Source: Salinarchaeum sp. Harcht-Bsk1
Lineage (GTDB): Archaea; Halobacteriota; Halobacteria; Halobacteriales; Salinarchaeaceae
Assembly: GCF_000403645.1 (NCBI RefSeq)
Contig: NC_021313.1
Location: 2,809,014-2,873,013 of the forward strand
Reading direction: 5' to 3'
Length of the DNA: 64,000 nt
A model generated the notes under the pieces. That model was given only the letters and a program-made list of their open reading frames with translations, did no database searches and was not told the origin of the DNA. Every line of letters starts with the position of its first letter. Positions within the stretch are counted from its first letter, which is position 1. The translations under genes and the position numbers were made by a program. Positions 1 through 64,000 of the stretch are shown piece after piece.

Positions 1-150
1 GCGACCGGATCCTGCGGATCGAGATCCCGACCAGCGTCCCGCAGGCCGCTGACCCTTCGCACCCCTTGAGCTGCGAACGACCCCCGTGTGAGCGGTTCGC
101 AGATTCGAATTTCGAAATTCGATTTCGCTTTTCGCACTGTATCGCCGGCC
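1..150. other. Left edge, no gene assigned
   Basis: No convincing gene is visible here. One plus-strand frame stays open from the window edge and could hold the end of an upstream gene, but it has no recognisable domain. Confidence 0.3.
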
Positions 151-158
151 TTATTACG
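151..158 (+). promoter_or_regulatory. TATA-like box of carB
   Basis: The sequence TTATTACG lies about 30 bases before ATG 184. That spacing fits a haloarchaeal leaderless transcript beginning at or next to this ATG, and it is the main argument for this start. Confidence 0.5.
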
Positions 159-183
159 ATGTGCGAACTCCGATCCGATAGCA

Positions 184-3552
<3,369 letters not shown>

Positions 3553-3560
3553 ACGCCTCG

Positions 3561-3573
3561 ACCGCTCTGCGGT
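3561..3573 (+). terminator. Possible carB terminator hairpin
   Basis: ACCGC-TCT-GCGGT is a perfect 5-bp stem nine bases after the carB stop, followed by a moderately pyrimidine-rich stretch. It is short and may be chance. Confidence 0.25.
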
Positions 3574-3727
3574 TCGGTCTGTGTTCCTCCCAACGATCGC
3601 GTTCGTTTCTGACGGGAGGTCTCGTTATCGACGATCGCGTTCGCTCCGAACGTTCCTCTCGTTTTGCAGATGGCTCACGTTCTGCAGGGCGGCTTCGTTC
3701 CACCAGTCGTCGTTGGCCAGTCAGCGG

Positions 3728-6328
3728 TTAGCTCACGTACCAGGCGACGACGACCGCGACGAGCGGCACGCCCACGAAGCCGCCGGCGAGCGCCACCTGG
3801 TCGCTGAGTGTTGCGAGTCCTGCGCCGAGTCCGCCGACGGCGGCGAGTCCCAGTCCGAGCACGAGGATTGCGGCACGGCCGGGACCGCTCTCGGCGTTCG
3901 CATCGACTTCGGCGATCGTCTTCTCGATCTCGTCCATCCGACTCTCGACTCGCGTGATCGCGTTCTGGTGCTGCGTGATGCCGACGCTGTCGTCGGGGAA
4001 CTCCTCGACGGCGGTCTCGAGGTCGGCGACGTCTGCTTCGAGGTCCTCGATCGCTGCACCGTGATCGGCACGGAGGTCGTCGAAGGCGCCGTCTAGCTCC
4101 GCGCGATCGGCTTCCGCGTCTTCGACGGTGCTCTCGAGTGTCGCAACGTCGCTCTCGATCGTTGCGAGTTCCTCGGCGTCGGCTGCGTTCGCGTCGATCG
4201 CGTCGAGATCGTCTTCGACGGTCTGGAGTCTGTCCTGGGTGTCCTGGAATCGATCTTCGACGCTTGCTTCGAGCTCCTCGACCCGGCCCCGGAGCGCCTC
4301 GAGGTCCACGGAGAGCGCGTCGACGAGGTCGGGATCGGGCACCTCGCCTTCGAGGTCGCCGACCCGCGACTCGACGTTCTCGATATCCGCTCGCGCTCCG
4401 TCCAGCTCCTCGTCGGCGTCTTCGAGGCGCTCCTCGACGTCCTCGAGGTCGGTGGTCGACGCTGCGTCCTCGAAGTCGGCTTCGACGTCCTCGACCGTCG
4501 TCTCGACCACGTCGACGCGCTCCCGGATCGCGTCGATGGTCGCCTCGTCCACGACGTCGTCTTCGAGCGATTCCACCGCCGACTCGACCGCGTCCACGTC
4601 GTCGGAGAGTGCATCGAGGTCTGTCGAGACGTCCTCGAGCGCGTCGAGATTCTCGTGCAGGTCGTCGACGTCCTCCTGCAGTCCATCGAGGTCGTCATGC
4701 AGTCCGTCGACGTCGTCCGCCAGGGCATCGGTTCGCTCCTCGACTGCCTCCGCTGACGCCGACTGTTCGTCGAGGGAGTCGGCGACCTCGGAGAGCTCCT
4801 CCGCGTCGATTGCCCCGACGCGCTCGGCCATGTCGGCGAGATCCGCGATCGGGGGCAACGCTTCGAGTCTGGCTTCGAGGTCCTCGACGCGCTCGGCGTC
4901 CGGTGTGGCCGCCACCTGCTCCTCGAGATCGTCGGCACGCGATTCGAGCGAATCCGCGACCGTCTCGAGTTCGGTCTGCAGGGCCTCCACGTCGACCCCC
5001 GACGCTCCCGCGTCGCTCTCGTCCTCCACGGCGGCTTCGAGCGCCGAGACGTCCTCGCGGAGCGCGACGAGGGTAGCGACCTCCTCGGCCAGTGCTGCGA
5101 CGTCCTCGTCGAGGGGCTGCTCGTCGTCGATGCCGATGCGGTCTTCGAGGCGCTGCAGACGTTCGCGAAGCTCCTCGCGCTCGGCGTCCAGTTCCGGCGA
5201 CCCGCTCGCGGCACTGGCGCCGGGATCGGATGCGTCTGTGCCCGCAGCAGTGGCCGGCGCCGGGGCGTCGGCACCGCCTTTCTGGGCGGCGTCGGCTCCT
5301 CCACTCGCGGCAGTGCCGGATTCGCTTGCGGCAGTTCCCGAACCGCTCGCGAGTGCGATGGTCGCTGCCGATTCGTCGGCGAGTCCGGTGGCGAAGCCAG
5401 CGGTCGCCGGGTCGGCCTCGGCGCCGTCGGTTTCGATCTGGCTGCCATCCTCGGCCGCGACGAGCGCGCCACGGGCCGCGGCGAACTCGGGATCCTCGGC
5501 GCGGTCGATCGACGCGACCGCGAACGGCAGGTCGACGTCGTCGAGGGCGTCCTCGAGTCGGCCGTCGATGCCCATCGGTGCTGCCGCGCCGGCGACGACG
5601 ATCGGTACTGGCTCGTCCACGGCCGGTGATTCCTCGGCGATCGCGATCGCGAGGTTCGAGAGGAGCGTGTCGTAGCGAAGCGCGAGCGCGCCGGAGTTCG
5701 GATCCTCGAGGTCGGCGTTGGCGCGGAGTTCCGCGACCTCCTCGGGATCGTTGCCGGTCGCACTGGCGATCTCCTGGTCGATCCAGTCGCCGCCCCGGGA
5801 GAGTTCCGAGCGCGAGACGGGGACGCCGGCGACGACGAGCGTCGCGATCGTTCGCGTCCCGTCGACGACGACGCCGAGCCCGGTCGGCGGGGCATCGAGA
5901 GCGTCGTACAGGACGGCGAGGCCGGGTTCGACGGGCGCAGGGTCGTACCCGAGTGCGCTCGCCGCCTCCTCGATCGGGCCCGCGTCGACGCCCGACGGCG
6001 GTGCGTACCGGAGCGGTCCCGATCCCTCGCCGACGAGTCCCCGGAGCAGTGCCTCCACGGCTGCAGGCACGTCGTCGATCGGGAGCGTCGAGTCGGCGGC
6101 GAGCAGTCGCGTCGGCGAGTCGTTCGCGATCGTCGCCACTTCGGGCGCCGCGTCGCCGAGTGCGACGATCCCGTCGTCGGTCTCGATCGACGGCGTGTCC
6201 GCGCCCTCGAGGAAGTCTTCGACGTAGTCGCTTCGATCGACCGCGAGTGCTGCGTTGCGCGCGCCGTCGGTGCCGTCCGCCGTCGCCGCGACGATCCTGG
6301 CGGCCCCGACGTCGAGTCCAGCGGGCAT
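3728..6328 (-). CDS. Actin-fold (DnaK/MreB-like) domain, coiled coil and C-terminal membrane anchor
   Basis: 866 residues in four parts. Residues 1-295 resemble an actin/Hsp70-type ATPase fold: GLDVGAARIVAA at 4-15 (phosphate-1 position), VVVDGTRTIATL at 153-164 (phosphate-2), RGGDWIDQEI at 178-187 (compare GGEDFDNRL of DnaK), IVVAGAAAPMG at 243-253 (adenosine loop). Several loops are degenerate, so ATP hydrolysis is uncertain. Then come an Ala/Ser/Gly-rich linker (about 295-385), about 420 residues of acidic heptad-like coiled coil, and two hydrophobic segments at about 818-840 and 846-865. A TATA-like CATTAAG lies about 27 bases upstream. I infer a membrane-tethered scaffold or cytoskeletal protein; the role is unknown. 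Confidence 0.75.
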   Translation of the reverse strand: MPAGLDVGAARIVAATADGTDGARNAALAVDRSDYVEDFLEGADTPSIETDDGIVALGDAAPEVATIANDSPTRLLAADSTLPIDDVPAAVEALLRGLVGEGSGPLRYAPPSGVDAGPIEEAASALGYDPAPVEPGLAVLYDALDAPPTGLGVVVDGTRTIATLVVAGVPVSRSELSRGGDWIDQEIASATGNDPEEVAELRANADLEDPNSGALALRYDTLLSNLAIAIAEESPAVDEPVPIVVAGAAAPMGIDGRLEDALDDVDLPFAVASIDRAEDPEFAAARGALVAAEDGSQIETDGAEADPATAGFATGLADESAATIALASGSGTAASESGTAASGGADAAQKGGADAPAPATAAGTDASDPGASAASGSPELDAEREELRERLQRLEDRIGIDDEQPLDEDVAALAEEVATLVALREDVSALEAAVEDESDAGASGVDVEALQTELETVADSLESRADDLEEQVAATPDAERVEDLEARLEALPPIADLADMAERVGAIDAEELSEVADSLDEQSASAEAVEERTDALADDVDGLHDDLDGLQEDVDDLHENLDALEDVSTDLDALSDDVDAVESAVESLEDDVVDEATIDAIRERVDVVETTVEDVEADFEDAASTTDLEDVEERLEDADEELDGARADIENVESRVGDLEGEVPDPDLVDALSVDLEALRGRVEELEASVEDRFQDTQDRLQTVEDDLDAIDANAADAEELATIESDVATLESTVEDAEADRAELDGAFDDLRADHGAAIEDLEADVADLETAVEEFPDDSVGITQHQNAITRVESRMDEIEKTIAEVDANAESGPGRAAILVLGLGLAAVGGLGAGLATLSDQVALAGGFVGVPLVAVVVAWYVS

Positions 6329-6499
6329 GGAGCGCCGGTACGGAGCCCACGACTTAATGGGTTCGGAGGATTCGACCGCGTTCCAGTGACGAGAAACCGT
6401 CGCCGACGGTCACCTGCAGCGCCCCGATCTGGGAGCGAGTATCAATTTGCAGATAGCTGTCCGAAATAAACAAGCCCCTGGAGCAAGTGAGATCCAGAT

Positions 6500-7063
6500 A
6501 TGAGCGAGAACGAGGAGCGCGCCTGGGGCCAGTACGCCGAGACGGTCCCCGACGAGCGCGCCCTCGCGGTCTTCACCGGGGCCGAGCCACACACGACGCG
6601 GGAAGTAGCCGAGGCGATGAACGTGACCGAACACACCGCCAGGACCGCGCTCGAGACGCTCCACGAGCGCGGCGACGTCGGGCGGAAGACCGTCCGCGAC
6701 GAGCCAGCGACACTCACCGTCTGGTACCGGAGCCGCACCGCAATCGGCGATGAGCCCGAGGACGTCGAAACCGTCGACGTCGACGCCCGCGTCGACGAAC
6801 TGCTCGCCGACGTCGAGGTGCCGGGGACGAGCGAGATGATGCGGGACTGGCGCGTCGACGCGATTCGCGCGTCGTTCGACCACCTCCGCGAGCAGGAGGC
6901 CGTCAGCGTCGACGAGTTCTTCGAGGACGTGTTCCCAGCCCACCAGGCCGGGTTCGACGACCCCGAGCCGTGGTGGGAGCTGGTTCGCCCGCGGCTCCGG
7001 CGACTCCCTGGCGTGGTCAACCCTGCCTGGGGAGAGGACGTCTGGCGGTACGAAGGGTTGTAG
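6500..7063 (+). CDS. Winged-helix transcriptional regulator
   Basis: 187 residues. The N-terminal 70 residues form a helix-turn-helix of the marR/arsR-like kind (EVAEAMNVTEHTARTALETL followed by a wing near DVGRKTVRDE). The remaining 110 residues have no domain I recognise. The ATG is preceded by AAATAAA about 33 bases upstream, which suits a leaderless transcript. Divergent from the actin-like coiled-coil gene with about 170 bases between them, so it could regulate that gene, but nothing in the sequence proves it. Confidence 0.7.
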   Translation: MSENEERAWGQYAETVPDERALAVFTGAEPHTTREVAEAMNVTEHTARTALETLHERGDVGRKTVRDEPATLTVWYRSRTAIGDEPEDVETVDVDARVDELLADVEVPGTSEMMRDWRVDAIRASFDHLREQEAVSVDEFFEDVFPAHQAGFDDPEPWWELVRPRLRRLPGVVNPAWGEDVWRYEGL

Positions 7064-7148
7064 CGCTGATACCTGGGGTCAGCGGCCGCGAGTCAGCGAG
7101 TGCCGTCCGGTCGTCGCGTAGCGCCACTCAGTCGTCACGCCGAGCCGC

Positions 7149-7901
7149 TCAGTCGTCCCGTCGAGCAGCTTCGAAGACCTCTTCGTGGAGTTCCTCGCAG
7201 GCGCGCTCCATGATCGGCTCCATGTTGACTGTGTCCTCCTGGTTGTACTCGATGAGCGTTTCAAGCGACCCGTCCTTGCCGCGCTCGTACTCGTGCCAGA
7301 GCCGGACTGCGTCGCGCCCCGAGATGTCGGGTCGATCGCGCTCGATGCCGAATCGGCCCTCGACGGCGGAGAGGCCGCCCGAGTACCCGAGCGTGTTGCA
7401 CATCGACATGAGATCGGCATGCGGCAGGTCGATCGAGAGGTCGAACGAGGTTTCGAGGAACGGCACGTCGAACCGCCGGCCGTTGAACGTGACCAGGAGA
7501 CTGGACTCGGTCAGTTCGGCGCGGAGCGTCTCGGCCGCGAGGTCGTGGCCACGGACGAGCGTCTTCGTGTCGCCGTCGCGGTGGATCGAGACGGTCGTCA
7601 CCCGATCGGTGTACTGGTCGAGCCCGGTCGTCTCGATGTCGAGAAACGTCGTCTCCTCGCGAACGTTCTCGAAGAGCCGCCAGTGTTCGGCGTCCGGCAC
7701 GCGATCGGCGAAGAAGTGGGCGTCGCCCCGCTCGAGTCGGCGTTCGGCTTCCTCGACGAACGACTCGATGCGGTCGGCGCGCGTCGGTCCGACGACCTGC
7801 CCCTCGAACTCTGCCCACTCGGTGACGCCCGCTCGCCAGAGTTTCCGCTCGGTCACGTCGCCGACGCCCTCCACCGGCACGAAGCTGTTCTCGATCCGCA
7901 C
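7149..7901 (-). CDS. RNase H-fold (YprB-like) 3'-5' exonuclease domain protein
   Basis: 250 residues. The sequence TFLDIETTGLDQYTDRVTTV near residue 85 is the first DEDD-type exonuclease motif (Asp and Glu), VTFNGRRFDVPFLE is the second, and the third follows near YNQEDTVNM; together these give the RNase_H_2/YprB superfamily pattern. The N-terminal 80 residues contain a helix-hairpin-helix-like start (VEGVGDVTERKLWRAG), suggesting nucleic-acid binding. TTATAT lies about 27 bases upstream of ATG 7901, supporting this start. The substrate is not known; DNA repair or RNA processing are both possible. Confidence 0.8.
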   Translation of the reverse strand: MRIENSFVPVEGVGDVTERKLWRAGVTEWAEFEGQVVGPTRADRIESFVEEAERRLERGDAHFFADRVPDAEHWRLFENVREETTFLDIETTGLDQYTDRVTTVSIHRDGDTKTLVRGHDLAAETLRAELTESSLLVTFNGRRFDVPFLETSFDLSIDLPHADLMSMCNTLGYSGGLSAVEGRFGIERDRPDISGRDAVRLWHEYERGKDGSLETLIEYNQEDTVNMEPIMERACEELHEEVFEAARRDD

Positions 7902-8240
7902 GGGGATCGGTAGGCCCGGCCTCGGATATAAGCTGTCGGGTCGCTCCCCGCCGTGGCGTACCAGTCAGCCGGCGCGAATCGAGTCTGGAGGCGCAACGTC
8001 GCGGGGGAGCAGGCTGCCCGATCGTGAGAGAGCTGGCCTCATCCGAATGTGGGGAAGTGGCCATCCGAACGAAGTGGAAACAGGCCATCCGAACGTGGGA
8101 GAGAAGGCCACCGACCGTCGGGGGATTATAACGATTCTGGCAGAACGGTTTTGCCCTCCCGTTCGGTACTCCTTCGAAGTACCTGCCCGCGGGTGGACGC
8201 ACGCGTTGCTGGGTCCACACCGCACCGTTACCATCACACC
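7902..8240. other. 339-base intergenic region with tandem repeats
   Basis: Holds the promoter of the minus-strand nuclease gene, a group of 24-base direct repeats (8035-8124) and a TATA-like GATTATAA near 8123-8130 pointing to the plus-strand operon. That box is over 100 bases from ATG 8241, so either the operon has a leader or the real promoter is elsewhere. Confidence 0.4.
8035..8124. repeat. Tandem repeat, period about 24 bases, 3-4 copies
   Basis: Copies begin at 8035, 8059 and 8083 with a degenerate fourth at about 8106. The shared core is GGCC(TC)ATCCGAAYG followed by a G/A-rich tail. The array ends beside GATTATAA at about 8123. Regularly spaced copies next to a promoter could be a protein-binding array. 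Confidence 0.55.
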
Positions 8241-8567
8241 ATGCGCCCCGATCGCCGCTCCGTCGTCGCTGGCGCCGCGCTGCTCGGGGTCGCAGTCCTG
8301 GCGCTGCTGGATCCGCTCGGGCTCCGTGCCGCGATCGGCTCCTGGTTTCGCGTTGCGGGTCCAGCATCGGGCTCGACCCGTGCGATCGGGGCCTCGATCC
8401 AGCGTCGTCACGCTACCGTCGATTCGCTGGAAGCTGCGCTGGCTGCCGATCCGACGCTCTCCCTGGCGCTGCTGGCCACGGGTATCGGCGTCGGGCTGAT
8501 CGGGGGAAGCATCGCGGCTTACCTCCACCAGCGTCGCCGCATCCGTCGGGGTGAGCGGGATGCCTGA
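8241..8567 (+). CDS. Small membrane protein, first gene of envelope operon
   Basis: 108 residues. A hydrophobic N-terminal segment after MRPDRRSVVAGAALLGV (about 9-30) and a second membrane helix near 75-95 (LSLALLATGIGVGLIGGSI) flank a 45-residue loop; the C-terminus is basic (RRRIRRGERDA). No family recognised. The stop overlaps the start of the next gene, so the two are probably translationally coupled. The reading frame extends upstream to 8049, but that part lies in tandem repeats and looks non-coding. Confidence 0.6.
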   Translation: MRPDRRSVVAGAALLGVAVLALLDPLGLRAAIGSWFRVAGPASGSTRAIGASIQRRHATVDSLEAALAADPTLSLALLATGIGVGLIGGSIAAYLHQRRRIRRGERDA

Positions 8568-9603
8568 GGTCCCTGCCAGGCGACTCCTCCTGCCCGTGTT
8601 CCTCGTCGCCCTCTCGCTTCTCTTCCTCGCTGCCGTCCCGAGCGGTGCTGGGGCGGCACAACCGCCATGCGCAGACGCCGGAAACGATACCATCGTCGTC
8701 GCCACGCCGCCGGCGGACGATCCGATCGGGCCCGACGGAACGGTCGCCGTCTACCACGGTTCCGAACTCGTCGTCCACCTCTGCCAGTCCGAGAACAGCA
8801 CGCGGACGCTCGACGACGGTGCGCTGCAGTGGGGGACCGTCCTCGAATCGACGGACGAACGGCTCCGAATTCGCGTCGAGGGACCCACCAACGATTCGCT
8901 CGGCACCCTCGTCACGCCAGGGACTGCATCGGGGCCGTCCCTGGCCATCGTCGATCGAACCGTCGAGACCTCGCTCGTGACGGGGTCGATCCCGGTCGCT
9001 TCCGCCGACCAGCGTGCGTCGCTCCGGCGCGCCGAGTCGACGTACGTCCAACGGGAGCGATTGCTCGAACGGCAACTCCAGCGCCTGGAGAACGCGACGG
9101 GGACGGTCGAGGACGGCGGCGAACCGACGGGCGATCCGATCGGTGAGACGATGGCCACGCGTGAGGCGTACCGGAACGCCAGCGAGCAGTTCCGGGCGGA
9201 ACTGTACGCCGTCGCCGACTCATCCGTGGGCGGTCCCGGTAGTGCGGCCGCCCTCCGCGCTCTCGGTGCCCGCTCGACGGGACTCGAGAACCGAACCCGG
9301 CACCGATTGCAGGCACACGATGCGGTCCTCAGGGATCGGCAGCGGTCGCTCACCTGGTCGCTCCGCCTGCGAATCTTCGGAGTCGGCGCAATCGGAATCC
9401 TGATCGGCGGCGTCGCGGGGGCGCTCCTCCCGATCCGACGGGGACGGGCGGCACGCCGTCGACTCGCCCAGGGCGAGTGGACGACATACTCGCGACGGGC
9501 GATACTGCTCCCCGCGGCGGTCGGACTCGTCTTGCTCTGCCTCGGGATCGGCTGGCTCGCTGTGACGTTCGGAGACGTGATCGTCGAGGTGCTGGCGCCG
9601 TGA
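8560..9603 (+). CDS. Secreted/membrane protein with two C-terminal helices
   Basis: 347 residues from ATG 8560 (a GTG in frame at 8551 is also possible). A signal-peptide-like N-terminus (RLLLPVFLVALSLLFLAAV) is followed by a 230-residue extracytoplasmic part with several N-X-S/T sequons, a helical stretch around TYVQRERLLERQLQRLENAT, and two hydrophobic segments near the C-terminus (IFGVGAIGILIGGVAGALLP and AILLPAAVGLVLLCLGIGWL). No family recognised. Overlaps both neighbours by a few bases, so it belongs to one transcript with them. Confidence 0.65.
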   Translation: MPEVPARRLLLPVFLVALSLLFLAAVPSGAGAAQPPCADAGNDTIVVATPPADDPIGPDGTVAVYHGSELVVHLCQSENSTRTLDDGALQWGTVLESTDERLRIRVEGPTNDSLGTLVTPGTASGPSLAIVDRTVETSLVTGSIPVASADQRASLRRAESTYVQRERLLERQLQRLENATGTVEDGGEPTGDPIGETMATREAYRNASEQFRAELYAVADSSVGGPGSAAALRALGARSTGLENRTRHRLQAHDAVLRDRQRSLTWSLRLRIFGVGAIGILIGGVAGALLPIRRGRAARRRLAQGEWTTYSRRAILLPAAVGLVLLCLGIGWLAVTFGDVIVEVLAP

Positions 9604-12600
9604 GGTGGTCTGTTCGCCAGATCGCAGCGGTGATCTGTCTCCTCGCGGTGCTCGGGGCGCTGGGAGCCGCCCCGGCTGGGGCGACCGTTCCCCACGACGG
9701 CGGTGCCTCGTCGCCGGCAGCGGAGTTCGATCTCGGAGCGGCCGCTTCAGCGCTATCCGCCCAGCAGGACTCGTCCGAGCAGGCGGGCGGAAACGGGTCG
9801 ATCGGTTCGGCGGCGCGAAACGGGAGCACGCTCACCCTCTCCACGTCCGTGAATCGGACGGGTGATCTCGGCAACGAGACGACGTTCGCCGTCTCGGTTC
9901 CGGCGGCGAACGGCTCGGCGACGGTCGAGGCGAGCAGATCCGGCGATCGGTACGCCGCTCGCGTTCCGGTGCCCGAGGTCGTCGGTCGAAACGCCACTGC
10001 GAATCTCTCGGCTGCCACTGTCGTCGCGAGTCGCGGGGGGACAGTGGTCGTCGAGGACGCGGCAGATCTTCGCTGGATCGAGCAGACGGGGCCAGCGACC
10101 TTCCGCGCCAGTTCGCTGGCGATTCCCGCCGACGTCCGCGGCATCGGCGACGCGCCCCCGACGCTCGTCGGCGAGGCGAACGGCAGTCGCTTCCCGGCGA
10201 CCGTCGCTGGCGTGGGACCGAACGCGACGCTCCTGCTGTCACCGGGGACGCTCGCAGGCGTCCCGGCGAACCAGTCCATCACGGCGGACGCCGTCCTCGC
10301 GAACGCGACCGTGACGGCGGCCCCGCTCCAGTTCACGATCGGTGATGCAGCTGGCCGTGCAACCGCGATCGCCTACCGTGACGCCGATCCGGTCGTCGTC
10401 CAGCCGCTCGCCCATCCGTCGATCGGCCCCGATCGAATCGCGCTGACGCTGACGACTGGCGATCCGAACGGCCGATATCACGTTCGGATCGCGGACCGAT
10501 CGGGGGTCGTCCCCGTGCCGGCGAGCGTGGTGGGCGCGGGCTCGATCCACGTTCGGGTCGACGAGCCGAACGGAACGACGCTCCTCCAGACGCCGGTCTC
10601 CGCACCGGCACGTCCGACCGTTCAACTCCGCATCGCGAACGGGTCCCTCCACGCGCCGAATCCGGCTGCGATCGAGCCCTACGACGGGCTGCTCCTCCGC
10701 GACGGCAACGTCAGCTACGTCCCCCTCGACGACAGTCTCGCGGCGGGTGAGGAACAGCCGCTCCCGCGCATGCTCTCGGAGCCGAGCACGGACGCGGCGG
10801 CACTCCTCGTCGGCGAGGGCGTCCGGCCGGCCCGCGTCGATCTGACCGTCGTACCACCGCCCACGGGCTCCAGTCCCGATCCGGTGCCAGAGGACCCGGA
10901 CGAGGACGCGTTCGTCTCGCTCTGGCTCGACGTTGGTGCCATCGTCGGACTGCTCTTTCTCGCGATGGTCGGGAGCGTCCTCGCGGTCGCGAGCGTCTAC
11001 GGGCTCCGGCGGCTCTCGCCCGCACGAGCGGCAGCAGCCGGCCCTCGTGCGGTCCTCGGCCACTTCCTCTTCGGCGGGATCGGCGGTGCCGCCTGCATCG
11101 CCGTCCTCCAGTCGCGCTACGGGGGTCCGATACTGGGTAGCGTCGATATCGCTGGGGCCGTCGTCGGCCTCGGCGCACTGCTCGTCGGTGTCTTTCACGG
11201 GGGCCTGACCGCGACCGGCATCAGGCTCGGGCTGGGGACGATCGGCGCCTGGCCGACCCGACGAGTGATCGACGAGACCGCCGTGCCGGTCCGGATCCGT
11301 TTCACGGACGACGAGGACGGGGAGTTGCCCGGCGAGCAAACCGTGGAGGTCGCCCAGGCCACCGACGGTACGATCGTCGAAACCACCCGGCTCGCCGGGA
11401 CGACGACCGAGGTCGAACTGCCCCCGGGGGAGTACGTCGTCCAGGGGCTGACCGCCGAGCGGGAGTCCGAGGCCGTCGACCTGGCCGTGGAGCAACCGAC
11501 GACGCCGACGCCGGATCCGATCCCGGTTCACCTGACGGTCGGCCGCCCCGGTCTCCAGGTCGAGGTCACCGACGCGCAGACGGGCGACGCCGTCCCCGAG
11601 GGGCAGGTAACTGTGACGACCGACCGCGAGGAGACGAAGCAAGCCGACGTCGAAGCGGGGTCGGTCACGACGACGTTGCCGATCGCCACCGGGTCCGTGT
11701 CTGTGGTCGTGGGTGCGCCCGGCTACGACGACGCGACGGTCGAGGTCCCGATCGAGGAGTCGCTCACGACGGTCGACGTGGCGCTCGACCCGTCGTCGGG
11801 CACGCTCGTCGTCTCCGCGCTCGTCGCTGGCGCCCCGATCGCCGACGCCACGGTCCAGATCGAGCCTGCGGTGGAAGACGACGAGGAGTCGAAGTCCGAC
11901 GACGCAGCGGACCCCGACAGCGCGACCTCCACAGAGAGCGTCGCGACGGGCACGCCACCCGAGATCGGCGTCCGAACCGCCGAGGTCGAGACAGACGAGG
12001 ACGGCCAGGCGTCGATCGATCTCCCTGCAGGCCGGTATCGCTGCCACCTGGCACTCGACGGGCCGAACGCCGACCTGTTCGCCGTGCAGGACGGCCAGGC
12101 GACCGTCGAGCCAGACGCCGAAACCTCCGTCGCGGTCTACGCTCGATTCGACTGGGAGCCGGTCGAGCACGTGCAACGCCGGGCGGCCGGCCTCCAGAAC
12201 ACCATTCAGTCAGTCGCCGAAGAGGCGACTGCCGATCCGACGATCCCACTGTACTTCGCCGGCGTGACCGAGGCTCTCATGGAGTGCGTCGCGACCCTCC
12301 CCGACGCTGGCCAGCACTTCGCGACGAGCACGCAGGACCCCGACGAGGTCGCCGAGGTTACCGTCGCGGCCGCGGAGGCTGCGCTCGAGGCCGTCGGCCA
12401 AGCGATGCAGGAGGAGGCAGTTCGCGAGGTGATCACTGCCTCGAGCGAGCCGGTGCGGATTTCGCCACGGCTCGACGCCGACCCCGGTGCGCTCCTCGCG
12501 TATCTCGAACAGGACCTGACGGTAGCGAGCGTCGAGTCCCGGGCCCACGAGGTCGAGGCGTCCCTGGATCGAGCGGCAGAGCGCTTGCGCTCAGTCGCCC

Positions 12601-12761
12601 CCGCCAGTGCAGTCGTGCAGAAGGCAGTCTCGCTCGTCCCGGCGGACGATTCCACGACGCGGGGAGCCGCCATGGAGTTCGCGGCGCTGCTGTTGCTCGA
12701 CGCCGCCGAGCAGTCGCTCGCACGGTCGGCCATCCGGTCGCGATTCGACGGCAGCGCGTGA
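9600..12761 (+). CDS. Large envelope protein: glycosylated ectodomain, membrane region, Ig-like repeats
   Basis: 1053 residues. GTG 9600 overlaps the previous stop by four bases and opens a signal peptide (RWSVRQIAAVICLLAVLGAL); longer starts lack this. Residues to about 440 form a sequon-rich extracellular region (NGS, NRT, NGT, NVS). Three hydrophobic segments follow around 480-590. The next 330 residues contain two or three PEGA/carboxypeptidase-regulatory-like beta repeats (LPPGEYVVQGL, ATGSVSVVVGAPGYDDATV, LPAGRYRCHLAL), then a helical C-terminal 200 residues. I cannot assign a function; with its two partners it may be a surface sensor or assembly complex. Confidence 0.65.
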   Translation: MRWSVRQIAAVICLLAVLGALGAAPAGATVPHDGGASSPAAEFDLGAAASALSAQQDSSEQAGGNGSIGSAARNGSTLTLSTSVNRTGDLGNETTFAVSVPAANGSATVEASRSGDRYAARVPVPEVVGRNATANLSAATVVASRGGTVVVEDAADLRWIEQTGPATFRASSLAIPADVRGIGDAPPTLVGEANGSRFPATVAGVGPNATLLLSPGTLAGVPANQSITADAVLANATVTAAPLQFTIGDAAGRATAIAYRDADPVVVQPLAHPSIGPDRIALTLTTGDPNGRYHVRIADRSGVVPVPASVVGAGSIHVRVDEPNGTTLLQTPVSAPARPTVQLRIANGSLHAPNPAAIEPYDGLLLRDGNVSYVPLDDSLAAGEEQPLPRMLSEPSTDAAALLVGEGVRPARVDLTVVPPPTGSSPDPVPEDPDEDAFVSLWLDVGAIVGLLFLAMVGSVLAVASVYGLRRLSPARAAAAGPRAVLGHFLFGGIGGAACIAVLQSRYGGPILGSVDIAGAVVGLGALLVGVFHGGLTATGIRLGLGTIGAWPTRRVIDETAVPVRIRFTDDEDGELPGEQTVEVAQATDGTIVETTRLAGTTTEVELPPGEYVVQGLTAERESEAVDLAVEQPTTPTPDPIPVHLTVGRPGLQVEVTDAQTGDAVPEGQVTVTTDREETKQADVEAGSVTTTLPIATGSVSVVVGAPGYDDATVEVPIEESLTTVDVALDPSSGTLVVSALVAGAPIADATVQIEPAVEDDEESKSDDAADPDSATSTESVATGTPPEIGVRTAEVETDEDGQASIDLPAGRYRCHLALDGPNADLFAVQDGQATVEPDAETSVAVYARFDWEPVEHVQRRAAGLQNTIQSVAEEATADPTIPLYFAGVTEALMECVATLPDAGQHFATSTQDPDEVAEVTVAAAEAALEAVGQAMQEEAVREVITASSEPVRISPRLDADPGALLAYLEQDLTVASVESRAHEVEASLDRAAERLRSVAPASAVVQKAVSLVPADDSTTRGAAMEFAALLLLDAAEQSLARSAIRSRFDGSA

Positions 12762-12808
12762 GCGCCACCGGTCGTCGAAAACCGATCAGAACGCGGCGTC
12801 CTCGACGC

Positions 12809-13363
12809 TCAGTCCTTTCGCTTCACGACGTCGCCGAGCGTGTACTCGCCGGCGTCGCCGCCGCCCTCCCACTCGGCGTCCTCGTCAGTGCCCGCGCTGC
12901 CGGACAGCGAGATATCGAAGTGACGCTCGAGTTTGGACTGGACCTCGTCGCTAGGGAGCGTCTCACCCCGCTCGAGTTTGCGGATCAGGCTCGCCTTCTC
13001 GTTGAGTTCGTTCGCGAGGTCGGCCTGGGAGAGCCCCTCGTCCTCGCGAGCGGACCGAATCCGGTCGTCGTAGTCGGTGGCGATTTCGTCCATGTCGTCG
13101 AACATGTCCGAGCGGCGCTGGCTGGAGCCGCCACCGCCGGAACTACGACCGGACCCGCTCGAACTGCTCCCGCCGCCACCACTGCTCCCGCTCGAGCCAC
13201 TGCTGCTCGTTGAGTACTTGGTGGACGTGGAGCTACTCGCGTCCTGGTCGCGGACCTCGGTCCCGAAGTCCGTACAGTCCGAACAGACCTCGAGTTCGGC
13301 GCCCTCGACCTTGATAGTCTTCGGCGACGACGTACTGGCGCCGCACATCTCACACCGAACCAT
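12809..13363 (-). CDS. mbf1: Multiprotein bridging factor 1 homologue
   Basis: 184 residues. An N-terminal zinc ribbon (MVRCEMCG and CSDC), a Ser/Gly-rich linker of about 50 residues, then a Cro/C1-type helix-turn-helix (EGLSQADLANELNEKASLIR) as in archaeal MBF1, a transcription/translation-associated factor. The ATG at 13363 is supported by a TATA-like CATTTATGC about 29 bases upstream; an ORF start nine codons further out would lie beyond the expected transcription start. The long Ser/Gly linker is the only unusual feature. Confidence 0.9.
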   Translation of the reverse strand: MVRCEMCGASTSSPKTIKVEGAELEVCSDCTDFGTEVRDQDASSSTSTKYSTSSSGSSGSSGGGGSSSSGSGRSSGGGGSSQRRSDMFDDMDEIATDYDDRIRSAREDEGLSQADLANELNEKASLIRKLERGETLPSDEVQSKLERHFDISLSGSAGTDEDAEWEGGGDAGEYTLGDVVKRKD

Positions 13364-13471
13364 GCCCCGCTCTTGCACAGGGGCGTGCATAAATGATGCG
13401 ACCGGGGCGGATTTCGGGGACGGCGACGGGATTGTGGGCCGTCGACCAGTGTACGCGTCGTTGGACGCTGC

Positions 13472-13855
13472 TCAGGCGACGGCGAACAGCAACAATGCGT
13501 TCGTTCCTGCAGCGGCGAGCCAGGGCACCGCGATACCGAGCGGGATCGCCACGCGAAACCCGGGCGCGGCGATCCGTCCACCGACCGCGAGCGCGAGGAC
13601 GCCGACTTTGACGCCGAAAAATCCGAGCAGCCCTGCGTCCGCGAGCGCCCCGGCGACGACGGGATTCCCTTCCGCGAGTCCCGTTTGCAGTCCGACGAGC
13701 GTCGTCACCACGTCGGCGAGCAGCGCGAGGACCGCGACGGCCCAGAGCCACCGTTCGTTCCGGGCGAGTATGGCCCCGAAGTGGGCCGTCAGCGACTCGC
13801 CCTTCTGGGTGGACGATCGTCCGGCGGGCGCCGGGAGGGGTTCGAGGAGTGCCAT
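13472..13855 (-). CDS. Small multi-spanning membrane protein (DUF5658-like)
   Basis: 127 residues with three to four hydrophobic segments (LWAVAVLALLADVVTTLVG, LLGFFGVKVGVLALAVGG, AIPLGIAVPWLAAAGTNALL). The D-x3-T and E-G-N-P pattern around ADVVTTLVG and LAEGNPVVAG is that of haloarchaeal DUF5658 proteins; function unknown. A longer start at 13900 is possible because TATA-like elements occur ahead of both starts; 13855 gives the more typical N-terminus. Confidence 0.6.
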   Translation of the reverse strand: MALLEPLPAPAGRSSTQKGESLTAHFGAILARNERWLWAVAVLALLADVVTTLVGLQTGLAEGNPVVAGALADAGLLGFFGVKVGVLALAVGGRIAAPGFRVAIPLGIAVPWLAAAGTNALLLFAVA

Positions 13856-14063
13856 GGAACGGGGGCAGGTGCCACCAAATAGTGGGACCACTGTTTTCAT
13901 AATGGTTACGTATTGTACTATCGCAGACTACAGACCGAATATAATTATCAGGGCCGGGAATCGCGTGCGTTGTGACTGCTCACTGAGCGAAGTCGTCGCC
14001 GGCCGTCGAGAGCAAACCACGCGATCGCACGGGCTTCTACCGCGTCACACCGCCCGCGTCAGT

Positions 14064-14090
14064 GAGAACCGCTCGCCACCGCTGGTTCTC
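14064..14090 (-). terminator. Hairpin just after the carboxyltransferase gene
   Basis: GAGAACC and GGTTCTC form a perfect 7-bp stem with a 13-base loop, starting about 12 bases past the stop codon of the minus-strand gene at 14102. It may help end or protect the transcript. Confidence 0.35.
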
Positions 14091-14101
14091 AGCCGTCGAA
14101 A

Positions 14102-15904
14102 TCAGAGCACGGTGCCGTGTTTCTTGTCGGGAAGCTCGGTCTCGACGTCCTCGTAGAAGGCGAATCGCGCGGCGAGTTCGGTTCGCAGTTCGCTGGGCGG
14201 GATCACCTCGTCGATGACGACCTCGCTGGCCATCCGCATCGCGTCGATGTCACGCCGGTACTCCTCCCGGAGTTCGTCGGCGCGCTCGGCGCGCTCCTCC
14301 TCGTCCTCGATCTCGGCGAGCTTTCGTGCGTAGACCGCGTTGATGGCGGCCTCGGGGCCCATGATCCCGATCTCGCCGGAGGGGAGCGCCAGCACGCTCT
14401 CGGGATCGTAGGCAGGCCCACCCATCGCGTAGATGCCGGCGCCGTAGGCTTTCCGCACCACGACAGTCTGCTGGGGCACCGTCGCGGAAGAGGTCGCGTA
14501 GATGAACTTCTTGCCCTTCTCGAGAATGCCCTCTTTTTCGACGGAGGAGCCGGCCATGAACCCAGGCGTGTCACAGAGGTACAGGATCGGCACGTCGTAG
14601 GCGTCGGCGGTCCAGATGAACTCCGCGGCCTTCTCCGCGGCGTCCGGGAAGATCGCACCCGCGCGCTTCGCGGGCTGGTTCGCGACGATCCCGACCGGCC
14701 GGCCGTCGATCCGCGCGAACCCGGTCAGTATCTCGCCGCCGTAGTTCGGCCGGAGTTCGAACCAGGAATCGCCGTCGACGACCCGATCGACCAGGTCCGT
14801 CATGTCGTAGCCCCGATCGGGGTGCTGGGGAATCACCGAGTCGATGCCCTCGGGTGACGCGACGGGCGCAACCGTCTCCTGCTGGGGCGGCGAGTCCTCG
14901 GCGCTGTCGGGAAGGTACGACAGCAACTGCGCGACGAGTTCACGAGCGTGTTCCTCGTCCCTGGCGATCAGGTCCGCGGAGCCGGACTCCTGGGTGTGGA
15001 CCTCTGGACCGCCGAGTTCGTCCGCCGTAATCTCCTCGCCAGTGACCATCTCGACCATCCGCGGCGAGGCGATCGCCATCGAGGACATCCCCTCGACCAT
15101 GATCGTGAAGTCGGCGAAGACGGGCGTGTAGGCCGCGCCGGCGAAACAGGGCCCGTAGAGCACGCAAATCTGGGGGACGCGCCCCGAGAGCATCGAGTGG
15201 TTGTAGTAGTACTTCCCGATGCCCTCGCGGTTCGCGAAAAAGCCGGTCTGCTGGTCGATCCGGCCGCCCGAGGAGTCCATCAGGTAGAGCACCGGCTGGC
15301 CGGACTTGAGCGCGCGCTGTTGCATCCGGAGGAACTTCTCGACGCCGCGCTCTGCCATCGAGCCGGCCTTGACGGTGAAGTCGTTGGCCATGAAGTGGAC
15401 GTCTCGGCCCTCGAACTCCGCGGCGCCTGTCAAGAGGCCGTCCGCAGGGAGGCGCGAGTCCGGATCGTACTCGTCGACGTCGGGGCTGTCGGGGTGCCAG
15501 GAGTCGAAGTTCGCGAACGTGCCGTCCTCGAACGCGATGTCGGCGCTTCCCTCGTCGTCCTCGCCGAACCAGAGTTTGAGTCGGTCGCGAACGAACAGCT
15601 TCCCCTGCTCGTCGAGGCGATCGCGGTACTTCTCGGGGCCGCCCTCGTACTGATCCTCGAGCAGTTCGCGGAGGTGCTCCTCGCGTTCAGTGGGTCCCAG
15701 GTCCTCCGCCGCCGCTTCCGCTTCGGCCGCGGACTCGTCCGCGTCGCCGGCAGCCGAGGCGTCCGCCGGCGGATCGGCGCTCGCAATCGGTTCGTCACCG
15801 TCGCCCGCGACGACCTCGACTGACTCACCCAGATGCTCTGCGAGCGCGGCGGCGATCGCCGACGCCTCCTCGTCGCTGGCGGTCGCCTCGATCCGGAGCT
15901 TCAT
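14102..15904 (-). CDS. Acyl-CoA (propionyl/acetyl-CoA) carboxylase carboxyltransferase with epsilon-like N-terminus
   Basis: 600 residues. Residues from about 75 are the carboxyltransferase domain pair that moves CO2 from carboxybiotin to an acyl-CoA: DSSGGRIDQQTGFF and GPCFAGAAYTPVFADF in the first half, LCDTPGFMAGSSVEKEG and GAGIYAMGGPAYDPE in the second. The first 33 residues (SDEEASAIAAALAEHLGE) resemble the small haloarchaeal acc operon/PccX and actinobacterial epsilon subunits, joined by an acidic Ala/Asp/Glu linker. Typical PccB proteins are about 510-530 residues, so the N-terminus is extra. No biotin carboxylase or biotin carrier gene is in the window. Acyl-CoA specificity cannot be read from the sequence. 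Confidence 0.88.
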   Translation of the reverse strand: MKLRIEATASDEEASAIAAALAEHLGESVEVVAGDGDEPIASADPPADASAAGDADESAAEAEAAAEDLGPTEREEHLRELLEDQYEGGPEKYRDRLDEQGKLFVRDRLKLWFGEDDEGSADIAFEDGTFANFDSWHPDSPDVDEYDPDSRLPADGLLTGAAEFEGRDVHFMANDFTVKAGSMAERGVEKFLRMQQRALKSGQPVLYLMDSSGGRIDQQTGFFANREGIGKYYYNHSMLSGRVPQICVLYGPCFAGAAYTPVFADFTIMVEGMSSMAIASPRMVEMVTGEEITADELGGPEVHTQESGSADLIARDEEHARELVAQLLSYLPDSAEDSPPQQETVAPVASPEGIDSVIPQHPDRGYDMTDLVDRVVDGDSWFELRPNYGGEILTGFARIDGRPVGIVANQPAKRAGAIFPDAAEKAAEFIWTADAYDVPILYLCDTPGFMAGSSVEKEGILEKGKKFIYATSSATVPQQTVVVRKAYGAGIYAMGGPAYDPESVLALPSGEIGIMGPEAAINAVYARKLAEIEDEEERAERADELREEYRRDIDAMRMASEVVIDEVIPPSELRTELAARFAFYEDVETELPDKKHGTVL

Positions 15905-16011
15905 GATTCTGCATGGTGGTGGTACCCCCAAACCGTTTTCCCCACCGGTCGATGCGATTCCCGTCGCTAGTGTGCGATTCTGTCCCCGGGTGTGGCGACC
16001 GGTCCGCTCCG

Positions 16012-16917
16012 TTACTCGACTCGATCGCCGAGGATCGCTTCGACGCGCTCGATCGCAGCCTCGCTCCCGACGTAGATCGGCGAGCGGCCGTGGAGCTCCT
16101 GGGCCGGCCGATCGAGCAAGGATCCGTTGCCGTCGGTCGACGCGCCGCCAGCCGACTCGACGAGGAAGGCGATCGGGCCGACCTCGAACTGGTGCCGGAG
16201 CTTCCCGGTCGGACTCGATTCGAGCTGGGGATAGGCGAACAGGCCACCGCTGGTGAGCACCTGGGAGACGTCGGCGACGAGCGCGCCGCTGTAGCGAAGT
16301 TTGTGCTGCTCGCGGAGCGCGTCGACCACGTCGGCGACCGGCTCGGGCCAGTCGTCGTCGCCGCCGCCGACGCCGTAGATCGTGGGATCGTTCGGGATCG
16401 TGACGTCGGCCTCGGCGACAGTCGGCTCGGCGTCGTCGCCCGGGGGCAGTTCGTATTCGGTGACGCCCTCGCCCTCGATCGCGACGTAGGCCGTCGTCAC
16501 TGGGCCGTAGACCACCATTGCGGACGCGAGAATCGAGCGTCCCGGTGCGGGGAGGTCGGCGTCGTACACGCCCAGGATCGTCCCCGTGGGTGCGTTCGCC
16601 GCGAGGTTCGAGGAGCCGTCGAGCGGATCGACCGTGACCGAGAGTCCGTCGCCCGCGTCCACCAGTTCGGCGCGCTCCTCGCTGGCCACGGTGCCGACGC
16701 CGTCGATGGCGGCGAGAGCGTCGACGAGGTGCTCGTCGGCGGCAGCGTCGGCGGCGATCAACTCGTCGCCGGTCGGATTCTCTTCGTCCGTCTCGCCACC
16801 ACGGCGCGCGGCCTGGAGGGACCGGAGTTCGGGGGCCGTGGCGAGCAGCTCTTCGAGAATCTCGTCGACGGTCGCGTCCGCGTGGACCGTGCTCACGGTC
16901 GGATCACCGTCGTCCAA
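16012..16917 (-). CDS. fbp: Fructose-1,6-bisphosphatase, class I
   Basis: 301 residues. Removes the 1-phosphate of fructose-1,6-bisphosphate in gluconeogenesis. The metal-binding motif VDPLDGSSNLAANAPTGTI (about residues 95-113) is the hallmark of class I FBPases, preceded by the SEER metal site (GTVASEERAEL). Substrate-binding features RYSGALVADVSQVL and GGLFAYP follow. Length is normal. With pgi at 56446 it supplies the hexose-phosphate end of gluconeogenesis. Stand-alone on the minus strand. Confidence 0.92.
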   Translation of the reverse strand: MDDGDPTVSTVHADATVDEILEELLATAPELRSLQAARRGGETDEENPTGDELIAADAAADEHLVDALAAIDGVGTVASEERAELVDAGDGLSVTVDPLDGSSNLAANAPTGTILGVYDADLPAPGRSILASAMVVYGPVTTAYVAIEGEGVTEYELPPGDDAEPTVAEADVTIPNDPTIYGVGGGDDDWPEPVADVVDALREQHKLRYSGALVADVSQVLTSGGLFAYPQLESSPTGKLRHQFEVGPIAFLVESAGGASTDGNGSLLDRPAQELHGRSPIYVGSEAAIERVEAILGDRVE

Positions 16918-17056
16918 CGACGTCGTCTGCCGGATTGACGGGTCGGATCGCAGCCCGGACGATCACACCGCGCCGGAGAGTGCATTCTATTTCGTAACGC
17001 GGTACACAGCTGTATAGTCGTTACTCCTCGACGCTACTTTCGGCCACCGCCGCAGC

Positions 17057-17797
17057 TCATTCGATACGCTGGGCCGCCAGTGCTTGCCAGTAATCGAGGT
17101 CGTCGCGATCGAGTCCGAGTTCCGTCGCGAGCCGGTCCACGTTCGCCGTCGCGAGCTGTCGGACGGTCTCGACGCCGACCGTTTCGAGCGCCTCGGCCGC
17201 GTCGGCTGGAACCGGACCGACCGTCGCGACCGAGGGGCTCGATGCTCGCTCTCGCCAGGCTGCCTCAGCGGAGAACGGGTCTTCGCCGTCCCCAGCGAGT
17301 TCGTCGTCTGCAGCGTCGCCGTCCATCGCCGTTCCGGTCACTTCGTTCGTCCCGATCCGATCACCGTTGCCGTCGTACCATCCGTCGACGTCCTGACTGC
17401 CGTCGCTGTCATCGTTCTGGCTCGCGGGACGGTCGGTCGATACCTCGAGTTCGGTGCCCTCCGTCGAGGCGACCCACTCGCGTTCGCCCTCACGCAGCCC
17501 ACGCACGTTTTTCGAACGCCGGTCGAGGTCGAACGCCTCCTCGTCGTGGGTCCAGTGCAACGAGTGTTCCCGCCGGATCTTGCCAGCGACGCCCGGGTTG
17601 ACACCTGCCTCGACCAGTTCGCGGTAGGAGACGGTCTTCTCGTCGACGTCCTCGACTGAGATGTCAGCAGCGGAGAGCGTGGCCGCCGTCGACGCGCCGA
17701 CGAAGGAGAGGTCCTCGAGCGAGGTCGCTTCCCGGGACTCCTCGCCCGACCCCGTCACGGCTGGATCGTCCTCCTGCGCGGTCTCCGGCGGTCCCAT
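17057..17797 (-). CDS. Helix-hairpin-helix domain protein (DUF7409-like)
   Basis: 246 residues. Two helix-hairpin-helix-like segments are visible: LEDLSFVGASTAATLSAADI at about 27-46 and a C-terminal one around GPVPADAAEALETVGVETVR, separated by a very acidic Asp/Gly-rich linker. Such modules bind DNA or mediate contacts in a backbone-directed way. No enzymatic motif. Similar in layout to the small protein at 36025-36657. Role unknown. Confidence 0.6.
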   Translation of the reverse strand: MGPPETAQEDDPAVTGSGEESREATSLEDLSFVGASTAATLSAADISVEDVDEKTVSYRELVEAGVNPGVAGKIRREHSLHWTHDEEAFDLDRRSKNVRGLREGEREWVASTEGTELEVSTDRPASQNDDSDGSQDVDGWYDGNGDRIGTNEVTGTAMDGDAADDELAGDGEDPFSAEAAWRERASSPSVATVGPVPADAAEALETVGVETVRQLATANVDRLATELGLDRDDLDYWQALAAQRIE

Positions 17798-18055
17798 GCG
17801 GGGGGATCCATGTGGAGTATCTTCAACGTCATGGCCGATTTCGTAGCTATGTCTGACGGGTGTATCTCCATCGAGAGGTCTCGGTTCGGTCCGGTCCTGC
17901 GCGCTGGTATCGCCCGGTTTCGCACAGTCGACTCGTGAGTCGATGTCGAAATGAATGCAGTATCGTCCCTGTCCCGTGCACTATCTGACTGGTATGTCGA
18001 GTATCACGTCGACGGCATCGGCACGCTTAGGGATCGGGCTGCCGACGATTCGAGT

Positions 18056-18919
18056 ATGGTTCGATCACTCGACGAGATCGATCGCGTCGGCGTCGTCGGT
18101 GCCGGAACGATGGGCGCCGGCATCGCACAGGTGCTCGCGACCGCCGGCTACGAGGTCGCGATGCGGGACGTCGACCGCGACCTGGTGCAGAACGGGTTCG
18201 ACTCGATCGAGTCGAGCCTCGACCGGCTCGCGGATCGCGACGCGATTCCCTCAGACGACGTCGATCGGATCGTCGGACGGGTCGACGGCACCACCGACCT
18301 CGAGGACCTCGCCCCCTGTGACCTCGTGATCGAGGCGATCGTCGAGGACCTCGAGATCAAGCAGGAGACGTTCGCAGACCTCGACCGGATCGTCGACGAG
18401 GACGTCGTCCTCGCGACGAACACCAGCACGCTCTCGATCACGTCCATCGCGGCATCGACGAATCGTCCGGACCACGTCGTCGGCCTCCACTTCATGAATC
18501 CCGTGCCGATCATGGACGGCGTCGAGGTCGTGACCGGGGAATCGACGGCGCCGGATACCGTCGACCTCGCCCACGAACTTGCCGCGGACCTCGACAAGGA
18601 GACCTGGGAGTCCGACGACAAGCCAGGCTTCGTCACGAACCGGATCCTCATACCCTGGATCAACGAGGGAGTCCGCGCCTTCGACGAGGGCGTCGCGACG
18701 AAGGAGGACATCGATCGCGGGATGACACTCGGCACGAACGTGCCGATGGGGCCACTCGAACTCGCCGACCACATCGGGCTGGACGTCTGTCTGCACGCCT
18801 CCGAAACGCTCCACGACGAACTGGGCGACCGCTACACGCCGGCGTACCTCCTGAAGCGGAAGGTCGAAGCCGGCCACCTCGGGAAGAAGACCGGCCAGGG
18901 CTTCTACGAGTACGACTGA
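18056..18919 (+). CDS. 3-hydroxyacyl-CoA dehydrogenase
   Basis: 287 residues. Oxidises 3-hydroxyacyl-CoA to 3-ketoacyl-CoA with NAD+ (beta-oxidation or butyrate-type metabolism). N-terminal Rossmann fold with VGVVGAGTMGAGIAQVLATA at about 12-31 and an Asp (MRDVD) after strand 2, indicating NAD+. ATNTSTLSITSIA and GLHFMNPVPIMDGVEVV carry the catalytic Ser/His region; the C-terminal domain ends KKTGQGFYEYD, the family signature. ATG 18056 follows a TATA-like GCTTAGGG by about 28 bases; the frame is open further upstream but that part is not conserved-looking. Confidence 0.93.
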   Translation: MVRSLDEIDRVGVVGAGTMGAGIAQVLATAGYEVAMRDVDRDLVQNGFDSIESSLDRLADRDAIPSDDVDRIVGRVDGTTDLEDLAPCDLVIEAIVEDLEIKQETFADLDRIVDEDVVLATNTSTLSITSIAASTNRPDHVVGLHFMNPVPIMDGVEVVTGESTAPDTVDLAHELAADLDKETWESDDKPGFVTNRILIPWINEGVRAFDEGVATKEDIDRGMTLGTNVPMGPLELADHIGLDVCLHASETLHDELGDRYTPAYLLKRKVEAGHLGKKTGQGFYEYD

Positions 18920-19007
18920 TCGCTACGGGGTAGCGACCCTCCGCTTCACGATTTCCCAGATCGGATAGCCACTCACTTGTAGCGTCGCTCGGGACGTTCC
19001 GTCTAGC

Positions 19008-20048
19008 ATGGTCATCAGCGGCATCGTTCCGGACGTCACCCCGGTTCACCTCGTCGTGATCGCCATCGCGTCGGTCGCGGTCTGGATCGGGAGCGCCTGG
19101 CTCGAGACCTCCGCTGAAGACCTCTCGGCGTACTACGGCCTCCCACCGGTCGTCCAGGGCTCGGTGGTCGTCGCCGTCGGTTCCAGTTTCCCGGAGTTCG
19201 CGAGCGTGGTGATCGCGGCGTTTGCAGGCGCGTTCGACCTCGGCGTCGGCGCTATCGTCGGCTCCGCGCTGTTCAACGTGCTAGTGATCCCGGCGCTCTC
19301 CGGGCTATCGACGGAGGGCGAGGAACTCGACGCGAACCGCGCGATCGTCTACAAGGAGGCGCAGTTCTACATGATCGCGGTCTCCGCGCTGATCATCACG
19401 TTCGCGCTCGCGGTGATCTACGAACCCGTCGAGAGTGCCGACGCCCTCAGCGGCGAGATCACGCGGCCGCTCGCGGTGATCCCGCTATTGCTCTACGGAC
19501 TGTACCTCTTCATCCAGTGGCAGGACGTCGGCGATCACACGCCCGGCGACGAGGGCGAGGGCGTCGATGTCCTCCCGGCCTGGGGCAAGCTGGCCGCAGG
19601 CCTCCTCGTCATCCTGGTCGCCGTCGAGTTCCTCGTTGGTAGCGTGGAGTTCCTCGGCGCAGCGCTCGGAGTCCCAGAGTTCCTCGCGGGCGTGACGATC
19701 CTCGCAGCGGCGACGAGTCTGCCCGATACGCTGGTGAGCGTTCGTTCGGCGTCGGGTGGGAACGGGACGACCAGCCTCGGAAACGTCCTCGGCTCGAACA
19801 CGTTCGACCTGCTCGTCGCGATCCCCGTCGGCGTCGTGCTCGTCGGGAGCCTGACGATCAACTTCGCGGTCGCGCTCCCGCTCTTCGGCGTCCTCACGCT
19901 CGCGACCGTGCTCCTCTTCACGTTCTTGCGGACCGATCTCACGCTCTACCGGTGGGAGTCCTACCTCCTCCTGCTCGCCTACGCCGTGTTCGTCGCGTGG
20001 ATGGTCACCGAGTCGATCGGCGCGACGGATCTCCTCAAGGCGGCCTGA
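19008..20048 (+). CDS. Sodium/calcium exchanger family (CaCA) antiporter
   Basis: 346 residues, about 10-11 membrane segments in two inverted halves. Each half carries an alpha repeat: GSSFPEFASVVIAAFAGA with GAIVGSALFNVLVI in the first, and AATSLPDTLVSVRSA with GNVLGSNTFDLLVAI in the second. These are the Na+/Ca2+ exchanger ion-binding motifs; the second repeat has Asp (LPD) where the first has Glu (FPE). A 25-residue acidic loop (GDEGEGVDV) joins the halves. Exports Ca2+ in exchange for Na+ or H+ by family knowledge. Confidence 0.9.
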   Translation: MVISGIVPDVTPVHLVVIAIASVAVWIGSAWLETSAEDLSAYYGLPPVVQGSVVVAVGSSFPEFASVVIAAFAGAFDLGVGAIVGSALFNVLVIPALSGLSTEGEELDANRAIVYKEAQFYMIAVSALIITFALAVIYEPVESADALSGEITRPLAVIPLLLYGLYLFIQWQDVGDHTPGDEGEGVDVLPAWGKLAAGLLVILVAVEFLVGSVEFLGAALGVPEFLAGVTILAAATSLPDTLVSVRSASGGNGTTSLGNVLGSNTFDLLVAIPVGVVLVGSLTINFAVALPLFGVLTLATVLLFTFLRTDLTLYRWESYLLLLAYAVFVAWMVTESIGATDLLKAA

Positions 20049-20170
20049 CGCCCGGCGCTCGTGGGGTCCCTACCCGTGGCTGGTGGGGATGTTCACACAG
20101 GGGGTTGCGGGAACTCTTCGTTCGCGCCCGAAGCGAACCACTCATCTCGGGAGCGTCCGGACTCGCCGAT

Positions 20171-20758
20171 ATGAGCGACGACGAACTCGCGTGGGAGACG
20201 CTCTCCTCCGAGGTCGCCTACGAGTGTCCCGGCTTCGAGATCGTCCACGACGACGTTCGCCTCCCCGACGGAACGGAGACGGACTACGACTACCTCACCG
20301 AACCGCCGGCGGTCGTCGTCCTGCCGTTCGTCGCCGACGACGCGACGTCGGCCGAGATCGACGCCGACGACCGCGAGGTGGTCGTCATCGAAGAGTGGCG
20401 CCAGGCCGTCGGCCGGCTGAACCGTGGCATCCCCGTCGGGAGCGTGGAACCCGAGGACGACGACCTCACCCTCGGAGCCCATCGCGAACTCAGGGAGGAG
20501 ACCGGCTACGAGGCGGACTCGGTCGAGCACGTGCTGACGACCGAACCGGTGAACGGCATCGCGAACTCCGTCTTGCACTACTTCGTCGCCGAGGGCTGTA
20601 CGCCGACCGCGGAACAGGACCTCGACGCGAACGAGACGATCCGGGTCGATACGGCGTCGCTCGCGGACCTCCGATCGGCCGCCCTCGCCGACGACCTCCG
20701 CGACGGGCGAGCGGTGACGGCACTGCAGCACCACGCGCTGCGTGAGCGAGGGAACTGA
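20171..20758 (+). CDS. NUDIX hydrolase (ADP-ribose pyrophosphatase-like)
   Basis: 195 residues. The NUDIX box runs from GSVEPEDDDLTLGAHRELRE into ETGYEADSV with the catalytic REL-x-EE-TGY pattern intact; the spacing and preceding VVIEEWRQAVGRLNRGIPVG resemble ADP-ribose pyrophosphatases. Likely hydrolyses a nucleoside diphosphate linked to another moiety. ATG 20171 gives a normal length; the upstream open frame overlaps the antiporter gene and was not used. Confidence 0.88.
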   Translation: MSDDELAWETLSSEVAYECPGFEIVHDDVRLPDGTETDYDYLTEPPAVVVLPFVADDATSAEIDADDREVVVIEEWRQAVGRLNRGIPVGSVEPEDDDLTLGAHRELREETGYEADSVEHVLTTEPVNGIANSVLHYFVAEGCTPTAEQDLDANETIRVDTASLADLRSAALADDLRDGRAVTALQHHALRERGN

Positions 20759-20798
20759 GGGAGTGCTCCAGCGTTCCCGTCTGCGTCCATCACAATCC

Positions 20799-20921
20799 TT
20801 ATATCCGGTTCCCGGGTACGAATGGGCACGATGGTAGGTGGCTACTTTACAGGCCGGCCCTCGGCCGCATAACTCCCTCACCTACCGGTTCTCGTCGTAG
20901 CCACACACCCCAGCCACAGCC
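20799..20921 (+). promoter_or_regulatory. thrS promoter and structured leader
   Basis: TTATAT at 20799-20804 predicts transcription starting near 20826-20832, some 90 bases before thrS ATG 20922, which is long for a haloarchaeal transcript. The leader contains GGTAGGTG (20833-20840) complementary to CACCTACC (20879-20886), an inner hairpin GGCCG/CGGCC (20852-20856 with 20862-20866), and GGCTAC (20840-20845) complementary to GTAGCC (20897-20902). The outer pairings cross, so they are either a pseudoknot or alternatives. A 16-codon ORF lies inside. It looks like a regulatory leader. Confidence 0.5.
20822..20872 (+). CDS. Possible 16-residue leader peptide ahead of thrS
   Basis: ATG 20822 (or ATG 20831, which lies where transcription should begin) opens a short frame ending TAA at 20872; the longer form has two Thr codons. 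It covers the 5' arm and inner hairpin of the leader structure, so ribosomes on it would disrupt those pairings. Expression is unproven and chance is possible. Confidence 0.25.
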   Translation: MGTMVGGYFTGRPSAA

Positions 20922-22868
20922 ATGTCACAACAGGAATCAGACGTCATCGCGGTCGTACTGCCCGACGGCTCCGAGCTCGAGGTCCCGCGTGGATCGACGA
21001 TCGAGGAGATCGCCTACGAGATCGGTCCCGGCCTCGGCGACGCCACCGCCGGTGGCCGGATCGACGGCGAACTCGTCGGCAAGGAACTCGCGGTGACCGA
21101 GGACGGCGCCGAGATCGAGATCGTCACCGAGGACAGCGACGAGTATCTGCGGGTAATGCGCCACACGGCCGCCCATGCCCTCGCCCAGGCCGTACAGCGC
21201 CACTACGACGACGTCGACCTCGCGATCGGGCCACCCACGGACGACGGGTTCTACTACGACTTCGACGACCTCGACGTCGACGAAGACGACCTCCCCGCCA
21301 TCCGCGAGGAGATGGAGGCGATCGTCGAGGAGGACCTCGACGTCGAGTACGAGCGCGTCTCGATCGAGGAGGCCCGCGATCGCCTGGCCGACCAGCCCTA
21401 CAAACTCGAACTCCTCGAAGAGTTCGCCGAGGAGGACGACACGGTCCACTTCTACTCCCAGGGCGAGTGGGAGGACCTCTGCAAGGGACCGCACGTCGAG
21501 TCCACGGGCGAGATCGGCGCCGTGGACCTGCTGGAGATCGCCGGCGCCTACTGGCGCGGCGACGAGGAGAACGAGATGCAGACGCGGATCTACGGCACGG
21601 CGTTCCGGAGCGAGGACGACCTCGAAGCGTTTCTGGAGCGCCGCCGCGAGGCCGAGGAGCGCGACCACCGCAAGATCGGGAACGAGATGGACCTGTTCTC
21701 GATCCAGGACCGCACGGGGCCCGGCCTCCCGCTGTACCACCCCAACGGGAAGACGATTCTCCGCGAGCTCGAGGGGTTCGTCGAGGACCTCAACCTCGAC
21801 GCGGACTACGAGTACGTCGAGACGCCCCACGTGTTCAAGACGGACCTCTGGAAGGAGAGCGGGCACTACGACAACTACGCCGACGACATGTTCCTCTTCG
21901 AGGTCGGCGACGACGAGTTCGGGCTGAAGCCGATGAACTGCCCGGGCCACGCCGCGATCTTCGACGACTCCGCCTGGTCCTACCGCGACCTGCCGATCCG
22001 CTACGCCGAGAACGGGAAGGTGTACCGCAAGGAACAGCGCGGCGAGCTTTCCGGGCTCTCCCGCGTCTGGGCATTCACGATCGACGACGGCCACCTGTTC
22101 GTCAAGCCCGACCAGATCCAGGCCGAGGTCGAGCGGATCATGGACATGATCAAGGAGGTGCTCGACACCTTCGGCCTCGACTACCAGATGTCGCTGGCGA
22201 CGCGACCCGAGAAGAGCGTCGGCTCCGACGAGATCTGGGAGAAGGCCGAATCGGCCCTCGAGTCCGTCCTCGAGGACCGGAAGCTCGACTACGGCGTCGA
22301 GGAGGGCGACGGCGCCTTCTACGGCCCGAAGATCGACTACGAGTTCGAGGACGCGATCGGGCGGTCCTGGGACGGACCGACGGTCCAGCTCGACTTCACG
22401 ATGCCCGAGCAGTTCGACCTCTCCTACGTCGGCGAGGACAACGAGGAACATCGCCCCGTCATGATCCACCGGGCGCTCTACGGCAGCTACGAGCGCTTCT
22501 TCATGATGCTCATCGAGCACTTCGAGGGGAAGTTCCCGCTCTGGCTCGCGCCCGAGCAGGTCCGCGTCCTCCCGATCACGGACGACAACGCCGAGTACGC
22601 CGAGTCCGTGGCGGCAGAACTCGACGACGCCGGCGTCCGCGTCGAAGTCGACGAGTCCGACAACCGGCTCCAGCGCAAGATCCGCGCCGCCCACGACGAC
22701 CGCGTTCCCTACCAGATCATCGTCGGCGACGACGAGCAGGAGGACGGCACGCTCTCCGTCCGCGACCGGAAGGAGCGCCAGGAGCACGGCGTCGACCCCG
22801 ACGACTTTTACGCACACCTCGAGGCCGAGCGCGCCGAGAAGCGGACGGAGCCGGACTTCCTGGATTAG
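20922..22868 (+). CDS. thrS: Threonyl-tRNA synthetase, bacterial type
   Basis: 648 residues. Charges tRNA-Thr with threonine. Order: TGS domain (about 8-70), editing domain with the HxxxH metal motif HTAAH at 81-85, class II catalytic core with [12 protein letters not shown] (zinc Cys), [20 protein letters not shown] (motif 2) and [18 protein letters not shown] (zinc His and motif 3), then anticodon-binding domain ([14 protein letters not shown]). It has the bacterial N-terminal editing domain, not the D-Tyr-deacylase-like one of many archaea; this is known in haloarchaea. Preceded by an unusual leader. Confidence 0.96.
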
Positions 22869-23175
22869 ATCGGCCGTCGGCGCCGCTTCTGCGATTCGTA
22901 TTCTGCAAAGACGAGAGCTGCCGGCGGCTGCTGGGCGGGATTTGACAGTCCACCGGGGTTTCGTGACCCTCGACAGATCCTCCCCGGTGGGAATGGAAGG
23001 GGCCGACCGCTCGTCGCTCGTAACGAAGCAAGCACCGCAGCCGAGCGAACGAAGTGAGCGAGGCGAGGAGCACAGCGAGTTAGGAGCGACGAGCGGGAGG
23101 GGGCTTCCAAGTGGTCTCCTGTTGCGGTCACGTTACCGACGCGAACGGAACATTCGAATCCGAGCGCAGCGATTC
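22869..23175. other. Gene-free region holding a structured repeat
   Basis: The 307 bases between thrS and the minus-strand aldo/keto reductase contain no gene. Most of it is the repeat at 22986-23125, described separately. Confidence 0.6.
22986..23125 (+). repeat. Structured repeat element, copy 1
   Basis: Begins GGTGGGAATGGAAGGGGCCG and ends with a GGGGGCTTCCAA...GTCTCCTGTTGC arm. TGGAAG (22994-22999) pairs with CTTCCA (23104-23109), and a 17-base stem at 23008-23024 pairs with 23079-23095 with one mismatch. The loop carries CAAGCACCG, GAACGAAGTGA and GAGGAGCACAGCGAG. The same ends and loop motifs recur at 32579-32720 with a different, also self-complementary, stem. Probably a structured RNA or mobile repeat. 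Confidence 0.7.
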
Positions 23176-23979
23176 CTAGACCAGGTCCCAGGGAGCACCG
23201 TCGAAGTCCACCACGCGGTACTCCTCCTCGATCGAATCGATCCGCTCCATCGCGTCGTCGCTCAGATCGACCTCCAGCGAGCCGTAGTTGTCCTCGATGT
23301 GCTCGTAGCTGGTCGCCTTCGGAATTGCCACGGCACCACGCTGGCGGAGCCACGCGAGACAGACCTGCGCGGGGCTCGCGTCCTGGTCCTCGGCGACCTC
23401 CTGAATCACGGGATCGTCGAAGACCTCGGTCTGCGCGAGCGGCGAGTAGGCCACCAGGTGATAGTCGTGCTCCTCCGCCAGCGCGAGGTGCTCCTCCTGC
23501 TGGCAGTAGGGATGACACTCGACCTGGTGTGCGAAGATCGGCGCGTCGAGAATCTCCCGTGCCTCCGCGAGCTGTTCGGGATTGAAGTTCGAGAGCCCGA
23601 CGTGCCGAATGTCGCCGCGGTCGACCAGCTCGTCGAACGCCGAGAGTGTCCCTTCCGGATCGTACGCGTCCAGCGGCCAGTGGACGTACAGCAGGTCGAT
23701 CGTGTCCACGCCGAGTTTCTCGAGGCTCTCCTCGGTCGTCCGGAGCACGTCGTCGTGGCCCAGGTCGCCGGTGTCGACCTTCGTCGCGAGGAAGATGTCG
23801 TCGCGATCGACGTCAGCGGCGGCGATGCCGTCGCCCACGGCATCCTCGTTGTCGTAGCCCTGCGCGGTGTCGATATGGCGATACCCCATCTCGAGCGCGT
23901 TTTTCACGCTCTCGGCGCACTGCTCGGGATCTTCGTTTTGCCAGGTGCCGAAACCGATCGGGGTCGGATCTCGCGTCAT
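23176..23979 (-). CDS. Aldo/keto reductase
   Basis: 267 residues, NAD(P)H-dependent carbonyl reductase of the TIM-barrel AKR family. The catalytic tetrad is visible: Asp in HIDTAQGYDNE with Tyr in the same motif (about residues 37-46), Lys in FLATKVDTG, His in LLYVHWPLD. GLSNFNPEQL and IPKATSYEHIEDN form the cofactor-binding region near the C-terminus. ATG 23979 gives the usual length; upstream frame is non-homologous. Substrate unknown. Followed on the same strand by nothing close; the neighbouring GNAT gene lies 71 bases upstream on the same strand. Confidence 0.92.
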   Translation of the reverse strand: MTRDPTPIGFGTWQNEDPEQCAESVKNALEMGYRHIDTAQGYDNEDAVGDGIAAADVDRDDIFLATKVDTGDLGHDDVLRTTEESLEKLGVDTIDLLYVHWPLDAYDPEGTLSAFDELVDRGDIRHVGLSNFNPEQLAEAREILDAPIFAHQVECHPYCQQEEHLALAEEHDYHLVAYSPLAQTEVFDDPVIQEVAEDQDASPAQVCLAWLRQRGAVAIPKATSYEHIEDNYGSLEVDLSDDAMERIDSIEEEYRVVDFDGAPWDLV

Positions 23980-24050
23980 GCCCTCCCGTCCCCGCCTCGC
24001 ATTGAAAAGGGGTCGACTGGCGGCAAATCGCGACCCCCACAAACCGGGTC

Positions 24051-24545
24051 TCAGAGCGTCCTCCGGTACCGATACCGTTCGACGCCCGTCACGTCGTCTG
24101 CGGTCGTCTCCACGACGGTGTACCCTTCGTCCTCGTAGAGTGCTTGCGCGGCTCGAAGCGGTTCGATCGTCTCCAGCACCGCGGTCTCGAACCCCGCCGC
24201 ACGCGCCCGGCGCTCCAGTTCCGCGAGGATTCGCCGCGCGTACCCGTTTCGCTGGTGATCCGGATGGACGCGCATTCGTTTGACCTCGACCGTCCGGTCG
24301 TCGATCGGCAGCCACCCGCCGATCGCGACGATCGCTCGGTGGTCTTCGGTCGCGTCACGGCGCTCGCCGACGAGAAATTCGCCGCCTGACTCGATGTAGT
24401 GGGACTCGACGTTGCAGATGTCCTCGTCCACGGCCGCTTCCTCCACGAACGCCAGTGGCGACGCTCGGAGCGCGGCTTCGTGAACGTCCCAGACCTCGTC
24501 CGCGTCCTCGGAGCGGTACTGGCGGACGTCGATAGTATCGCCCAT
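24051..24545 (-). CDS. GNAT family N-acetyltransferase
   Basis: 164 residues. The acetyl-CoA binding loop is MRVHPDHQRNGYARRILAEL (about 94-113), preceded by the strand IVAIGGWLPI and followed by the C-terminal ALYEDEGYTVVE. N-terminal DVRQYRSEDADEVWDVHEAA is the usual substrate helix. A TATA-like AGTATTA sits about 27 bases before ATG 24545. Substrate cannot be inferred. It is upstream of the aldo/keto reductase gene on the same strand with 71 bases between them. Confidence 0.88.
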   Translation of the reverse strand: MGDTIDVRQYRSEDADEVWDVHEAALRASPLAFVEEAAVDEDICNVESHYIESGGEFLVGERRDATEDHRAIVAIGGWLPIDDRTVEVKRMRVHPDHQRNGYARRILAELERRARAAGFETAVLETIEPLRAAQALYEDEGYTVVETTADDVTGVERYRYRRTL

Positions 24546-24671
24546 ACTGGCACGATCGCAACGACTCTCGGTAATACTAGTGCAATTGGATATTATTGCA
24601 GGTACTATCCCGTCGTCACGGCAACGTGTCCGACGGGGTCGCTCCCGTCGATTCGACGGGCCGACCGCCGC

Positions 24672-25724
24672 TCACTCGAAGTGGATGAGCGGCTTCACGA
24701 TGTCGTCGGACTTCTCGTCCATCATGTCGAAGGCCGTCTCGATCTCGTCGAAGTCGAACTCGTGGGTCGTCATCTTCGTGGGGTCGACCCTGTCCTGCTC
24801 GAGCATCCTGAGCAGCCGGCGGATCCGCAGGCTTCCGCCGGGACAGAGGTCGGTGACGATCGATATCTCGGCCATGCCGACGCCCCACTCCTCGCGTGGG
24901 ATGTGCCTGAACTCGCCCTCGCCGTGGTAGCCGACGTTCGAGACCGTGCCGCCGGGTTTCGTCGCGCGGATGCAGTCCTTGAGCGTCTCGTCTGCGCCGA
25001 GGGCTTCGATCGCCGAATCGACGCCCTCGCCGTCCGTGAGGTCCATGATCTGCTCGACGGGGTCGCCCTCCTGGAAGTCGACGACGTGATCGGCGCCGTA
25101 CTCGCGGGCGAGCTCCTTGCGGTTCTCCATCGTCTCGACGGCGATCACCTCGCCGGCGCCCTGGAGGCGGGCGCCCTTCGTCGCCATCAGGCCGACCGGC
25201 CCCTGCGCGAAGACGGCGACCGTACCGCCCATCGGGATGTCGGCGTTCTCCGCGCCGGCGAAGCCCGTCGAGAGCATGTCGGCCGTGTAGCACGCTTCGT
25301 GGTCCGAGACGCCGTCGGGGATGTGCGCGACGTTGCCGTCGGCGTCGTTGACGTGGAAGTAGTCGGCGAACGCGCCGTCCTTGACGTTCGCGAACTTCCA
25401 GCCGCCCAGGGCCTGGTTCGACTGGGACGGGTGGCCGTCCTGGGCCGCCGTGGAGTTCCAGTCCGGCGTGATCGCACCGACGGCGACGCGATCGCCGGGC
25501 TCGAAGCGTTCGACGTGATCACCTACCTCCTCGACGATACCGACGGCCTCGTGGCCCAGCGTGAGGTCCTCCCGATCGCCGATCGCGCCGTGGACCGTGT
25601 GACAGTCCGAGGTGCAGATCAGCCCCACTGTCGGTCGGACGATCGCGTCCATCGGCCCTGGCTCGGGCCGTTCTTTCTCGACGATACCCGTCACTCCGAT
25701 CGATCGCATGACGAAGGCTTCCAT
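24672..25724 (-). CDS. Zinc-dependent secondary alcohol dehydrogenase
   Basis: 350 residues. Aligns end to end with the Thermoanaerobacter/Clostridium secondary-alcohol dehydrogenase pattern: MEAFVMRSIG start, zinc ligands Cys37 (GLICTSDCHTVHG), His58-Glu59 (TLGHEAVG) and Asp149 (YTADMLSTGF), GGWKFANVKDGAFADYFHVN, WGVGMAEISIV, LCPGGSLR. After strand 2 of the Rossmann fold is AVETMEN: an acidic residue where the NADP+-specific homologues have GSR, so I infer NAD+ preference. ATG 25724 matches the family start; a GTG at 25733 nearer the likely transcription start is an alternative. Confidence 0.9.
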   Translation of the reverse strand: MEAFVMRSIGVTGIVEKERPEPGPMDAIVRPTVGLICTSDCHTVHGAIGDREDLTLGHEAVGIVEEVGDHVERFEPGDRVAVGAITPDWNSTAAQDGHPSQSNQALGGWKFANVKDGAFADYFHVNDADGNVAHIPDGVSDHEACYTADMLSTGFAGAENADIPMGGTVAVFAQGPVGLMATKGARLQGAGEVIAVETMENRKELAREYGADHVVDFQEGDPVEQIMDLTDGEGVDSAIEALGADETLKDCIRATKPGGTVSNVGYHGEGEFRHIPREEWGVGMAEISIVTDLCPGGSLRIRRLLRMLEQDRVDPTKMTTHEFDFDEIETAFDMMDEKSDDIVKPLIHFE

Positions 25725-25870
25725 CGGGGACACCAAGGTGTGGTTCGGTAGCTCGGAGCATAATACTCGGGAACGACCTCACGACGTGGAATCCAGTTGG
25801 TACGCATCGGTGCGCGGTCCCGCCTCGTGCGAACGTTCGGCCCGTCGAGGCGTGCGAGGCGCCAGTGGGG

Positions 25871-26215
25871 TCAGGCCTCGTACTCGCTCGGGTCGATCCA
25901 CTTCTCGGCCCAGGCGTCGAGTTCGTCGAACACCACCTCCAGATCCTCGCCCTTCTCCGTGAGTCCGTAGAACACCGCGATCGGCGCCGCTTCTTCCGTC
26001 CGACGCTCGACGAGACCGGCCTCCATCAGCGCGTCGAGGCTCTGGGAGAGCGTCCGCGAGCTCGCTCCCGTCGCCTCTTTCAGTTCGTTGAACCGTAGTT
26101 CACCGTCCTGCAGGTCGTGGAGCACGTGGAGTCGCCACTGGGTGCCGATCTCGTCCATGGTCTCGGCCGTGGGACACGACTGGGGATCCACGGCCACGTC
26201 GTCGTCCGCCTGCAT
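25871..26215 (-). CDS. HxlR family transcriptional regulator
   Basis: 114 residues. HxlR-type winged helix: CPTAETMDEIGTQWRLHVLH then LRFNELKEATGASSRTLSQS (recognition region) and GLVERRTEEAAPIAVFYGL (wing). This family often senses quinones, aldehydes or oxidants through a Cys; the single Cys14 is at the usual sensing position. Divergent from a small ORF, doxX and a hydroquinone-reductase-like gene; two matching palindromes lie between, so I infer autoregulation plus control of that operon. Confidence 0.88.
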   Translation of the reverse strand: MQADDDVAVDPQSCPTAETMDEIGTQWRLHVLHDLQDGELRFNELKEATGASSRTLSQSLDALMEAGLVERRTEEAAPIAVFYGLTEKGEDLEVVFDELDAWAEKWIDPSEYEA

Positions 26216-26288
26216 GGGCGGTACAACTGGTCGTTCGTGCAAAAATCCTCTGCCCGCCGAGAGCCGCGGGTGGTCCTCGTAGGCCGCC

Positions 26289-26306
26289 GGTGTACTTCGG
26301 TACACC
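26289..26306. promoter_or_regulatory. Palindromic operator candidate 1
   Basis: GGTGTAC-TTCG-GTACACC, a perfect 7-bp inverted repeat around a 4-base centre. It lies between the divergent hxlR and doxX promoters, 38 bases (centre to centre) from a near-identical palindrome. Likely HxlR dimer site. Confidence 0.6.
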
Positions 26307-26326
26307 TGGTCCGACCGACGCCACCC

Positions 26327-26344
26327 GGTATACTATAATATACC
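26327..26344. promoter_or_regulatory. Palindromic operator candidate 2 over the doxX TATA box
   Basis: GGTATACTATAATATACC has arms GGTATA/TATACC and shares the GGTRTAC...TAYACC consensus with the site at 26289. Its AT-rich centre is itself the best TATA box for the rightward operon, so a bound regulator would block TBP directly. Confidence 0.6.
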
Positions 26345-26352
26345 TGACACTT

Positions 26353-26469
26353 ATGTCGTCCGCGGTCGTTCGTCGACACGCGATGGAACGAACCAACGCA
26401 CTCGACTCGATCGTGTCGACGACTGACCGACCGTCCTGCAGCGTCGCTGTCTCCGAGGTGGTCGCCTGA
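26353..26469 (+). CDS. Possible small ORF coupled to doxX
   Basis: A 38-codon frame from ATG 26353 (or 28 codons from ATG 26383) ending TGA at 26467-26469, where the A of the stop is the first base of the doxX ATG. It sits directly after the promoter, so it would be translated first on the transcript. No domain; one Cys. It may be a small protein or a translational-coupling leader; it may also be chance. Confidence 0.35.
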   Translation: MSSAVVRRHAMERTNALDSIVSTTDRPSCSVAVSEVVA

Positions 26470-26888
26470 TGGCCTTTGAATCGACCGGAGCGGGTCTCGC
26501 ACTGCTGCTCGGCCGCCTGGCCTTCGCGAGCGTGCTCGGATTTCTGGCGGTCGGGAACCTCCAGGACATGGACGAGACGATCGCCTACGCGAAGAGCAAG
26601 GGCGCCCCGCTCGCCGGACTGACGGTCCCGCTTTCCAGCCTCGCGTTGCTGGCCGGCGCGGCGGCGATCGCCCTCGGCGCGTTCCCGCTGGTCGGCGCGC
26701 TCGCGATCGGCGCCTTCCTCGTCGGCGTCACGCCGATCATGCACGACTTCTGGACGCAGGAGGGGATGGACCGCCAGAACGAGTTCATCCACTTCCTGAA
26801 GAACGTCGGTCTCGGCGGTGGCGCTGCGGTCTTCGCCGCCCTCGCGACGCTCTCCTGGCCCTACGCCCTGGGCCTCACCGTGCTGTAG
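26469..26888 (+). CDS. DoxX family membrane protein
   Basis: 139 residues with four hydrophobic segments (LALLLGRLAFASVLGFLAVG, LTVPLSSLALLAGAAAIALG, PLVGALAIGAFLVGVTPIMH, VGLGGGAAVFAALATLSW). The Arg in the first helix and the HDFW motif after the third are usual in DoxX proteins, which are tied to thiol/oxidative stress and quinone-linked processes. Its ATG overlaps the stop of a small ORF; the next gene, a glutathionyl-hydroquinone-reductase-like enzyme, starts 47 bases on. Confidence 0.85.
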   Translation: MAFESTGAGLALLLGRLAFASVLGFLAVGNLQDMDETIAYAKSKGAPLAGLTVPLSSLALLAGAAAIALGAFPLVGALAIGAFLVGVTPIMHDFWTQEGMDRQNEFIHFLKNVGLGGGAAVFAALATLSWPYALGLTVL

Positions 26889-26935
26889 GCGATCCGGATC
26901 GCGCTGGAATCACGACCAATCACCTTCCTATCCAC

Positions 26936-27928
26936 ATGGGACGACTCATCGACGGCGACTGGCACGCCGACGTATCGAACCTCGCGACCGACGACGTACC
27001 GTTCGAACCCGACGCGTTCGACGGTAGGATCGACGCCGATGGCCCGCATCCACCCGATCCCGAGCGCTACCACCTCTACGTCTCGTGGGCCTGCCCCTGG
27101 GCTCACGGCACCCTGCTGACGCGCGCCCTTCTCGGGCTCGACGACGAGATCGGCATCAGCGTCGTCGATCCCCACCGGCAAGACGACGGCTGGGAGTTCA
27201 CCCCGGAGAAAGACGGCTGCACCCCAGACAGGATCGGCGGGAACGACTTCCTCCGCGAGGTCTACACCGACGCCGATCCGACCTACACCGGCCGCGTCTC
27301 CGTGCCACTGCTCTGGGACGAGGAAGCCGGGACGATCGTGAACGGGGAATCCGACGAAATCATGCGCATGCTGGCCGCGGCGTTCGGCGACCGGGCCCCC
27401 AACGACGAGAACGCCGACGTCGATCTCTACCCCGAGGCCCGCCGCGCCGAGATCGACGAGGCGATCGAGGCCCTCTACGGACCGATCAACCGCGGCGTCT
27501 ACTACGCCGGGTTCGCGGACAGCCAGTCCGACCACGAGGCGGCCGTCGAGACCGTGTTCGACGCGCTCGACCACTGGGAATCCGTGCTCGCCGACCAGCG
27601 ATTCCTGCTCGGTGATCGGCTCACGCTCGCCGACCTCCGACTGTTCGCGACGCTCGTCCGGTTCGACGCGGTCTACTACACCCACTTCGGCGTCAATCGG
27701 AAGCGCATCGTCGAGTATCAGAATCTCTGGGGGTTCACCCGAGACGTCTTCCAGACCGGCACCGTCGCACGGACGGTCGACCTCGACCAGATCAAGGCCC
27801 ACTACTACCGCTCTCACGAGGAGCTCAACCCGTCCGGGTTCGTCCCGGTTGGCCCGGAGCTCGACTTCGCAGCGCCCCACGATCGTGACCGGCTCGCAGA
27901 TCGCGACCCGCTCGGCGCCGCCGACTGA
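26936..27928 (+). CDS. Glutathionyl-hydroquinone reductase-like Xi-class GST
   Basis: 330 residues, whole-length match to the Xi-class (EcYqjG/PcpF-type). Thioredoxin-fold domain with catalytic Cys in YVSWACPWAHGTLL (about residues 48-61); signature VPLLWDEEAGTIVNGES and the dimer/active-site region NRGVYYAGFADSQ; C-terminal helical domain with LGDRLTLADLRLFATLVRFD. Enzymes of this class remove a thiol from thiolated hydroquinones. Haloarchaea use gamma-glutamylcysteine instead of glutathione, so the true thiol is probably that. Co-transcribed with doxX under the HxlR-type regulator by inference. Confidence 0.9.
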   Translation: MGRLIDGDWHADVSNLATDDVPFEPDAFDGRIDADGPHPPDPERYHLYVSWACPWAHGTLLTRALLGLDDEIGISVVDPHRQDDGWEFTPEKDGCTPDRIGGNDFLREVYTDADPTYTGRVSVPLLWDEEAGTIVNGESDEIMRMLAAAFGDRAPNDENADVDLYPEARRAEIDEAIEALYGPINRGVYYAGFADSQSDHEAAVETVFDALDHWESVLADQRFLLGDRLTLADLRLFATLVRFDAVYYTHFGVNRKRIVEYQNLWGFTRDVFQTGTVARTVDLDQIKAHYYRSHEELNPSGFVPVGPELDFAAPHDRDRLADRDPLGAAD

Positions 27929-27937
27929 CCGAGGGCC

Positions 27938-28798
27938 TCAGTCGAGTTCGTCGAGCTCTTCGTCGGCGTCGTCCACTGCTCCTCGCTCCTCGTTCGGGGG
28001 CTCCTCGTCAGCCCGCTCCTCACGCACGGCAGTCGGATCATCGGGTGAGACCGCCGCGGTCTGCTGACCGGCGAAGGCGTCCTGAATCCGATCGACCTGT
28101 GCGACGTTGCGAACGTTGTCGAGCGTCAGCTGGTCCCGCTGTGCCGCGCCCTTCCCGGTCGCGACGCCGCTCGTCAGGATGCTCTTGACGCCGTCCTCGA
28201 TCGTCATGTCGACGTCGTAGACGCGATCGGTCGGAACGCAGGTGAGGAAGCCGCCGGTCACGTGATTGGGCGCCATCGGCACGAACAGCGTCATCATGTC
28301 CTCGTGATCGGTCGCGTCCTCGACGGCCTCGGGCGCGGCACTGGTCTGAAAGCCGATCACGTACATGTCTTCGTCCAGGCACTGGACGAGCTTGACGTCC
28401 TGGAAGTTCTCGTCCTCCGTCGTCAGCATCACGTCGCCCATCCGCCGGAAGCTCTTGTAGACGGTCCCGATCCCGGGGATCGACGCGATCGCCATGTCCA
28501 GCACCTCGATCACGCGCTCGCCGTACCGGTTGTGCCCGACCGAGCCGACGGCGAGGACGATCCCCAGGAGGATCACCAGCGCGATCAGCTCCGCGAGGAA
28601 GTCGACGACGTACTCGTAGATCCCGATGTCGATCAGGAACCTGACCAGCTCGACCTGCCGGAAGGTGTCGATCAATCCGACGTACTCGAGGAGGTCGACG
28701 AACGGTCCGAGCGCCCGGCCGATGTACGACAGCGCGACGCTGATCAGAAAGACCGTGACGATGACCGGGACGATGATCGCGACGCCCCGGAAGAACAC
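27938..28798 (-). CDS. DUF502 membrane protein
   Basis: 286 residues from GTG 28798. Two membrane segments (VAIIVPVIVTVFLISVALSY, LIALVILLGIVLAVGSVG), then a soluble domain with the DUF502 motifs IPGIGTVYKSFRRMGD, FVPMAPNHVTGGFLTCVP and the C-terminal acidic tail. The coding pattern continues upstream in this frame to about 28850 without a start codon, while an ATG at 28878 lies in another frame; one extra G in the GGGG run at 28850-28853 would join them. So the N-terminus may be about 25 residues longer. Function unknown. Confidence 0.82.
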   Translation of the reverse strand: MFFRGVAIIVPVIVTVFLISVALSYIGRALGPFVDLLEYVGLIDTFRQVELVRFLIDIGIYEYVVDFLAELIALVILLGIVLAVGSVGHNRYGERVIEVLDMAIASIPGIGTVYKSFRRMGDVMLTTEDENFQDVKLVQCLDEDMYVIGFQTSAAPEAVEDATDHEDMMTLFVPMAPNHVTGGFLTCVPTDRVYDVDMTIEDGVKSILTSGVATGKGAAQRDQLTLDNVRNVAQVDRIQDAFAGQQTAAVSPDDPTAVREERADEEPPNEERGAVDDADEELDELD

Positions 28799-29013
28799 GC
28801 TCCAGAAGTGGTCGTAGATCGCTCGAATGGCCTCGAACGGCGACGTGGAGGGGCGTCCGGTTTCGTGGCCTTGCTCATCAGGCTAGTACGACCGCGTTCG
28901 ACGGAAAGTCGCTTCGACTGGTGGTGTGTGAACCAGTAGGCGTGGCCGCCGGCACTCGTCGAGTGCGCGTGGGCATCAACTGGTGCTCGCGAAGAAATTC
29001 GCGGTGCGAGCGA

Positions 29014-32034
<3,021 letters not shown>

Positions 32035-32172
32035 TCGGACCGCGGTATGCGCGGCCGCCACCTGTACCCATCGGTTTCGGAAGCGACCCGTTTGGCTCCG
32101 CGTCCCGCGAGCGGCCGGCCACGGCGCCGAAGCGTCGCAACGACTAACCCCGACCGTCGAGGAGTGCGAGTC

Positions 32173-32469
32173 ATGACCGACGCCGAGCGGACGACGCGCG
32201 AGCGGATCGCGGAGCGGCTCCGGGAGGGCCCTGCGACTGCGAGCGACCTCGCGGAGCACTTCACGATCCCGACCGACGTCGCGATCGACCACGTTCGACA
32301 CGTCGCCGCGACGCTCGACGGTACCGACGAGCAGGTCGTCGTGGCGCCGCCGGAGTGCCGGGACTGCGGGTTCGACGGGTTCGACGACCCCGCGAATCGG
32401 CCCTCGCGGTGTCCGGAGTGCAAGAGCGAGTCGCTCGAGGAGCCGACGTTCGCGATCGAGAGCCTCTAG
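32173..32469 (+). CDS. Small HTH plus zinc-ribbon regulator
   Basis: 98 residues. An N-terminal winged helix (ERIAERLREGPATASDLAEH) and a C-terminal rubredoxin-type zinc ribbon (CRDCGFDGFDDPANRPSRCP then C). This pairing is common in archaeal transcription regulators and is known as a predicted transcriptional regulator with a Zn finger. Divergent from uvrA with 138 bases between, so it may control uvrA, though no operator is evident. Confidence 0.75.
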   Translation: MTDAERTTRERIAERLREGPATASDLAEHFTIPTDVAIDHVRHVAATLDGTDEQVVVAPPECRDCGFDGFDDPANRPSRCPECKSESLEEPTFAIESL

Positions 32470-32578
32470 GATCTGAACCGTAGCCTCGGAATTGTTGCTC
32501 CAACGAGGAGAGTTGTCCCGTCTATCCGCGAGCTTTCACTCACCACAGGGGCTCCGTGGGACTGACCGATTGCCGTCG

Positions 32579-32720
32579 GGTGGGACTGGAAGGGGCCGAT
32601 CGATGCGGGAAGCACGGCGACGCAAGCACCGGAAGGAGGGAACGAAGTGACTGACTGAGGAGCGCAGCGAGCCGCGCGACCGCATCGATCGGGGGCTTCC
32701 AACCGGTCTGCTGTTCCTGC
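32579..32720 (+). repeat. Structured repeat element, copy 2
   Basis: Same architecture as the copy at 22986: GGTGGGACTGGAAGGGGCCG start, TGGAAG (32587-32592) with CTTCCA (32696-32701), stem 32596-32608 perfectly complementary to 32680-32692, loop motifs CGCAAGCACCG, GAACGAAGTGA, GAGGAGCGCAGCGAG, and a GGTCTGCTGTTCC tail. The inner stem differs from copy 1 but remains paired, i.e. compensatory change. It lies between a small plus-strand regulator and pabC. Confidence 0.7.
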
Positions 32721-32747
32721 AATCGCCGCAGGGCAGAGGAGCTAGAT

Positions 32748-33611
32748 TCAATAGTGCCGTTCCTCGACGAGTTCGTCGAAGAGTCGCGAAAGCAACTCCG
32801 TCACCGCCCCACCGCCGACCGAAATTCCGTCGACCTGATCCACGGGCCGAACCTCCCACGTCGTGTTCGTCACGAAGGCCTCATTCGCCTCCCGAACGTC
32901 GGAGGGCTCGTAGGTCCCGGTTCGGACCGGCACCCCGGCGTCCTCGGCCAGATCGATCACCAGCCGACGCGTGATGCCCGGCAACAGATCCCGCGTCGCG
33001 CTCGGGGTGTGCACCGCGTCGTCGTGCACGAAGAAGACGTTGCTCGCGGCTCCTTCGACCACCGCCCCGTCCATATCCCGCAAGAGCGCCTCGTCGGCTG
33101 TCTCGATCAACTCGGCCCGGGCGAGAATCCCGTTCAGGTAGTTGTGGGTCTTCGCTGTCGCGGGGATCGCCGAATCCGGCATCCGCCGCGTCTTCACGGT
33201 CTGGAGGGTCGCCGGTTCGTCCCACACGTCGTCGCCGTCGACGCCCCCGCGGGGCAGTTCCTTGGCGTAGACCACGACGGTCGGATCGACCTCGGGTTGC
33301 GGCGTGAGCTTCCCGGGCTGGCTCCCTCGCGTGATCGAGCATTTGACGTACGCGTCGTCGAACTCGTTGGCGGCGAGCGTCTCGTCGATCCGCTCGCGCA
33401 ACTCCGCCCTTTCGAGGCCGTGATCGAGCGAGAGCGCCTCGCAGGTCCGATCGAGTCTGTCGGCGTGGGCTTCCCACTCGAAGACGTCGCCGCCGTAGGC
33501 CCGGAGCGTCTCGAAGGCGCCGTCGCCGTACTGGAAGCCGCGGTCCTCGACGCTCACGGTCGCTTCTTCGGCCGGTACGATCTCGCCGTCGACGTTGTAC
33601 TGTGGACTCAC
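32748..33611 (-). CDS. pabC: Aminodeoxychorismate lyase (class IV aminotransferase)
   Basis: 287 residues, PLP fold-type IV. GEIVPAEEATVSVEDRGFQY and GDGAFETLRAYGG are the family N-terminus; the PLP Lys lies in the PATAKTHNYLNGILARAELI region; EGAASNVFFVHD and PSATRDLLPGITRR follow. Releases pyruvate from 4-amino-4-deoxychorismate to give p-aminobenzoate, the precursor of the folate/pterin cofactor. Could be a D- or branched-chain aminotransferase by fold; the position directly after pabA, overlapping it by four bases, is what favours PabC. Confidence 0.86.
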   Translation of the reverse strand: MSPQYNVDGEIVPAEEATVSVEDRGFQYGDGAFETLRAYGGDVFEWEAHADRLDRTCEALSLDHGLERAELRERIDETLAANEFDDAYVKCSITRGSQPGKLTPQPEVDPTVVVYAKELPRGGVDGDDVWDEPATLQTVKTRRMPDSAIPATAKTHNYLNGILARAELIETADEALLRDMDGAVVEGAASNVFFVHDDAVHTPSATRDLLPGITRRLVIDLAEDAGVPVRTGTYEPSDVREANEAFVTNTTWEVRPVDQVDGISVGGGAVTELLSRLFDELVEERHY

Positions 33612-34351
33612 GTTCGATCACCACCGCTCCCGCCGGTCCGTTTCGTGCCGTCGCCGGCCTGCCACTCCGCCGCCAGCCGGCAGAACTGCGCGACGAGCTG
33701 CTTGCCGACCGCGAGCGACGCCCCCTCCTCGGCGTCGACCTCGCCGGTGAGGATGCTCTCGGGGTGGAACTGCACGCCGAAGTGGGGTCGTTCACGGTGG
33801 CGGACGCCCATCAGTACCGAGCCGTCGTCGTCGGTCGTCGTTGCCGTCTCGGCCAGGCCCGCTGGCAACTCCGACCGATCGACGGCCAGCGAGTGGTATC
33901 GGCCGACCCGCAGCCGATTCGGGAGTTGCCGGTAGAGGCCCGCTCCGTCGTGCTCGATCACCGACGGCTTGCCGTGGACGACGTCCGGCGCAAGCTCGAC
34001 GATCGCCCCGTTCGCAGCGCAGAGCGCCTGGTGGCCGAGACAGACGCCGAGTGCCGGAACCGCCGTCTCGGCGAAGAGCGGCATCGAGACGCCGGCGTCT
34101 TCGGGATGGCCCGGCCCAGGAGAGACGATCACCCCGTCGGGATCGAGCGTCCGAACGTCCGCGACGTCGATCGCGTCGTTTCGCCGGACGACGACCTCGC
34201 CGGCGAGTTCGCCGACGTACTGCACGAGGTTGTACGCAAAGGAGTCGTAGTTGTCGACGACGAGGATTTCCACGTCGGGCACCGTGTCGGGATTCGGTTC
34301 GGGGACTGTGCGTTCGACAGCGTCGCTCGCTTCGGACGGTTCCGTGCTCAC
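33608..34351 (-). CDS. pabA: Aminodeoxychorismate synthase glutaminase subunit
   Basis: 247 residues, class I glutamine amidotransferase. ILVVDNYDSFAYNLVQYVGE is the family N-terminus; the nucleophile Cys is in GVCLGHQALCAANG; the His-Glu pair is in FHPESI near the C-terminus. Supplies ammonia to PabB. The first 28 residues are an acidic extension. Sequence alone does not separate PabA from TrpG; the neighbours pabB and pabC do. Overlaps both neighbours by four bases, so this is one operon. Confidence 0.85.
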   Translation of the reverse strand: MSTEPSEASDAVERTVPEPNPDTVPDVEILVVDNYDSFAYNLVQYVGELAGEVVVRRNDAIDVADVRTLDPDGVIVSPGPGHPEDAGVSMPLFAETAVPALGVCLGHQALCAANGAIVELAPDVVHGKPSVIEHDGAGLYRQLPNRLRVGRYHSLAVDRSELPAGLAETATTTDDDGSVLMGVRHRERPHFGVQFHPESILTGEVDAEEGASLAVGKQLVAQFCRLAAEWQAGDGTKRTGGSGGDRT

Positions 34352-35943
34352 GGCTGCTCACCTCCCTCGTCGAGGGCATCGACGTCGATCGCCTCGCCGT
34401 TCACCGCGAGCGAGGCCCGTTCACCAAGCGCTCGATCGACGGCGTTCACGAGCGCCCGGCCCTTGTCGAGGGTCTCGCGGTACTCTCGCTGTGGCACCGA
34501 ATCGTGGACGATCCCGGCGCCGACGCGGAGGTCGTAGCGATCCTCGTGGCGCACGAGCGTCCGGATGACGATATTCAACGTCGCGCGACCGTCGAAGCCG
34601 AAGATGCCGATCGATCCGGTGTATGGACCGCGTCGGGTCCCCTCGAGTTCGTCGATGATCTCCATCGTCCGCGGTTTCGGCGCGCCGGTGATCGTGCCGC
34701 CCGGGAACACCGCCGCGATGGCGTCCGCGAGCGTCGCTCCCTCCCGAAGTTTCCCTTCGACGAGCGAGACGAGGTGCATCACTTCCGAGTAGCGATCGAC
34801 CCGACGGTACTCGGTGACCTCGACGGTGCCGTACGCAGCGACCTTTCCGAGGTCGTTCCGTTCGAGGTCGACGAGCATCGCGTGCTCTGCGCGTTCCTTC
34901 TCGTCGCTCGTGAGTTCGGTTTCGAGGGCGGCGTCCGCTTCGGGATCGTCGCTCCGTGGGCGGGTGCCGGCGATCGGCTCTGTCCGGATTCGATCCCCGT
35001 CGCGTTCGAGGAGGAGTTCCGGACTCGCGCTCACCAGATCCGCCGCAGGGAGCTCGAGCAGCGCCGAGTACGGTGCGGGATTCACCGAACGAAGGGCGTC
35101 GTACGCCGCGACGGGGTGGACGGCTGCCGGCGCGGAGAGACGCTGGGAGACGTTCGCCTGGAAGGTGTCCCCGGCGCGCACGTATTCCTTGACCGCCCGG
35201 ACCCGATCGGCGTAGGTCTCCGGGGTGCAATCGCTCTCGAACGTCGCGTCCCCGGCGGCATCCCCGACGGTCGGCACGTCGGGGTCGCCCTTTTCGATCC
35301 GATCGACGAGATCGAGTGCGCGCTCCTGGCCGCGGTCGAACGCGGCGTCCGCGTCGGTGCGATCTCCCTCGCCGCCAATCGCCGGGCACGCCGTGATCCG
35401 GAGCGTCGTCTCGCCCTCGGTCGTGGGACACTCCCAGGCAGCGAGCCGATCGAAGAACGCTGCCTGGAACCGCGGCAGGTCCCGGTCGTCCACGGCTTCG
35501 CCCGGCAGGTCCTCTAGCTCTCGGACGACGTCGTAGGACAGCCAGCCGATCGCGCCACAGGGGCACGGGATCTCGCAGTCGCCGCGACGGAGCGCCTCTG
35601 CCTGCAGTAGCGCCTGGAGTGCAGCGAGCGTCGGCGAGTCGTCCCCCGTCGGGGCCCGTCCGCTGGACCCTTCACCGTCGACTGGGGCGTTTCGAGACCG
35701 GGCCTGCGGACCGACCGTCAGTCGCTCGATTGGATCGACGCCGAAGTAGCCCCAGCCGGACTGGCCGCCGGTCGTCTCGAGGAAGGCCCCGCCATCGCCA
35801 TCCCCGCCGCGAGCCCGCCGGTAGGCATCGAAGGGATCGTCGACCGGCAGGCTAACTTCGACGGGGACCCGCGTGCCGGTCGGCGCGTCGGCGGCCGTCG
35901 ACAGGAACGCGTCCCTGTCGGTAACGACGGTCGCCTCGGTCAT
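34348..35943 (-). CDS. pabB: Aminodeoxychorismate synthase component I
   Basis: 531 residues, chorismate-binding enzyme. Core motifs: EYVRAGDTFQANVSQRL, SASPELLLERDGDRI, EPIAGTRPRSDD, DLERNDLGKVAAYGTVEV, VSLVEGKLREGA, FPGGTITGAPKPRTMEIIDE. The first 170 residues form the N-terminal subdomain. Joins ammonia to chorismate to form aminodeoxychorismate. A TrpE assignment is possible by fold; the pabC-like neighbour argues for PABA synthesis. First gene of the operon; a TATA-like CAATACG lies about 26 bases before the ATG. Confidence 0.86.
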   Translation of the reverse strand: MTEATVVTDRDAFLSTAADAPTGTRVPVEVSLPVDDPFDAYRRARGGDGDGGAFLETTGGQSGWGYFGVDPIERLTVGPQARSRNAPVDGEGSSGRAPTGDDSPTLAALQALLQAEALRRGDCEIPCPCGAIGWLSYDVVRELEDLPGEAVDDRDLPRFQAAFFDRLAAWECPTTEGETTLRITACPAIGGEGDRTDADAAFDRGQERALDLVDRIEKGDPDVPTVGDAAGDATFESDCTPETYADRVRAVKEYVRAGDTFQANVSQRLSAPAAVHPVAAYDALRSVNPAPYSALLELPAADLVSASPELLLERDGDRIRTEPIAGTRPRSDDPEADAALETELTSDEKERAEHAMLVDLERNDLGKVAAYGTVEVTEYRRVDRYSEVMHLVSLVEGKLREGATLADAIAAVFPGGTITGAPKPRTMEIIDELEGTRRGPYTGSIGIFGFDGRATLNIVIRTLVRHEDRYDLRVGAGIVHDSVPQREYRETLDKGRALVNAVDRALGERASLAVNGEAIDVDALDEGGEQP

Positions 35944-36024
35944 GTTCGAGGGGAGCGCGGCTGGTCGTATTGTCCTTGCGGTGGGTCGAGACGGGGCGAC
36001 ACGGCAGGCTCGAAGAAAGTGGCG

Positions 36025-36657
36025 TCAGTACTCGCCAGCCTGGTCGATCCAGCCCTGGATCCGGCCCTCGGCGATGTCGGATTCCTCGGCGAGGCCGGCT
36101 GCGTCGGCGGCCGCGAGTTCGCCGACAGTCTCGACGCCAGCGTCACCGAGGCGCTCGGCGTAGGCGGGCCCGATGCCGTTCAGAACGTCGACGGGTTCGC
36201 TGGAGCCGGCCGCCTCGGTTGCTTCGGCCTCCTCTTCGTCCGATTCCTCGTCGACGGGAGCCTCGGGCTCCTCGGCGTCGGGAATCTCGACCTCGTCGGG
36301 TTCGTCCTCCGCTGCCGTCGCTGTTTCGTCCTCAGGTGCCGCCTCCGTGTCCGCCTCCTCCTCAGCACCCGTTTCGGCTTCTTCGTCGACGCTCGTCCCG
36401 GTTTCTTCCTCGATACTCGTTTCGGCCTCGTCGGCGACGCTCTCAGTTTCCTCCTCGGCAGCCGCCTCGTCCTCGTCCTCGTCCCCGGAGACGGCGACCG
36501 CGTGACTGCCACCCGAAGTCGACTCCTCGACGTCGGCCCCTTTGACTGCAGCCTCGTTCTCGGGGTCGTGCTCGACCGTCACGGTCACGTCGCGTTCGGG
36601 CTCGGACCCGCCCTCGTCGAGGCCGAGGAGGGACTTCAGCTTCCGTACGATAGACAT
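36025..36657 (-). CDS. Small acidic protein with C-terminal helix-hairpin-helix
   Basis: 210 residues. A short basic N-terminus (SIVRKLKSLLGLDEG), about 120 residues of very acidic Glu/Ala/Thr-rich low complexity, then a HhH domain (VLNGIGPAYAERLGDAGVET) of the kind that binds DNA or protein partners. ATG 36657 has CATTAACA about 27 bases upstream. Function unknown; frequent in haloarchaea. Confidence 0.7.
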   Translation of the reverse strand: MSIVRKLKSLLGLDEGGSEPERDVTVTVEHDPENEAAVKGADVEESTSGGSHAVAVSGDEDEDEAAAEEETESVADEAETSIEEETGTSVDEEAETGAEEEADTEAAPEDETATAAEDEPDEVEIPDAEEPEAPVDEESDEEEAEATEAAGSSEPVDVLNGIGPAYAERLGDAGVETVGELAAADAAGLAEESDIAEGRIQGWIDQAGEY

Positions 36658-36741
36658 ACGTACAATTTCGTTCGCCCCCGGTGTTAATGTCACCGATAGC
36701 TGGGCTCCGGAGCGCTCCCTCGCGGGCTCGATTCTCCGCGC

Positions 36742-37557
36742 TCACTCGAGGTGTGATCGGAGCGCAGCATTCATCGCCTCGACGGGCGCCGCTTCTCCCG
36801 TCCAACGCTCGAACGCCGCCACGCCCTGGAAGAGAAGCATCCACGCGCCGTCGATCGTGTCTGCTCCGGCAGCGGCCGCGTCGGCCAACAGGCGGGTTTC
36901 GATCGGGCTGTAGACCGCGTCGAAGACGACCAGGTCCTCGTGCAGCGCGTCGGCGTCGACCGGCGACACGTCGTCGTCCATCCCGACGCTGGTGGCGTTC
37001 GCGAGCACGTCGGCGTCGGCGAGCAGGTCGGGAACGGCCTCGAGTCCGTGACCCTCCGCACGGGGCACGTCGCTCGCGAGGTCGTGGGCCTTCGAGGCGG
37101 TGCGATTCGCCACGTGGACGGACGCACCCGCGTCGGCCAGCGCGAACGCGATCGCGCGGCCCGCGCCGCCGGCACCAATCTGGACGGCGGTTGTGCCGTC
37201 GAGATCGACGTCGTGGTGGGCGAAACTCCGGCGAACGCCCGCGACGTCTGTGTTGTGGCCCGTCGGGCGACCGCCGTTCGTAGACCCCACGCTCGAAAAG
37301 TCGACCGTGTTCACCGCGCCGATGCGTTCGGCAGTCTCGTCTGGCTCCACGTGGTCGAGGACGTCCTGCTTGAACGGAATGGTGACGTTCAGGCCGGCGA
37401 TGCCGAGGTCCGCCGCTGCCTCGATGGCCGCGCCGGCGTCCTCGGGTTCGTAGGTGACGTAGCGGGCGTCGATCTCGAGTTCCTCGTAGCCGGCCTCGTG
37501 CATCGGCGGCGAGAGCGAGTGGCCGACGGGGTTTCCGATGAGTCCGTAGACGTCCAT
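36742..37557 (-). CDS. aroE: Shikimate dehydrogenase
   Basis: 271 residues. Reduces 3-dehydroshikimate to shikimate with NADPH on the route to chorismate, which feeds the pab genes nearby. Substrate-binding [20 protein letters not shown] at 5-24 and [15 protein letters not shown] (catalytic Lys), cofactor loop [26 protein letters not shown] (Arg for the NADPH phosphate) and C-terminal [15 protein letters not shown]. All key residues are present. ATG 37557 fits the family start. Confidence 0.95.
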
Positions 37558-37695
37558 GCTCGTCGAATCGCACCCCCGGGGTTTGGGGTTTGCGCGTCGC
37601 GGTGGCGGTCCCCGATCGTGCGGTCTCGGCCGCTGTCCACGTGGACCCCGTACCGACCACCGGCGTATTTGGCGCTCCCGAACGAACCCTCGGCC

Positions 37696-38199
37696 ATGCT
37701 CGTCGGTATCATCTCCGACACCCACGACAACGTCGCGGCGGTCGAACGGGCCGTGGACGTCTTCGAGGCGCGCGACGTCGAGACCGTCGTCCACTGCGGC
37801 GACGTGATCGCTCCGCCAGTCGTCCCCTTCTTCGAGGGGCTCGAAGTCCACGCCGTCCTCGGGAACAACGACGGCGAACTGGACGGGCTGGAGTCGGCAT
37901 TTCGCGACCTCGGCAACGGCTCAGAACTGCACGGCCGCTTCGCCGTCGTCTCCTTCGACGGGTTCGAGGTCGCGATGCTCCACGGCGAGGACCTCGACGA
38001 GGTCGACGACCTCGCTGCCGGCGGCGAGTACGACCTCGTCTGCCACGGGCACCACCACGAGGCCGAGCAGCGCGAGGTGGACGGCACGACCGTCCTGAAC
38101 CCCGGCGGCCACTTCCCGACGATTCCCGCGGAGCACCGGAGCGTCGCGATCCTCGACACGGACGACGGCTCCGTCGAATTCGTGAACGTGGCGGAGTGA
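37696..38199 (+). CDS. YfcE/MJ0936-type metallophosphoesterase
   Basis: 167 residues. Calcineurin-like fold with GIISDTHDN (residues 4-12), HCGDVI, LGNNDGE, HGED and [10 protein letters not shown], which together bind two metals; LNPGGH closes the active site. Cleaves phosphodiesters in vitro in family members; physiological substrate unknown. Start is supported by GTATTTGG about 29 bases upstream. Confidence 0.92.
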
Positions 38200-38282
38200 A
38201 GCGACCCAGAGAATCCTGACTCCTCGTAGATCGCCGCTGGCAAGACAAACGGCGTCGCTGGCTCGTTGAATACTGCCGCAGG

Positions 38283-38765
38283 TTATTCGAAGATCCTCGC
38301 AATCTCGGCGTCAGTCGCAGCGACCACGGTCTCGGGATCGAACGCCGCGACGGCCTCCGGCGTCCCCGCACCGCCCCAGATCTCCTCGTGCTCGAGCAGC
38401 GACTCGTCGAACAGCGTGCGCTCGATCCCGTGCCCGACCGGCGGCACGCCGCCGATCGACCAGCCGGTGTACTCCTTTACCTCGTCCGGGCTTGCCGTGC
38501 GAGCGTCAGCGGCGCCGAGGTACTCGGCGAGCGCGTCGACGTCGACGCGATGCTCCCCGCTCGCGTACGCGACGATCGGTTCCGTCGATCCGTCGTCGAA
38601 CTCGACGACCAGGACGACGCTCTTGACGATCGCGCCGAGCGGGCAGCCGATCGCCTCGGCGGCGTCTGCAGCGCTGTGCGTGCCCTCGGGGAGCTCCTCG
38701 ACGGTGACGTGGAGGTCGTATTCCTCGTCGACCTGCTCCTGGTATCGCGCCGCGGTGTCGTGCAT
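38283..38765 (-). CDS. YbaK/EbsC-family aminoacyl-tRNA deacylase
   Basis: 160 residues. Motifs: GCPLGAIVKSVVLVVEF (catalytic Lys region), ASGEHRVDVDALAEYLG, EYTGWSIGGVPPVGHG. Removes mischarged amino acid from tRNA (typically Cys or Ala on tRNA-Pro) in the family. The start is one base downstream of the FAH-family stop, so the two are in one operon and probably translationally coupled. Confidence 0.9.
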   Translation of the reverse strand: MHDTAARYQEQVDEEYDLHVTVEELPEGTHSAADAAEAIGCPLGAIVKSVVLVVEFDDGSTEPIVAYASGEHRVDVDALAEYLGAADARTASPDEVKEYTGWSIGGVPPVGHGIERTLFDESLLEHEEIWGGAGTPEAVAAFDPETVVAATDAEIARIFE

Positions 38766-38766
38766 G

Positions 38767-39501
38767 TCAGTTCGGAATCGCAACCTCGTGTTCCAGCCGA
38801 CCCACGCCCTCGACCTCGATCTCGATCGTGTCGCCGTCGGCCAGCGGTCCTACGCCCTCGGGCGTCCCGGTCAGGATCACGTCGCCGGGTTCGAGGGTGA
38901 GGTACGCGGAAATCTCCGCTATCAACTCCGGAATCGGGAAGACGAGGTGGTCCAACGTCGAATCCTGTCGCAGCTCGCCGTTCTGCCAGAGGCGGATCCG
39001 CGCGTCGTCTGGGACCTCGTCGGGCGTCGCGAGGACCGGGCCGAGCGGCGCGGCGCCGTCGAAGGCCTTTCCGCGGACCCAGTTCTGCTCGCGGGACTGG
39101 TCGTCGCGATTCGAGAGGTCGACGCCACAGGTGTACCCCGCGATCACGTCCTCGGCGTGGGCCTCCGCGACATCGCGGCACTGCTCGCCGATCACCACGC
39201 CGAGTTCGGCCTCGTACTCGAGGGTCTCCTTCCCCGCCGGGAGTTCGACGATATCGTCGTGGCTCGCGACGGTGTTCGGCGGCTTGAGGAAGAGCAGCGG
39301 GCGATCCGGCACGTCCTCGTCGCGCTCGTCGGCGTGGGCGACGTAGTTCCGGCCGATACAGACGATCTTCTCGGGGTCGCAGGGTGCGAGCACGTCGACC
39401 TCGTCGAGATCGTACTCGCGGCCGGCGAACGCGACGCCGTCGTCGGTCCAGGTGCCCTCGCGGACTGCGCCCGCGGGATCGCGGAATCGAACCGTGTGCA
39501 T
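38767..39501 (-). CDS. Fumarylacetoacetate hydrolase family protein
   Basis: 244 residues. KIVCIGRNYVAHADER, LFLKPPNTVASHDDIV, LEYEAELGVVIG (metal Glu pair) and VILTGTPEGVGPLADGDTIE are the family motifs. Members hydrolyse or decarboxylate acylpyruvates, or are oxaloacetate decarboxylases; the exact substrate is unclear. Upstream partner of the YbaK gene on the same transcript. Confidence 0.9.
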   Translation of the reverse strand: MHTVRFRDPAGAVREGTWTDDGVAFAGREYDLDEVDVLAPCDPEKIVCIGRNYVAHADERDEDVPDRPLLFLKPPNTVASHDDIVELPAGKETLEYEAELGVVIGEQCRDVAEAHAEDVIAGYTCGVDLSNRDDQSREQNWVRGKAFDGAAPLGPVLATPDEVPDDARIRLWQNGELRQDSTLDHLVFPIPELIAEISAYLTLEPGDVILTGTPEGVGPLADGDTIEIEVEGVGRLEHEVAIPN

Positions 39502-39598
39502 GCTCGGTGATTTGGATGCGGGGAGTTAGGCGTTGGTGCTCCGGCAGCGATCGGTCCACGGTGGAGTGGCGAAGATTCCGTCCGGCGATCCACGCCGT

Positions 39599-40575
39599 TC
39601 ACACCCCCGGTTCGTTCGCGAGGGCGGTGTCCTCCGTTGGGACCGTCGCGGTGGCGACGCCGATGCGGTCGCCGACGTCGAGGCTCGGCGACGCGTCGGG
39701 CCACTGCCTGAACTGTCGCTCGACGCCGGATGGGTCCCAGACCTGCTCGAAGTTCGACGCCTTCGGCGTGGCCATGAGCACCTGCAGGCTCGTTTCCGTT
39801 CCCTGGACGTCGAAGCTCCTCGCAAAGATCCGGTCGGGATTCGGGCCCGCTGCGCTACGGAGGTCGAACGTGGCGTACTGGTAGGAGCCCAGCCGTTCGA
39901 GCGCGGCCGCAAGCCAGTCGGGCGGCGTCGGTCCCTCCTTCGCGCGAGCGATCGACCGCCGGAGGAGTCCAGTCGCGAACTGCTCGTACGCCGCGTCTGT
40001 CGCCTCCTCTAGCTCCTCATCGATGTAGTTCCACGGCCGGGCGAACGCGAGGCCGGTGTCGGAGACACCGAGTTTCCCGTGGGTTTCGAACGAGTAGACG
40101 CCGTGGCCCTCGATCCGCGTGTCCGGGTCGTCCGCCGTATATTCGCTATCCAGTCCCCGTTCGTCGACCGGCCCCGCGGCGTAGGCGCCAGTGCCGGCGA
40201 GGAGCTGGGACTGCGCGAAGGACGTTTCGTACCTGGTGATCGCGGTCTGGCGCAGCGACCCGAGGGACTCCGGATCGGTGACACCGAGGAAGCGATACGC
40301 TCCGCCCGTCGTCGTCGCCCAGTCCGCCACGGGCGCGTCTCGTTCTCGCAGAGCGACGCAGTCGACGTACTCCATCGAGGCCCTCGCGTAGGGTCGCTCC
40401 CAGTCCGGCTGGTCGACCACCGACTGGAGATTCGGATCGACGAGCAATGCGGTGTCCAGCGAGCCGCCGGTGCTGTCACCGCCATTGCCCCCGAGGAAAG
40501 GAACCCTGTACACCCGGCCAACCCCGCGGTCAGTCCGCTGCCGACCGCACCGAGTACGCACCGTCTGGATCGCAT
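39599..40575 (-). pseudogene. Lipoprotein gene with one-base frameshift
   Basis: ATG 40575 opens a twin-arginine/lipobox leader (MRSRRCVLGAVGSGLTAGLAGC) with a TATA-like CATTTTTG about 29 bases upstream. After about 30 codons the frame is lost at the CCCCC run 40488-40492 (plus strand); one extra base would continue into a 300-residue frame ending at 39599 that begins GNGGDSTGGSLDTALLVDPN. That frame is protein-like but has no start of its own. So this is either a recent pseudogene or an assembly indel. Product unknown. Confidence 0.6.
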
Positions 40576-40830
40576 CGTGGGATGGAGGCACACGGCACAG
40601 GCAAAAATGATGTGGCTCGGAGTTCCCTACGGGCATCGCCGAAGCTGCGGCCGCCGACCGTGGAGCGGCCGGCGCCGTGGGGATTGAGCTGGTCGAGTGC
40701 CTGAAGCAGGAGTGCGAACGTGCGATTCTCGTGGGTCTGCGCGGCTCCTGTCCGGAAAATCGGTTCCGTTGGCGGTCGATCGTGCCACCGTCTGTGACGG
40801 ACTCGCGTGGCGTCCGGCGAATCGAAGGCA

Positions 40831-40836
40831 TTTATT
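40831..40836 (+). promoter_or_regulatory. TATA box of the intact tRNA-Glu
   Basis: TTTATT lies 28-33 bases ahead of the first tRNA base. No comparably placed box precedes the second tRNA-Glu copy at 50240. Confidence 0.5.
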
Positions 40837-40863
40837 GTATCCGCTGCATCGGACCGAGTGAAG

Positions 40864-40938
40864 GCACCGTTGGTGTAGTCCGGCCAATCATTTTGGCCTT
40901 TCGAGCCGAAGACCTGGGTTCAAATCCCAGACGGTGCA
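40864..40938 (+). tRNA. tRNA-Glu(UUC)
   Basis: 75 bases. Acceptor GCACCGT pairs with ACGGTGC, discriminator A, anticodon stem TTGGC/GCCGA with loop CTTTCGA giving anticodon UUC, T arm CTGGG-TTCAAAT-CCCAG. No CCA encoded. Its 3' part is the left attachment site of the integrative element. Confidence 0.93.
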
Positions 40939-40939
40939 T
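40872..40939 (+). repeat. attL: 68-base direct repeat in tRNA-Glu
   Basis: Identical to 50293-50360. It covers the tRNA from the D arm to the 3' end. The 23-base 3' core (40917-40939) recurs two more times, at 50473 and 50664. The integrase gene starts 154 bases on. Confidence 0.8.
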
Positions 40940-41092
40940 GCAATTCCTTCTCCGGCTGGCGATTATCCTCCGTAGATTAACGAGAGGTTAGTCAGATGCG
41001 CCAGACCGATTCGACTCAACGGAAGACGGACCCCGACGCTGTACAGCGATTAGAAATATGTCAGACCGAAATACATTCTCCGGGAGAGTGCC

Positions 41093-42193
41093 ATGCTTCC
41101 TGATGACGTTCCGCTGGTGACTGGACCGGCTGAAGAGCGTCTGAGCGACCGCCAGCTGGTGGATTATCGAAATCATCGCGAGGATTTTCTCACTTGGCTC
41201 TACGCTTTCGGGAAGGATCCCGAGAGCGCAGTGGGCTACAGTGCAGACACGGTACTACGAACGGCATATCGAGTTGATCAGTTCTACCGGTGGGTCTGGG
41301 ACCAGCGTGGCTACACGAGTAGCCCATCATCCGAGGATGCAGATGCCTACGTCCGAGATCTCGCAATGGGTGAGGAGTCGAACACCCACAAGTCCAACAC
41401 GCTATCTGCTCTCAAACGGCTGTTCAAGTGGCGAGAGTACGAGCGGGGAGGAGATTCGTGGGAGCCCGAGTTCACGTTTTCACGCAACTCTCCGGCATCC
41501 CAACCTCGAGACTACCTCACCCGAGAGGAGCGGAACCAACTCCGAGAAGCTGCTCTGGAATACGGTTCGATCCCCGCCTATAACGATCTCTCGCCGGATG
41601 CACGTACCCGTTGGAAGCGATATCTCGCCCAACGCTTCGAGAAGCCCATGGAAGAGGTCGTTCCGGCAGACTGGAGCCGAGCAAACGGATGGAAAATTCC
41701 GTCTCTCGTCTGGGTCTCACTCGACTGCGGACTCCGACCTATCGAGGTCGAGCGCGCAACAACCAGCTGGGTAGATACCGAGAATGGTGTACTGCGAATA
41801 CCGAAGGAGGAATCCAGTAAGAACCGAGATAACTGGACAGTCGGACTAACGGATCGAACCTCCGACTCCCTCCGACGGTGGCTGTCGGAGCGGCAGAATT
41901 ATTCGGAATATCATGGCAGAGAGGCACTGTGGCTGACCCGCGAAGGAAATCCGTATCGATCTCAGTCACTACGATACGTCCTTCAGCGGATCTGCGAGGA
42001 GGGGGACATTGCTACGTCTGATCGCAGCTTGTCATGGTACTCGCTTCGCCACTCTGTGGGGACGTATATGACCAGAGAGGAGGGCTTAGCAGCCGCTCAG
42101 GTTCAACTCCGGCACAAGTCCGAGACAACCACCATGAAATACGATCAAGCTCCGGTAGAGGATCGGAAAGACGCCCTAGAGCGGATGGGGTAG
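41093..42193 (+). CDS. Tyrosine recombinase (integrase)
   Basis: 366 residues. N-terminal SAM-like core-binding domain (about 15-130), catalytic domain with Arg in LDCGLRPIEVE, Lys near IPKEESSKNRDN, the box SWYSLRHSVGTYM (Tyr replaces the usual first His of H-x-x-R) and C-terminal LRHKSETTTMKYDQAP with the nucleophile Tyr. Starts 154 bases past the tRNA-Glu 3' end, the usual place for an integrase that uses the tRNA as att site. All catalytic residues except the first box His appear intact, so it may be active. Confidence 0.93.
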   Translation: MLPDDVPLVTGPAEERLSDRQLVDYRNHREDFLTWLYAFGKDPESAVGYSADTVLRTAYRVDQFYRWVWDQRGYTSSPSSEDADAYVRDLAMGEESNTHKSNTLSALKRLFKWREYERGGDSWEPEFTFSRNSPASQPRDYLTREERNQLREAALEYGSIPAYNDLSPDARTRWKRYLAQRFEKPMEEVVPADWSRANGWKIPSLVWVSLDCGLRPIEVERATTSWVDTENGVLRIPKEESSKNRDNWTVGLTDRTSDSLRRWLSERQNYSEYHGREALWLTREGNPYRSQSLRYVLQRICEEGDIATSDRSLSWYSLRHSVGTYMTREEGLAAAQVQLRHKSETTTMKYDQAPVEDRKDALERMG

Positions 42194-42234
42194 TTCAATT
42201 TGTAACGGGCCGATACACCGTTACAAATACTAAA

Positions 42235-43080
42235 TTATTTTATATCATCGAGGAATCCGGTCGTGCCTTCCAGACTTGGATCTCTACTATCTGGCAGCTG
42301 TTTTTGTAGTCTATCAGCATTTGGGCGAAATTCGCGCCATACATCGGGATATTTCTCCTGCAAGAGTCCGGCAGCATCTTGAGAATATCGCCCCGTGAGG
42401 GCATCTGCGATCATTGCTCGCCTGATCGATCTGCGATTTGCTGCGATATCTTTGACTCTATATTCGATTTCATCAAGAATATCCTGAATCCTGTCCTGGA
42501 GAGCTGGACCAATCGTTTCACGCTGCCCAAGTCCATCTCCGACGATGATCATTGACCACCGGACGATATCAGCCTCATCCACTCCCAGAGCTTCTGAGAG
42601 GTACTTGATGAACCCCTTCTGGTTCCATATTATCCTCCAGGACTTCCTATCGACCTTTCTCCCCCAGTCGACAGCCAATATATCCGTCTCGTTGAAGCGA
42701 TCATACATCCCCCCTCGTGGGATGTACCCGCTCACTTCGCCAGCTACAATCCTATTCCGGGACAATTGGGAGATCGTATCTTCCCACTCCTCGGAGAGTA
42801 TCGTAAGGCCATATCGAAGTCCACGCTTCACCGCATGAGCCTCACTCCGGATATTGTACTCCCGTCGGATCGCATCGATAATCTCGATTATTGGGTTATG
42901 AACCGCCAGGGTTTGAGGTACAGTCCATTGGTCGAAATCCGAGTCCTCGTCTGGCAATTTCTCTTTGTCTGTCCAATCCTTTGATAGCGACTCTTCCAGA
43001 GTCCAGCTCTCCTTCGTTTTCTCTTCGTGAGCTATGCGGAACTCCTCACCGAGTACGTCCTCAATTTTCTCAAGATCCAT
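42235..43080 (-). CDS. Unknown protein, possible ribbon-helix-helix segment
   Basis: 281 residues from ATG 43080; a GTG two codons earlier is possible, but CATTAGA lies about 26 bases before the ATG. I do not recognise the family. Residues 50-100 (VPQTLAVHNPIIEIIDAIRR) look like an amphipathic helix pair reminiscent of ribbon-helix-helix regulators, and the protein has mixed alpha content after that with two Trp-rich stretches (SWRIIWNQKGF). Convergent with the integrase, 41 bases apart. It could be a regulator of excision. Confidence 0.5.
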   Translation of the reverse strand: MDLEKIEDVLGEEFRIAHEEKTKESWTLEESLSKDWTDKEKLPDEDSDFDQWTVPQTLAVHNPIIEIIDAIRREYNIRSEAHAVKRGLRYGLTILSEEWEDTISQLSRNRIVAGEVSGYIPRGGMYDRFNETDILAVDWGRKVDRKSWRIIWNQKGFIKYLSEALGVDEADIVRWSMIIVGDGLGQRETIGPALQDRIQDILDEIEYRVKDIAANRRSIRRAMIADALTGRYSQDAAGLLQEKYPDVWREFRPNADRLQKQLPDSRDPSLEGTTGFLDDIK

Positions 43081-43142
43081 TGGCACTGTCTATTCTCTCT
43101 AATGAGTGAGGTATTCAACCATGAATTTTATGTGGCTAGACA

Positions 43143-43175
43143 GGCCAAAGCCAGGTGCATCCCCGGGCTTTGGCC
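43143..43175. terminator. 10-bp hairpin between element genes
   Basis: GGCCAAAGCC pairs perfectly with GGCTTTGGCC around a 13-base loop. The downstream T-rich stretch is on the plus side (CGTTTTCCC). It lies between the end of the 43203-44010 operon and the start of the next minus-strand gene; likely a terminator or RNA stabiliser. Confidence 0.45.
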
Positions 43176-43202
43176 CGTTTTCCCTCTGGTTGAACTATTG
43201 AG

Positions 43203-43448
43203 CTACGCGATCATCCGCTGATCATTCTGGTCGAGATGGGTGGCTTCCCAGGCGGTGACAAACATCCCGATTTCGCGGTCAGATAGCTCCTCGAATTCGA
43301 TCTCGAACTCCTCCCGAATGTCTCTCCCAGCCGCCTCGAAGGCAGTAGAGATCTCGTAGGCTGTTCGTTGATCATCGAGCTCGGTCAACAGATCAATGAG
43401 CGCCTGATGGCTCTTGATGAACGAGTGGATGCTCGCTGTCTCAGGCAT
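43203..43448 (-). CDS. Small unknown acidic protein
   Basis: 81 residues, mostly helical in appearance, no Cys, no recognised domain. Its start overlaps the end of the upstream gene by eight bases, so the two are co-translated. Probably partner of that membrane protein. Confidence 0.5.
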   Translation of the reverse strand: MPETASIHSFIKSHQALIDLLTELDDQRTAYEISTAFEAAGRDIREEFEIEFEELSDREIGMFVTAWEATHLDQNDQRMIA

Positions 43449-44010
43449 CTTCCTCCTCCATCATCTCTTCCAGCTCGCTGAACGACCGACTCGGACGCTG
43501 TTGGCTACGGTATTTTCGAGACGGGATCAAATTCTGATTTGCGAACTCCAGCGCATCGTTTGCTGCTTCTTGTACGTTGGACTCGATCCCTAGCCAACCA
43601 GCGTCATTGTCAGTGAGTGGTTCACTGCTGTCATACAATGCTCCAGTGACACCTTCCTTGTAGATTGAGAGAACCCAGTACGTACCTGAGTTGGAGAAAA
43701 CTGGGCCGATCTGCAGTTTGTACGACCCAATTCTCTTGGTGTAGGTGCCAAACACCTCAGCCTCATCCATCCTCTCCGCGATTTCTTGGTCGTCAACCTG
43801 GACCTCTTGGATTTCTGCCTGTTCTGTCTCGGCAGGCGGACCATCATCAGTAGGAGGCGAGGACTGCTCTCCCTCGTTCCAATCGTCATTTTCGGCTGCC
43901 ATTGCATCAAGACCAATGGCCCCCATATACATAAGTATTATGACAAATAAGAGAATTTGCAGGATAGGCTTGTACCACCCTAATATGTCGCTGGTGAATT
44001 TTCGCTTCAA
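43441..44010 (-). CDS. Unknown protein with N-terminal membrane anchor
   Basis: 189 residues. A basic start (KRKFTSDILGWYKP) and one membrane helix (ILQILLFVIILMYMGAIGL) are followed by an acidic, Pro/Glu-rich linker and a 90-residue globular part (SYKLQIGPVFSNSGTYWVLS) ending in an acidic tail. Not a typical signal peptide because cleavage is unclear. Not recognised. Operon with the 81-residue gene downstream. Confidence 0.5.
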   Translation of the reverse strand: MKRKFTSDILGWYKPILQILLFVIILMYMGAIGLDAMAAENDDWNEGEQSSPPTDDGPPAETEQAEIQEVQVDDQEIAERMDEAEVFGTYTKRIGSYKLQIGPVFSNSGTYWVLSIYKEGVTGALYDSSEPLTDNDAGWLGIESNVQEAANDALEFANQNLIPSRKYRSQQRPSRSFSELEEMMEEEDA

Positions 44011-44626
44011 ATCTCTCTACTCCCGCTATCTTGGCTCACTCAAACAGGCTAGCAGGATCGCTGACTCACTAGCTTGGATCACCTAACCCGAATATGGCTA
44101 GCCGCTAGCGATACTCGAGGTATCACCATCATCCCCCTTCTCAGGATTTCAGCTCAATGACGGCCATTCCCTATGGAGCCATACTAGTACCTTGTCTAAG
44201 TTCTTGCAATGGGCTCAGTGAATGGGTGAATCAATGGCTTCAGAATGGTCATTGGAATGAGTTCGTCAATGGTGATTCGGTGAACCACTAGAGATGTGCA
44301 ATGGGCCTTGCTCGGCTCTGCAGGAGCATAGGATGCGGAAATGAATTCGAGATTCAACAGTCCTCATATCCCGATATACCAGGAGATCGGTTTTTCGGTA
44401 GGTCAGGCCAAGCGAACCCTTGGGGTTGCAAAAAATGGATGCGGCATCGAGCTAAACAAGCGCATTCGGTGCTGTGACACCCGAATACAAGGGTTTCAGA
44501 AGCGGGTGTAGTCTCACAATGTTTCCACTGGCAAATTGCACCCGGGAAATATTACTTAAGATAATAAACTTCGCGTCTTGGAGTTCAGCAGACAATTGAA
44601 ATGCGATCGTATCCTACTCCACGGTG
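44011..44626. other. 616-base divergent intergenic region
   Basis: No gene of any size seen. It contains a palindrome GATACTCGAGGTATC (44110-44124), a cluster of AATGG-type motifs (44206-44306), and AT-rich sequence near 44550-44575 (TTAAGATAATAAACTT) that may be the promoter of the rightward gene. As the longest gene-free stretch of the element it is a candidate for the element's replication or regulatory region. Confidence 0.4.
44206..44306. repeat. Cluster of short AATGG motifs
   Basis: About six copies of (C/G/T)(A)ATGG in 100 bases, e.g. GCAATGGG, GTGAATGGG, TCAATGG, GAATGG, TCAATGG, GCAATGGG. Irregularly spaced (11-30 bases). Could be binding sites for an element protein; may be low-complexity decay. 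Confidence 0.35.
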
Positions 44627-45025
44627 ATGGATCAAACCACCCCGAACCAGAAACACATCGAGTCATTCATTGACGATATCGAGGAGCGATATCAGTACGA
44701 TAAGCTCAAAGATTGCTCACTGGACTATCTCCACGAGCAGAAGTATTTGATCTTGAATGAGTTTGATCGTTTCAAGTCAAGTTTTCCCTCTCGGACTTCC
44801 CGTGCTCCAAAGGAATTGCAGACTCTCTGGTCAAGCCACCAAGAGCCTCGAGATCCGCTAACAACGTCGGAGAAACGGCAGCTAGAAGATGCGAAGAAAA
44901 CAGCTCTACGAGAGATTCACCGAGCTAGGGGGTACCGCAAAGACAAGAAGCGAGAACACCGACTCGATCTTCTCAATTCAGCTTCTGATGTTGCAGCTGC
45001 TCTTAGGAGCCTTTCACCTGTTTAG
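44627..45025 (+). CDS. Unknown charged helical protein
   Basis: 132 residues from ATG 44627 (GTG 44624 is adjacent). Highly charged, Lys/Arg/Glu-rich, predicted helical, with a basic C-terminal third (RARGYRKDKKREHRLDLL). No family recognised. The composition would suit nucleic-acid binding. Followed by the next gene after 54 bases on the same strand. Confidence 0.45.
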   Translation: MDQTTPNQKHIESFIDDIEERYQYDKLKDCSLDYLHEQKYLILNEFDRFKSSFPSRTSRAPKELQTLWSSHQEPRDPLTTSEKRQLEDAKKTALREIHRARGYRKDKKREHRLDLLNSASDVAAALRSLSPV

Positions 45026-45079
45026 GCACCTCGGCGATCCCACCACAGCATTTGTAATACCCAAGGTAAGCTATGATGT

Positions 45080-45931
45080 ATGATCTCTACTCCACCTTCC
45101 TGGCTCCAGCAATGGAGCGAGGTCATTGCGGGAATCGGCACCGTAGTTCTCACAATTTTCCTAGTCCTTCTATACAAACGTCAATCAAGTCAGCTTGAAG
45201 CTCAGCACGAGGCAGTTCTCGAAGTGACAGATGTGGAGTGGTACGGTGATAATGCTATTATTTGGTTGTCGAATTTCGGCAATGGAGTTGTCAAGGATCT
45301 ACGGCTCACCACTCTGGTAAAATCCGATTCAGGTAGCCACCGAAATCATGCTCTTCGAGCAAATGCATTGAAGCGTATCGGTAAAGGAGGAGAATGGACT
45401 AACATTATCCGACCTGGAGAAGAGGAGATTCCATTTCATGGCACCTCGCAGATCGGAAAGCATGCGCACAAGGATTGGCCAAGTGATTGGTTAACTTTGA
45501 AATTCAGTAATTACGCAAGAAATGAGAAGGGAAGGGGTGCAACAGAATTAAAATATACACATGCAGTCATGGGGTCGGAACTCTCTGGAAACTCTAGCTG
45601 GGACCGTATTAATCCAATGACGGAGAGTATCAACCCCCAGGATTTCGGTGCTGATAATTCTTTAGAGAACCTCCCTAGAAAGACATCTCATGGAATGGAC
45701 GACACGTTCCTGAAGTTTTTCTCAAGGACATCTCTATTATGGGATTGGACGACTTATATCTACGTTAAATCTATTCGGGGATTAAATCGGATTATCCCAA
45801 TGATCTCCCTAAGGCCACGTGTATTGGATGCATCGGGGACGAGACGGGTGAAGAGGGTTCTTCTCAAAAGAGATCTGAAATATCTGCTCAAGGAGAACAG
45901 GGTATCTCAAAGATTTGTTGGCGATAGCTAA
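45080..45931 (+). CDS. Unknown membrane-anchored protein
   Basis: 283 residues. One N-terminal membrane helix (VIAGIGTVVLTIFLVLLYKR) with positive residues after it, placing the rest in the cytoplasm. A beta-rich region follows (EVTDVEWYGDNAIIWLSNFG and GNGVVKDLRLTTLV) and a basic C-terminus. Similar layouts are common in haloarchaeal mobile regions, but I cannot name a family. Confidence 0.45.
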   Translation: MISTPPSWLQQWSEVIAGIGTVVLTIFLVLLYKRQSSQLEAQHEAVLEVTDVEWYGDNAIIWLSNFGNGVVKDLRLTTLVKSDSGSHRNHALRANALKRIGKGGEWTNIIRPGEEEIPFHGTSQIGKHAHKDWPSDWLTLKFSNYARNEKGRGATELKYTHAVMGSELSGNSSWDRINPMTESINPQDFGADNSLENLPRKTSHGMDDTFLKFFSRTSLLWDWTTYIYVKSIRGLNRIIPMISLRPRVLDASGTRRVKRVLLKRDLKYLLKENRVSQRFVGDS

Positions 45932-46062
45932 GTCATTCTCTTTGATGGATTGGACGAAAACGACCGTAATCGCCCAGCCTGTGCGCAATTGACTTTCTTT
46001 ATATAGGATGGGACCATGCGCGAATCGAAGGGGTGGGCTGGATCTCCTCTCCGAGTTCTAGG

Positions 46063-46899
46063 TCATAGCAAGACTATCTCAAGGAGAAATACATAGGTCA
46101 CAATCTGGCCTAAGAAAATGAAATATCCGCTCTCATTTGCTACTTGGATCAATCCGTAACTCGAGAACCAGAGCCGCATTACACCAAAGAGAACGAGGGT
46201 AGTGAAAAACAGCAAAAAGGTAGAGATGAGCATGGCTCCGGAAAAGCGGGCTGCGAGGTAAATCAATACCACATATGAAATTGGCGGGATAATATATCCG
46301 AGGAGTGTTTTGAGGATGGCCTTGACCACGATCCATTGCTCCTCAAAAGAAGCCTCTTCGAATGGTCGTGTTTCTATATAATCTCGGAGAGTCTTTTGAA
46401 CATATACCTCATTGTGATAAACCCGATCAGGAGAAACGTATCTCGACAATGTCGAGAGGTGACTCCCAATTATCTGTCCCCGATGTTTATCCGACATTTC
46501 ACCAATGACTGACTCTCCTTCCCGAATGATCGTATTGAATAACAGTTCCCAGGAGAGAGCAACAGCGACGATTACCAATATCGTGAGTATCGCTAAAATC
46601 GCTGGATGAGGGTCCCATCCTCCCGAATTCGAAATTCCGTATATTATGAGATAGAGCATCGAGATACATGTTGATGGTAATAATAGATAAGTCGTCAATC
46701 TGATTTCAGGAGTGTCAACAGACTTCCCTGAAACCACTGCCATTCTGCGAATTAACGTCAATAATAGCGGGAAGATTGCTATGATTTTGATGACGGGGTA
46801 TATGCTCAAAGAGGGAGAGGGATACGCAGAAACTCCTGCAGCTAACAAGGCTGTAAGCGCAATCTCTGAATCTACACCAGAAATGTCTTCAGAATTCAT
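46063..46899 (-). CDS. Unknown multi-spanning membrane protein
   Basis: 278 residues with six or seven hydrophobic segments: four in the first 125 residues and three in the last 85, separated by a 65-residue charged cytoplasmic loop (MSDKHRGQIIGSHLSTLSRY). Not recognised as a transporter family. Thirteen bases separate it from the upstream serine recombinase on the same strand, so they are probably co-transcribed. Confidence 0.5.
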   Translation of the reverse strand: MNSEDISGVDSEIALTALLAAGVSAYPSPSLSIYPVIKIIAIFPLLLTLIRRMAVVSGKSVDTPEIRLTTYLLLPSTCISMLYLIIYGISNSGGWDPHPAILAILTILVIVAVALSWELLFNTIIREGESVIGEMSDKHRGQIIGSHLSTLSRYVSPDRVYHNEVYVQKTLRDYIETRPFEEASFEEQWIVVKAILKTLLGYIIPPISYVVLIYLAARFSGAMLISTFLLFFTTLVLFGVMRLWFSSYGLIQVANESGYFIFLGQIVTYVFLLEIVLL

Positions 46900-46912
46900 G
46901 GAGGGGTGATTT

Positions 46913-47563
46913 TCAGATGTATAACTCCGATCTGTCCAGTGCTCGGGTTATCGTCTTCCGGGAGGTATTTAATTCACCTGCCGCTTTTCGCTTCGACAGT
47001 TCTCCCTTCTGCACCATGTCCAGAACGGCACAGACTCGATCGTAATTTGATCCCTCGATCAGCTGTCCCTCATCTTTCTCGAACCCGAGCGGAGGCCTGC
47101 CATGGTGATACCCGTCCTCCTGCTGTCTTGCAGCGATCCCCTCCTTGGTGTTCATCTGCTTGACCCTGGCCTGCCACTCCGCGAAGGCTCCAAGCATCTG
47201 CATCTGTAGGCGGTGCATGGGCCGTTCCTTGCCGTCTCCGAAGGATAGCCCATCCCGAACGAAATGGACTGCAGCGCCGTTGTCTGTGACTCGTGAGACG
47301 GTCCGCTCGAGGTCCTGGAGCGATCGGGCCAACCGGGAGATCTCGTGGACCACTACGTGATCAACCTCACCAGCTTCTACGGCCTGCATCAGCTCCTTGT
47401 AGCCGGAGCGGGCAGTATCGGTGCCAGTGGACTTGTCACGGTATACGTCGAGGTTCGAGAGAGGCTGGCCAAGATCATTCTCAGCGTAGTCGTGAGTGCT
47501 ATCAAGTTGGCGTTCGAGATTCTGCTCTTCTGTCGAAACCCGGACGTAGAGGGCTGTAGGCAT
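46913..47563 (-). CDS. Serine recombinase (resolvase/invertase type)
   Basis: 216 residues. Catalytic Ser in ALYVRVSTEEQNLERQ at residues 4-19, conserved Arg region VVHEISRLARSLQDLE, linker helix, and C-terminal helix-turn-helix (GELSKRKAAGELNTSRKTIT). Size matches small resolvases/invertases, not large serine integrases. It may resolve dimers or flip a segment of the element; no inverted site pair was found near it by eye. Confidence 0.92.
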   Translation of the reverse strand: MPTALYVRVSTEEQNLERQLDSTHDYAENDLGQPLSNLDVYRDKSTGTDTARSGYKELMQAVEAGEVDHVVVHEISRLARSLQDLERTVSRVTDNGAAVHFVRDGLSFGDGKERPMHRLQMQMLGAFAEWQARVKQMNTKEGIAARQQEDGYHHGRPPLGFEKDEGQLIEGSNYDRVCAVLDMVQKGELSKRKAAGELNTSRKTITRALDRSELYI

Positions 47564-47659
47564 GGCTACAGGAACTGGGATGGATGGGGAAAAGTGCAGG
47601 GTTGGGATACAAATTATCTATATGAGATATATTTGGCGAAAAGGTTATAATTTAATTAA

Positions 47660-48406
47660 TCATTCTTCAGAGAAGGGCGAAAATTCTTCACCAAATGGGT
47701 CGTCCGATAGTAGTTCTTCATGCAATTCCTCAGTGAGTGATTCGACATGTTCTTGAAGGCCCTCATATTCCCCAAACTCTGGTTCGAATTCAGTATTTAG
47801 TAACTCAATTGTTTCATCGAAGAAATCTTCTACATGAGGCCAATTAGTTTCGATCTCGTTAATCGGGACACAATACGGTTTCTCCAAGTGTCCATAGTGG
47901 GCTTCAAAGCCATCTTGGTAATCCTCCTGCATTTCTAGATCGTCTAGCAGGACAACTAATTCCGATTCGCCCTCAACTGTCGAGGTTCGCGGCTGAAGGG
48001 GTAGAACATTTTCGTGCTGAACATAATGTCTTAATCCGAGAAGTGTCCGAGAGGACTCCATTCCACGAAAGGTATCCTCAATCTCTGAAATCTCATTGCG
48101 ATATTCTCGGCCAACTCCGTCCTGAATGGTCTTGTGGACTTCCAATAGCGTGTACAAACCAGACAGGAAGTGGTGCAATCGCCGTTCTACTTCAAATACA
48201 TAGCCTTGTTCTCGTAATCGCTCGTTTGCATCGTTCGATGGTGCAACGTGGAGACTACCCAGACGCATGAGGTCAGAGAAATCATTATTTAGTGTTGAAT
48301 ATCGCCACTGGAATTTCTTACGAGCTTCCTCAATTTCCCGAGCCTCATGATCCCGTAACCGCGAGAATACATCCGGGGGCTCGTCATCTCCGTTTGAATT
48401 TGCCAT
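47660..48406 (-). CDS. Unknown acidic helical protein with HEPN-like RX4H motif
   Basis: 248 residues, mostly helical. GLRHYVQHENVLPL carries Arg-x4-His in a setting (R-x-Y-x-Q-H) like that of HEPN-type ribonucleases, preceded by long helices (RRLHHFLSGLYTLLEVHK). C-terminal third is very acidic. HEPN proteins are often toxins in defence or addiction modules; no clear antitoxin is adjacent. Divergent from the GTG-started gene at 48460. Confidence 0.5.
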   Translation of the reverse strand: MANSNGDDEPPDVFSRLRDHEAREIEEARKKFQWRYSTLNNDFSDLMRLGSLHVAPSNDANERLREQGYVFEVERRLHHFLSGLYTLLEVHKTIQDGVGREYRNEISEIEDTFRGMESSRTLLGLRHYVQHENVLPLQPRTSTVEGESELVVLLDDLEMQEDYQDGFEAHYGHLEKPYCVPINEIETNWPHVEDFFDETIELLNTEFEPEFGEYEGLQEHVESLTEELHEELLSDDPFGEEFSPFSEE

Positions 48407-48459
48407 GGTTGCCCTCCTCGATTAGAAGAAGATAACTGCTGTCCCATATATGCTCTCCC

Positions 48460-49053
48460 GTGGCCCAAATTATCGAAAGCCGATTTCGTGTTTTACATTT
48501 CTTTAGTGAGGATGTGCTGCTTAGTGACGTAGAGGGAAACCCCCCAGTGCACGTTGAGACTCGTGATGAGTCCTATTCTGATAGTTTGATTGACGATATT
48601 GACAGTCTGGAACCGGGGAATCTAATTAAGGCCGAGATTCGTAGTGAGTCTGTAGCTCAGAGGGATGGCCTTTGGTTCTTCCTTACGCTGGAAATAATTG
48701 AGAGTACTCGATTTCACTTTATTGACGGTGCTGATACTCATCCAACCCTTGTGGACGAGATGAAAGACGCTCTGGAGGATGTAAATAGCAATTCTGCCAG
48801 GAAGTCACTTTCATCTGATGGCGAGCGAATCGGTTACCTCACCGTAGCAGAGGGGCAGGGTGGTGATCTTTGGAAAGGGTTGCAGGTGGGTACAAATAGC
48901 CATGAGATTGATCTTAACAATCTCTCTAATATAGGTGATGCACCTCATGAAATTGTATATACGAGGTCACCAGATAGCGAATATCTCATATTTTACCATT
49001 TCTCAGAGAAGGGCACGGATCTGTGCGAACGTATTCTAGATAACAATCTCTGA
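48460..49053 (+). CDS. Unknown haloarchaeal protein (DUF6663-like)
   Basis: 197 residues from GTG 48460. N-terminus SRFRVLHFFSEDVLLSDVEG and C-terminus EIVYTRSPDSEYLIFYHFSE resemble a haloarchaeal family of about 200 residues that I recall as DUF6663; this match is from memory. Appears as two beta-rich halves. Function unknown. Divergent from the HEPN-like gene with 53 bases between, a layout seen in toxin/antitoxin-like pairs. Confidence 0.45.
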   Translation: MAQIIESRFRVLHFFSEDVLLSDVEGNPPVHVETRDESYSDSLIDDIDSLEPGNLIKAEIRSESVAQRDGLWFFLTLEIIESTRFHFIDGADTHPTLVDEMKDALEDVNSNSARKSLSSDGERIGYLTVAEGQGGDLWKGLQVGTNSHEIDLNNLSNIGDAPHEIVYTRSPDSEYLIFYHFSEKGTDLCERILDNNL

Positions 49054-49380
49054 CCAGCTCACCCACCGGACAAGCCGCTTCCCTAGCCCTATTGTTGATC
49101 TCACCTTCCTGCTCAAACTCCCTCAGCTGGTGTCTGGCAGTCTGAATGTGATAGATGGATTCCTCGTCAACCTCTTGCGTTGCGACGACCGTATATGACC
49201 TGCTTCGGTGGTATTTCCGAATCCAAGGTGGGGCATCGATTGGTGGTAGGTCCGGGCGTAAATCGTCCCGAAGGTGCGCTCGATCGCCGCGACGTTTTGA
49301 CGGGTGGTTTGGATCGCATCACCCCCGGATCGGCTTAGAACGCCGTAGGGCCATTCGGTCGAAGTCTTTACCTTTGGAGT
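49054..49380 (-). pseudogene. Frameshifted gene remnant
   Basis: On the minus strand a coding-like frame runs from 49380 (TEWPYGVLSRSGGDAIQTTR ... NVAAIERTFGTIYARTYHQS) to about 49192, then continues one frame over as TVVATQEVDEESIYHIQTAR and REFEQEGEINNRAREAACPV into the 3' end of the neighbouring gene. No start codon is present and the composition is more GC-rich than the rest of the element. Parent gene not recognised. Confidence 0.4.
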
Positions 49381-49542
49381 CTAACCTCCGGGCCCCGGCG
49401 AATTCCAGGAATTGCTTTCGAGGGAGTCAAAGGTTGCATGGAAAACGTCGGCAGGAAAAAGGTTCTGGGAGTCAGAAACCGATTTCACTTTCACTCTCTG
49501 GTGAGACACTATTCAATAAGCGATGAATTGTTTGAATGCACT

Positions 49543-50025
49543 ATGGCGTATCGGAGGACTCGCCCATCAGAGTCTGTACGTGTTGACAAGAGGATAAAGG
49601 GCGAAGCACTTTGCCGGAACTGTGGAGCTCCTGCTGGTCATATTGGCTGTCGCCGAATCTCAGAAAATCAGGTATTCGATCTTTTGAAAAATGCATACTA
49701 TGAACTACCTCGGAAGGATCTGATTGGAGAGAAATGGGGCATTAGTATGCAGATTGATCCACCAGGCCACGACTTCCTGAAGGATACTCGGTGGTATCTA
49801 CCCAAAGGCGAGGATGCGAATTATTGCTATCAGTATCGGGATGGATGGGAGTTGCACATTCGTGAGAATGACAACACTGGTTACGCGTATTCCTTCCACT
49901 ATGAACCCGGTGAAGAGCTACCAGTAAGACATGTTCTCTCTATGATCGCTAGGGATCATCGGGATATCGAGGAAACATTCGGATTGTATTCACGATACGA
50001 AGATCCGGAGAACATCTATCTGTAG
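49543..50025 (+). CDS. Unknown protein with Cys cluster
   Basis: 160 residues from ATG 49543, chosen because ATTCAATAAG lies about 27-30 bases upstream; the frame is open to 49438. CRNCGAPAGHIGC could bind zinc, and the middle is rich in aromatic residues (YCYQYRDGWELHI). Not recognised. Last gene before the right attachment site; C-terminus ends 215 bases before the second tRNA copy. Confidence 0.45.
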   Translation: MAYRRTRPSESVRVDKRIKGEALCRNCGAPAGHIGCRRISENQVFDLLKNAYYELPRKDLIGEKWGISMQIDPPGHDFLKDTRWYLPKGEDANYCYQYRDGWELHIRENDNTGYAYSFHYEPGEELPVRHVLSMIARDHRDIEETFGLYSRYEDPENIYL

Positions 50026-50239
50026 TTCTCCACTGATTTATCTCTGTATCAGCATTTCTCGATCACTGTCGCTACGCTCTCATTGGGTTTCCGAAGTCCC
50101 TTATCGAACAAGCGACAGGGGGATTTTTCTCCCGTTGAGTCACGTTCGGCGTTATGCCGACTCATCCAGGGATTTATGTAGGTGATCCGCTCAGTCTGCT
50201 CTCACGGAGAATGGTCGCTACCGGGAGAACCGCTTGCAG

Positions 50240-50359
50240 GCACCGTTGTCCTGCGCTTTGCGCAGGGCACGTCGGACCGCAGGTCCGACGGAGGTGTAGT
50301 CCGGCCAATCATTTTGGCCTTTCGAGCCGAAGACCTGGGTTCAAATCCCAGACGGTGCA
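50240..50359 (+). tRNA. Interrupted tRNA-Glu(UUC) copy
   Basis: GCACCGTTG (50240-50248) and the sequence from 50294 to 50359 are identical to the intact tRNA-Glu. Between nucleotides 9 and 10 lies a 45-base insertion (50249-50293) made of two perfect hairpins, CCTGCGC/GCGCAGG and GTCGGACC/GGTCCGAC. Known haloarchaeal tRNA introns lie in the anticodon loop, so this is not a normal intron. No TATA box at the usual distance. Probably a disrupted copy. Confidence 0.55.
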
Positions 50360-50360
50360 T
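50293..50360 (+). repeat. attR: 68-base repeat of tRNA-Glu
   Basis: Same 68 bases as 40872-40939, marking the likely right end of the element. Sequence diverges immediately after (TTTGCG versus GCAATT). Confidence 0.75.
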
Positions 50361-50472
50361 TTTGCGACGAACGGATGTGAGGAGCAAATGCTCCTCGCTG
50401 GGATTTGAAGTAGATCAGTCGCAGCCCGGAACGGTGAGCGTAGCGAACCGCATGCCCGGACCGTCTGAGCGT

Positions 50473-50495
50473 GGTTCAAATCCCAGACGGTGCAT
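50473..50495 (+). repeat. tRNA-Glu 3' core, extra copy 1
   Basis: A 23-base match to the tRNA-Glu 3' end from the T arm (GGTTCAAATCCCAGACGGTG then CAT). Confidence 0.8.
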
Positions 50496-50663
50496 CCTGC
50501 TGCGAGCAAAACGCGAGCAGCAGGTGCAGCTCAGAAGGGATTTGAGCCCTGGAAGTCTCGCGAGCGAAGCGAGCGAGACGTCGTCAGAGCTTTGCTCTGA
50601 CGGTAGTCGCAGCCCGGGAGCGCAGTGACCGAAGGGAGCGAGCACCCCGGAACGTCTTCCTCC

Positions 50664-50686
50664 GGTTCAAATCCCAGACGGTGCAT
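50664..50686 (+). repeat. tRNA-Glu 3' core, extra copy 2
   Basis: Same 23 bases as copies at 40917, 50338 and 50473, located 41 bases before the stop of the host nucleotidyltransferase gene. Confidence 0.8.
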
Positions 50687-50727
50687 CCTGCTGTGAGCAA
50701 CTCGCGAGCCGCTTCTCCCAGTGGCAA

Positions 50728-51513
50728 TCACAACTCCTCCAGCCCCGGCTCCCCGCGCCGCCACTGCCACTCCCGATCGAGCATGAATCGCACGGGCCAC
50801 CCGGCCTCGGGCGTCTCCCAGTCCCGATACTCCTCGATCGGCTCGACGAACGCCTCGGCCGCCTCCGGCGTCTGCTCCTCGACGAGCGTCTCCATCCGAT
50901 CAGCGATGCCGTTCGGCGTCGCTTCGATTTCCCGTAGCTCCCGCGTCAGCCACTTGTGGTAGGGAAAGAGCGTCCGGTCGTTCGCGAGCAGGAGGCGACC
51001 GCCGAAGAGCGCGAGCTGGGTCGCGGCGTAGCTCCGGAGGTAGGGATTCTCGCGGGCAGCGGCCTCGTCGACGAACCAGCGGTAGGCCTGCATCTGGCTG
51101 TAGAAGGTCTCGATGCGATCGATCCGTTCGTCCTCGGGGTAGACCGGAATCTCGGCGATCGTCTCCGCGATGGCGGGGTCGCCGGTCCACTCGACAGAGC
51201 AGTCGACGAACGCCGACCGGGCAGGTTCGCTCCCGTTCTCGGCCACTTCTTCCAGAAAGGCGTGGGTCACGATCTTCCCGTCGGCGTAGACGCCGTCGCG
51301 GTCGCTGACGTCCTCGCGGTAGTACTGGAGGTCCCAGTCGGCGCGGCGACGGTCGTACTCCTCCTCGGTCGCGACGATCACGAAGTCGACGTCGGAGTCG
51401 GGTCGTTCCCAGCCGCGAGCGACGGAGCCGCTCAGGACGCACGCGAGGAACTCCTCGCGGTCGCGGACGTCGGCGACGACCGCGTCGGTCGCCTCGCGAT
51501 GGTGGTCGTGCAT
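50728..51513 (-). CDS. Nucleotidyltransferase-domain protein
   Basis: 261 residues. Pol-beta-type nucleotidyltransferase signature GSVARGWERPDSDVDFVIV (about 29-47) with the D-x-D pair, and a helical C-terminal domain with aromatic residues (MQAYRWFVDEAAAR). Members modify drugs, RNA or proteins or serve as antitoxins. Substrate unknown. Frame extends upstream to 52068 but that part overlaps the opposite-strand ATPase and was rejected. Last host gene before the att scars. Confidence 0.82.
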   Translation of the reverse strand: MHDHHREATDAVVADVRDREEFLACVLSGSVARGWERPDSDVDFVIVATEEEYDRRRADWDLQYYREDVSDRDGVYADGKIVTHAFLEEVAENGSEPARSAFVDCSVEWTGDPAIAETIAEIPVYPEDERIDRIETFYSQMQAYRWFVDEAAARENPYLRSYAATQLALFGGRLLLANDRTLFPYHKWLTRELREIEATPNGIADRMETLVEEQTPEAAEAFVEPIEEYRDWETPEAGWPVRFMLDREWQWRRGEPGLEEL

Positions 51514-51721
51514 TGGCGAGGACTCCTCGGCGGTGCCGCATAGCTCTGTTCGCCACGGGTGCCCTGGCCGGTTCCCGACGATCGGCAGCGGGCGAAACCA
51601 CTGAGGGGGTGGCGCGCGTCGGTGTCGGTATGGACGCTGCCGATCCGGCACGGACTGCCCCGGCCGGTCGACGCTGCCCGATCGGTTCGGACGCACGCGG
51701 AACCGCCGTGCATCGACGCTG

Positions 51722-54427
51722 ATGGACTGGCACGCCAGCCCGCCCGAGGAGTGCACCGACGAACTCGATAGCTCCCCGGAGGGCCTCTCCGAAGCGGACG
51801 CTGCGGAGCGTCGCGAGCGGGTCGGTCCGAACGAACTCACGTCCGGCGAGGTCCGCGGCCCGCTCCGGATCTTCCTCTCCCAGTTCGCGAGCGCGCTCAT
51901 CTGGGTGCTGATCCTCGCGGCGGTACTCTCCGTCGCGATCGGGCACGTCGTCGACGCGGTGCTCATCGCCATCATCCTGCTCGCCAACGGTATCTTCGGG
52001 TTCGTCCAGGAGTACCGCGCCGAGCAGAGCCTCGAGGCGTTACAGGACCTCGCGTCGCCGACCGTCACCGTCCGCCGCGGCGGAGCGGAGACCCGGATCG
52101 CGGCGACGGAGGTCGTGCCCGGTGACGTCGTCGTGCTCGGTCAGGGCGACGTCGTCCCGGCCGACTGCCGAATCCTCGAGGCGGGATCCCTCGAGGTCGA
52201 CGAGGCAGCGCTCACCGGCGAGAGCGTCCCCGTCGAGAAGTCCGCCGACCCGGTCGATGCCGACGCGCCTCTCGCCGAGCGATCCTCGATGTGCTACAAG
52301 GGCACCAACGTGACCCGCGGCTCGGCGACGGCAGTCGTCGTCGCGACGGGAATGGAGACGCAGGTCGGCGAGATCGCGACGTCGCTGGAGCAGGCCGAGA
52401 ATCGCCAGACCCCGCTCCAGCAGGACCTCGATCGCCTCGGCAAGCGCCTCGGGCTCGCCGTCGTCGCGCTCTCTGCGACGATCGTCCCGCTCCTCGTCCT
52501 CGGTGGCGGCCGTTCGCTCGTCCAGTCCGCGCTGACAGCCGTCTCGCTGGCCGTCGCCGCGGTCCCCGAAGGGCTCCCGGCGGTCGTCACCCTGACGCTC
52601 GCGCTCGGGGTGCGGAAGATGGCAGGCGAGGAGGCGCTCGTCCGGACGCTCCCGGCAGTCGAGGCGCTCGGTGCGATCGACGTGGTCTGTACCGACAAGA
52701 CCGGCACGCTGACCGAGGGCGAGATGCGCGTCCAGGCGGCGTGGGTCTTCGACGAGGCGTACGAGACGGTCGATTCCGGCGACGAGTCCGTCGCCACCAA
52801 CGGTGACGGGGCCGCCGGTACGACCGCCGAGGCCGCCGGCTCGCTCGCACATGGCGGTGACGAGCGACTCGATCGGCTCCTCGAGATCGGGGCGGTTTGC
52901 AACGACGCTACCGAGGAGGACGGCGATCCGACCGAGCGCGCCCTCGTGGCCGCGGCCGAACGCCGGTTCGACGTCGACGAACTCCGGGCGGAACGGCCCC
53001 GACGCGACGAACTTCCGTTCTCGTCGGAACGGAAGCTGATGGCCACTATTCACGACGACGCGGTCTTCGTCAAAGGCGCGCCCACGGTCGTGCTGGACGC
53101 GTCAACGCGGGTGCTAGGCCCCGACGGACCGGAGCCGCTGGACGACGAGCGTCGCGAGCGGATCCGTGACCAGATCGACGCCTTCGCCGAGGATGCCCTC
53201 CGCGTGCTCGGCTTCGCGTACCGGGATCCCCCCGACGCAGCCGTCGATGCAGCTACCAGCGACGGGGCTGAAGCGATGGCCGATCTGGAGTCCGACCTCG
53301 TGTTCGTCGGACTCCAGGGTCTGCTCGATCCGCCCCGGCCCGAGGTCGCCGACGCGATTGCCGACACCCAGCGCGCCGGCATCGACGTCAAGGTCATCAC
53401 CGGCGACAATCCCACGACCGCCAGGGCCATCGCGTCCCAGATCGGGGTCGACTCCGACGTCGTCTCCGGCACCGAGATCGAGAGCATGGACGAGGCCGAA
53501 CTCCGCGAGTGCGTCCAGACGACCGACGTCTTCGCCAGAGCCGAGCCGACCCACAAGGTTCGAATCCTCCAGGCGCTCCAGGCGGAGGGCCACCGCGTCG
53601 CGATGACCGGGGACGGCGTCAACGACGCGCCGGCGCTGAAGAACGCCGACGTTGGCATCGCGATGGGCGTCCGCGGCACCGAGGTCGCCAAGCAGGCCAG
53701 CGACGTGGTCCTGCTCGACGATAACTACGCGACGATCCGCAACGCGATCCGGCGGGGCCGGACGATCTTCGACAACGTCTGGAAGTTCGTCGCCTACCTG
53801 CTCAGCGCGAACGTCGCGGAGGTCGCCGTCGTCCTGATCGCCTCGCTGTTCGGCTACCTCGTCCTCCCGGCGGTCCAGCTCCTCTGGATCAACCTCCTCA
53901 CCGACGGCCTCCCTGCCCTCGCGCTCGGCGTCGATCCCGGCGGCGACGTGATGGAGCGCCAGCCGCGGGAGCGCATCCGTGGCATCATCGACGGCCCGAT
54001 GCTCGAACTCATCGGCGGCGCCGGCGCGATCGCGACGGCGCTCATGCTCGGACTGCTGGCTGTCACGCTCGACGGCGCGAGTTCGATGACCGACTACGCG
54101 ATGACGATGGTGTTCACCGGGTTCGTCGTCCTCGAGTTCGTGAAGCTCTACGTCGTTCGCTGGGCGCGGGACACGCCGACGCTCTCGAATCCGTACCTCG
54201 GGCTCGCAGTGGGGACCTCGCTCGTGCTCCAGCTCGCGATCCTCTACACGCCACTCAGCACCTACTTCGGCACTGTCGCGCTCGACGCTGGCGACTGGGC
54301 GTTGCTCGGAGTCGTACTCCTCGTCGGGACGCCCGCAATGCTCGCGGTCGCCTGGCACAGCCGGCGGTCGGCGACGGCCGAGGACGCCGACGCTTCGGAC
54401 GAGCCTACCCCGGCAATAGGAGATTGA
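51722..54427 (+). CDS. P-type cation ATPase, Ca2+-class (P2)
   Basis: 901 residues. Motifs in order: actuator [12 protein letters not shown], membrane Ca2+ site [18 protein letters not shown], phosphorylation [12 protein letters not shown], nucleotide-binding SERKLMATI and FVKGAP, hinge [20 protein letters not shown], and the last six helices. About ten membrane segments. PEGLP and the [17 protein letters not shown] helix place it with Ca2+/SPCA/SERCA-like pumps; the ion (Ca2+, Mn2+ or other) cannot be set by eye. It overlaps the convergent VIT gene by 23 bases. Confidence 0.93.
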
Positions 54428-54998
54428 TCCCGGTGACGACGAGGCCGGCCAGCCCCATCCGCGCCGCCGAGACGTACCAGCGCTGTCCCGAGATCGAGCC
54501 CATGTAGGCCCCGAACACGCTGAGGATCCCGACGCCGAGCGCGACCGAGATCGCACCGGCTTCGACCATCGAGAGCAGGGCGCCTTCGAAGGCGAACGGG
54601 GTAAGTGGGATCAGGATCCCGATCGTCGGGCCGAGACCGCTCGCCGTGGCGTGGACCAGCCGTTCGCCACGATGGGACCGTTCGATCCTCGTGTCGTCGA
54701 GATCGATGAGCATCGCACGCTCGAGGCGGAGGATCTCCGCTTTCGTCTCGGCACGCTCGATCTCCCACACGCTCCAGAGCGCCGACGTGCCGAGCCCGAC
54801 CGCTGCGCCGAGCCCGATCTGGATCACGGTCAGCCCGTCGGGGATCCCCGAGAGCACCGCGCCGACGACGATCCCGATGCAGGTGAGCGTGCCGTCGAAG
54901 CCGTTGGAGACGAAGTACCGGCGGGAGATCGATCGAACCGCCTCGTCCGCGAGGAGATCGCGCAGGATCTGACGACGGCTCCCAGGCACGCGCTTCAC
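54405..54998 (-). CDS. VIT1/CCC1-family membrane protein
   Basis: 197 residues with about five hydrophobic segments ([90 protein letters not shown]) and a charged cytoplasmic loop (EIERAETKAEILRLERAMLI). SRRYFVSNGFDGTLTCIG resembles the N-terminal motif of VIT/CCC1 iron or manganese transporters. Overlaps the upstream DUF211 gene by four bases, an association common in archaea. Confidence 0.72.
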   Translation of the reverse strand: MKRVPGSRRQILRDLLADEAVRSISRRYFVSNGFDGTLTCIGIVVGAVLSGIPDGLTVIQIGLGAAVGLGTSALWSVWEIERAETKAEILRLERAMLIDLDDTRIERSHRGERLVHATASGLGPTIGILIPLTPFAFEGALLSMVEAGAISVALGVGILSVFGAYMGSISGQRWYVSAARMGLAGLVVTGINLLLPG

Positions 54999-55285
54999 CC
55001 GTCCTGTGGCGTCGGCCGTCGTTCGACGACGCGTTCACCGCACGCGACCTGGTCGACGGAGTGAATCGTGCCGCCGAGGTCCTCGATCGTGGCTTCGATC
55101 GCCTCGTACTCGAGTCGCTGCCCCTCGACGGCGACCGTCAGATTCTGGACGTCTTCGTCGAGTTCGACGACGGTAGCGGTTGCGCCCCCGACGCCGTCCA
55201 CCTCCGCGATGCGGTCGGTGAACTCGAGCAACGACGGGTCGTGGGGAATCAACACGTCCAGGACGATCCGCCGAACGTCTGCCAT
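54995..55285 (-). CDS. DUF211 protein
   Basis: 96 residues, ferredoxin-like alpha/beta fold. VRRIVLDVLIPHDPSLLEFT and VGGATATVVELDEDVQNLTV are the DUF211 motifs; ends RRPTPQDG. Archaeal DUF211 proteins are small homo-oligomers of unknown role, often beside membrane transporters. Its stop overlaps the VIT-family start, so the two are translated together. ATG 55285 fits the family. Confidence 0.88.
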   Translation of the reverse strand: MADVRRIVLDVLIPHDPSLLEFTDRIAEVDGVGGATATVVELDEDVQNLTVAVEGQRLEYEAIEATIEDLGGTIHSVDQVACGERVVERRPTPQDG

Positions 55286-55368
55286 CGTCGGAGACGACGG
55301 CCCCGAGCGTCTTAATGCCGGGGGCACTTCCCGCGGTCCGATAGCGTGAGGGATACCGTTCGCGGTCC

Positions 55369-56199
55369 TCAGAAGAAAAAGAGCGCCTCGCGATCCTCGT
55401 CGGTCAGCGGTGCGCCGTACTCCGAGATCTCGACGGCCTCGGCGTGTTCGACGGCGTCGCCAGCGTCCTCGCCGTATCGCTCCCGGAGTTCGTCGCGGAA
55501 CCGAGCGGCGACGTTCATCTCGGTGTTCTCGACGAGGTGACCGAGGCCGTCGTTCCCCAGCCACTCCCGGCGTGCTTCTTCCCCGTCCGGCACCGAGTCG
55601 AGTTCGCCGAACGTGTAGGGGAGCCACTCGTACATCTGCGACTCGTGGCAGTGCAGCGCGTCGACCTTCGTCTCGACGACGTCGCTCACGTCGAGGACGA
55701 CGTCGGGTTCGAAGGGTGCCGGCTTCTGGAAGTGGTCGGCGACGTAGCCGAAGATCGGGTTCGAATCGAGGGCGTCCGTGTCGGGGCAGACGTTCGGTAC
55801 GATCAGCGAGTAGGCCGCGTCCCGCAGGAGCTGCGCCGTGTAGCGATGGTCGGGATGGTAGTCGTTGGGTCGCGGGCCGAGCACGATGTCGGGATCGACC
55901 TCTCGAATGTATCGAATCAGCTTCCGCCGGTTGTCCAGCGTCGGCTCGAGTTCGCCGTCCGGGAGGTCGAACACGTCGTAGTCGATCCCGAGCGTCCGCG
56001 CCACGGCCTTTGTCTCCCGACGGCGTCGGTATGCAAGTTCGGTTCGGCCCATCTCCTGGTGGCCAGCGCTCCCGTCCGTCACGGAGAGGAATGTCACGTC
56101 GTGTCCCGCCTCGACGTACTTCGCGGCGATGCCGCCTGCCTTGATCGAGCAGTCGTCGGGGTGGGCACCGACGACGAGCAAGGAGTGGTCGTCGCTCAT
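55369..56199 (-). CDS. PIG-L family deacetylase
   Basis: 276 residues. Zinc-binding AHPDDCSIKAGGIAAKYVEA (His, Asp, Asp at about 12-16), catalytic region TDGSAGHQEMGRTELAYRRR, and HPDHRYTAQLLRDAAY with the third His. This family removes N-acetyl groups from sugars such as GlcNAc-inositol or is involved in mycothiol/bacillithiol-type paths; the substrate here is unknown. ATG is intact and the length is normal. Confidence 0.92.
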   Translation of the reverse strand: MSDDHSLLVVGAHPDDCSIKAGGIAAKYVEAGHDVTFLSVTDGSAGHQEMGRTELAYRRRRETKAVARTLGIDYDVFDLPDGELEPTLDNRRKLIRYIREVDPDIVLGPRPNDYHPDHRYTAQLLRDAAYSLIVPNVCPDTDALDSNPIFGYVADHFQKPAPFEPDVVLDVSDVVETKVDALHCHESQMYEWLPYTFGELDSVPDGEEARREWLGNDGLGHLVENTEMNVAARFRDELRERYGEDAGDAVEHAEAVEISEYGAPLTDEDREALFFF

Positions 56200-56280
56200 G
56201 GCACTCCCTCGATGCCAGCGGGGGAAACGGTTTGGGTCGCCGGCAAGGAGCGGACCGCTCCCGGTGGCCGGTGCGCGTCT

Positions 56281-56357
56281 TCGCTGCCGCCGAAACGGCT
56301 TCGCTGCCGCCGAAACGTTTTCACTGTCGCTGAAACGGCTTCGCTACCGCTAAACGC
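56281..56357. repeat. 20-base tandem repeat ahead of pgi
   Basis: Four units at 56281, 56301, 56321 and 56341 of consensus TCGCTGCCGCCGAAACGGCT; the first two agree closely, the third differs at several positions, and the last is partial. Period 20 is not a multiple of three and no gene spans it, so it is non-coding. It lies between the divergent PIG-L and pgi genes. Confidence 0.8.
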
Positions 56358-56445
56358 GTATTCGACACCGGCGAAATCGTCCTCCCCTCGCGAGTACACG
56401 CTCCCACTCCGAACGCTTTTGCGCCAGCCCCTGGCAACCCTGGGT

Positions 56446-57741
56446 ATGGACGTCGACATCGCCGGTGCCCTCTCCGAGCACGCCTCACCGGGCGTCGCTC
56501 GCGCCTCGATCGACCGCCTCGACGACCGCGTCGCGGCTGCCCACGAGCGGATCGAGGCAGGTCGTGCCGACGGCGAGCACGGGTACGCCGCGTTGAACCT
56601 CCCGGAGCGAACCGATCCCGCCGAGATCACGACCGCCGTCGATCGGATCGCCCGGCCGATCGATACCGTCCTCGTCGCCGGGATCGGCGGCTCCGCGCTC
56701 GGCGCCGCGACGCTGGCGAACGCCGTCGAGACGGACGCCGAGGTGGTGACACTGGACAACGTCGATCCCGCTCCCACCCACCGCCTGCTCGACGCCAAGA
56801 CGCTCGACCGGACCGCACTCGTCGCCGTCTCCCGCTCTGGCACCACGGTGGAGACGCTCGCGAACGTCCAGGTCGTTCGTGGGGCCTTCGAGGACGCTGG
56901 CGTCGACTGGACCGACCGAACGCTCGTCGTCACAGGCGATACGGGGCCACTCCGACGACTCGCGGACGAGGCGGCCCTCCCCGCGCTCGCGGTGCCCGAG
57001 GGCGTTCCAGGCCGCTTCGGCGCGCTCTCTGCCGTCGGGCTCGCACCGATCGCGCTCGCTGGCGGCGACGTCGAGTCGATCCTCGCTGGAGGTGCTGCGG
57101 GTGACGCCGCGCTCGCCGGCAGCCTCTACGAGTGCCCGCCCTACGCCTACGGTGCCGTCTCTTACGCGCTCGCCCAGCGTGGCGCCACCGTCTCGGCGAT
57201 GATGCCCTACGCCGAGGCGCTGGAGTCCTTCGGCGAGTGGTACGCACAGCTCTGGGCGGAGAGCCTCGGCAAGGACGGCGTCGGCCAGGTCCCACAGCGA
57301 GCGCTCGGCGCGACCGACCAGCACTCTCAGCTCCAGTGCTATCGCGACGGTCCCCGATCGACGGTGGTCACCACGGTCCGTCCGCGGGAACGCCCCGATT
57401 GCCCGGTCCCCGAGCCCGACGACCCGGACCTCGCCCACCTCCAGGGGACGACCCTCGGTGAGATCGTCGACCTCGAGTGCGCGGCGACGACCGCGAGTCT
57501 GACGGCGACCGACCGGCCAGTGGTCCGCGTCGAGATCGATCGCGTCGACGCCCACGGGATCGGCGAACTGCTCTATTGCTTCGAGGCGGCGTGCGTCCTC
57601 GCCGGCGAACTGTTCGAGGTCGACGCGTTCGACCAGCCGGCAGTCGAGTGGGGCAAGGACGCGACGCGAGCGCTCCTCCGTGGCGAGGAGACCGAGTCGA
57701 CGCGAGCGATCGAGGACCGCGAGTCGCTCTGGATCGAGTGA
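56446..57741 (+). CDS. pgi: Glucose-6-phosphate isomerase
   Basis: 431 residues, bacterial/SIS-type PGI. LVAGIGGSALGAATLANAVE (about 84-103), LVAVSRSGTTVETLANVQVV and TGDTGPLRRLADEAALP define the two SIS domains; QVPQRALGATDQHSQLQCY carries the catalytic Arg/Glu/His region. Interconverts glucose-6-phosphate and fructose-6-phosphate in gluconeogenesis with the fbp at 16012. ATG 56446 follows a TATA-like GCTTTTGCG by about 27 bases; an upstream open frame crosses the tandem repeat and was rejected. Confidence 0.93.
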   Translation: MDVDIAGALSEHASPGVARASIDRLDDRVAAAHERIEAGRADGEHGYAALNLPERTDPAEITTAVDRIARPIDTVLVAGIGGSALGAATLANAVETDAEVVTLDNVDPAPTHRLLDAKTLDRTALVAVSRSGTTVETLANVQVVRGAFEDAGVDWTDRTLVVTGDTGPLRRLADEAALPALAVPEGVPGRFGALSAVGLAPIALAGGDVESILAGGAAGDAALAGSLYECPPYAYGAVSYALAQRGATVSAMMPYAEALESFGEWYAQLWAESLGKDGVGQVPQRALGATDQHSQLQCYRDGPRSTVVTTVRPRERPDCPVPEPDDPDLAHLQGTTLGEIVDLECAATTASLTATDRPVVRVEIDRVDAHGIGELLYCFEAACVLAGELFEVDAFDQPAVEWGKDATRALLRGEETESTRAIEDRESLWIE

Positions 57742-57841
57742 GCACGGTCGCACCTGCCGTCGCTACCGGGTGTTGCCCAGCAGTGATAGCCCAACGTCGC
57801 GGTGCGGAGCCCCTTTGTGGCCTGGGTGGCTATATCGGCCT

Positions 57842-58612
57842 GTGAATTCAGAGGTCGCCACGGATCGTACCGGCACAGCCGCAGACAGTCGATTCCGGGA
57901 GGCGGTGCTGTCCTTCGTGCTCGGTGCCAGTGGCTACGTCGGGATTCAGTTGACGGCGCTGGTCCTCGTGGTCGGCGCCATTGGCTTCGCCGGGAGCCTC
58001 ACCGACATGGAGGCGAACGTCGTCGCTGCGGTCGGGACCGGCGTCGGTGCGGTGTTCTTCGCGCTCGTGTACTTCGAGCACTCCCGGCACGACGCGTCCT
58101 TCCTCGACCTCGATCCGCCGGGCCTCCGGGACGTCGGCTACGTCGTGCTCGGCGTCGTCGTCCTCGTCGGGGCCCTGTTCGCCATTTCAATCGTCGCGAA
58201 CGCGCTGGGCCTCGGCCTGTCGAATCACTCGCTCGCCGACACCGCCGAGTCCGCCGATCCGCTGATCGTCGCCTTGCTCATTCCCGCGTCGATCCTGTTC
58301 GTCGGCCCCGGCGAGGAACTCGTCTTCCGAAACGTCGTGCAGAAACGGCTCGGCGAGTCGTTCTCGACGTGGGGCGCGATCGGTCTGGCGAGCGTCGCGT
58401 TTGCGGCGATCCACTTCCCGGCCTACGCGACTGGCTCGCTCTCACAGATCCTCGCCTCGCTCGTCGTCGTGTTCACACTCTCGATCCTGCTCGGCTGGCT
58501 CTACGTTCGCACGGAGAAGCTCTTCGTCCCGGCGCTCACCCACGGCATCTACAACGCCATCCAGTTCACGATCCTCTACGTGGAGGTCGCTAGCGTGGGG
58601 CTCCCGGGCTGA
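57842..58612 (+). CDS. CPBP-family intramembrane metalloprotease
   Basis: 256 residues from GTG 57842. About seven hydrophobic segments. CPBP/Abi motifs: EELVFRNVVQKRL (motif 1, Glu-Glu-x3-Arg), AIHFPAYATGS (motif 2 His) and ALTHGIYNAIQ (motif 3 His). Such enzymes cleave membrane-proximal substrates; in bacteria some give immunity to peptides. A TATATC at about 57832 sits only about 10 bases from the start codon, so the true start may be internal. Stand-alone. Confidence 0.85.
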   Translation: MNSEVATDRTGTAADSRFREAVLSFVLGASGYVGIQLTALVLVVGAIGFAGSLTDMEANVVAAVGTGVGAVFFALVYFEHSRHDASFLDLDPPGLRDVGYVVLGVVVLVGALFAISIVANALGLGLSNHSLADTAESADPLIVALLIPASILFVGPGEELVFRNVVQKRLGESFSTWGAIGLASVAFAAIHFPAYATGSLSQILASLVVVFTLSILLGWLYVRTEKLFVPALTHGIYNAIQFTILYVEVASVGLPG

Positions 58613-58746
58613 GCGCCCTGGGCCGGCCAACCAACGCACGTGTGGAACCGGAACGTCCCCGGCCAGCACTTTCTCGGCGTGGGCCCGGGGTCGGACGAAC
58701 GTCTGACAGGGGTTTATTGCCAGTCCCGTGGTATTGGGTGACATCG

Positions 58747-58920
58747 ATGCCCAGGCGGTACTCCGTCGTCTGTGACGACGACCTCGGCGACGCCGTGGAG
58801 GCCCTCGCCCGCGAGTACGGCCTGACCGAGCAGGAGGTGCTCCGTCAGCTCGTTCGGCGCGGCCTCGAGACGACCGACGACGGCGGCAACGACGAGCCGT
58901 CCGAAGTCCTGGGTCACTGA
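58747..58920 (+). CDS. Small CopG/ribbon-helix-helix-like protein
   Basis: 57 residues. A basic start (MPRRYSVVCDDD), then EYGLTEQEVLRQLVRRGLET, which has the strand-helix-helix look of CopG regulators. TTTATT lies about 31 bases before ATG 58747, supporting expression. No partner gene is obvious: convergent with nob1. Confidence 0.6.
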   Translation: MPRRYSVVCDDDLGDAVEALAREYGLTEQEVLRQLVRRGLETTDDGGNDEPSEVLGH

Positions 58921-58957
58921 AGGTCGCAGAACCGTTGCTTCACCGCGACCGGCGTCG

Positions 58958-59422
58958 TTACGCGTTCGAGGGGTTCTTTCGCGAGAGGCCGCTTCCGCAG
59001 ATCGGACAGCGATCCTTGTCGTCGTCGAACTCGCGGCCACAGCCCTGGCACTGGAACAGCCACTCGCGCTGTTCCTCGATGCCGTCGTGCGCGATGACCT
59101 CGACGGCGACGCCGAGCCTGTCCGCGACGTTCTGCATCGCGTAGTCGTCGGTCACGAGGGTGCCGTCGAGTTCGAAGGTCGCGCCGACGAGCCGAACGTC
59201 CGTCTCGGAGAGCTCCTCGAAGTCGCCGAGGTCCCGGGCGGCCCGCTCGACCTTCTCGACGGTCTCCTGGCTCGGGATGTGAATGTGCATCCCCGAGCCT
59301 TCCATCGCGTCGAAGCGATAGGCACTCTCGTCTTCGAGCTCCTCGCGAACGAGGGGAATCGTCGCCGTCTGCTCTTCGGTGTGGTACTCGCGGATGAACG
59401 CCGAGGAATCGAGAACGTACAT
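58958..59422 (-). CDS. nob1: Nob1-like endonuclease (PIN domain plus zinc ribbon)
   Basis: 154 residues. PIN domain with MYVLDSSAFIREYHT (catalytic Asp), RLVGATFELDGTLVTDDYAM (later Asp pair), and a C-terminal zinc ribbon CQGCGREFDDDKDRCPICGS. Nob1 cuts the 3' end of pre-16S rRNA in ribosome maturation. Length and domain order fit. Downstream of a PRC-barrel gene by 17 bases on the minus strand. Confidence 0.93.
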   Translation of the reverse strand: MYVLDSSAFIREYHTEEQTATIPLVREELEDESAYRFDAMEGSGMHIHIPSQETVEKVERAARDLGDFEELSETDVRLVGATFELDGTLVTDDYAMQNVADRLGVAVEVIAHDGIEEQREWLFQCQGCGREFDDDKDRCPICGSGLSRKNPSNA

Positions 59423-59439
59423 TCGAGCAGAAACCGAGT

Positions 59440-59679
59440 TCAGCGTTCGACGACGATGTAGTCGCGCACGGACTGCACGCGTCCGACCGGGACGAGGTAG
59501 TGGCCGTCTTCGTCGATCTTGAACTCGAAGTCGGGGCCGTCCTCCAGCGGCGAGACGACGAGGTCTCGGAGCTGGCCGGACTCCAGATCCACCGTCACGT
59601 TGTAGAGCGAGCCGATCTCCGCTCCGTCGGTTCCCATCACCGCTTTCTCCGAGAGGCTCTCGGCGAGCACGTCTGTCAT
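59440..59679 (-). CDS. PRC-barrel domain protein
   Basis: 79 residues covering one PRC-barrel: LSEKAVMGTDGAEIGSLYNV and LVVSPLEDG then YLVPVGRVQSVRDYIVVE. PRC-barrels bind RNA or protein; RimM-type members help 30S maturation, and stand-alone versions are frequent in archaea. The nob1 gene follows 17 bases on and is probably co-transcribed. A TATA-like AGTAAGATT lies about 33 bases before the ATG. Confidence 0.88.
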   Translation of the reverse strand: MTDVLAESLSEKAVMGTDGAEIGSLYNVTVDLESGQLRDLVVSPLEDGPDFEFKIDEDGHYLVPVGRVQSVRDYIVVER

Positions 59680-59801
59680 ACCCAGTCGTTCCCCCCAGGG
59701 GACCGTGAATCTTACTCCCGAGTAGGGAGCCCGAGGCGACGACGTAGCGGGCGTTCGCCTGTCGAAAAAGCGGAGCGTTTCTGCCCGGCGATCCGGGCCG
59801 A

Positions 59802-60680
59802 TTACGCGGTCTGCTCGCCGACTTCGACGACCCCGTCGAGGGTGCGGGTCGGGTAGGGGATGTCGATCCCTTCCTCGTCGAAGCGCTCCTTGACGGACTG
59901 GACGTACTCGCCGCGGATGCCGACGAAGTCCGCTCGCGAGGGGTTCTCGATCCAGATCCGTGACGTGAGGCCGACGTACGAGTCGCCGAGTTCCGTGAGT
60001 CGGACCGAGGGCGCGGGATCGTCCATGATGCCATCGTGCGCCTCCGCTTCCTCGACGACGATCTCCGTGGCAGCGTCGACGTCGTCGCCGTAGCCGATGC
60101 CGAACGTGAACTGCAGTCGGAGCTTGTCCTTCGCGACCGGATTCTTCAGGACGCCGTTGGTCAACTCGGAGTTGGCGACCGTCAGGAGTTCGTTGTCGAA
60201 AGTTCGCACCCGCGTCACGCGGAGGCTAATGTCCTCGACGACGCCGGAGTGGTCGCCCCACTCGATCCAGTCGCCGATGCGGAACGGCTTCTCGCTGAAG
60301 ATGAAGATGCCGGAGACGAAGTTCTTGATCACGTCCTGCATGGCGAACCCGACGGCGAGGGTCGCGGCCGCTGCGATGACCGCAAGCGAGGAGAGGAAGT
60401 TGCCGTACCCCGCTGCGCCGAACGCGATCGCGATCGCGGCGAAGAGGACCACGAACCAGACGACCTTGAGCAACGGCTTGCTCGCGTGCTCGTCGAGCCC
60501 TCGACGTGCGAACAGTCGTCGGGCGATCGGCAACACGGTCGCACGGCCGATCACGTAGAGGCCAACGAGGACGCCCACGAAGATCAGCAGGCTGGAGAGG
60601 GTGTCGATCGTCCCCAGCGCGAGGTCGGTGTTGTCCTCGAGGAACCGCTCGACCGGCCCGAGTCCCTGCAGTGGTATCAT
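59802..60680 (-). CDS. MscS-family mechanosensitive channel
   Basis: 292 residues. Three membrane helices (TLSSLLIFVGVLVGLYVIGR, LKVVWFVVLFAAIAIAFGAA, LSSLAVIAAAATLAVGFAMQ), the pore-lining Ala/Gly helix ending VGFAMQDVIKNFVSGIFI, then the beta domain with PFRIGDWIEWGDHSGVVEDI. Releases osmolytes under hypo-osmotic stress, important for a halophile. Starts four bases inside the yhbY gene, so it is translated with it. Confidence 0.93.
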   Translation of the reverse strand: MIPLQGLGPVERFLEDNTDLALGTIDTLSSLLIFVGVLVGLYVIGRATVLPIARRLFARRGLDEHASKPLLKVVWFVVLFAAIAIAFGAAGYGNFLSSLAVIAAAATLAVGFAMQDVIKNFVSGIFIFSEKPFRIGDWIEWGDHSGVVEDISLRVTRVRTFDNELLTVANSELTNGVLKNPVAKDKLRLQFTFGIGYGDDVDAATEIVVEEAEAHDGIMDDPAPSVRLTELGDSYVGLTSRIWIENPSRADFVGIRGEYVQSVKERFDEEGIDIPYPTRTLDGVVEVGEQTA

Positions 60681-60925
60681 CGGTGCAGCACCGCCGTGTT
60701 GCCCCGCGTCTCGATCAGGTCCGCGCTGGTCGCCTCGGCGAGGTCCTCGGCGAGGTCCTCGACGGTCGTTCCCCCGCGTGCGGCGCGAAGGAACTTCACT
60801 TTCACCAGGTCGCGAGCGGCGAGCTGGTCGTTGCACTCGTCGATCACCGGTTCGATTCCGCCCTTCCCGACCCACACGGTCACGTCCAGGTCGTGAGCCT
60901 CGGCCCGGAGATCAGCGTCTGTCAC
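60677..60925 (-). CDS. yhbY: YhbY-family (CRM domain) RNA-binding protein
   Basis: 82 residues. VTVWVGKGGIEPVIDECNDQ is the CRM/YhbY GxxG loop region, followed by LVKVKFLRAARG and DLIETRGNTAVLHR. Associated with pre-50S ribosomes in bacteria. Between rnp4 and mscS on the minus strand; the mscS start overlaps its stop. Confidence 0.9.
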   Translation of the reverse strand: MTDADLRAEAHDLDVTVWVGKGGIEPVIDECNDQLAARDLVKVKFLRAARGGTTVEDLAEDLAEATSADLIETRGNTAVLHR

Positions 60926-61040
60926 GCCCGAGAAAACGGACCTGTGCGGTTTACCTGTTGTGGGTTCGGCCGCTACGTGGGGTTGTCACCACGCACAGAC
61001 GGGCGCCCAGTTCGACGGCCTCAGCGCGATCGAGTATCGC

Positions 61041-61322
61041 TCAGTCGTACGGATACCGAGCGATCTCGCCACAGTCACAGGTCACTACCACGTGCCCGTC
61101 CTGGGTCCGCACCCTGGCGTTCGTCCCCGGGATCAGGTACGCGTCACACCGGTCACACGTCCTACGTCGAAACTCCTTCGGGAGGGTGAGTCGCTGTCGC
61201 TGCGCGAGCTGGCGCGCGGTCCGCACGTACGACCTCCCTCGCTCGACGTCGCCGTCTGCCGTCGCGTCGGCAGCCAGGGCCGCCAGCCGTTGGATTCGCT
61301 CCACCGCAATGGCGTTGCTCAT
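61041..61322 (-). CDS. rnp4: Ribonuclease P protein component 4 (Rpp21 family)
   Basis: 93 residues. N-terminal helices (MSNAIAVERIQRLAALAADA) then the zinc ribbon CDRCDAYLIPG and CDCGEIARYPYD. Part of archaeal RNase P, which trims tRNA 5' ends. ATG 61322 fits the family; a TTG start farther upstream is unlikely. Located 115 bases upstream of yhbY on the same strand, an arrangement typical of archaea. Confidence 0.9.
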   Translation of the reverse strand: MSNAIAVERIQRLAALAADATADGDVERGRSYVRTARQLAQRQRLTLPKEFRRRTCDRCDAYLIPGTNARVRTQDGHVVVTCDCGEIARYPYD

Positions 61323-61460
61323 GGCCGGAACGGGGGGAGTGGGGGGATGTCGGGGCGGAACAGGTTGGTCCAAGAGATGTCCTGTAGTGCCCCAGTGGAT
61401 ACTATCGCGACAACACCACTAAAATTTTTCTCCAATTCGCCGCGGGAATAGTGCACGCCC

Positions 61461-61856
61461 CTAGTCGTCCTCGAGAGCGTCGGCGATCCGCTGGAGCTGA
61501 CGGGTAGCGTCCCGCACCTCGTCGCGAAGCTGGCGAACCTCTCGGGTCAACTCTTCGTTGCCGGCGGATTCGCCCCCCGGGCCCCCGGGCCCGCCGCCCA
61601 TGCCGCCGGGGCCGCCGCCTCCGCCCATCATGCCGCCCATCATCTGTGCGAAGGGGTTGCCGCCACCGCCCATGCCGCCGGGGCCGCCGCCTCCGCCCAT
61701 CATTTCTTCCATGCGCTCGCGGCGCTCGTCGTCGCCCTCTTCGGCACGCTGTTCGCGAATCTCCTCGACGCGCTCGCGGAACGACGTCTCCTCGCTGGAG
61801 TCCTCGCTCTCGTTCTCGACGCCCTCCTCGTCGTGCTCCTCGGAGTCGTCTGCCAT
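61461..61856 (-). CDS. Acidic protein with Gly/Met/Pro-rich repeats and coiled-coil C-terminus
   Basis: 131 residues. Acidic N-terminus, then two copies of a MMGGGGGPGGMGGG-type segment, then a heptad-like helix (LTREVRQLRDEVRDATRQLQ). No family known to me; similar proteins occur in haloarchaea. The repeat may be a flexible linker or oligomer surface. TATA-like CCCTTTTTCC lies about 29 bases upstream. Confidence 0.7.
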   Translation of the reverse strand: MADDSEEHDEEGVENESEDSSEETSFRERVEEIREQRAEEGDDERRERMEEMMGGGGGPGGMGGGGNPFAQMMGGMMGGGGGPGGMGGGPGGPGGESAGNEELTREVRQLRDEVRDATRQLQRIADALEDD

Positions 61857-61952
61857 GTGCGCGGGTTCCCCGCCCGCAGGAAAAAGGGTTTCCGTCCGTT
61901 CACACGCCGGCCCAACGCATCGCTTTTCCCCGTCGCTGGCGTCTCACCCGCC

Positions 61953-62714
61953 GTGGACTCCCTCGAAGCCGAACTCGAACGTGCCCGCGACCTCGACGTG
62001 GCGGTCCTCGCCGACGCGATAGAGTCCATCGGCTTCGAGTGCACGCGCTGTGGTGGCTGCTGCAAGGGTGAGACCGACGAGCCCCACACGGCGACGGTGT
62101 TCCCCGACGAGGTACGGCGACTCCAGGCGAGCGCGGTGGCGGCTGACGGCGACGACGTCGATGACGACGACGGTGACCAGACCGAGTACGACTGGCGTGA
62201 CGTCGCGCGCCCGATGCCGTATGGCCTCACAGACGGCCCGGACGGACTCGAGGGAGAGACCTTCGAGTGGGCGCTCCAGACCGACGCCTGCGGGGACTGC
62301 CGGTTTTACGAGGAGCCTTCGGATGCGTCCGGTGCCGCTGGGCAGGATCGATCCGACGACGAACGCGGTGCGGACCAGCCCGGCAACGGGTACTGCACCG
62401 TCCACGAGGACCGCCCGCTCATCTGCGAAACCTATCCGTTCAGCGTCGCGCTCGGTGGGACGAGCCAGCCTATGGGCGAGGCCGTCGACGCGGAGGGGAT
62501 CGTCCGCGCCCACGAGTGTGAAGGGCTCGGGCGGGACATCGCCCGAACCGACGCCGAGGAGCTCGCGATGGCGCTCCGGGAGCGAGCCATCCGGGAACTC
62601 GAGGAGGCAATCGCGGTGCGCGACGCGTACGAGCCGATGCCGGCCGGTCCCGGCGAGATCGTCGTCCACGATTCTGAGGGGCCAAAGCGTTCGGACGGTA
62701 CGTCATTTGAATGA
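61953..62714 (+). CDS. YkgJ-type cysteine cluster protein
   Basis: 253 residues from GTG 61953. The Cys cluster is CTRCGGCCKG (about 29-38), CGDCRFYEE and YCTVHEDRPLICETYPF; these eight Cys-like ligands fit the Fe-S/zinc-binding YkgJ family. An acidic linker separates the first and second cysteine groups. Function unknown. A TATA-like GCTTTTCCCC lies about 30 bases before the GTG. Confidence 0.85.
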   Translation: MDSLEAELERARDLDVAVLADAIESIGFECTRCGGCCKGETDEPHTATVFPDEVRRLQASAVAADGDDVDDDDGDQTEYDWRDVARPMPYGLTDGPDGLEGETFEWALQTDACGDCRFYEEPSDASGAAGQDRSDDERGADQPGNGYCTVHEDRPLICETYPFSVALGGTSQPMGEAVDAEGIVRAHECEGLGRDIARTDAEELAMALRERAIRELEEAIAVRDAYEPMPAGPGEIVVHDSEGPKRSDGTSFE

Positions 62715-62783
62715 TCACTGAATCCAGTGAAACGTCGACAGAATTTTAGTCGACGCCGCCAAGAGCGCGAATGGAGATCTACT

Positions 62784-63191
62784 GTGCAAATCTCTGAAAA
62801 GCTATTGTGTCTGTTCAGCGCGGAGATCGAATCTGACGGCGACCGCTACGTCGTCGAAGTACCGAAGCGAGAACTCGAAACCGGCTCGATCGAGGACGGT
62901 GAGACGTACCGCGTCGCCCTCATCGCCGGCGACGAGGACGAGTCACCGGCTGCACGAGACAGCAGTGCGCCTGCGGCCGACGTGGCCTCGGATCAGCCCC
63001 AGCCGCCGGTGGAGGTCGGCGAGACGCGCTACGTCGAGATCGAAGACATCGGCAAGCAGGGCGACGGTATCGCCCGCGTCGAGCGCGGCTACGTGATCAT
63101 CGTGCCGGGCGCGGAAGTCGGCGAGCGCGTGAAGGTCGAGGTCAGCGAGGTCAAGTCGAACTTCGCCGTCGGCGAGATCATCGAGGCCTGA
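62784..63191 (+). CDS. TRAM domain RNA-binding protein
   Basis: 135 residues from GTG 62784. The C-terminal 60 residues are a TRAM domain (VEIEDIGKQGDGIARVERGY and VKVEVSEVKSNFAVGEII); the N-terminal part starts QISEKLLCLFSAEIESDG. Archaeal relatives begin MEIS-x-KLLCLFSAE. Here an out-of-frame ATG-GAG-ATC at 62771 lies at the expected transcription start, about 26 bases after GAATTTTAG, and 13 extra bases separate it from the frame. TRAM proteins bind RNA and may act as RNA chaperones. Confidence 0.85.
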   Translation: MQISEKLLCLFSAEIESDGDRYVVEVPKRELETGSIEDGETYRVALIAGDEDESPAARDSSAPAADVASDQPQPPVEVGETRYVEIEDIGKQGDGIARVERGYVIIVPGAEVGERVKVEVSEVKSNFAVGEIIEA

Positions 63192-63230
63192 AGCGCCGCT
63201 CACGAGCCGCGGTTTGCCGGTCGCGATCGG

Positions 63231-63659
63231 CTACTTCAGTCGTTCCTGCAGGAATGACGGGTGGGCGGCCGTCACGCCGTCGATGGTCAGAATCTCCTCG
63301 CTTATCACGTCACCCAGTTCGTCCCCGTCGCCGGCGCGGACTTCCGCCATCAGCATGTGGTCGCCACTGGAGGTGTACAGCGCCTCGATCTCTTCGAGTT
63401 CCTGGAGCCGTCGCGTCGCCTCGACGTAGCGCTCGCTCTCGACGTCCATTCCCACGAGCGCGATCGACTGTCCGGAGAGCTTCTTGGGGTCGATCTCCGC
63501 GGAGTAGCCGACGATGACGCCTTCGGATTCGAGCTGGTCGATGTACTTGCGCACCGTCGGCTTCGAGACGTCCGCACGTTCCGCAATCTCGCCGTAGGAG
63601 GCTTTCGCGTCGGTCTCCAGGACAGAGAGAATTCGGTCCCGCGTCGACTCGCTACTCAT
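63231..63659 (-). CDS. Lrp/AsnC-family transcriptional regulator
   Basis: 142 residues. HTH near the N-terminus (ASYGEIAERADVSKPTVRKY), then the RAM ligand-binding domain (SIALVGMDVESERYVEATRR and LYTSSGDHMLMAEVRAGDGD). Usually a global or local sensor of amino acids or derived signals. ATG 63659 has GATATTTTT about 30 bases upstream. The regulated gene is not evident; the TRAM gene is convergent 39 bases away. Confidence 0.92.
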   Translation of the reverse strand: MSSESTRDRILSVLETDAKASYGEIAERADVSKPTVRKYIDQLESEGVIVGYSAEIDPKKLSGQSIALVGMDVESERYVEATRRLQELEEIEALYTSSGDHMLMAEVRAGDGDELGDVISEEILTIDGVTAAHPSFLQERLK

Positions 63660-63793
63660 CACAACATGTGTTGGCGCTGCAGCAAAAATATCTTTTCGAA
63701 TGCGAAATCCGTCGCGTGCCGGCTGCTGCGTCGCTGGCAATGCAGCGACGAAACCGCAAAACTGACCGCGGGGAGCGTCGTGGCTCCGCCGAT

Positions 63794-64000
63794 CTACTTG
63801 TGGCGGTCGAGCAGGTCGTAACTGCGCTTCCACTCCGCGTCGTCGTCGAAGTACCGCTCGACGACGGGTTCTTCCGGCATCTCGCCGATCGCCTGCTTCT
63901 CCTCGCTGTAGGACGGACGATCGTCCTTGTAGAAGCGGCCGGTGAGGACGGTCCCCTCGTAGAGGGCGGATTCCGTCTCGTACATCATCTCGGCTGCTTC
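63794..64000 (-). CDS. C-terminus of a gene running off the window
   Basis: At least 69 residues open to the right edge, ending YDDDAEWKRSYDLLDRHK-like (RYFDDDAEWKRSYDLLDRHK). The internal ATGs at 63988 and 63985 are probably not the start. RPSYSEEKQAIGEMPEEP and the ending suggest the C-terminal tail of a haloarchaeal 2-oxoacid:ferredoxin oxidoreductase beta subunit, but that rests on memory of related tails. Confidence 0.4.
   Translation of the reverse strand, partial: EAAEMMYETESALYEGTVLTGRFYKDDRPSYSEEKQAIGEMPEEPVVERYFDDDAEWKRSYDLLDRHK

Follow-up and report, generated by a model that had tools for sequence, protein, structure and literature searches.

Organization of the locus

The window, by which we mean the whole 64-kb stretch of DNA analysed here, belongs to a haloarchaeal chromosome of 3.26 Mb and carries two copies of a tRNA-Glu(TTC) gene, the first of them intact and the second split by 45 additional nucleotides (Table 1). 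Mobile elements often attach at tRNA genes and usually carry the tRNA 3′ end alone. A sister genome (G001) contains the empty site, a tRNA-Glu preceded by the upstream region of copy 1 (97.5% identity) that passes straight into the downstream flank of copy 2 (96.6%), with the two matches overlapping within the tRNA. Such an arrangement is the textbook one of attB with respect to attL and attR, and therefore identifies positions 40939-50359 as an integrated element of 9.4 kb that has copy 1 as attL and, almost certainly, copy 2 as attR. The gene of a tyrosine integrase starts 155 nt to the right of the attL tRNA, and altogether the locus shows the traits of tRNA-targeting elements of the tyrosine integrase type: an integrase adjoining the tRNA, a direct repeat of this tRNA at the far end and an empty site in a relative. 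In SSV-type (suicidal) integrases, attP lies within the integrase gene, which is split upon integration; this type was rejected for the present case, where the 366-aa integrase ORF is intact and located outside the att sites. The element also encodes a serine recombinase or invertase. Eight out of the ten larger ORFs of the element (42238-50022) matched no Pfam, PHROGs or PADLOC family and no confident NCBIfam one, a defence-gene scan of the element proteins found nothing, and no virion gene was recognised.

The DNA that follows attR contains two exact copies of the 22-nt tail of tRNA-Glu, each one after a hairpin-rich spacer. One of these two tail units may be an extra gain in the window genome, as the sister genome keeps one such unit.

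Table 1. Features of the tRNA-Glu(TTC) attachment sites and of the element integrated between them.
Feature	Position	Strand	Evidence and remarks
Intact tRNA-Glu(TTC), copy 1, attL	40864..40938	+	Host promoter side common to the sister genome; 40820-40939 97.5% identical to G001
Integrated element, ~9.4 kb, between both tRNA copies	40939..50359	.	Absent from G001
Tyrosine integrase, 366 aa	41093..42193	+	PF00589 (E=1.5e-17); phrog_1; homologues in viruses and elements
Serine recombinase/invertase of the element	46913..47563	-	PF00239 (E=3.5e-34)
TATA-like box TTTATGTA	50173..50180	+	Directed at the split tRNA, and at the integrase gene when the element is circular; place matched by eye to the HF2 attP promoter
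tRNA-Glu(TTC), copy 2, almost certainly attR, split by a 45-nt insert	50240..50359	+	Sequence, Rfam tRNA model, genome search
tRNA nt 1-9 (GCACCGTTG) of copy 2	50240..50248	+	Sequence
45-nt insert	50249..50293	+	Register ambiguous by 1 nt
Hairpin 1, CCTGCGC-TTT-GCGCAGG, 7 bp	50251..50267	+	With nt 1-9, layout of a type-B tRNA leader unit
Hairpin 2, CGTCGGACC-GCA-GGTCCGACG, 9 bp	50271..50291	+	Sequence
Uninterrupted identity to the host tRNA (nt 9-75)	50293..50359	+	Includes the presumed recombination core, nt 30/34-75 by sibling comparison
First downstream spacer and extra 22-nt tRNA tail (50473-50494)	50360..50494	+	Sequence, G001 comparison
Second downstream spacer and extra 22-nt tRNA tail (50664-50685)	50495..50685	+	Related tail unit in G001; 50605-50685 84% identical

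The split tRNA-Glu copy

Direct reading of the sequence showed that all 75 nt of copy 1 recur in copy 2, which confirms the original prediction that both are identical outside of the 45-nt insertion. The latter had been placed between nucleotides 9 and 10, which holds for one of two equivalent registers (50249-50293), the other one (50248-50292, after nt 8) being equally good. The two hairpins of the insert are perfect and have loops of 3 nt, as had been described, together with the 7-bp stem of the first one; the stem of the second, given before as 8 bp, really has 9. The 50 nt located just 5′ of the uninterrupted identity of copy 2 fold more strongly than 99.9% of the 50-nt windows in the same 64 kb (p=0.0007), and the best perfect stem of the insert is likewise infrequent (p=0.0037).

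Copy 1 reaches 57 bits with the Rfam tRNA model and is detected by ARAGORN; copy 2 reaches 32.3 bits, in a match that begins inside hairpin 2 and borrows its acceptor strand from this hairpin, and is missed by ARAGORN. Copy 2 thus lacks the contiguous cloverleaf and the good covariance-model score of a functional tRNA gene, and the only intact TTC gene found was copy 1. The predicted fold of copy 2 nevertheless keeps the cloverleaf, including the acceptor stem and the T arm, and accommodates the hairpins as side branches, which weakens the idea that the insert blocks RNase P by destroying the acceptor stem. Nothing other than tRNA rose above the gathering score in an Rfam scan. The insert occurs once in the genome in a BLAST-type search, and an origin from a dispersed repeat was rejected as no other genomic match appeared at that sensitivity.

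A search for the exact split (nt 1-9, insert and the rest of the tRNA, with no second 5′ strand) through about 390 haloarchaeal genomes detected the version starting with GCNCCGTTG only in the window genome and the one starting with CGGTTG only in G064, all remaining matches being due to chance or to 5′ leader units with an intact tRNA behind them. The split pattern was not found in viral contigs, nor did phage records give any DNA match to the tRNA-Glu of the window.

Interrupted tRNA copies in related elements and viruses

The integrase is 49-66% identical to integrases encoded beside tRNA-Glu or tRNA-Gly genes in other haloarchaea, and 36-49% identical, over 98-99% of the protein, to those of the Hafunaviridae tailed haloviruses. 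The att tRNA copy on the element side was read in each relative where it could be reached, leaving out of the attR comparison three elements whose attR lies beyond the contig ends (G004, G037 and G404). In G064, nt 1-9 are followed by the hairpins TTCCGCGC-GATA-GCGTGGAA and CGTGGAAC-TTT-GTTCCACG and then by the remaining tRNA-Glu. The attR of Natrinema thermotolerans, whose element was reached through plasmid records in a DNA search with the window tRNA-Glu and has an integrase 61% identical to that of the window, consists of nt 2-28 of tRNA-Glu, a nested hairpin with a TTT loop, and nt 32-75. In G091, a degenerate 5′ part and the hairpin CGCGCC-GAA-GGCGCG precede nt 19-75, whereas in the tRNA-Gly(CCC) element of G011 GCGGGGTT-CAA-AACCCCGC stands immediately 5′ of nt 30-71. 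The G007 copy is near full-length and altered in the 5′ strand of the acceptor alone, and in G066 identity begins at nt 34, with an unrecognisable 5′ half. Strong hairpins are absent from these last two out of seven attR copies, so they are common but not universal.

Similar interruptions are found in attP itself in free viruses. HSTV-2, HCTV-6 and HRTV-7 have ACGGGCC-GCA-GGCCCGT in the D-arm region, and the attP copy of tRNA-Thr(GGT) in 18 HF2-like isolates is interrupted by hairpins whose stems vary in sequence and persist in most of them (GGGCC/GGCCC, AGGGCC/GGCCCT, GCCGCC/GGCGGC). The break is at nt 9 in the window and G064, at about nt 11-16 in the HF2-like tRNA-Thr, 14-19 in G091, 28-32 in N. 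thermotolerans and 30 in the tRNA-Gly element. The window element shares two traits with the attP/integrase module of Hafunaviridae type, namely a homologous integrase encoded just after the att tRNA copy and a hairpin-broken 5′ half. For the seven cellular elements, the window included, the 50 nt at the left of the identity block fold strongly (Fisher p=2e-4), a value coming mostly from the window, N. thermotolerans and G064. Taken one by one, the elements give p-values between 0.0007 and 0.51, only some of them significant. A broken att tRNA copy is thus not unique in kind, and it is the recurrence in related elements and viruses that deserves interest; this recurrence suggests that random decay may not fully account for the broken 5′ half.

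Identity to the host tRNA starts at nt 30 in G011, 32 in N. thermotolerans and 34 in G066, which indicates a recombining core that spans roughly the anticodon loop and everything 3′ of it, with the insert located outside of this core, on the side of the element. By analogy with these siblings, nt 1-33 of the split copy, insert included, would have been contributed by the element, although an origin after integration is conceivable; we consider it quite likely that the insert arrived with the element. Of the host tRNA-Glu genes read, those with the acceptor sequence of the element copy, GCACCG, belong to this genus or its close surroundings, so the copy was probably acquired there.

Two proposals of the original prediction, a dead copy and a silent att site kept by the element, gain support from the empty site of the sister genome, the integrase at the other end and the 5′-half breaks in the att copies of relatives, free viruses among them; the latter came from the comparison with other haloarchaeal tRNA att sites that had been advised.

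A putative promoter upstream of the split copy

The absence of a TATA box, as initially stated, does not hold: a TATA-like box is found about 60-67 nt upstream of copy 2, and TTTATNTA has two matches in the 64 kb for 0.17 expected. Similar boxes precede the copies of N. thermotolerans, G007, G066 and G091 and those of both virus groups, and no clear one was seen upstream of the G064 and G011 copies. In HF2, a transcription start was mapped by primer extension to T-40936, on the 5′ side of the tRNA-like attP; according to the authors, attP, a small CxxC gene and the integrase share this single promoter (PMC8707807). We mapped this start onto the L207 sequence for comparison. Co-transcription of attP and integrase is thus demonstrated for HF2 only, and is predicted for the window from the TATA-like box at 50173.

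Hairpin units flanking haloarchaeal tRNA genes

The genome searches also revealed leader units in which nt 1-9 of the tRNA are duplicated exactly and followed by a hairpin, in most cases a segment complementary to nt 1-6, and a second hairpin, the intact tRNA coming next. They occur, sometimes in tandem, 5′ of tRNA-Gly (mostly with the CCC anticodon) in 58 of 292 haloarchaeal genomes, with none for the reversed-pattern control, and 5′ of tRNA-Glu in 23 of about 390, or about 6%, besides the window genome. A perfect stem of at least 6 bp is present within the first 36 nt after the copy of nt 1-9 in 43 of 56 units, compared with 7% of background windows. In type-B units, the copied nucleotides are followed by TCCT..hairpin..AGGGC, a layout that hairpin 1 of the window reproduces immediately behind nt 1-9; copy 2 lacks both the segment complementary to nt 1-6 and an intact tRNA after it. 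Two units, one of type B and one of type A, stand in tandem before the tRNA-Gly of the window genome, and both tRNA-Glu genes of Halorutilus carry a leader unit. In a Woesearchaeota and in a euryarchaeal MAG, CCGTTG..hairpin..CAACGG precedes tRNA-Glu. In G011, an integrase of HF2 type (49% identical) adjoins a tRNA-Gly bearing two 5′ leader units, so that tRNAs with leader units overlap with the targets of the HF2-type integrase family.

At the other end of the genes, the last 12 nt of the tRNA are repeated within the following 400 nt for 23 of 59 tRNAs from three genomes, compared with 0.5% when tRNAs were swapped; the tRNA-Glu of the window shows such repeats twice after attR. These extra 3′ ends, seen for about 40% of the tRNAs of the three genomes, lie 70-270 nt downstream, and several of the spacers contain a core like AGTCGCAGCCCG..hairpin..CGGGAACGTCT between arms that match the T arm of that tRNA. 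All these units may be integration remnants, template-switching products or structured leaders and trailers. A limited literature search, which is weak evidence of absence, found no description of them; they would represent a further undescribed genome feature around many haloarchaeal tRNA genes.

Proposed role of the split copy and alternative explanations

On balance, we lean toward considering copy 2 as the attR of an element whose attP carries a hairpin-broken tRNA copy in the leader of the integrase mRNA, kept broken against tRNA function. The element uses tRNA-Glu(TTC) as attachment site, and its attP would contain a nearly full-length copy of this tRNA, the 5′ half of which is broken by hairpins, two of them after nt 9 in this case. 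Recombination would proceed through the 3′ part, roughly the anticodon loop onwards, and would leave at attL a working tRNA composed of the host promoter, the host 5′ half and the element 3′ half, whereas the broken copy, with the element's own promoter, would be left behind at attR. In the excised circle, the predicted order is TATA box, broken tRNA and integrase gene, an order that would place the tRNA copy inside the leader of the integrase mRNA. We infer that the copy has to be unable to work as a tRNA and that this is why it stays broken: with an interrupted 5′ half, the transcript would give no competing tRNA and the leader would escape handling as a tRNA precursor. It is not certain, however, that RNase P or tRNase Z would ignore copy 2, given the cloverleaf kept in the predicted fold. 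Whether the hairpin is kept by selection at all seems to us evenly balanced; as for the reason behind such selection, silencing at the RNA level, itself rather doubtful, would come ahead of a role in DNA attachment.

The contribution of selection has to be weighed against neutral decay, in which the 5′ half of the attP tRNA would be under no selection. Sequence able to form hairpins, which abounds in the noncoding DNA of haloarchaea, would then have entered it by chance and without any function. Decay of hairpin-prone sequence could indeed mimic selection in such hairpin-rich intergenic DNA: at most loci about 5-10% of random 80-nt windows hold a perfect stem of at least 6 bp, break positions vary among elements, G007 and G066 have no strong hairpin, and the HF2-like copies have been described simply as truncated or poorly folding (PMC8707807, PMC7230728). 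We still regard this explanation as unlikely, because several distantly related elements and two virus groups have strong hairpins next to the identity block, and because the rest of the 5′ half has barely decayed, with nt 1-33 identical in the window and nt 2-28 96% identical in N. thermotolerans, which indicates that the hairpin preceded decay. Less probable again is a function at the DNA level, where the hairpin, possibly as a cruciform, would serve as arm site for the integrase or an accessory protein and set the direction or efficiency of recombination. In G091, G011 and the window, hairpins do lie directly at the left edge of the core, and stems persist while their sequence changes, but the hairpins stand anywhere between about 1 and 29 nt from the anticodon loop, which does not fit an arm site at a fixed place, they have no sequence in common, and G066 has no hairpin. 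The non-canonical intron that the original prediction contemplated, to be removed at position 9/10 by the splicing endonuclease, is extremely improbable. Taking out exactly 45 nt would restore tRNA-Glu and the insert fits the cloverleaf in the predicted fold; however, the advised search for a splice motif bore out the reported lack of a bulge-helix-bulge, with none in a strict scan at either register or nearby and a 4-bp core devoid of flanking helices as the best candidate, so the exon-intron borders do not have the motif of archaeal tRNA introns. Moreover, insert positions differ in related copies (9, 11-16 and 28-32), and an intact TTC gene is present in the form of copy 1.

A different question is where the interruption came from. 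Copy 2 may derive from a tRNA-Glu gene preceded by a leader unit (tRNA nt 1-9, hairpin, complement, hairpin and tRNA), its first nine nucleotides and hairpin 1 being the remains of the unit and hairpin 2 having replaced the second half of the unit and the true 5′ strand of the tRNA. This possibility, which we hold tentatively and which concerns origin only, is compatible with the attP-leader explanation favoured above. Nucleotides 1-9 followed by TCCTGCG..CGCAGGGC match type-B units upstream of tRNA-Gly and tRNA-Glu, such as TCCTGCGGAACGAAGTGACGCAGGGC in G134 and TTCTGCGCGGAAGCGCAGGGC in Halorutilus, and the window genome has units of its own before tRNA-Gly. Against it, copy 2 contains neither CGGTGC, which would be complementary to nt 1-6, nor a second copy of nt 1-8, most of the sibling attR copies have no such unit, and neither does the host tRNA-Glu. 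More speculative is the general proposal that haloarchaeal integrative elements and tailed viruses with this integrase family actively keep a full attP tRNA copy, hairpin-broken as a safety device in the integrase mRNA leader, with a hairpin drawn from a wider undescribed class of tRNA-end-copying units found around the tRNA genes of haloarchaea, on the 5′ side for tRNA-Gly and tRNA-Glu and on the 3′ side for about 40% of the sampled tRNAs; we find this doubtful as a whole.

Comparison with known systems

If the attP-leader explanation is true, a whole hairpin-broken tRNA between a promoter and the integrase would be a concrete and testable case of an attachment sequence separated from tRNA function, and would explain why the annotation of HF2-like haloviruses includes tRNA-like attP genes of low score. 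As in archaeal tRNA introns of the bulge-helix-bulge type, removal of the insert would leave a perfect tRNA, but the window copy differs from them in the lack of that motif, the variable positions in relatives and the attR context. The layout proposed here resembles that of Pcirc in ICEclc, a promoter at the end of the element that faces and reaches the integrase gene only after circularisation; the att site of ICEclc is a short 3′ fragment of a tRNA, whereas in the window a whole broken tRNA would lie between promoter and gene.

The tRNA-Glu elements described in Haloferax volcanii, Halogeometricum borinquense and Natrialba magadii (HVO_2815A, Nmag_0465) have an HF2-type integrase beside a complete tRNA-Glu and a truncated copy 5-48 kb downstream (PMC3119063). 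By this description they share with the window element the integrase, the complete tRNA-Glu and the distant second copy, and the part of the source consulted mentions no hairpin interruption, unlike what is found in the window (PMC3119063). A further similar system is the tRNA-Thr-like attP of the HF1/HF2-like haloviruses (HrrHF2_450; PMC8707807, PMC7230728), which, as in the window, is an element-borne tRNA copy of apparently full length, adjoined by a homologous tyrosine integrase, folds poorly, matches host tRNA genes in its 3′ part and has hairpins in its 5′ half. A promoter precedes it, at a place where the window has the TATA-like box. In those viruses, the target is tRNA-Thr(GGT), the 5′ half is degenerate and the break falls at nt 11-16, whereas in the window the copy is one of tRNA-Glu whose 5′ half is identical and interrupted after nt 9 by two hairpins, and the element is a small one of 9.4 kb without a recognised virion gene.
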